DNA of 20,110 bases. It comes from a virus. The translations under genes and the position numbers were made by a program. The stretch covers positions 1-20,110 of the IMG/VR virus record IMGVR_UViG_3300022925_000240; one strand, given 5' to 3'. A model generated the notes under the pieces. It ran no database searches, was not told the origin of the DNA, and saw nothing but the letters and a program-made list of their open reading frames with translations. Each line of letters begins with the position of its first letter. Position 1 is the first letter of the stretch. Of the stretch, positions 1-20,110 are shown one piece after another.

Positions 1-334
1 CTAATGCACGTAGAGCAGTTTGTAATGTTGATGTTGTCCATGCACCTGCAGGGTATACTGCAACTGAAATTTGTCCAGTTGTATCACCTTCTACTTGATA
101 CATTTCAATATTTGCTTTTGTCTGGATAGATTTAAACATTGCTTCAACTGATTCACCAGCATCTAGTTCGTTACGAATATCGTTAACATCACCTGATACG
201 TCTTGTTGAATAATTTTAAAGAAATCTAAATCTGCACCATTAAGTATGACTAATTCGTCAGCACTAATGGCTCCAGTAGTACCGCCAGAACCTTGTCCTT
301 TAACGTTACCATTTGTACGGGTAATTTCCGCCAT
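1..334 (-). CDS. Putative virion-associated protein, N-terminal part (runs off left edge)
   Basis: This is an open frame of 111 codons that begins with ATG at 334 and continues past the left edge, so the C-terminus is missing. It starts MAEITRTNGNVKGQGSGG and is followed by a moderately acidic region with Gly, Thr and Ala, without recognisable catalytic motifs or membrane segments. A good ribosome binding site (GGAG, 8 nt before the ATG) supports the start. A perfect T4 late promoter lies about 50 bp upstream, so expression late in infection and a structural role are inferred. I do not recognise the family. Confidence 0.75.
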   Translation of the reverse strand, partial: MAEITRTNGNVKGQGSGGTTGAISADELVILNGADLDFFKIIQQDVSGDVNDIRNELDAGESVEAMFKSIQTKANIEMYQVEGDTTGQISVAVYPAGAWTTSTLQTALRAL

Positions 335-381
335 TTTGTTTCTCCTAAGTTTTTAATGCAAGCTCATGTCTTGCTTGTATA

Positions 382-389
382 TATTTATA
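382..389 (-). promoter_or_regulatory. T4-type late promoter TATAAATA
   Basis: The minus strand reads TATAAATA, an exact match to the T4 late promoter recognised by the gp55 sigma-like factor. It lies in a short non-coding gap (335-405). A start about 6 nt downstream, near 376, would give a leader of roughly 40 nt before the gene starting at 334. The predicted transcript begins almost directly with a small hairpin (GCAAG...CTTGC). Confidence 0.75.
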
Positions 390-405
390 TAAAAACGGGA
401 GATTT

Positions 406-1131
406 TTAGTCTATTAATTTGCCAATTGCAACGCCTGTTGCAAAGCCAGCAGCAGCTTTTGCCCATAACGGAAGTTTTTTATCTTGAGGAATAAGTTTTT
501 TGCTTTTGACTGTGCCCATATACTGTTTGCTTATGTCACTACGAAACTTTCCATCGACACGTTGACTGTTTACCATTCTAGCACTAAGTCCTGAACGCTC
601 ACCAGGATTACTACGTCCATAGTCTGCACTTACACGTCTTGCTTGTTTAAGAAAACTACTGTCTATTCCTAGATTCTTTTGTGACTTCATAAGGAATGTC
701 CTATCCATGGCAATATTATCTCTACCTGATGCTATGTCTCTCAAATATCTTTTAAACCCTAATTCATCAAACCTAATACTGCCAGGACTAGTCACACCCT
801 TATACTTTCCAGGGTTGTTAAGTATACTTGCTAGGTTATGTAAATCTGTGCCACCTGGCTTAATACCATTAAAGTTCATAAACTTTAGTGTATCTTTTGC
901 ATATTTTTTTGCAAACGCAGGATTTTCAAAACGCATCTGTTGTAACATTAATAGTTGCTCAAAGAAACTTTCTGCTACATCAGTCATATCTCTACCTAGT
1001 GCATCTGCACCAGTTCTAATATACCGTGCTTCGGTAATCTCGTCTCTAAGAAAACTATATTTCTTTTGTTTATCGAGAGTATGGCCGCCCGACATTGTAG
1101 CCCATTCATTTGCAGTATATTTTTCTGACAT
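406..1131 (-). CDS. Hypothetical protein with C-terminal hydrophobic segment
   Basis: This is a 241-residue protein of unknown function. The N-terminal two thirds are charged and probably helical. The last ~20 residues (about 222-241, LPLWAKAAAGFATGVAIGKL) form a Gly/Ala-rich hydrophobic stretch that could be a membrane anchor or glycine-zipper helix. The ATG at 1131 follows directly after the TAA stop of the upstream gene, with AGGA about 9 nt before it, which fits translational coupling. It is the last gene of the leftward set 3978-406. By position it could be virion-associated or delivered with the DNA, but nothing in the sequence proves this. Confidence 0.7.
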   Translation of the reverse strand: MSEKYTANEWATMSGGHTLDKQKKYSFLRDEITEARYIRTGADALGRDMTDVAESFFEQLLMLQQMRFENPAFAKKYAKDTLKFMNFNGIKPGGTDLHNLASILNNPGKYKGVTSPGSIRFDELGFKRYLRDIASGRDNIAMDRTFLMKSQKNLGIDSSFLKQARRVSADYGRSNPGERSGLSARMVNSQRVDGKFRSDISKQYMGTVKSKKLIPQDKKLPLWAKAAAGFATGVAIGKLID

Positions 1132-2502
1132 TTATTTTATCCTTAGCCTGTCTGCCATTCCACCTACACCAGTTTTTATTGCTTTGAAGTCTACAACATT
1201 CTTAGGTGCTACTTTACCTTTATAGATTATATCTTTATCTTTTTTAGGATCATATTTTCTATACTTTGGACCTTGTGGTGCTTGTGCAATTGGCGGAGGC
1301 GGAGGAGGCATAGTTCTTACAAAATCTACTGGCTTGGCAATATCTAATGTTCTTGCTATAGTACTACCTTGCGATACACTACCAACTTCACCTTTTGTGC
1401 CTGCTTGTGCACCTTGTTGTACGCCTGTTTCACCTTTACTTTTAGGTAAATCCCATTCTTGTCCACCTGCCCAATCACCAGGCTTAGTAGTGCCTGCAGA
1501 CTTTCCTTTACTACTAGATCCACTAACGCCACCGTCCCAAGGAATATCACCTATATCAGTGCCACCTAAAGCACCACCGTCTTTACCTTTGTCTTTTCCG
1601 CCACTTACTCCTCCTACAGTACCAACACTGCTTAATTGTCCTTGTTGTTTACGTTGTTGATCTTTTATAATTCTATCTATTTCTGCTTTATCCCATTCTG
1701 TGTCATATTCTTTACCATTTATTTTTATTGTATCTTTATCAAGTTTTTCAATATCTAAACCTTTTATTGGTGGTAAAGTTTTTATCTTACGTGTTTCTAA
1801 ATCTTTTAATGCTTTACTCTGTGAAAATGAATCAACTTTACCTAAATGATCATTTAGATTTCTATTTAGGTTTTGTAAGTTGTCACCATATTTTGCATCT
1901 AACTGTTGTTTAGTCAGTCCATTCTTTATATCAGCTGCAATTTGTTTATTAATTTGTGAACGCTTTTTATATAATTCATCATATTGTTTTACCCAACCTG
2001 CACCTGCATCACCAGAACTTCTAATATTATTAAGAGTACTAGATGGTAACTTATTTTGAGCCATAGTACTACCCTGAGTATATTGGTCATATGTTACTTT
2101 AGATCCAATATCATTTTTATTTTTGTTTACTAATAACCCATCTTTTGTGTCATAATCTCCAGGTTGTGGTACATATTGTTTTTTTACATTATCTTTTTGT
2201 GTACTGCCACCTGTTAACCAGTTCCAGGATTGTGTTATAGCATTGCCAATTGGATTAGTTATTGATTGTGGATTTTTTACATCAGGTTTGATGTCTTTAA
2301 TGCCTGGACCATAATTTTGTTCAAGACTATCTGCAAACTTGTTTGCTTCACCAGGATTTGAGTTTATCCATTTTTCAATTTTTTTTGAATCAAGATTTTG
2401 TGACATTATTGCGCCACCTGCTAAAAGAGGTACTAACCAAGCCAGTGCAAATGGAACTGCTTCATCTAGTCTTTGACGTTCTTTAAACTCTCTAAGCCTC
2501 AC
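1132..2502 (-). CDS. Uncharacterised Gly/Ser-rich protein with capsid-targeting-like leader
   Basis: The open frame extends upstream to a TTG at 2514, but I prefer the GTG at 2502: GGAG lies 6 nt before it, and it overlaps the upstream stop as TAGTG. The resulting 456-residue protein starts MRLREFKERQRLDEA, nearly the same opening as its upstream neighbour. It resembles T4 capsid-targeting leaders, and LDE before Ala fits the (L/I)xE specificity of the T4 gp21 prohead protease. A hydrophobic segment follows (about residues 17-33). The middle is Asn/Lys/Gln-rich. The C-terminal third is low complexity, rich in Gly, Ser and Lys, with six prolines in a row. A role as an internal or ejected head protein is an inference; no enzymatic motif is visible. 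Confidence 0.7.
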   Translation of the reverse strand: MRLREFKERQRLDEAVPFALAWLVPLLAGGAIMSQNLDSKKIEKWINSNPGEANKFADSLEQNYGPGIKDIKPDVKNPQSITNPIGNAITQSWNWLTGGSTQKDNVKKQYVPQPGDYDTKDGLLVNKNKNDIGSKVTYDQYTQGSTMAQNKLPSSTLNNIRSSGDAGAGWVKQYDELYKKRSQINKQIAADIKNGLTKQQLDAKYGDNLQNLNRNLNDHLGKVDSFSQSKALKDLETRKIKTLPPIKGLDIEKLDKDTIKINGKEYDTEWDKAEIDRIIKDQQRKQQGQLSSVGTVGGVSGGKDKGKDGGALGGTDIGDIPWDGGVSGSSSKGKSAGTTKPGDWAGGQEWDLPKSKGETGVQQGAQAGTKGEVGSVSQGSTIARTLDIAKPVDFVRTMPPPPPPIAQAPQGPKYRKYDPKKDKDIIYKGKVAPKNVVDFKAIKTGVGGMADRLRIK

Positions 2503-3734
2503 TACTTGCTCCAACTCTTAATTGCATTGAAGTTGTTCTTACTAAACTCCATACGATCAACTAATTTTACTGCACCGCTTTCTGTGCCAATTGCAACAAA
2601 CCCTTCTGGGTTCACTACTTTATATCCTGTATCTGTTTTTAACAATGACTTGATACTATCCACTTTGTTTAATTTATTTATAAGCATATTCTTTAGTGCA
2701 ATTATATCCTTGTAAACTGCAAGAGCACCTGCTATGCCCTCCATGTTATCATTTACAAATTTATTCTGTGCATTAATTTTATCCAAACGTTTCTTTACTG
2801 CTGGTGCTTGAGGATCTTGATTCTTAAGTTTGCTAATATCCTTCTGTACGTAATCATTGTACCATTTTGCAAAGTCCTGTGCAAAACTATTTGGATCTGC
2901 AATCTGTTGATCACCTCTGCGTATTCTTGCATTTACATATTGCATAAACAATTGTTTGTAATCGTTATTATTCACTGCATCAAAGTTTGCAGACTTCATA
3001 GCACTTGCAGTTGCATTAAGTCCACTTAATATTGCTTTGTTCTCTGCAGGTGTTAGACTTGCTTGTCCACTTAAATCTTTATAGGTTGCATCATCAAACC
3101 ATACACTGCTAGGTTTATTGTAGCCACCGATGTCTACACCAAAACTTGCAGTCATATCTGATATATTATCACCTGTATATGTTGTATGAAATATTATACC
3201 CATTTCACTTTGTGCAATTCGCTTGCCTAGTTCACTGTCCTTGGGTACTGCGTATGTAATTGTGTTAGGTTGAAATACAAAACTATCTTTGCCGTCTATT
3301 TCTGCTTCCTGTAAATCACCTTTTGTATACATCATGTCGCCTTGCACAACACCTTGTATACCTAGTTTACCAAGTTCTGCTAGTGCTATTTTCATTTTAG
3401 CATTTAAGCCTTCTTTAGTAATGTCACTGTCTATGTCTTGATTTGATTTGTACAGTTTAGGTGAAACATTAAATGCACCTTTTTTAGCAACAAAGAACTT
3501 ACCGTCCTGTGGGTCAATGCCTGTAACAATAGCAGGTGCTCCATCCCATTTTACTGTAACACCTTTGCCAACACTACCGCCTTCTTCTAGCATATCACGT
3601 ACACTGTTAATATATTGTAGAGCAGATTTGGCACCTGCGGCACCTTGAAGAAATATTAAATCTTCAATGTGTTCTAGATGAGTGTTCTTTCCTCCCTCAT
3701 CTTCTAAAACTGTTTTAAATTCTTTTAGACGCAT
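2502..3734 (-). CDS. Ligase-like covalent nucleotidyltransferase, probable internal head protein
   Basis: This 410-residue protein shows the ordered motifs of ATP-dependent ligases and capping enzymes. KWDG at 62-65 fits motif I, with Lys62 as the presumed AMP-accepting residue. FVAKKG at 81-86 and GDMMY at 132-136 fit motif III-like positions. IIFHTTY at 180-186 fits IIIa, PEGFVAI at 376-382 fits motif IV (EGxV), and VKLVDRMEF at 389-397 fits motif V. About 190 helical residues lie between IIIa and IV, much more than in typical ligases. The protein resembles a conserved but uncharacterised family I recall from marine T4-like phages. Its N-terminus, MRLKEFKTVLEDE, looks like a T4 capsid-targeting sequence, so it may be packaged and injected. 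Its start overlaps the upstream gene by 20 nt. The family assignment is from motifs only; activity and substrate are unknown. Confidence 0.6.
   Translation of the reverse strand: MRLKEFKTVLEDEGGKNTHLEHIEDLIFLQGAAGAKSALQYINSVRDMLEEGGSVGKGVTVKWDGAPAIVTGIDPQDGKFFVAKKGAFNVSPKLYKSNQDIDSDITKEGLNAKMKIALAELGKLGIQGVVQGDMMYTKGDLQEAEIDGKDSFVFQPNTITYAVPKDSELGKRIAQSEMGIIFHTTYTGDNISDMTASFGVDIGGYNKPSSVWFDDATYKDLSGQASLTPAENKAILSGLNATASAMKSANFDAVNNNDYKQLFMQYVNARIRRGDQQIADPNSFAQDFAKWYNDYVQKDISKLKNQDPQAPAVKKRLDKINAQNKFVNDNMEGIAGALAVYKDIIALKNMLINKLNKVDSIKSLLKTDTGYKVVNPEGFVAIGTESGAVKLVDRMEFSKNNFNAIKSWSK
2675..2682 (-). promoter_or_regulatory. Possible internal late promoter TATAAATA
   Basis: An exact minus-strand TATAAATA lies inside the 3' part of the ligase-like gene, about 170 nt upstream of the next gene's GTG at 2502. 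It could give separate late expression of the Gly/Ser-rich protein. The same bases encode Leu-Ile-Asn-Lys in an AT-rich gene, so a chance match is quite possible. Confidence 0.3.
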
Positions 3735-3978
3735 TGCTTTCGTTTACTTTTCTAATACCTCGTACAAACTTATTTTTATCCTGATGTTTGATACTGTTTA
3801 ATAATCTTCTTTCCAAGTCACCCGCGACTGTTTCGTCATAGTGCTTGTGCATTTCGTTAATAAGATTGATGGCGCTCTCTATCACATTAGTTGCTCGACT
3901 TTCTAAAACATGTTGCCTATCTTTTTCTACAATCATGCTGTTTAGTTCGTGTAATATACTACGAGTCTGTTTACGCAT
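3715..3978 (-). CDS. Small helical hypothetical protein
   Basis: This 87-residue protein starts MRKQTRSILHEL. It is predicted to be largely alpha-helical and highly charged, with no recognisable domain. The ATG at 3978 is the first of the leftward late block; AGGATAGGAT lies upstream as a possible ribosome binding site, and a GATAAATA element lies about 25 bp away. Its end overlaps the start of the ligase-like gene by 20 nt, so the two are probably co-translated. The string LHE near the N-terminus would fit the prohead protease consensus, but the leader does not match the MRL(K/R)EF pattern of its neighbours, so head targeting is only a weak possibility. Confidence 0.6.
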   Translation of the reverse strand: MRKQTRSILHELNSMIVEKDRQHVLESRATNVIESAINLINEMHKHYDETVAGDLERRLLNSIKHQDKNKFVRGIRKVNESNASKRI

Positions 3979-4000
3979 TTTTATATCCTATCCTATTATG

Positions 4001-4008
4001 TATTTATC
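4001..4008 (-). promoter_or_regulatory. Late-promoter-like element GATAAATA
   Basis: The minus strand reads GATAAATA, one mismatch from the T4 late consensus. It lies in the 92-bp divergent gap between the leftward block starting at 3978 and the rightward lipase gene at 4071. A start near 3995 would leave a leader of about 17 nt containing AGGATAGGAT. I see no convincing promoter for the rightward gene in this gap. Confidence 0.4.
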
Positions 4009-4070
4009 GTATAGTTTGAGTATAGCATACAAGATAAACATGTCAACTAAATATATGCGAGGAGAAGAGA

Positions 4071-4802
4071 ATGTCAACAATAGAGAATTCTGGCTTGCAC
4101 TTCGCAACCCTAGCGAAAATAGCCTACCTAACAGAAAAAGACAGCAAACCAATTGCTAAAAAACTAGGTTACACAAAAACAAAACTAATAGATCACAAAG
4201 GTGCAGAATGTCTGTTTCTTGAGAACAGTAAGACTATTGTACTTGCATTCAGAGGTACAGAGCCAAAAGAGTTCAGCGATATAAAAGCAGACTTAAAAGC
4301 ATGGAAACGTAAAAGCCAAACAGAAGGCATGGTACATGCAGGATTTTACGATTACTTGGAACGCATCTGGGAAACAGTTGAGAATCATATAAACTATGGT
4401 ACCCGTGAGAAAAAAGCACTTTATATCTGCGGACACAGTTTAGGTGGAGCAATGGCGGCACTGGCGGCTAGTAGACTTAACGATAGAGTAGTTGCTTGTT
4501 ATACATATGGACAACCACGTGTTGGAGGCAGTGACTGGTGTGCAAAACAAACTTACGAGCATCACAGATATGTAAACAATAATGATATTGTGCCTCGTGT
4601 TCCGTTATGGATTATGGGATTCCGTCATAGAGGTGAACTACACTATATAAACTATTATGGAAATATTCGTAAGATGACACCTTGGCAAATTATCAAAGAT
4701 GGCTGGCGTGGTCGTATAAAAGCATGGAGTAAACTAGAGTTTTTTGATGGTGCTAGAGACCATAGTATGGATGCTTACGAAAATAAAATAGCCAAAAATT
4801 AA
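4071..4802 (+). CDS. Class 3 lipase-like alpha/beta hydrolase
   Basis: This 243-residue protein has the layout of class 3 (fungal-type) lipases. LAFRGTEP at 58-65 is the oxyanion region, and GHSLGGA at 121-127 is the nucleophile elbow with Ser123. YGQPRVG at 146-152 and NNNDIVPRVP at 169-178 follow, with Asp172 as the probable acid. His231 in DHSMDAY is the probable catalytic His. No signal peptide or membrane segment is seen, so it should act in the host cytoplasm, on membrane lipids or acyl esters. The start is supported by AGGAG 7 nt upstream. It is the first of two rightward genes placed between leftward blocks. A role in membrane breakdown at lysis or in host lipid use is inference; the fold assignment is secure. 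Confidence 0.85.
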   Translation: MSTIENSGLHFATLAKIAYLTEKDSKPIAKKLGYTKTKLIDHKGAECLFLENSKTIVLAFRGTEPKEFSDIKADLKAWKRKSQTEGMVHAGFYDYLERIWETVENHINYGTREKKALYICGHSLGGAMAALAASRLNDRVVACYTYGQPRVGGSDWCAKQTYEHHRYVNNNDIVPRVPLWIMGFRHRGELHYINYYGNIRKMTPWQIIKDGWRGRIKAWSKLEFFDGARDHSMDAYENKIAKN

Positions 4803-4830
4803 TAAAATCATTTAGCCTCTTACTAAATAA

Positions 4831-4853
4831 AGTGTGACAGAAAATGTCACACT
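4831..4853. terminator. 9-bp perfect hairpin; possible terminator for leftward transcripts
   Basis: AGTGTGACA (4831-4839) and TGTCACACT (4845-4853) form a perfect 9-bp stem with loop GAAAA, in the 89-nt gap between the lipase and polymerase genes. On the minus strand the stem is followed by TTATTTAGTA, a moderately U-rich tail, so it would better stop leftward antisense transcription coming through the polymerase gene. On the plus strand it has no T-run and could instead protect the 3' end of the lipase message. Confidence 0.5.
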
Positions 4854-4891
4854 AGGCACAAAATAAGAATTTAGGCAAACTAGAGGCACAA

Positions 4892-6589
4892 ATGAAGATA
4901 CCTAAAGATGCGAAGGCTCAATTAGAACGATTACTCGGCAGATTCATAAGGCATATTCCAAACAAACCCGAATATCATAACAGGCTTATCGAAGAACTAG
5001 AGATCATACTCAAACTTCGCTTCGTCGATTACTTCCTAACAATTTGCGATGTACTGACGCTAACCCGTGACATTACACATATGACTCGTGGTTCAGCAGG
5101 GTCTAGTCTCGTCTGTTACCTACTTGGTATTACAGACGTGGATCCCATAAGATGGCAAATACCGGTAGCACGTTTCCTAAATCCTTTAAGGGATGACTTA
5201 CCAGATGTGGACATAGACTTTCCACACTGGCAACAGGCGGCTGTGATGCAAAGAGTATTTGATAAATGGCCAGGAAAAAGTGCTCGTATCAGTAACTACG
5301 TAACATACAAAGAAAAGAGTGCAAGGCGTGAAGCCGCACGACGTATGGGTGCATCTGGTAAACTCCCTCGTGGCTTTAAGTATGAAGATTTAGATATAGA
5401 CAAGGAAGAAGCAATGAGAATCGAACGAAAATTATTAGGCAAGAAGAGAGCAATATCAAAGCACTGTGGAGGAGTTCTTATATTCAAACATAATATGCCA
5501 AAAAGCCTAATAAATGGAGACAATCAAATATTATTAGACAAACATGAAGTAGAGGACTTGGAACATCTCAAAATAGATATCCTTGCGAATAGAGGACTCA
5601 GTCAACTACTGGAGATAGATTCAGAGACACCATTAGAAGCATACCCAGAAGAAGATTATGAAACAAGTCAGATGCTATGCAATGGTGATGTTATAGGAGT
5701 TACACAAGCAGAATCACCTGCTATGAGAAGATTATTTCAAGCAATACAACCAAAAAGTAAAAGTGATTGTGTGTTTGCAACTGCATTGATAAGACCAGTA
5801 GCAACTACAGGCAGACAAAAGGCGGCGTTCTTTCAAGACTGGACAGAACAAAGATTAGATGATACTATTGTGTATGAAGATGATGCAATTAAAAAGATAT
5901 CCAAACTTATAGGTTGTGATATGTATGAAGCAGATATGTATCGCCGTGCATTTGCCAAACGTGATGAAGAACGTGTTATGGAGTTCATGGAACGCATGGG
6001 CGACAGTGAGAACAAGGCGGAGATTATACAGGAACTATATGGACTAGGAAACTTTGGACTGTGTAGAGCTCATGCAGTAAACTTGGGTAGATTAATCTGG
6101 GCACTTGCATATCAAAAGGCACATAATCCAAAACAGTTTTGGCGGGCTGCACTCAAACATTGTCAAGGCAGTTATAGACGTTGGGTACACAAAACAGAAG
6201 CCAAGAACGCAGGATGGGATTTACGTGAACTAGGACTACCAAACGGTATAACAGAGTCACCACAAACACAATATAAACGTTATGGATACTGGACACAACC
6301 AGAATTTATGCCAAATATGTTTGTACAGGAAACCTGGGGAGACCGTGTAAACTTTGCAGGACTTGTTGCAAATGGTAGAGTGTTCAAAGGAGAACAAGGA
6401 AGGTACGTTACGTTCTTAACACTAGGTATTGCTAACGGTGAATATGTTGATGTTACAGTAAAGAAGCCTTTTGGATATAGAGATCATGATGTTGTAGTAG
6501 GCAGTGGCAAAGTACGTTATAGCAATGGTGCCCGTTATATAGACTGCTATGACGCTAAAGGTCATAGGCTGGACAGGTATTTAAACTAA
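4892..6589 (+). CDS. C-family (DnaE-type) DNA polymerase core lacking PHP domain
   Basis: This 565-residue protein matches bacterial Pol III alpha in block order. TRGSAGSSL (65-73) is followed by GITDVDP, ARFLNP and PDVDIDF (104-110), where Asp105 and Asp107 match the catalytic pair. KHCGGVLIF (190-198) comes next, then LKIDIL (226-231) with Asp229 as the third catalytic Asp. The fingers (about 255-425) include ALIRP (298-302) and RRAFAKR (351-357). NFAGLV...GRYVTFLTL (about 487-511) marks a C-terminal OB fold. The N-terminal PHP domain (about 280 residues in E. coli DnaE) is absent, and little room remains for the beta-binding region. The start is supported by GAGG 5 nt upstream. It should extend primers in phage replication if active. 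T4-like phages normally use B-family gp43; whether this replaces or supplements it is unknown. Confidence 0.85.
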   Translation: MKIPKDAKAQLERLLGRFIRHIPNKPEYHNRLIEELEIILKLRFVDYFLTICDVLTLTRDITHMTRGSAGSSLVCYLLGITDVDPIRWQIPVARFLNPLRDDLPDVDIDFPHWQQAAVMQRVFDKWPGKSARISNYVTYKEKSARREAARRMGASGKLPRGFKYEDLDIDKEEAMRIERKLLGKKRAISKHCGGVLIFKHNMPKSLINGDNQILLDKHEVEDLEHLKIDILANRGLSQLLEIDSETPLEAYPEEDYETSQMLCNGDVIGVTQAESPAMRRLFQAIQPKSKSDCVFATALIRPVATTGRQKAAFFQDWTEQRLDDTIVYEDDAIKKISKLIGCDMYEADMYRRAFAKRDEERVMEFMERMGDSENKAEIIQELYGLGNFGLCRAHAVNLGRLIWALAYQKAHNPKQFWRAALKHCQGSYRRWVHKTEAKNAGWDLRELGLPNGITESPQTQYKRYGYWTQPEFMPNMFVQETWGDRVNFAGLVANGRVFKGEQGRYVTFLTLGIANGEYVDVTVKKPFGYRDHDVVVGSGKVRYSNGARYIDCYDAKGHRLDRYLN

Positions 6590-7092
6590 GTTTTAACGCT
6601 ATCTAATTGTATAAGAGGTATTCTTATTTTTTGTTGTGATATCCATAATATAGTATTGGCAATTTGTTCAGGAGTTACTAGATTTTCTCCAACTCCGCCC
6701 ACAACTATATAAGAAACTTTTACTCCGGTAATACCGGTTTCATCACTTAATTTAACACTATAAGATTTTAATTGTCTTTTGCTATTTGCGTATACACTGT
6801 TATCATCTGTGTTTTCAAGGGTAGTTCCAATATTAAAAATATGTCCTGGAATGTTTTCTTGCATCCACATAGAATGAACAATATCTGTTAGTTGTTTTTG
6901 ATTATCAAAGTTAATATAGGCACTGTTTACAAATACTGTATAATCTAGTATTGTTTCTCTGAGACGTTGTTGTGTGTCTAAACTAGTAAAGTCCCATCCT
7001 GTACTAACACTAGCAGTTGTGACTGAACCTAACTGTTGTAGCCCCCAAGCAATAGTCTTTCGCTCAGGATTTCCTGTACAAAATATTTTCAT
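6586..7092 (-). CDS. Short-chain dehydrogenase/reductase-like protein
   Basis: The frame can be extended to 7116, but I chose the ATG at 7092: it overlaps the upstream stop as ATGA and has GGAG about 9 nt before it. The 168-residue product begins MKIFCTGNPERK, a Rossmann-like beta strand and turn with a degenerate glycine motif. It has FVNSAYI (54-60) where SDRs carry NNAG, and YANSK (101-105) fits the YxxxK catalytic pair. It is much shorter than usual SDRs (about 250 residues). The residues after YxxxK look like a normal strand-turn (VSYIVVGGV). Substrate is unknown. It follows a radical SAM gene, so it may act on the same product. Its TAG stop overlaps the TAA of the converging polymerase gene. 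Confidence 0.55.
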   Translation of the reverse strand: MKIFCTGNPERKTIAWGLQQLGSVTTASVSTGWDFTSLDTQQRLRETILDYTVFVNSAYINFDNQKQLTDIVHSMWMQENIPGHIFNIGTTLENTDDNSVYANSKRQLKSYSVKLSDETGITGVKVSYIVVGGVGENLVTPEQIANTILWISQQKIRIPLIQLDSVKT

Positions 7093-8234
7093 AATAGTAA
7101 ACTCCATTCCGGACACAGTTTACAAAAATCAAGATTGCGAATACTGTCTGTACGTCTTACAATATCCCAGAACTTTGTATGAGGTTTTTCTTCTACATCT
7201 AACATTGCAAGTAAGTTGGATATTTCAGGATATTTACTGAACTTATCCACAAGTACATTCATAGTGTTCGAACTTATCCAATCCAAACTGTATGTACCTA
7301 AACATTTTTGAAAAATTAGTTCAACTGGGTCGCCTAATCTGTTTTCTGCAAAGTTTTCCTTATGCCAGAGGAATAGTTCATCTAGATAGAATAGGTTAAG
7401 ATATCCCCAGGTACAATTTATTTTGAACATGTGATTTACTGGCATATTATTATAAAACCAATTAATAGTTTCTACTGTGTGTTCCCAACTTGCACCAGTA
7501 CGTTGATATTCAAATCTATCGCCTATATCATCTATACTAAAATAAAGTTCTATTAGTTTGCATTCACTCCACAATTCCAATACTTCTTGTGTTACACGGT
7601 TAGTACCATTTACATTATAAAATACTCTAACATCGCTTAGTCCTTTGCTCTGTTTAATATTATACAATAGTTTAATGTGTGCATCACTGAGAAAAGGATC
7701 GCCACCGCCATGAAAGTGAACACTGTTAATATTTTTTAGATATTCTAAATCGTTAATGGTAAGGTATTGATCTTTTCTATATAAAAAATTATCCATGTTA
7801 GTATCAGGATAAAGTTTTGCCCAATCGCTTATCCATTTACTACTATTGTTAGGTCCACAAATAGTACATTTAAGATTGCACAAGTTACCCACACTATAGT
7901 CTAATGCTTTAGGAGTATCTGTAAGATTTATGTCAGTGTCCTTATGATAGTTTTCGTACAATTCTTTACTACTCATACGTCTACTGACAAGTCCTGCTTT
8001 TTCTTCCCGATAACAGTTCTGACATCCTGGAATAAGTTTTCCTTGTGTAATACTATCAATAATGGCAAGATGTTCAGCGCCGTGCCATGCCTCATCAGGT
8101 GTAGTATCAGTAACAATATATCCTTTAAAATAACTACAAGGGTTATATCCTATTGTATTTCGTGTACTCCAAAATGCTTGATTTTTAAATATCTCATAAC
8201 AGAAACCTGGCTTAGACTTTATATCGTTATTCAC
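7089..8234 (-). CDS. Radical SAM enzyme with extra N-terminal cysteines
   Basis: This 381-residue protein has the canonical 4Fe-4S motif CNLKCTIC (Cys119, 123, 126) and HGGGDPF (175-181), the SAM-binding GGE-like stretch. Extra Cys33 and PGCQNC (Cys71, Cys74), plus a C-terminal CKLC, could bind an auxiliary cluster, as in twitch/SPASM-type radical SAM enzymes acting on peptides or small molecules. The start is GTG at 8234, inside the last codons of the helicase gene, with AGGG 7 nt upstream. Substrate is not evident; no precursor peptide is obvious next to it. The downstream SDR-like gene is joined by an ATGA overlap and could be a partner. Confidence 0.8.
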   Translation of the reverse strand: MNNDIKSKPGFCYEIFKNQAFWSTRNTIGYNPCSYFKGYIVTDTTPDEAWHGAEHLAIIDSITQGKLIPGCQNCYREEKAGLVSRRMSSKELYENYHKDTDINLTDTPKALDYSVGNLCNLKCTICGPNNSSKWISDWAKLYPDTNMDNFLYRKDQYLTINDLEYLKNINSVHFHGGGDPFLSDAHIKLLYNIKQSKGLSDVRVFYNVNGTNRVTQEVLELWSECKLIELYFSIDDIGDRFEYQRTGASWEHTVETINWFYNNMPVNHMFKINCTWGYLNLFYLDELFLWHKENFAENRLGDPVELIFQKCLGTYSLDWISSNTMNVLVDKFSKYPEISNLLAMLDVEEKPHTKFWDIVRRTDSIRNLDFCKLCPEWSLLL

Positions 8235-9624
8235 TCTTTAACCCTGCTAACATGTCTTTGAGTTTACTGCTTTGTACACTTGCAGTAATCTTACCAGTGT
8301 CGCCCTCAGGTGCTTCAACAACTCCTGAACTTCCTTTGTTTTTAAGTTGTTCATAGATACTACTACTTTGTTTCTTAAACTGCTGGTACTCTTGATCCTC
8401 GCCTAAGTCACGAATACGTAAACTTTCTATATCAAACTCTAAGTCAATCTTTTGCCCAACACCACTACTACTTCTAGTCTTCATAAGTTGTAGTTGATAC
8501 CTGCCACGTTCTCTCATAGCACGACTTGTAAAGATACCAAACACATTGTCAGCAGTATTAATCTTACTAAGTCCACCACTTATATGACTGTGATCAAACT
8601 CTATCTCATCTACTGCACCTCTGTTCAACTGCGAAGCAGTAACAAATACACAGTTTAATTCTTTTGCTAGGTTACGTAATTCTTCACTTACATATTTGTC
8701 TTTCACAAACAAATCACTTGGAGATACTTTTGCACTTACTGGCATAAGCAAATCTAAATAGTCAATAAGAAGGAAGTCTACATTCCAACCATTTTTTATC
8801 TGTAATTCTTTTAAGTATGCTCTTACATCATTAACATTACTCTGTGCTGGCATGTATTTTATCTGTAGTTTGCCTGCCTTTTTGCCAGCCATCTTTACTT
8901 TCATCTCTACTGTTTCTAAATCTTTAAATACTTCCTTAGTAGATACATTTGTTAGCATACTATCTATTCTCATAGCACTAAGACCTTCACTTAGTTCTAG
9001 TGTCAAGTATACACCATTCAATCCATTTGTTATCCAGTTCACTGCTAAGTTCTGCATGAACAAACTTTTACCACTACCAGATCCTCCAGCAAATATATTC
9101 AGTTCACCTTTGTTCATACCACCAAACAACTTTTTATCCATTGCAGGCCAGCCTGTTGTAATCTGTCCATTGTTATCTTTAAGTGCCATAAGTCTTGCAC
9201 GAGGATCAGCAAAGTAATCTGTGCCCATGTCCTTTGTAAGACTTATTTGTACTGCATCTTTAATAATCTTTTCTACTGGTTCATATGTGCCTTTTTCTAA
9301 TAAGTCTGCACTCTTAAGTATTGCACGTTCCAGTTCCTGTCTTTTAGTAAAACCTTCAAACTCTGCTAGAAACCAATCATTATGGCTTTCACTTATATCA
9401 GGCACTGGCTTTAGCTCAACACCTGTAACTGCACGAACTTGTTCATAAGTAGGCAAAGCACCATGTTCATCACTATGTTCTTTTATAAACTTTGCAGTAT
9501 CAGTTAGACTCCTGTCAAAGTTTTGCACATTATAAATGTTCTGTACACGCACAAAATTTTGTGCATCATTCATCATCATTTCTAAAAATAATTTTTGTAA
9601 ATCTGTTGTATATTCTTTAGCCAT
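8227..9624 (-). CDS. 41: Replicative DNA helicase, T4 gp41/DnaB type
   Basis: This is a RecA-fold hexameric helicase of 465 residues, close to T4 gp41. Walker A is GGSGSGKS (180-187). LLIDYLDLL (285-293) is Walker B with Asp288. FVTASQLNR (327-335) is the DnaB-family sensor block. The N-terminal ~150 residues are helical, as in gp41, and the C-terminal tail is Ser/Gly/Lys-rich. A longer frame reaches 9651, but I chose the ATG at 9624 because it overlaps the upstream TAA as TAATG with GGGAAG just before it. It should unwind the replication fork 5'-3' and work with the primase encoded two genes upstream. A radical SAM gene separates the two. Confidence 0.92.
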   Translation of the reverse strand: MAKEYTTDLQKLFLEMMMNDAQNFVRVQNIYNVQNFDRSLTDTAKFIKEHSDEHGALPTYEQVRAVTGVELKPVPDISESHNDWFLAEFEGFTKRQELERAILKSADLLEKGTYEPVEKIIKDAVQISLTKDMGTDYFADPRARLMALKDNNGQITTGWPAMDKKLFGGMNKGELNIFAGGSGSGKSLFMQNLAVNWITNGLNGVYLTLELSEGLSAMRIDSMLTNVSTKEVFKDLETVEMKVKMAGKKAGKLQIKYMPAQSNVNDVRAYLKELQIKNGWNVDFLLIDYLDLLMPVSAKVSPSDLFVKDKYVSEELRNLAKELNCVFVTASQLNRGAVDEIEFDHSHISGGLSKINTADNVFGIFTSRAMRERGRYQLQLMKTRSSSGVGQKIDLEFDIESLRIRDLGEDQEYQQFKKQSSSIYEQLKNKGSSGVVEAPEGDTGKITASVQSSKLKDMLAGLKSE

Positions 9625-10505
9625 TAACACTTCCCACAGTTGAACAGACAATAGTCTGGCTTAGTATCATGTATTGTAGCATAAAAATTACTAAAACGCC
9701 TAATACATTCGCTTAATTTATTATCTTTTATTGTCATTTTATTTTTATACCATTCACTTTTATAGTAAAAGTTATAATGTTTAGTATCACAACAAGGGGT
9801 ATATGTACCATCTGCTGCTATATAATGTTTTGTATTATTTTTACACCTAGGATCTATTTCTAAACTTTCACTATCTATCTTAAATTGTTGCTTTGCTTTA
9901 TGTTTACTACCAAAAAAATTTTTATGAGGGCGTAAATAATCACTACCATTGTTCCATCTTTCACTAGGCATCAATACAAATTCATCCATTCCTAATTTGT
10001 ATGCAAGTTCTTTTGTATACTCTATATCATTTATGTTGAATGCAAAAGGAATATATTTCCATATTATTTTGACATTGCTTTTCACACATACTTCAATCCC
10101 ATCTTTTATACTATTCCAATCACCATTTACTCTATATTTTGTAAAATTTTCTGGTGTCCCATCAATACTAAAATTGATAATATCTTTACTATCAAGTAGA
10201 CTTACTAATTTTTCCCACCATTGTTTATTTTTTCTACTGCCATTTGTAGTTATTCCTACACTCTCACATTTTTGTTTGGATAATTTAATTAAACTTAAAA
10301 AATCTCTATGATATATAGGATCACCTAAGTTGCCACAAACATTAATGTGTCTTACAGGAACATCAATAAAATTAAAAAATTTATTAATGTCTAAATCTTG
10401 TATAGAAAAATTATTATTACCAAATTTGTTTATAAAAGTGGTTCGTTCACATCTTGGACAAGCGAGTGTGCATCTACTAGTCGGCTCAATGTGTAGATCT
10501 ACCAT
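9624..10505 (-). CDS. Radical SAM enzyme with SPASM-like cysteine cluster
   Basis: This 293-residue protein starts close to its cluster motif: CTLACPRC (Cys12, 16, 19). CGNLGDP (57-63) and TTNGS (86-90) match the SAM-binding and following strands. The C-terminal region holds Cys221, CC at 238-239, Cys267 and CLFNCGKC (286-293), a SPASM/twitch-like arrangement for auxiliary iron-sulfur clusters, typical of enzymes modifying peptides or sugars. The ATG at 10505 overlaps the primase stop. The gene is unrelated in detail to the second radical SAM enzyme two genes on. Its place between primase and helicase, usually functional partners, suggests co-expression rather than a shared job. Substrate unknown. 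Confidence 0.82.
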   Translation of the reverse strand: MVDLHIEPTSRCTLACPRCERTTFINKFGNNNFSIQDLDINKFFNFIDVPVRHINVCGNLGDPIYHRDFLSLIKLSKQKCESVGITTNGSRKNKQWWEKLVSLLDSKDIINFSIDGTPENFTKYRVNGDWNSIKDGIEVCVKSNVKIIWKYIPFAFNINDIEYTKELAYKLGMDEFVLMPSERWNNGSDYLRPHKNFFGSKHKAKQQFKIDSESLEIDPRCKNNTKHYIAADGTYTPCCDTKHYNFYYKSEWYKNKMTIKDNKLSECIRRFSNFYATIHDTKPDYCLFNCGKC

Positions 10506-11455
10506 CGCTTTCTCTGTAAATTTATTTTAAGACGCATAGTTTGCTTTGCATCTATAATACTTTTAAGTGTAAACAGTTTTCCATATCTTACAACTGCGTC
10601 ATTTACATCTTTAACATCACTTTCCCATTCAGGAAAACTAACACTCCAACCAAACTCCAGTGCATCATCAATTAGTTTTTGTCCTGCACGATCTTTATCT
10701 GGCACAAGTATAACTTCTCTACCTAGTGTATCTATAATCTGTGCTTGTGTTTCGCTACAACGATTACTCAATATACCTACTCCACCTATACACATTGCAT
10801 CTAGCAGTCCTTCTGTTACTACTACAAACCTACTGTTAGACAACTGATTATCAATGCCATAAACGAAACCACTATCATGACTAGTAAAATATTTGGGTCT
10901 TGATTCATCGTCGATACTCCTTGCACTAAATCCAATTGTTTTTCCTTGCCAAGTAAAAGGAACAATTAGTCTTTTCCACATGCCAGCAGCTTTGCTATTG
11001 CTATACATAATTTTACCTAATGGCAAAGCTCTACTTTCAGCATATAATCTTATATGATCTGGTAATTGATTTGTACTATTCTCAGGTAATTCTCTAGGAC
11101 TAAATTCTACTGTAAACGTTTCGTCATCTTCTAAAACTTCTTCAACTGTATCTTTTATACGTAATGCTTCTATGTTAAGCATCTGTCTGGTGTTCTCATC
11201 AACACCTAACCAAGTAAGCAGTTTCCTTAGTTTAAAACTAATATGTCTACCGGGTTGCCAACCTGTCTTAAAATTACAATTGAAACAATGATAACTTATA
11301 GCATCACCTGAAGCAATTACTCCGCCTCTGTTACGTTTGTCCATGCTTTCGCCATTGTGATGACAACAAACTGCATTAAAACTAATCCAGCCATTAGTAG
11401 TTCTCTTTTGTTTGCCAGGCAAACTATCTATGATCGTTTGTTGAATACTATTCAA
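10499..11455 (-). CDS. 61: DNA primase, T4 gp61 type
   Basis: This 318-residue protein has a zinc-binding N-terminus: CCHH at 30-33, followed by YHCFNC with Cys57 and Cys60. A TOPRIM domain follows, with VTEGLLDA (213-220, acidic Glu215) and LVPDKDRAG (250-258) carrying the metal-binding DxD. This matches T4 gp61-like primases, which make RNA primers for lagging-strand synthesis with gp41. The start appears to be TTG at 11455, overlapping the upstream TGA. No in-frame ATG occurs before the zinc motif, and the first residues resemble gp61 proteins as I recall them. The ribosome binding site is weak, so translation is probably coupled to the gene before it. Confidence 0.9.
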   Translation of the reverse strand: MNSIQQTIIDSLPGKQKRTTNGWISFNAVCCHHNGESMDKRNRGGVIASGDAISYHCFNCNFKTGWQPGRHISFKLRKLLTWLGVDENTRQMLNIEALRIKDTVEEVLEDDETFTVEFSPRELPENSTNQLPDHIRLYAESRALPLGKIMYSNSKAAGMWKRLIVPFTWQGKTIGFSARSIDDESRPKYFTSHDSGFVYGIDNQLSNSRFVVVTEGLLDAMCIGGVGILSNRCSETQAQIIDTLGREVILVPDKDRAGQKLIDDALEFGWSVSFPEWESDVKDVNDAVVRYGKLFTLKSIIDAKQTMRLKINLQRKRW

Positions 11456-11733
11456 AAGTCAACATCTCTGCCGTTTATATTGTAAGTACCGTGTGTAAAA
11501 CCTGCGTCCATCTTTTCGACTTCAGTCATGTTGTCACTGTCAATCCTGCGATTAGGATCTCGTTTCATTTGTTGTAGGCGGTCTTCTGCACTGTCTTTGC
11601 CACACACAGAGCAAACGCCTGTAGCACCACCGCAACTGCCGCTTACACGTCGGCCTCTTAGGAGGCCTATAGCCATGATCGCCGTAATGACTAAAAAGAA
11701 TACCAAACATAGTGCAAAAACCTCCAAACCCAT
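11452..11733 (-). CDS. NqrM-like small membrane protein (possible Na+-NQR maturation factor)
   Basis: This 93-residue protein has one N-terminal membrane helix (about 5-24, ending MAIGLL), a short basic stretch (RGRR), then SGSCGG (31-36) and a cysteine pair Cys41/Cys44. The order of helix, MAIG, basic residues, GSCGG and further Cys closely resembles NqrM (DUF539), the bacterial membrane factor needed to install iron in the Na+-translocating NADH:quinone oxidoreductase. As I recall, NqrM has a further Cys pair pattern not fully reproduced here, and the C-terminal half (to 93) is polar and unlike it. If correct, it would be a host-energy gene carried by the phage. It overlaps its neighbours by TAATG upstream and TTGA downstream. 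Confidence 0.45.
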   Translation of the reverse strand: MGLEVFALCLVFFLVITAIMAIGLLRGRRVSGSCGGATGVCSVCGKDSAEDRLQQMKRDPNRRIDSDNMTEVEKMDAGFTHGTYNINGRDVDF

Positions 11734-11987
11734 TACTTCATCTTTTGTATATCTTTATAAGTACACTCGTCTTCAATACTTATCTCACTATCAGTTTCTA
11801 TCCATAGTTTAGCACCACAACTAAGTGGTTTATCGGGTTTGTAAACCATACGACTTGGTCCGTGTATTTCTACTGCACTACCATATCTAGCCTTGCTACC
11901 TTCCTGTACTCTGCAAACAGGAAGTTCTCTGCCATGTTTTTCGTTTTGTTGTATAATATTTCTATTAATGTGTATATACTTCTTCAT
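11733..11987 (-). CDS. Small conserved phage hypothetical
   Basis: This 84-residue basic protein starts MKKYIHINRNII and contains EIHGPSRMVYKPDKPLSCGA (about 40-59), predicted mostly beta. It resembles short hypotheticals I recall from marine T4-like phages, where the PLSCGA stretch is conserved; no function is known to me. It is joined to both neighbours by stop/start overlaps (ATGA and TAATG). Confidence 0.65.
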   Translation of the reverse strand: MKKYIHINRNIIQQNEKHGRELPVCRVQEGSKARYGSAVEIHGPSRMVYKPDKPLSCGAKLWIETDSEISIEDECTYKDIQKMK

Positions 11988-12649
11988 TGTGTTATTATAT
12001 GACTTTTTACAAATTCAGTCAACCTTATAGTAAAATATTCATGCCCTGCTTCATTTGGGTGTCCATTTTTTGCTATTAAATCTAATCTATTGTCTTCTGC
12101 TATTGCACGTCTTAACATACTGTCCATACTGTTTCCATCAATAAAATAATTTGAATATTGTGTTGCTTTATGATGACCCAGTGCATTAAATTGTATTACT
12201 GGAATATTCATTGATTTGCAAATACTGTTAACAATAAATTTTGCATTATCTGTGTACATATCATAGCTTTCCTTATCAGACTTTATAACCCATTCACGGG
12301 CAGACTGTGGCCATCCATGATTGTCACCAGCAAAGCCGTTATGAGTCCAAGTATTATTAGTATACCAACTCATTCTAGTTTTTTCTGTCCAACCTATACA
12401 AATTATAATTTTATCTTGTGAATCGTATGTATTAAGGAAATATGTTGAAACTTGTTGTGCTATTGCAAAGTTACTGTTTGCTGGTTCTGCTAAATTATCA
12501 AACTGATAACCTAAGTTATTAGCAAGTCTGCCTAGCCATACATTGTTATTTCTATAACGTGTGTTAGCATGATGATACTCATTGCCTAACTTAGGATCTA
12601 CAAGTTCACTGCCATAAGTGAAACTACAACCAAAGCCTACAAGTTTCAT
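11984..12649 (-). CDS. SGNH/GDSL hydrolase-like protein (copy 1)
   Basis: This 221-residue protein opens with a block I-like GCSFTYG (7-13), with Ser9 as presumed nucleophile. NLAEPANSN (52-60) could be block II/III, and GHPNEAGH (196-203) is the C-terminal His block. The usual Asp three residues before the HP histidine is not obvious here (Lys is present), so the triad may be incomplete or differently built. Such proteins are esterases or acyl/acetyl hydrolases acting on carbohydrates or lipids; the substrate here is unknown. It is one of three distantly related SGNH-like genes in the window. Its ATG overlaps the TAA of the late structural gene (TAATG). Confidence 0.65.
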   Translation of the reverse strand: MKLVGFGCSFTYGSELVDPKLGNEYHHANTRYRNNNVWLGRLANNLGYQFDNLAEPANSNFAIAQQVSTYFLNTYDSQDKIIICIGWTEKTRMSWYTNNTWTHNGFAGDNHGWPQSAREWVIKSDKESYDMYTDNAKFIVNSICKSMNIPVIQFNALGHHKATQYSNYFIDGNSMDSMLRRAIAEDNRLDLIAKNGHPNEAGHEYFTIRLTEFVKSHIITQ

Positions 12650-13404
12650 TATGGTCTATATAATACTTGACTCAATGTTCCTGAAGTTGTTGTACGTACA
12701 AAACGAACTGCACTATATACACCAGTAAAGTTAATGTATGCATTGTCTGTCTGGTCAGTATAGTTTGTTGTAGATATTGTTGTAAAGTCTGCGTTTTGAA
12801 TACTATTACTTGGATTGATTGAACCTTGTATTTCCAGGCTACCTGTGAACGAACTGCTGAAATAAACTTGAGCAGTGTGTTGTGCAGTATTACGATTAAT
12901 ATATGGATCTATTGCTATTGAGCTTCCTGTATTTCCACCACCAAATGCTTCGATTGTACTTTCTTTGAAAGCAGGATACATTCCTTCAGTAACTTCTAGT
13001 GTACCGTTGGCACTATAATTATCATCTGCGTATGCAGGACTTGTTCTACCTTCTGGATTTGTAACTTTTAAACTGTAACTGTAAAACTTTGCATCTAAAT
13101 TAAGTAAGTCACCTTCTGTAATAGTTGCTTCAAATAATCCTCTACGTGGATCGATTGCAGTAAGGGCACGTTCAACATATGCTACACTATTTTCTTTATC
13201 CATAATAATAATGTTTGCAGTATGGTCTGTCATTACGACACGTTTTTGATCACGGTTTTTAAATTCTATTCGTATGTAATTGTCTATGCCTCTATAGACT
13301 TTTATATTGGGGGTGTAAAACATGCTCATGAGATTATTGACTCCAGTATCAGTTACAACTGCAGTGTGTAATTGTGTATATAAATATCCAGTAGTAACAG
13401 TCAT
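12649..13404 (-). CDS. Baseplate/tail-fibre-like structural protein
   Basis: This is a Thr/Ser/Asn-rich, mostly beta protein. Residues about 33-130 resemble the N-terminal domain of baseplate upper proteins (BppU-like), with alternating strands and Thr/Asn-rich turns. The C-terminal ~100 residues look like a second beta-sandwich. The open frame gives 251 residues from ATG 13404. A perfect late promoter ends only 5 bp upstream, so the transcript would begin at or just inside this codon. The ATG at 13329 (Met26, MSMFYTPNIK), with GGAG 11 nt before it, is therefore a serious alternative, giving 226 residues. I keep the longer frame because leaderless initiation cannot be excluded. Virion role is inferred from composition and promoter. 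Confidence 0.65.
   Translation of the reverse strand: MTVTTGYLYTQLHTAVVTDTGVNNLMSMFYTPNIKVYRGIDNYIRIEFKNRDQKRVVMTDHTANIIIMDKENSVAYVERALTAIDPRRGLFEATITEGDLLNLDAKFYSYSLKVTNPEGRTSPAYADDNYSANGTLEVTEGMYPAFKESTIEAFGGGNTGSSIAIDPYINRNTAQHTAQVYFSSSFTGSLEIQGSINPSNSIQNADFTTISTTNYTDQTDNAYINFTGVYSAVRFVRTTTSGTLSQVLYRP
13379..13386 (+). promoter_or_regulatory. T4-type late promoter TATAAATA (rightward)
   Basis: An exact plus-strand TATAAATA lies 40 bp before the ATG at 13426. A start near 13392 would give a leader of about 34 nt for the two rightward genes 13426-14172. It lies within the first codons of the longest frame of the leftward structural gene. Confidence 0.7.
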
Positions 13405-13408
13405 ACTG

Positions 13409-13416
13409 TATTTATA
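13409..13416 (-). promoter_or_regulatory. T4-type late promoter TATAAATA (leftward)
   Basis: An exact minus-strand TATAAATA is placed so that transcription would start near 13403, driving the baseplate/fibre-like gene and the overlapping chain behind it. It faces the rightward late promoter at 13379-13386, and the two predicted start sites overlap by about 10 bp. Confidence 0.7.
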
Positions 13417-13425
13417 AGAGATAGA

Positions 13426-13797
13426 ATGCCACCATTAGCAGAAGAAATATTTGAACAATATCCATTTTTAAGTTTAGTTACATATGGTGGACAAGAGTAC
13501 GTAGGTATAATACAAAACCAAGACGATAGTTTTCTAAGTATGTATGACTATAGTAAAATAGATTCTGATCTTAAAACATTATTTTTAGAACTAGGTGATG
13601 CTTGGTGGTGGGAATCAAATAGGACTATACCTATAAATTTATTTCTAAAAAAGGATTTTATACCATTTAGTAGATATCTTATTACATTTAATATAAAAGA
13701 CACAGAAGTTGTGCGTGGTCCTAGTGTTAGCATAGCAGAACTTGCTAAGAAAAGAAGCAAGCGACGTAATATACAATTAGTGAAAAAAGTTAAATAG
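13426..13797 (+). CDS. Small conserved phage hypothetical
   Basis: This 123-residue protein starts MPPLAEEIFEQYPFL, has a central GDAWWWESN (52-60) and a basic C-terminus (KKRSKRRN). It resembles a hypothetical I recall from marine T4-like phages. The mixed acidic/basic ends suggest a nucleic-acid or protein-binding role, but no motif proves it. It has its own late promoter 40 bp upstream and AGAGA before the ATG. The next rightward gene starts 3 nt after its stop. Confidence 0.65.
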   Translation: MPPLAEEIFEQYPFLSLVTYGGQEYVGIIQNQDDSFLSMYDYSKIDSDLKTLFLELGDAWWWESNRTIPINLFLKKDFIPFSRYLITFNIKDTEVVRGPSVSIAELAKKRSKRRNIQLVKKVK

Positions 13798-13800
13798 AAC

Positions 13801-14172
13801 ATGGACTTCTTACTATTGCTTCTGATTAAGCATGCCATTGTAGATCTTGGCGTCCAAAGTCAACTACAAAACATTAACAAAAGTTTTTACTTTGGAAATG
13901 GACATATCCACTACATGCACCATGGTATAAGCACTTTAGTCATTGCAGGATTATTTTTGCCTGCCATACCTGCAATTTTATGTGCATTTATAGACTATTT
14001 TATACATTGGCAAATAGATTATTCTAAACATAAAGCAAATAGTTTCTTGAATGTGCAATCTAGATCTACTACGTGGTGGTATACAAATGTTATAGATCAA
14101 TGTTTACATTTTACTACATATTACTTTTTAGTAAAATATTCTAATGCATTGTCTTTTTTGATTTTTTGGTAA
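13801..14172 (+). CDS. DUF3307-like integral membrane protein
   Basis: This 123-residue membrane protein has about three hydrophobic segments (about 2-13, 44-68, 104-122). Conserved-looking polar residues lie at membrane edges: KHAIVD (10-15), HYMHHG (37-42), DYFIHWQIDYSKHK (65-78) and DQCLH (99-103). This His/Asp pattern resembles DUF3307 membrane proteins, whose function is unknown. It follows the preceding gene by 3 nt and is probably co-transcribed from the rightward late promoter. Its 3' end overlaps the converging gene 14141-14389 by 32 nt. A role in the host inner membrane late in infection is only inferred. Confidence 0.6.
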   Translation: MDFLLLLLIKHAIVDLGVQSQLQNINKSFYFGNGHIHYMHHGISTLVIAGLFLPAIPAILCAFIDYFIHWQIDYSKHKANSFLNVQSRSTTWWYTNVIDQCLHFTTYYFLVKYSNALSFLIFW

Positions 14173-14389
14173 GTTCATAGCCAGGAAAGTCTTCTTCTAC
14201 AGTATCTATTACGTGACCTAACATACTTTTTATTTGATCATCTGTAAGTAATCCTTTATATAATACAAGTGCATGTTTAAGAAGCATTGTTGCCATATAC
14301 ATATGATCATCTTCATCTTTTATATTTTTATCTATATGCTTTGTAAGATTTTCTTGTATTTCTTGCATTCTTTCTAAATTATTTTTCAT
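14141..14389 (-). CDS. Small acidic helical hypothetical
   Basis: This 82-residue protein is predicted to be almost fully helical, with a run of acidic residues (KDEDDHMYM, about 24-32) and a basic C-terminus. No family recognised. It starts by overlapping the end of the miniature DnaE-like gene and ends inside the converging membrane-protein gene, which overlaps it in antisense by 32 nt. It is the last gene of the leftward chain from UvsW. Confidence 0.6.
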   Translation of the reverse strand: MKNNLERMQEIQENLTKHIDKNIKDEDDHMYMATMLLKHALVLYKGLLTDDQIKSMLGHVIDTVEEDFPGYELTKKSKKTMH

Positions 14390-14951
14390 TTTGTTCCTCT
14401 AATATATTCATATGAACTACAACTAATTGTGCATAGGCTACTGCGTGTGCTTTCTTAAAACTATAACTATCCTGTCCTGCTTTGTGCCATATAGTTTCTC
14501 CTACTTCACGCCATGTTTTTCCTATTAGGTGTCTTTTTGCAGGACGTATAACTGCTAAGAACATTGCCATACGAGGTATACTAGTTATATCCTCAGGCAT
14601 TCTAGCCATTGTCTCGAAGTGTTTACCAACGTGTATTAGTTGCTCAAAGAAATCTCTATTGTGTAAATTAGACCAATTAGGCTCTCTCATCATTTCCACT
14701 AAGTGTATTTCATTTTTTATATGTTGATAAACATTTACATTAAGTAAATCTAATTTGAAGTATCCTAAACTTTCAGCAGTTTTATGATCTACAGTTGCAA
14801 TTCCATCATGTGCTTGTGGAACTTTATTAAAATAAACACCTGTATTATGCTTATTGCCATTTTCTAACCTTGCTCCTATACCCTTCACATGTTTTAGTAA
14901 ATGTGTTCTATCAGCAAAGTCTATATCTACATCTGGCATGTCGTATATCAT
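14379..14951 (-). CDS. Miniature DnaE-like (C-family polymerase palm) protein
   Basis: This 190-residue protein keeps, in order and with very short spacers, blocks of DnaE polymerases. PDVDIDF (6-12) has Asp7 and Asp9 in the catalytic positions. KHNTGV (34-39) corresponds to KHxGGV, and FKLDLL (65-70) supplies the third Asp (68). VIRP (134-137) and FKKAHAVAYA (165-174) match the later fingers block. It lacks the RGSAGSS palm block, most of the fingers, PHP and OB domains. All blocks are shared with the 565-residue DnaE-like gene at 4892. I recall similar hypotheticals in T4-like cyanophages, which suggests it is not a decaying fragment. Its frame is intact, and it is coupled by ATGA upstream with AGGA before the ATG. 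Function unknown; polymerase activity seems doubtful at this size. Confidence 0.7.
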   Translation of the reverse strand: MIYDMPDVDIDFADRTHLLKHVKGIGARLENGNKHNTGVYFNKVPQAHDGIATVDHKTAESLGYFKLDLLNVNVYQHIKNEIHLVEMMREPNWSNLHNRDFFEQLIHVGKHFETMARMPEDITSIPRMAMFLAVIRPAKRHLIGKTWREVGETIWHKAGQDSYSFKKAHAVAYAQLVVVHMNILEEQNEK

Positions 14952-15655
14952 TTTACAATTCCTAGTTTATTATATATTTTATTTGCAAATTCTTTATGTG
15001 CATTTGTATTAGGATGTCCATGTCTTTCTTCACTGTCATAAGGTTTATATCCTGAATCAAAAGCATCCTTTACAAAACTATATTGTAACAAATCAAAACT
15101 ATTCTTGTCATTAAACTCGTAATAAAAATCCTTAAGAGATTCTAAATCTTTATCTATTCTACGTATATCTTGTGCCACATCTGCAGCCCAAAAAATACAC
15201 AAATCATAACCTAAACTTTTACATAAATGTAAAAGTAAACAGGCCTGGTGCAATGTATTAGTAATTGCACTAGATACATTCAATATCTTTCCCCATTCCT
15301 TAATATAATTTTTATAAAAAATTGGAAGAGTAATATTATGGGTTGTCTCTGTAATTGCCTGGAAACTTGCAAACTCTCCATCATCATAGTCAAATTGATA
15401 CCATTTGTTAATACCATGATTTTCAATCCATATTTCTGTTCTAAACCAAAATGTTAACCCTACACAAACTAGACACTCATTTATTCCGTTGTGTTTTAAT
15501 TTCAGCAAATCTCGTGTAGTAGTTCTAAATATTCTATCATTACTGCTACCTTTGATTCCTTTATGTAACAAGTCTTTACCTGTTATATCACTTAAATAAT
15601 CACCGTAATTCTTTCCATTAGATAAACTATAACTGCATCCATTTACATAGATCAT
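14948..15655 (-). CDS. SGNH/GDSL hydrolase-like protein (copy 2)
   Basis: This 235-residue protein has NGCSYS near the N-terminus (5-10), KGSSNDRI (35-42) as a block with the oxyanion Asn, and HGHPNTNAHKEFA near the C-terminus, with the usual histidine of the last block. As in copy 1, the Asp of the DxxH block is not clearly present. It is coupled by ATGA overlaps to the zinc-finger gene upstream and the miniature DnaE gene downstream. Esterase-like activity on an unknown substrate is inferred. Confidence 0.6.
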   Translation of the reverse strand: MIYVNGCSYSLSNGKNYGDYLSDITGKDLLHKGIKGSSNDRIFRTTTRDLLKLKHNGINECLVCVGLTFWFRTEIWIENHGINKWYQFDYDDGEFASFQAITETTHNITLPIFYKNYIKEWGKILNVSSAITNTLHQACLLLHLCKSLGYDLCIFWAADVAQDIRRIDKDLESLKDFYYEFNDKNSFDLLQYSFVKDAFDSGYKPYDSEERHGHPNTNAHKEFANKIYNKLGIVK

Positions 15656-16386
15656 AGTCCAGCCTCTTTAAGAATATGTTTAACCCATTCTGTATCTGCA
15701 AAGTAATCTACAAATTTACGTTTCCAGAAGTCAGGATCTATATAGGGAAATATCATTTCTATCTGTTCAGGGTTTAATTTATCTAATGCATCCTGTCCAG
15801 TTTTACAGTTAAATATTATCCAACTACTAATCCTGCCTGTAGTTATATCTTTTACAAGAATATTACTATTAGTATAACAGAAGTAATGATTGAATACACT
15901 TTCTTTTTCTTCAGCCCAGGCTTCCATAGTTTTTATACTACGTTCCAGTGCATCTTGTGTTGCTTCTGTACGTAAATGTTCAAACAAATATTCTTGATAA
16001 ACTATGTCCTTAGTCCAATAGTCTAGTTTTTTATTACTTTTAATTACATAGTCTATAAACTTTTGTGTATTGATAGCACGTATGTTTACCATATGTCTAC
16101 CAAACTTTACAAATGCATTGTAATAAGGACTAGTACTAAAGTCTGCATATGTTTTAAACTTTGCACTGCCTTGTGTCAGCTCATAAAAACGTAAGTAAGC
16201 CGTCATGCCTAATTTGACCCCGGGCTCATTTTCTTGTTGGGCACGACGCTTAGGTTCACAAAGATGTGCCGCAAGAGTACTCTCTTTACGATATGATTTG
16301 CCACAGTATTGGCATGTAAAATCTTTGCTTTCCATTGTACGATTTATTATAGCATCTTTTATTATTTCTGTAAACTGTTGATTCAT
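15652..16386 (-). CDS. C2HC zinc-finger protein, conserved phage hypothetical
   Basis: This 244-residue protein carries one zinc finger near the N-terminus: CQYC (Cys25, Cys28), then His41 and Cys43 (CxxC-x12-HxC). A basic stretch EPKRRAQ follows, which would suit nucleic-acid binding. The rest is helical, with patterns such as FYELTQ and FVKFGRHMVN that I recall in hypotheticals of marine T4-like phages. It starts at 16386, overlapping the gp62-like stop (ATGA). An internal ATG at codon 18 would still keep the finger. Neighbouring replication genes suggest a DNA-linked role, which is inference. Confidence 0.65.
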   Translation of the reverse strand: MNQQFTEIIKDAIINRTMESKDFTCQYCGKSYRKESTLAAHLCEPKRRAQQENEPGVKLGMTAYLRFYELTQGSAKFKTYADFSTSPYYNAFVKFGRHMVNIRAINTQKFIDYVIKSNKKLDYWTKDIVYQEYLFEHLRTEATQDALERSIKTMEAWAEEKESVFNHYFCYTNSNILVKDITTGRISSWIIFNCKTGQDALDKLNPEQIEMIFPYIDPDFWKRKFVDYFADTEWVKHILKEAGL

Positions 16387-16826
16387 GCATCACCATACAA
16401 CTTTGCTATCTCTTTCAAATCCTTGTCAGTATACATTTCTGTCAGCATATCTAGTTCATCACTTTTGGCACATGGATGTAACCTTTCTACTTCTTTACGT
16501 CTTTTGCTACTGTTATTCTTATCTTTCTTTTTGTGTCCTACCCACTGATGAAATTGTGTACCCATACCAGGACTTACTGTGCATAATAACTGCCACACTA
16601 GTTTAGGATGCTTTGCTAATTCGAAGTATGTACAATTAACACGTTGGTTACCTGCCATAAGATAATATGCTTGTAATTCATTTGAGCCTTTTACAAGACT
16701 TACATAACGATTTAGCAAGAATGGTGATAATTGTTTTTGGTGTTCTGGTGTAAGACGATCATAGAAGCCATAGTCTTTTTTATCTATTGCCGCTAGTACT
16801 GTGTTTAGTGGTACTTTGTTAGACAT
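16383..16826 (-). CDS. 62: Clamp-loader small subunit, gp62-like
   Basis: This 147-residue protein resembles gp62-type clamp-loader subunits of marine T4-like phages as I remember them. It has an N-terminal LNTVLAAIDKKDYGFYDRL, a central YYLMAGNQRVN, then LLCTVSPGMGTQFHQWV and a basic KKKDKN stretch, ending LKEIAKLYG. T4 gp62 itself is longer (187 residues) and has little motif content, so the call rests on pattern memory and on the replication context. It would pair with a gp44 ATPase to load the gp45 clamp; neither is in this window. It overlaps the upstream gene by 22 nt. Confidence 0.5.
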   Translation of the reverse strand: MSNKVPLNTVLAAIDKKDYGFYDRLTPEHQKQLSPFLLNRYVSLVKGSNELQAYYLMAGNQRVNCTYFELAKHPKLVWQLLCTVSPGMGTQFHQWVGHKKKDKNNSSKRRKEVERLHPCAKSDELDMLTEMYTDKDLKEIAKLYGDA

Positions 16827-17602
16827 AAATGTTCATCCAAAAAGGTTTGCCAATTTTCTTCTGTAATATCATCTACTGACCAATTTCTTAGCTTACCGCC
16901 AGCAAATTCCTCAAGGCTATTTTCATATTCATACATAAATATTTTTTCCATAGCTCTAAATTCCCATTTATTGAAAATACTAACGTTTTGCTCGATATAA
17001 CTTTGTGCATATTTAATTTTATGATCAGGACAAACTGAGTTATGTACAGTATAGTATAATTGTATCAGAGAATACAAATTAAAAATTTCATTATAACTAA
17101 TGTTTATAGCCCAAGGTTTTGGTGAGAATTCGTCCCAACGATCTGGATTATCGTTTGTTTTAAATTCATCAAAAATACTAACATAAAAACAATCCATTAT
17201 CCATTGCAGAGAATGCAATTTTAAATCCCATTGTTCACGGTTTTTGAAAGCATGATTAAATGACATTCTAAATTGTTCCTGTAAATTACTATGGGTAATA
17301 CGAATTATTTGTTTTCCTGGATTTATTTTAGCACAGTGTTCTGATAAGTCGAAAGAAGTCATCCCTGATTCAAACAAAGATCTGATATTTGTATATTTGG
17401 AAATAGGATCATACGTGATGTAATCATATGGAAGCTCTGCTTTTAATTTATCAAATGCAGAATTTAATAGAAATGTATCCTTGGGCGTTTTCCATCCATC
17501 TACTTTTATGCCAGCTTCTGTATCCAAAAATTCAGTATGTAAAAAGTGGCCTAAAAAATGTCCACTTCCTCCTGCAGTAAAACATACAACATAATTATTC
17601 AT
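16805..17602 (-). CDS. Sulfotransferase-like / P-loop-like hypothetical
   Basis: This 265-residue protein begins MNNYVVCFTAGGSGHFLGHF: a beta strand followed by a Gly-rich turn and helix, as in the PAPS-binding loop of sulfotransferase-like proteins. No strict Walker A lysine is present. A later ISYNEIFNLY region and helical C-terminus are compatible with that fold but not diagnostic. The ATG at 17602 overlaps the end of the upstream gene by 8 nt. It could also be an unrelated alpha/beta protein; low certainty on function, good certainty that it is a gene. Confidence 0.5.
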   Translation of the reverse strand: MNNYVVCFTAGGSGHFLGHFLHTEFLDTEAGIKVDGWKTPKDTFLLNSAFDKLKAELPYDYITYDPISKYTNIRSLFESGMTSFDLSEHCAKINPGKQIIRITHSNLQEQFRMSFNHAFKNREQWDLKLHSLQWIMDCFYVSIFDEFKTNDNPDRWDEFSPKPWAINISYNEIFNLYSLIQLYYTVHNSVCPDHKIKYAQSYIEQNVSIFNKWEFRAMEKIFMYEYENSLEEFAGGKLRNWSVDDITEENWQTFLDEHLCLTKYH

Positions 17603-17882
17603 ACTTTATTCCATTATCAATTATTGCATCACTAAATGCTAACATAAACATCCGTGCATCGTCAAGTTTTTCAAACTCTAAAACAATTGTTTTAGTTGGA
17701 TCTTCTAGAGTTACACTATAATCATTTCTGTCTCTATTCTCCAAATACTTTTTAATCCTTTCCCAGATATTTTCCATACCAGCAAGTTGTTTACGAGTAG
17801 TTTGGTAGTTTACATATGCACTCCAGGTAAACTTTCTATAGTCAATTCTTGTTATCTTACCAGGCTCTATCAATGCTAACAA
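17595..17882 (-). CDS. Small hypothetical with uncertain, non-ATG start
   Basis: This 95-codon frame has no ATG before codon 36. The longest candidate start is TTG at 17882, overlapping the upstream gene by 26 nt with no clear ribosome binding site. Other possibilities are TTG at codon 4, or a rare ATA/ATT start near ITRIDYRKF, just after the upstream TAA and a GGTAAG sequence. The body is coherent: a beta-hairpin (KFTWSAYVNYQTT), a basic helix, and an EFEKLDDARMFMLAF helix. Family not recognised. It is likely translated by coupling to the upstream gene. Confidence 0.6.
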   Translation of the reverse strand: MLALIEPGKITRIDYRKFTWSAYVNYQTTRKQLAGMENIWERIKKYLENRDRNDYSVTLEDPTKTIVLEFEKLDDARMFMLAFSDAIIDNGIKYE

Positions 17883-18360
17883 TTTCGTTTTGTTTGTTTA
17901 TATCTTTTGCACAATACACACATTTTGGATTTTCTACTCCAGTCTCAATAGGTATTGCTAGTATCTGTCCTTGTTTTAGTTTTGGAAAAAACCATTTGAC
18001 ATCACTGTAAATGTCTACAATGTTTACAGGCAAATAGTCATGTCTAAAATCTCCGATCGGATTGAATAGGAATGCATCAAATCCTCTATCATTTAAACTA
18101 CTGAAGTTTAGCATTTCTAAATCGCCAATGTGTCTATCACCAATTAATATTTTCCAATCAACAGGCATACGAATTTTATGCTTGCCTATTTCTAATACAA
18201 CTGCAGGGCTATTAAAACTTTCTAAAAATATAAGTGGTATAAAAAAATAATCTGGGTCTGCAGGATTACTATTATCTAATATTGCAAATCTTAAATCATC
18301 TACCTCATCTGGTATATCATTCATTTCATATGCAGTATTCTCTAATGTTAATATTCTCAT
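17857..18360 (-). CDS. Conserved T4-like phage hypothetical
   Basis: This 167-residue, mainly beta protein starts MRILTLENTAYEMNDIP and contains LNDRGFDAFLFNP (about 89-101) and YSDVKWFFPKLKQG (about 118-131). I recall similar proteins of similar length in marine T4-like phages, always uncharacterised. Two cysteines near the C-terminus (CVYC, about 147-150) could bind metal but lack visible partners. The ATG at 18360 lies directly after the upstream stop, with GGAATTAAT before it. No function can be given. Confidence 0.65.
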   Translation of the reverse strand: MRILTLENTAYEMNDIPDEVDDLRFAILDNSNPADPDYFFIPLIFLESFNSPAVVLEIGKHKIRMPVDWKILIGDRHIGDLEMLNFSSLNDRGFDAFLFNPIGDFRHDYLPVNIVDIYSDVKWFFPKLKQGQILAIPIETGVENPKCVYCAKDINKQNEIVSIDRAW

Positions 18361-18361
18361 A

Positions 18362-19084
18362 TTAATTCCAATCCGATAAATGTGTTAAGGCCGCTTCTGC
18401 AACCTTTGATGTGTCTTCCCAAACAGTATGATTTATAAAATTATTAGCCTCTGCTTGCATAGCCATATCAAATAACTGTGGAGATTCATTAGGATAAACT
18501 TTTCCTTTTGCCCAAGTCCAATCCATGTTTCTTATTTCTGGCCAATTAGGAAAGAAAAAATAATCAATTCCTTTTCTTTCTAAAAGTTCTATTGCACTAC
18601 TAAAGTACCAATATGTTTGCATTTCAGCAAGTTCTTCTACAAAAAAATACTTTTCATAAATCTTTTTTATATCTGGACTTAGTCCTAAATCTACTTTACT
18701 AAACCCACCTGTGTGGCATAAACTTCCTTCTTCATTCCTATAGGAAAAACGATAAGGACTAGATGCACAAAAGAATATATAATCTGGTTTATAATCTTCT
18801 ATTGCTTGATCTATTTGTAATCTAATGCCTACATTATTGACGCCGCCATGTGCCAGATTGATATGTTGCCAATTTTTGTTACTAGCAACTATATCAACTA
18901 TTGATGGACTATGCAAACTTAATTGGTATGCTTCTTGTATATCATTCTGTATCTCTGGATCTAAATTGTCTATAGCAACTGTTTTACTTACAGAAAATTC
19001 TGGCCAATCGTCTCCTTTAAGATTATCCCAAGCCTCTCGTGTTGATGTAAAGAAACTATCGCCACAAGAAACAACTGTATTCAT
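18362..19084 (-). CDS. SGNH/GDSL hydrolase-like protein (copy 3)
   Basis: This 240-residue protein has CGDSFF (7-12), the classical GDS block with Ser10. AHGGVNNVGI (about 78-87) serves as the Gly/Asn oxyanion blocks, DYIFFCASS is the central strand, and NHTVWEDTSKVAEAALTHL near the C-terminus is a candidate His block. It is closer to the GDSL consensus at the N-terminus than the other two copies in the window. It lies between the ClpP-like gene (1-nt gap) and the conserved hypothetical at 17857. Esterase or acetylhydrolase activity on an unknown substrate is inferred. Confidence 0.6.
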   Translation of the reverse strand: MNTVVSCGDSFFTSTREAWDNLKGDDWPEFSVSKTVAIDNLDPEIQNDIQEAYQLSLHSPSIVDIVASNKNWQHINLAHGGVNNVGIRLQIDQAIEDYKPDYIFFCASSPYRFSYRNEEGSLCHTGGFSKVDLGLSPDIKKIYEKYFFVEELAEMQTYWYFSSAIELLERKGIDYFFFPNWPEIRNMDWTWAKGKVYPNESPQLFDMAMQAEANNFINHTVWEDTSKVAEAALTHLSDWN

Positions 19085-19085
19085 A

Positions 19086-19655
19086 TTAATATACCTCTTT
19101 TATTTTATCAGCAATGCCATATTTGACTGCTTCTTTTGCACTCAGCCATACATCCTCTGCAGGTAATAATAGTTCTCTAATTTTCTTTTCAGACATTCCT
19201 GTACATTTTTTGTAATGTTCTATCATACGTTCAGTGCTTAGTTCAAATTCACGTACTCTTGCAAATAGTTCATGTTCCTTACCACTGCTTCCCCAACTGT
19301 ATTGGTGTGAAAGGATACTTGTATTAGGAGTTATAATACGTCTACCTTTTGTGCCACTCATAAATGTTAGTACACCACAACTTGCAATTAGTCCTAATCC
19401 AACAGTTTTAATTGGAATAGCACTGCCTTTCATAGTATCAATAAGAGCAAAAGCAGCGTGAACACTACCTCCTGGACTGTTAATAATTAGTATAAGTTCT
19501 TTGGGTCTTAGTTTTGAAGGCAATAAATTCTTTTCTATAATCCATTGTACTATTGGCTTTGTAGATTCAAATGTAAATCCATCTGCCATATAATAGATGC
19601 CGTTTTCCCACATCATACTCCCAGGATCAGGTATTCCTGCTTGGTCTTTTGCCAT
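19086..19655 (-). CDS. ClpP-like serine protease (family S14)
   Basis: This 189-residue protein follows the ClpP layout. LILIINSPGGSV (54-65) is the substrate-binding loop. GLIASCGV (88-95) carries the nucleophile Ser92, TSILSHQ (112-118) carries His117, and the C-terminal EDVWLSAKEAVKYGIAD (167-183) carries the probable Asp168. Length is near bacterial ClpP (about 200), without the usual N-terminal gating sequence. It may form a peptidase barrel working with host Clp ATPases, or process phage proteins. In T4-like phages head maturation is done by gp21, so a separate regulatory role seems more likely. Its ATG overlaps the upstream stop (TAATG). Confidence 0.85.
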   Translation of the reverse strand: MAKDQAGIPDPGSMMWENGIYYMADGFTFESTKPIVQWIIEKNLLPSKLRPKELILIINSPGGSVHAAFALIDTMKGSAIPIKTVGLGLIASCGVLTFMSGTKGRRIITPNTSILSHQYSWGSSGKEHELFARVREFELSTERMIEHYKKCTGMSEKKIRELLLPAEDVWLSAKEAVKYGIADKIKEVY

Positions 19656-19795
19656 TATCTTTTACCCTGTCCTCTATAAGCCTTGTATGATCTTCTTTTA
19701 TGTTTGTTCATTTTACACAGTGAAGGTTTTCTACCAATGCTTGTTTTTGAAAATGTAGGTTCATGCGATGATACTGGTCGAAACATTTTTGCCAT
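19655..19795 (-). CDS. Very small basic protein (46 residues)
   Basis: A 46-codon frame starts with ATG at 19795 (MAKMFRPVSSHEP) and ends with TAA overlapping the ClpP-like ATG (TAATG). It is strongly basic, with KMNKHKRRSYKAYRG at the C-terminus, and suggests nucleic-acid or ribosome binding. GGAATAAAAT precedes the ATG as a ribosome binding site. The coupling on both sides and the good start make it a likely real gene. No family recognised. Confidence 0.65.
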   Translation of the reverse strand: MAKMFRPVSSHEPTFSKTSIGRKPSLCKMNKHKRRSYKAYRGQGKR

Positions 19796-19806
19796 ATTTT
19801 ATTCCT

Positions 19807-20110
19807 TTATATATTCCAATCGGCTTTCTCAACCGTAAATGGATAGTTTGCTTCTTTATAGAAGTTTTTACGTTTTGTTAGATGTCTTTTTGCAAACTTG
19901 CAAGTACTGGTTATATCCCAGATTTGTACGAAGTCTTTGTCTTCTGCTTTTCGGATTCCACGTCCAATACTTTGGATAACCCTAACAAAAGACTTACCAG
20001 GCTCAATAAGCACAAGATTAAAAATGCGAGGAATGTTAATCCCCACCGCCGCCACCCCGTAGGTTGCAATGATAACCTTTCCTGTAGCAGTTGATACCTC
20101 GTCATATTCT
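19807..20110 (-). CDS. uvsW: UvsW helicase, C-terminal part (runs off right edge)
   Basis: The open frame continues beyond the right edge, so only the last ~100 residues are seen. They include GKVIIATYGVAAVGINI (motif V) and VIQSIGRGIRK (motif VI with the arginine fingers) of superfamily 2 helicases, followed by VQIWDITSTCKFAKRHLTKR and a short tail. This matches T4 UvsW, which unwinds branched DNA and R-loops and shifts replication from origin to recombination mode. The frame passes GTG at 20055, but the true start lies outside the window. Confidence 0.85.
   Translation of the reverse strand, partial: EYDEVSTATGKVIIATYGVAAVGINIPRIFNLVLIEPGKSFVRVIQSIGRGIRKAEDKDFVQIWDITSTCKFAKRHLTKRKNFYKEANYPFTVEKADWNI

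Follow-up and report, generated by a model that had tools for sequence, protein, structure and literature searches.

The 20,110-nucleotide stretch of DNA analysed here (the window) comes from a marine giant phage and carries a gene for a 565-residue DNA polymerase of the DnaE type, or C family (Table 1). The question raised by this locus is what such an enzyme does in a phage whose relatives encode the family B polymerase (PolB) gp43. An earlier note on this DNA proposed either that the protein replaces gp43, or that it supplements gp43 or acts as a specialised repair or translesion enzyme. The genome that was then called T4-like should be read as that of a jumbo phage of the Rak2/PA5oct/Atu_ph07 kind; its gene order is that of the group 2.2 jumbo phages (121Q, GAP32, Phosso, Paride and Atu_ph07), with PolB found in the relative G014 and not in the window fragment.

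Table 1. Features of the window discussed in the text.
Feature	Coordinates	Strand	Length	Remarks
Small conserved ORF	3715-3978	-	87 aa	Other edge of insertion site
Class 3 lipase-like hydrolase	4071-4802	+		Variable cassette neighbour, no constant partner
Hairpin	4831-4853	-	9-bp stem	Terminator-like
Single-chain PHP-less C-family (DnaE) DNA polymerase	4892-6589	+	565 aa	
SDR-like and radical SAM genes	6586-8234	-		Between polymerase and gp41 in window
Radical SAM gene	7089-8234	-		
gp41/DnaB-type replicative helicase	8227-9651	-		Convergent neighbour of single-chain polymerase in relatives
Radical SAM gene	9624-10505	-		
DnaG/gp61-type primase	10499-11455	-		Marker of replication module
ORF opposite C unit	13426-13797	+	123 aa	
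C-terminal half (C unit) of split minimal Pol III alpha (phrog_11778)	14379-14951	-	190 aa	
UvsW helicase, C-terminal part	19807-20110	-		Runs off window

Two Pfam families were found in the polymerase, DNA_pol3_alpha (PF07733, E 2.9e-43, residues 22-232) and the fingers (PF17657, E 5.7e-15, residues 246-369), both far over the cut-off, and no family beyond these, PHP included. The only PDB sequences that it matches are the DnaE proteins of Thermus, Mycobacterium and E. coli. Its palm contains the motifs RGSAGSS (66-72) and PDVDIDF (104-110), the fingers extend from about residue 246 to 430, and an OB fold occupies residues 482-565. The three Mg-binding aspartates that define the C family (D401, D403 and D555 in E. 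coli; D463, D465 and D618 in Tth) are present as D105, D107 and D229, the last within KIDIL, and align with those of Thermus DnaE. Together with R66-G67-S68 and K227, they are invariant in an alignment of 30 rows made up of 15 phage and 15 bacterial sequences, bacterial DnaE included. An AlphaFold2 model (pLDDT 80.3, pTM 0.81, with low confidence at residues 303-324 and in most of 447-482) has the predicted palm of the Pol beta type together with thumb and fingers. This model resembles the DnaE structures 5lew (Z 34.4 over residues 8-450) and 3e0d (Z 32.5 over residues 6-559), and its C-terminal OB fold is SSB/PriB-like. The profile matches, the aligned aspartates and the modelled fold thus bear out the earlier reading of this gene as a C-family polymerase with catalytic aspartates 105, 107 and 229 and a C-terminal OB fold. 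The GC content of the gene (0.403) is higher than that of the window (0.346). A perfect hairpin (AGTGTGACA..TGTCACACT) lies between the lipase and polymerase genes.

Assignment to the C family requires just the polymerase active-site region, and PHP and (HhH)2 domains are reported to be nearly universal among its members (Timinskas et al.; PMC3919608). The domain set of the 565-residue enzyme departs from this pattern in both respects and is therefore unusual. In nearly all bacterial and other phage DnaEs that are not cut by a contig end, some 180-430 residues (PHP) lie ahead of the core, the few exceptions being contig fragments, a broken gene or an outlying longer protein; the window enzyme and all its relatives start directly at the core. 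The reading frame is open for just 12 codons upstream of the ATG (577 aa in total), and PHP (PF02811) has no match elsewhere in seven records, including G001, G002, G014 and LR756508. Given the short upstream frame, the core-first relatives and the lack of PHP in these records, we take its absence to be real and not the result of clipping. Supply of PHP in trans was likewise rejected, as the seven records hold no PF02811 match. About 50 residues stand in place of the (HhH)2/beta-binding region ahead of the OB fold, and the chain ends with that fold at residue 565, leaving no tau-binding CTD. None of the features of a DnaE1 replicative subunit (tau-binding CTD, PHP, clamp-binding region) was found. 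The word 'streamlined' in the earlier note, which had also recognised the missing PHP domain and the scant beta-binding region, is therefore apt for a protein in which PHP and CTD are lacking and (HhH)2 is almost gone. No description of a single-chain PHP-less domain set was found in papers of the open-licence literature, and the set differs from the C-family architectures given there.

More than 100 relatives of the polymerase were found. Comparison with G001 gives a dN/dS of 0.069 (dS 0.56) and comparison with G002 a dN/dS of 0.046 (dS near saturation), values that point to strong purifying selection and, with the number of relatives, exclude chance. The gene evolves as slowly as gp41, for which dN/dS versus G001 was left out because an N-terminal frame shift spoils it. 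The loss of several otherwise near-universal domains might suggest a catalytically idle DNA-binding or regulatory relic. Such a fate is highly improbable for a protein whose three aspartates and RGSA and K-D motifs are invariant and whose dN/dS is about 0.05-0.07. Recent transfer from a bacterium was rejected, since the best matches hold no genome contig above 34% identity.

In phylogenetic trees the single-chain proteins, including that of LR756508, form one clade (support 100/100) inside a clade containing DnaE2 and ImuC (99/97), yet not as the sister of ImuC. Divergent Planctomycete second-copy DnaEs are nearest, followed by Spirochaete/Bacteroidota DnaE2-type proteins and then by ImuC, with replicative DnaE and other phage DnaEs on the far side of the tree. 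Grouping with the replicative (DnaE1/DnaE3 side) and phage DnaEs was rejected (AU p 0.003), as was a direct sister relation with ImuC (AU p 0.0001). Because the trees, built on 282-617 columns, have long branches and bacterial rows picked by similarity, they offer support rather than proof, and as such they favour divergent second-copy, DnaE2-type polymerases, not replicative DnaE1, as the closest bacterial kin. Of the NCBIfam models, the error-prone one gives the window protein its highest score, but its lead is only 5 bits and the score is under the cut-off. ImuB-like Y-family genes adjoin L320, L372, L321, L357 and L373, several Spirochaete-side rows. No such partner (PF00817, Y-family/ImuB) was found in 12 records, which include G014, LR756508 and the fragments G001 and G002, and its absence from G014 and LR756508 indicates that there is no canonical ImuABC mutasome.

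We also considered the genes in neighbouring positions. The earlier note had paired the polymerase with the lipase and set it apart from the replication chain. The lipase lies upstream of the polymerase gene in 41 of 104 matching loci (some contigs being counted twice) and is missing in 36 despite room, so that this pairing is incidental. The neighbour that stays constant is the replicative helicase gp41; in many relatives the two genes stand tail to tail with 2-11 bp between their aligned ends, and the SDR-like and radical SAM genes that intervene in the window are missing from that spot in G001 and G014. Two radical SAM genes flank gp41 in the window, and relatives have different radical SAM genes in the corresponding places, which marks a hot spot for such genes around gp41. 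In G001 (L017, gp41 at 61147-62568) a stop codon falls in the region of the annotated TTG start of the window's gp41, and the true start is thus probably an internal ATG (MAKEYT...).

The same site also occurs without the polymerase gene, in close as well as more distant relatives. In L217, L220, L222, L233, L237 and L245, gp41 is followed directly by the 87-residue ORF, and in the close relatives L189-L191 and L193, where gp41 is 86-88% identical, by lipase and radical SAM genes only. These loci show the gene to be an optional cassette whose site is variable, with the proviso that the empty-site contigs are short and the gene could sit elsewhere in those genomes. G015, a relative of 367 kb, yielded only the N unit of a split polymerase (discussed below) with a profile that also detects single-chain proteins.

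Proximity to gp41 could reflect a helicase-coupled role in primer handoff or lagging-strand synthesis, in which the enzyme, at the gp41/primase complex, would elongate RNA primers and then hand them on to PolB. The tail-to-tail arrangement in many relatives, the C-terminal OB fold and the precedent of Bacillus DnaE, which does likewise ahead of PolC (PMC3919608), all fit this role. We nevertheless regard it as unlikely, because the convergent orientation means that there is no operon, presence of the gene is optional, and the protein groups with DnaE2-type enzymes and not with Bacillus DnaE.

Where near-complete genomes are readable, in G014 and LR756508, the single-chain enzyme accompanies PolB. 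G014 is a contig of 338,435 bp with an exact 123-bp direct terminal repeat (also L170) and is thus probably a closed, complete genome. Its single-chain protein is 70% identical to that of the window and is encoded at 23.6 kb, with the C unit of the split polymerase at 30.2 kb, PolB at 223 kb and the N unit at 257 kb. Three DNA polymerase systems (PolB, both halves of split Pol III and the single-chain enzyme) are therefore found together in this genome. The G014 PolB gp43 has 887 residues with intact exonuclease and polymerase motifs (DIET, DINSLYPS, YGDTDS), and its region is 100% identical over 22.7 kb to a contig from another sample. LR756508, an uncultured phage of 484 kb, also has both PolB and a single-chain DnaE. 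Its PolB is in pieces, with two ORFs of 1017 and 621 residues about 3 kb apart and other ORFs between them (L160, 258500-268500), and that of Atu_ph07 consists of two adjoining ORFs of 417 and 565 residues (L163); inteins, introns or natural splits are possible causes. G001 (131.6 kb) and G002 (117 kb), from the same clade as the window, carry the single-chain gene and the C unit. Neither PolB nor the N unit was found in these two fragments, PolB was not found in the 20 kb of the window, and a search of PolB contigs for single-chain neighbours that would tie PolB to the window's clade found none. From G014 we infer that PolB is present in this clade.

These data bear on the possibility that the single-chain enzyme is the main replicase of its clade, either with gp43 displaced or with bulk synthesis shared between the two, one strand each. 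Conservation as strong as that of gp41, adjacency to gp41, intact catalytic residues and the lack of PolB in the 131-kb and 117-kb contigs would be expected of such an enzyme. This proposal is unlikely, as PolB with intact motifs is present in the probably closed G014 and PolB also occurs in LR756508, the site is empty in close relatives, there is no PHP, (HhH)2 or CTD for processive holoenzyme contacts, and the tree position is away from replicative DnaE. Coexistence with PolB and the gene-less close relatives likewise tell against the earlier suggestion that the protein replaces gp43. The other half, that it supplements gp43 or serves in repair or translesion synthesis, fares better, favoured by the same coexistence and by the DnaE2 side of the tree.

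A second DnaE-type ORF in the window, missed in the earlier note, encodes the C unit. It matches phrog_11778 with E 5.6e-49, its catalytic aspartates D7/D9/D11 and D68 are invariant in 26 relatives, and its predicted model resembles the palm and fingers of PolC/DnaE (Z 9.5 and 9.0). Its slot (UvsW - ... - C unit - opposite-strand ORF - ... - primase - gp41) is the same in Phosso, Paride (PA5oct group), Atu_ph07, 121Q, GAP32 and one Vibrio jumbo phage. The opposite-strand ORF adjoins the C unit in all jumbo phages compared, matches named phages at about 37-53% and has no Pfam match; its product may act together with the split polymerase. The corresponding N half (phrog_11127) stops just ahead of the PDxDxDF motif. 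Iyer et al. (2021; PMC7824862) reported such a split minimal Pol III alpha from group 2.2 jumbo phages, beside a family B polymerase, and the C half in the window means that this phage group has two independent C-family systems beside PolB. The 565-residue polymerase is one chain and not two short chains broken just before PDxDxDF.

It is conceivable that the single-chain enzyme works with or backs up the split polymerase, for instance in a pair with the C unit, which lies 8 kb away in the window, occurs in many of the single-chain contigs that extend far enough on its side, and has the same PDxDxDF/KxDxL active site. This is quite unlikely given that some jumbo phages have N and C units and no single-chain enzyme, neither a separate C unit nor an N unit was detected in LR756508 beside its single-chain enzyme, and G014 has its own N unit. 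A single clade for both forms is disfavoured (AU p 0.03), and derivation of the single-chain enzyme from the split pair is thereby disfavoured as well, not decisively.

On balance, the protein is probably a catalytically competent, single-chain, DnaE2-like C-family polymerase that serves as an optional accessory beside a PolB replicase. We infer an accessory gap-filling or translesion polymerase that has no proofreader of its own and is probably distributive. A tblastn search found no DnaQ exonuclease of the 121Q/GAP32 type in G001, G002 or G014, and with neither PHP nor an identified DnaQ partner the enzyme would be without proofreading of its own. With neither an (HhH)2/beta-binding region nor a tau-binding CTD, it would have no fixed link to a clamp or clamp loader of the host type, and the C-terminal OB fold would hold the ssDNA template. 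These features together suggest distributive, low-fidelity synthesis of short patches where there are gaps or lesions, with PolB copying the genome; such patches may arise in gap filling, translesion or recombination-coupled synthesis. Should the role be translesion synthesis, the absence of PHP, (HhH)2 and a Y-family gene suggests that the enzyme would act by itself or together with other proteins of the phage, UvsX or gp41 for example. Evolution as slow as that of gp41, as would be expected of a core replication gene, and the abutting position beside gp41 count against this reading, as does the absence of the usual DnaE2 partners (ImuB/Y-family) from G014 and LR756508.

There is a small chance that three polymerases of two unrelated folds operate at once, with the stripped single-chain Pol III acting beside gp41 as a true replisome component at the fork. 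It would then follow that PHP, (HhH)2 and contacts with clamp and tau are all dispensable for a working C-family polymerase. An enzyme that lacks PHP and (HhH)2 and has half as many residues as E. coli alpha would reveal the minimal working Pol III core, and as a small natural protein would offer a tractable structural and biochemical model. PolB, split Pol III and the single-chain enzyme in one lineage allow the division of labour between unrelated polymerases to be tested, and also whether a phage carries its own translesion or mutagenesis polymerase.

Among known systems, full-length phage DnaEs (phrog_405; BcepF1, tabernarius and Circinus) have the same C-family core, but they are about 990-1180 residues long with about 240-320 residues before the core and belong to another part of the tree. 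The DnaEs of OR847176 (L290) and OR844993 (L289), unverified 'Listeria/Staphylococcus phage' records, group with Bacillota or Mycoplasmatota chromosomal DnaE and are possibly bacterial contamination in the phage collection. Bacterial DnaE2 (ImuC, DnaE2B-type) resembles the 565-residue enzyme in being on the same side of the tree, in lacking a CTD and in being an accessory mobile gene, and H-x-GG and NR(A/G)L-type motifs are common to the enzyme and the divergent second-copy DnaEs. DnaE2 retains PHP and (HhH)2, its binding sites for ImuB (PMC12926913), whereas the phage enzyme has neither domain, and the phage genomes examined yielded no Y-family gene. The 574-residue DnaE of LR756508 shares the architecture and clade of the window enzyme (38.5% identity, 100/100) and coexists with PolB, but no gp41 was found within the 21.6-kb stretch around it, no split C unit was detected in its genome, and no relatives of it were found in IMG/VR. 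PF07733 itself had previously been recorded for roughly half of one cluster of marine jumbo phages (PMC9123017). The split minimal Pol III (PMC7824862) is likewise a phage C-family polymerase without PHP that occurs beside PolB and keeps the catalytic aspartates. It consists of two short proteins (about 170 and 190 aa) whose genes lie far apart, and most of the thumb and OB fold is missing from it, whereas the 565-residue enzyme is one chain with thumb, full fingers and OB fold and forms a separate clade. The split form is already published; the new element is the complete single-chain PHP-less form alongside PolB and the split form.
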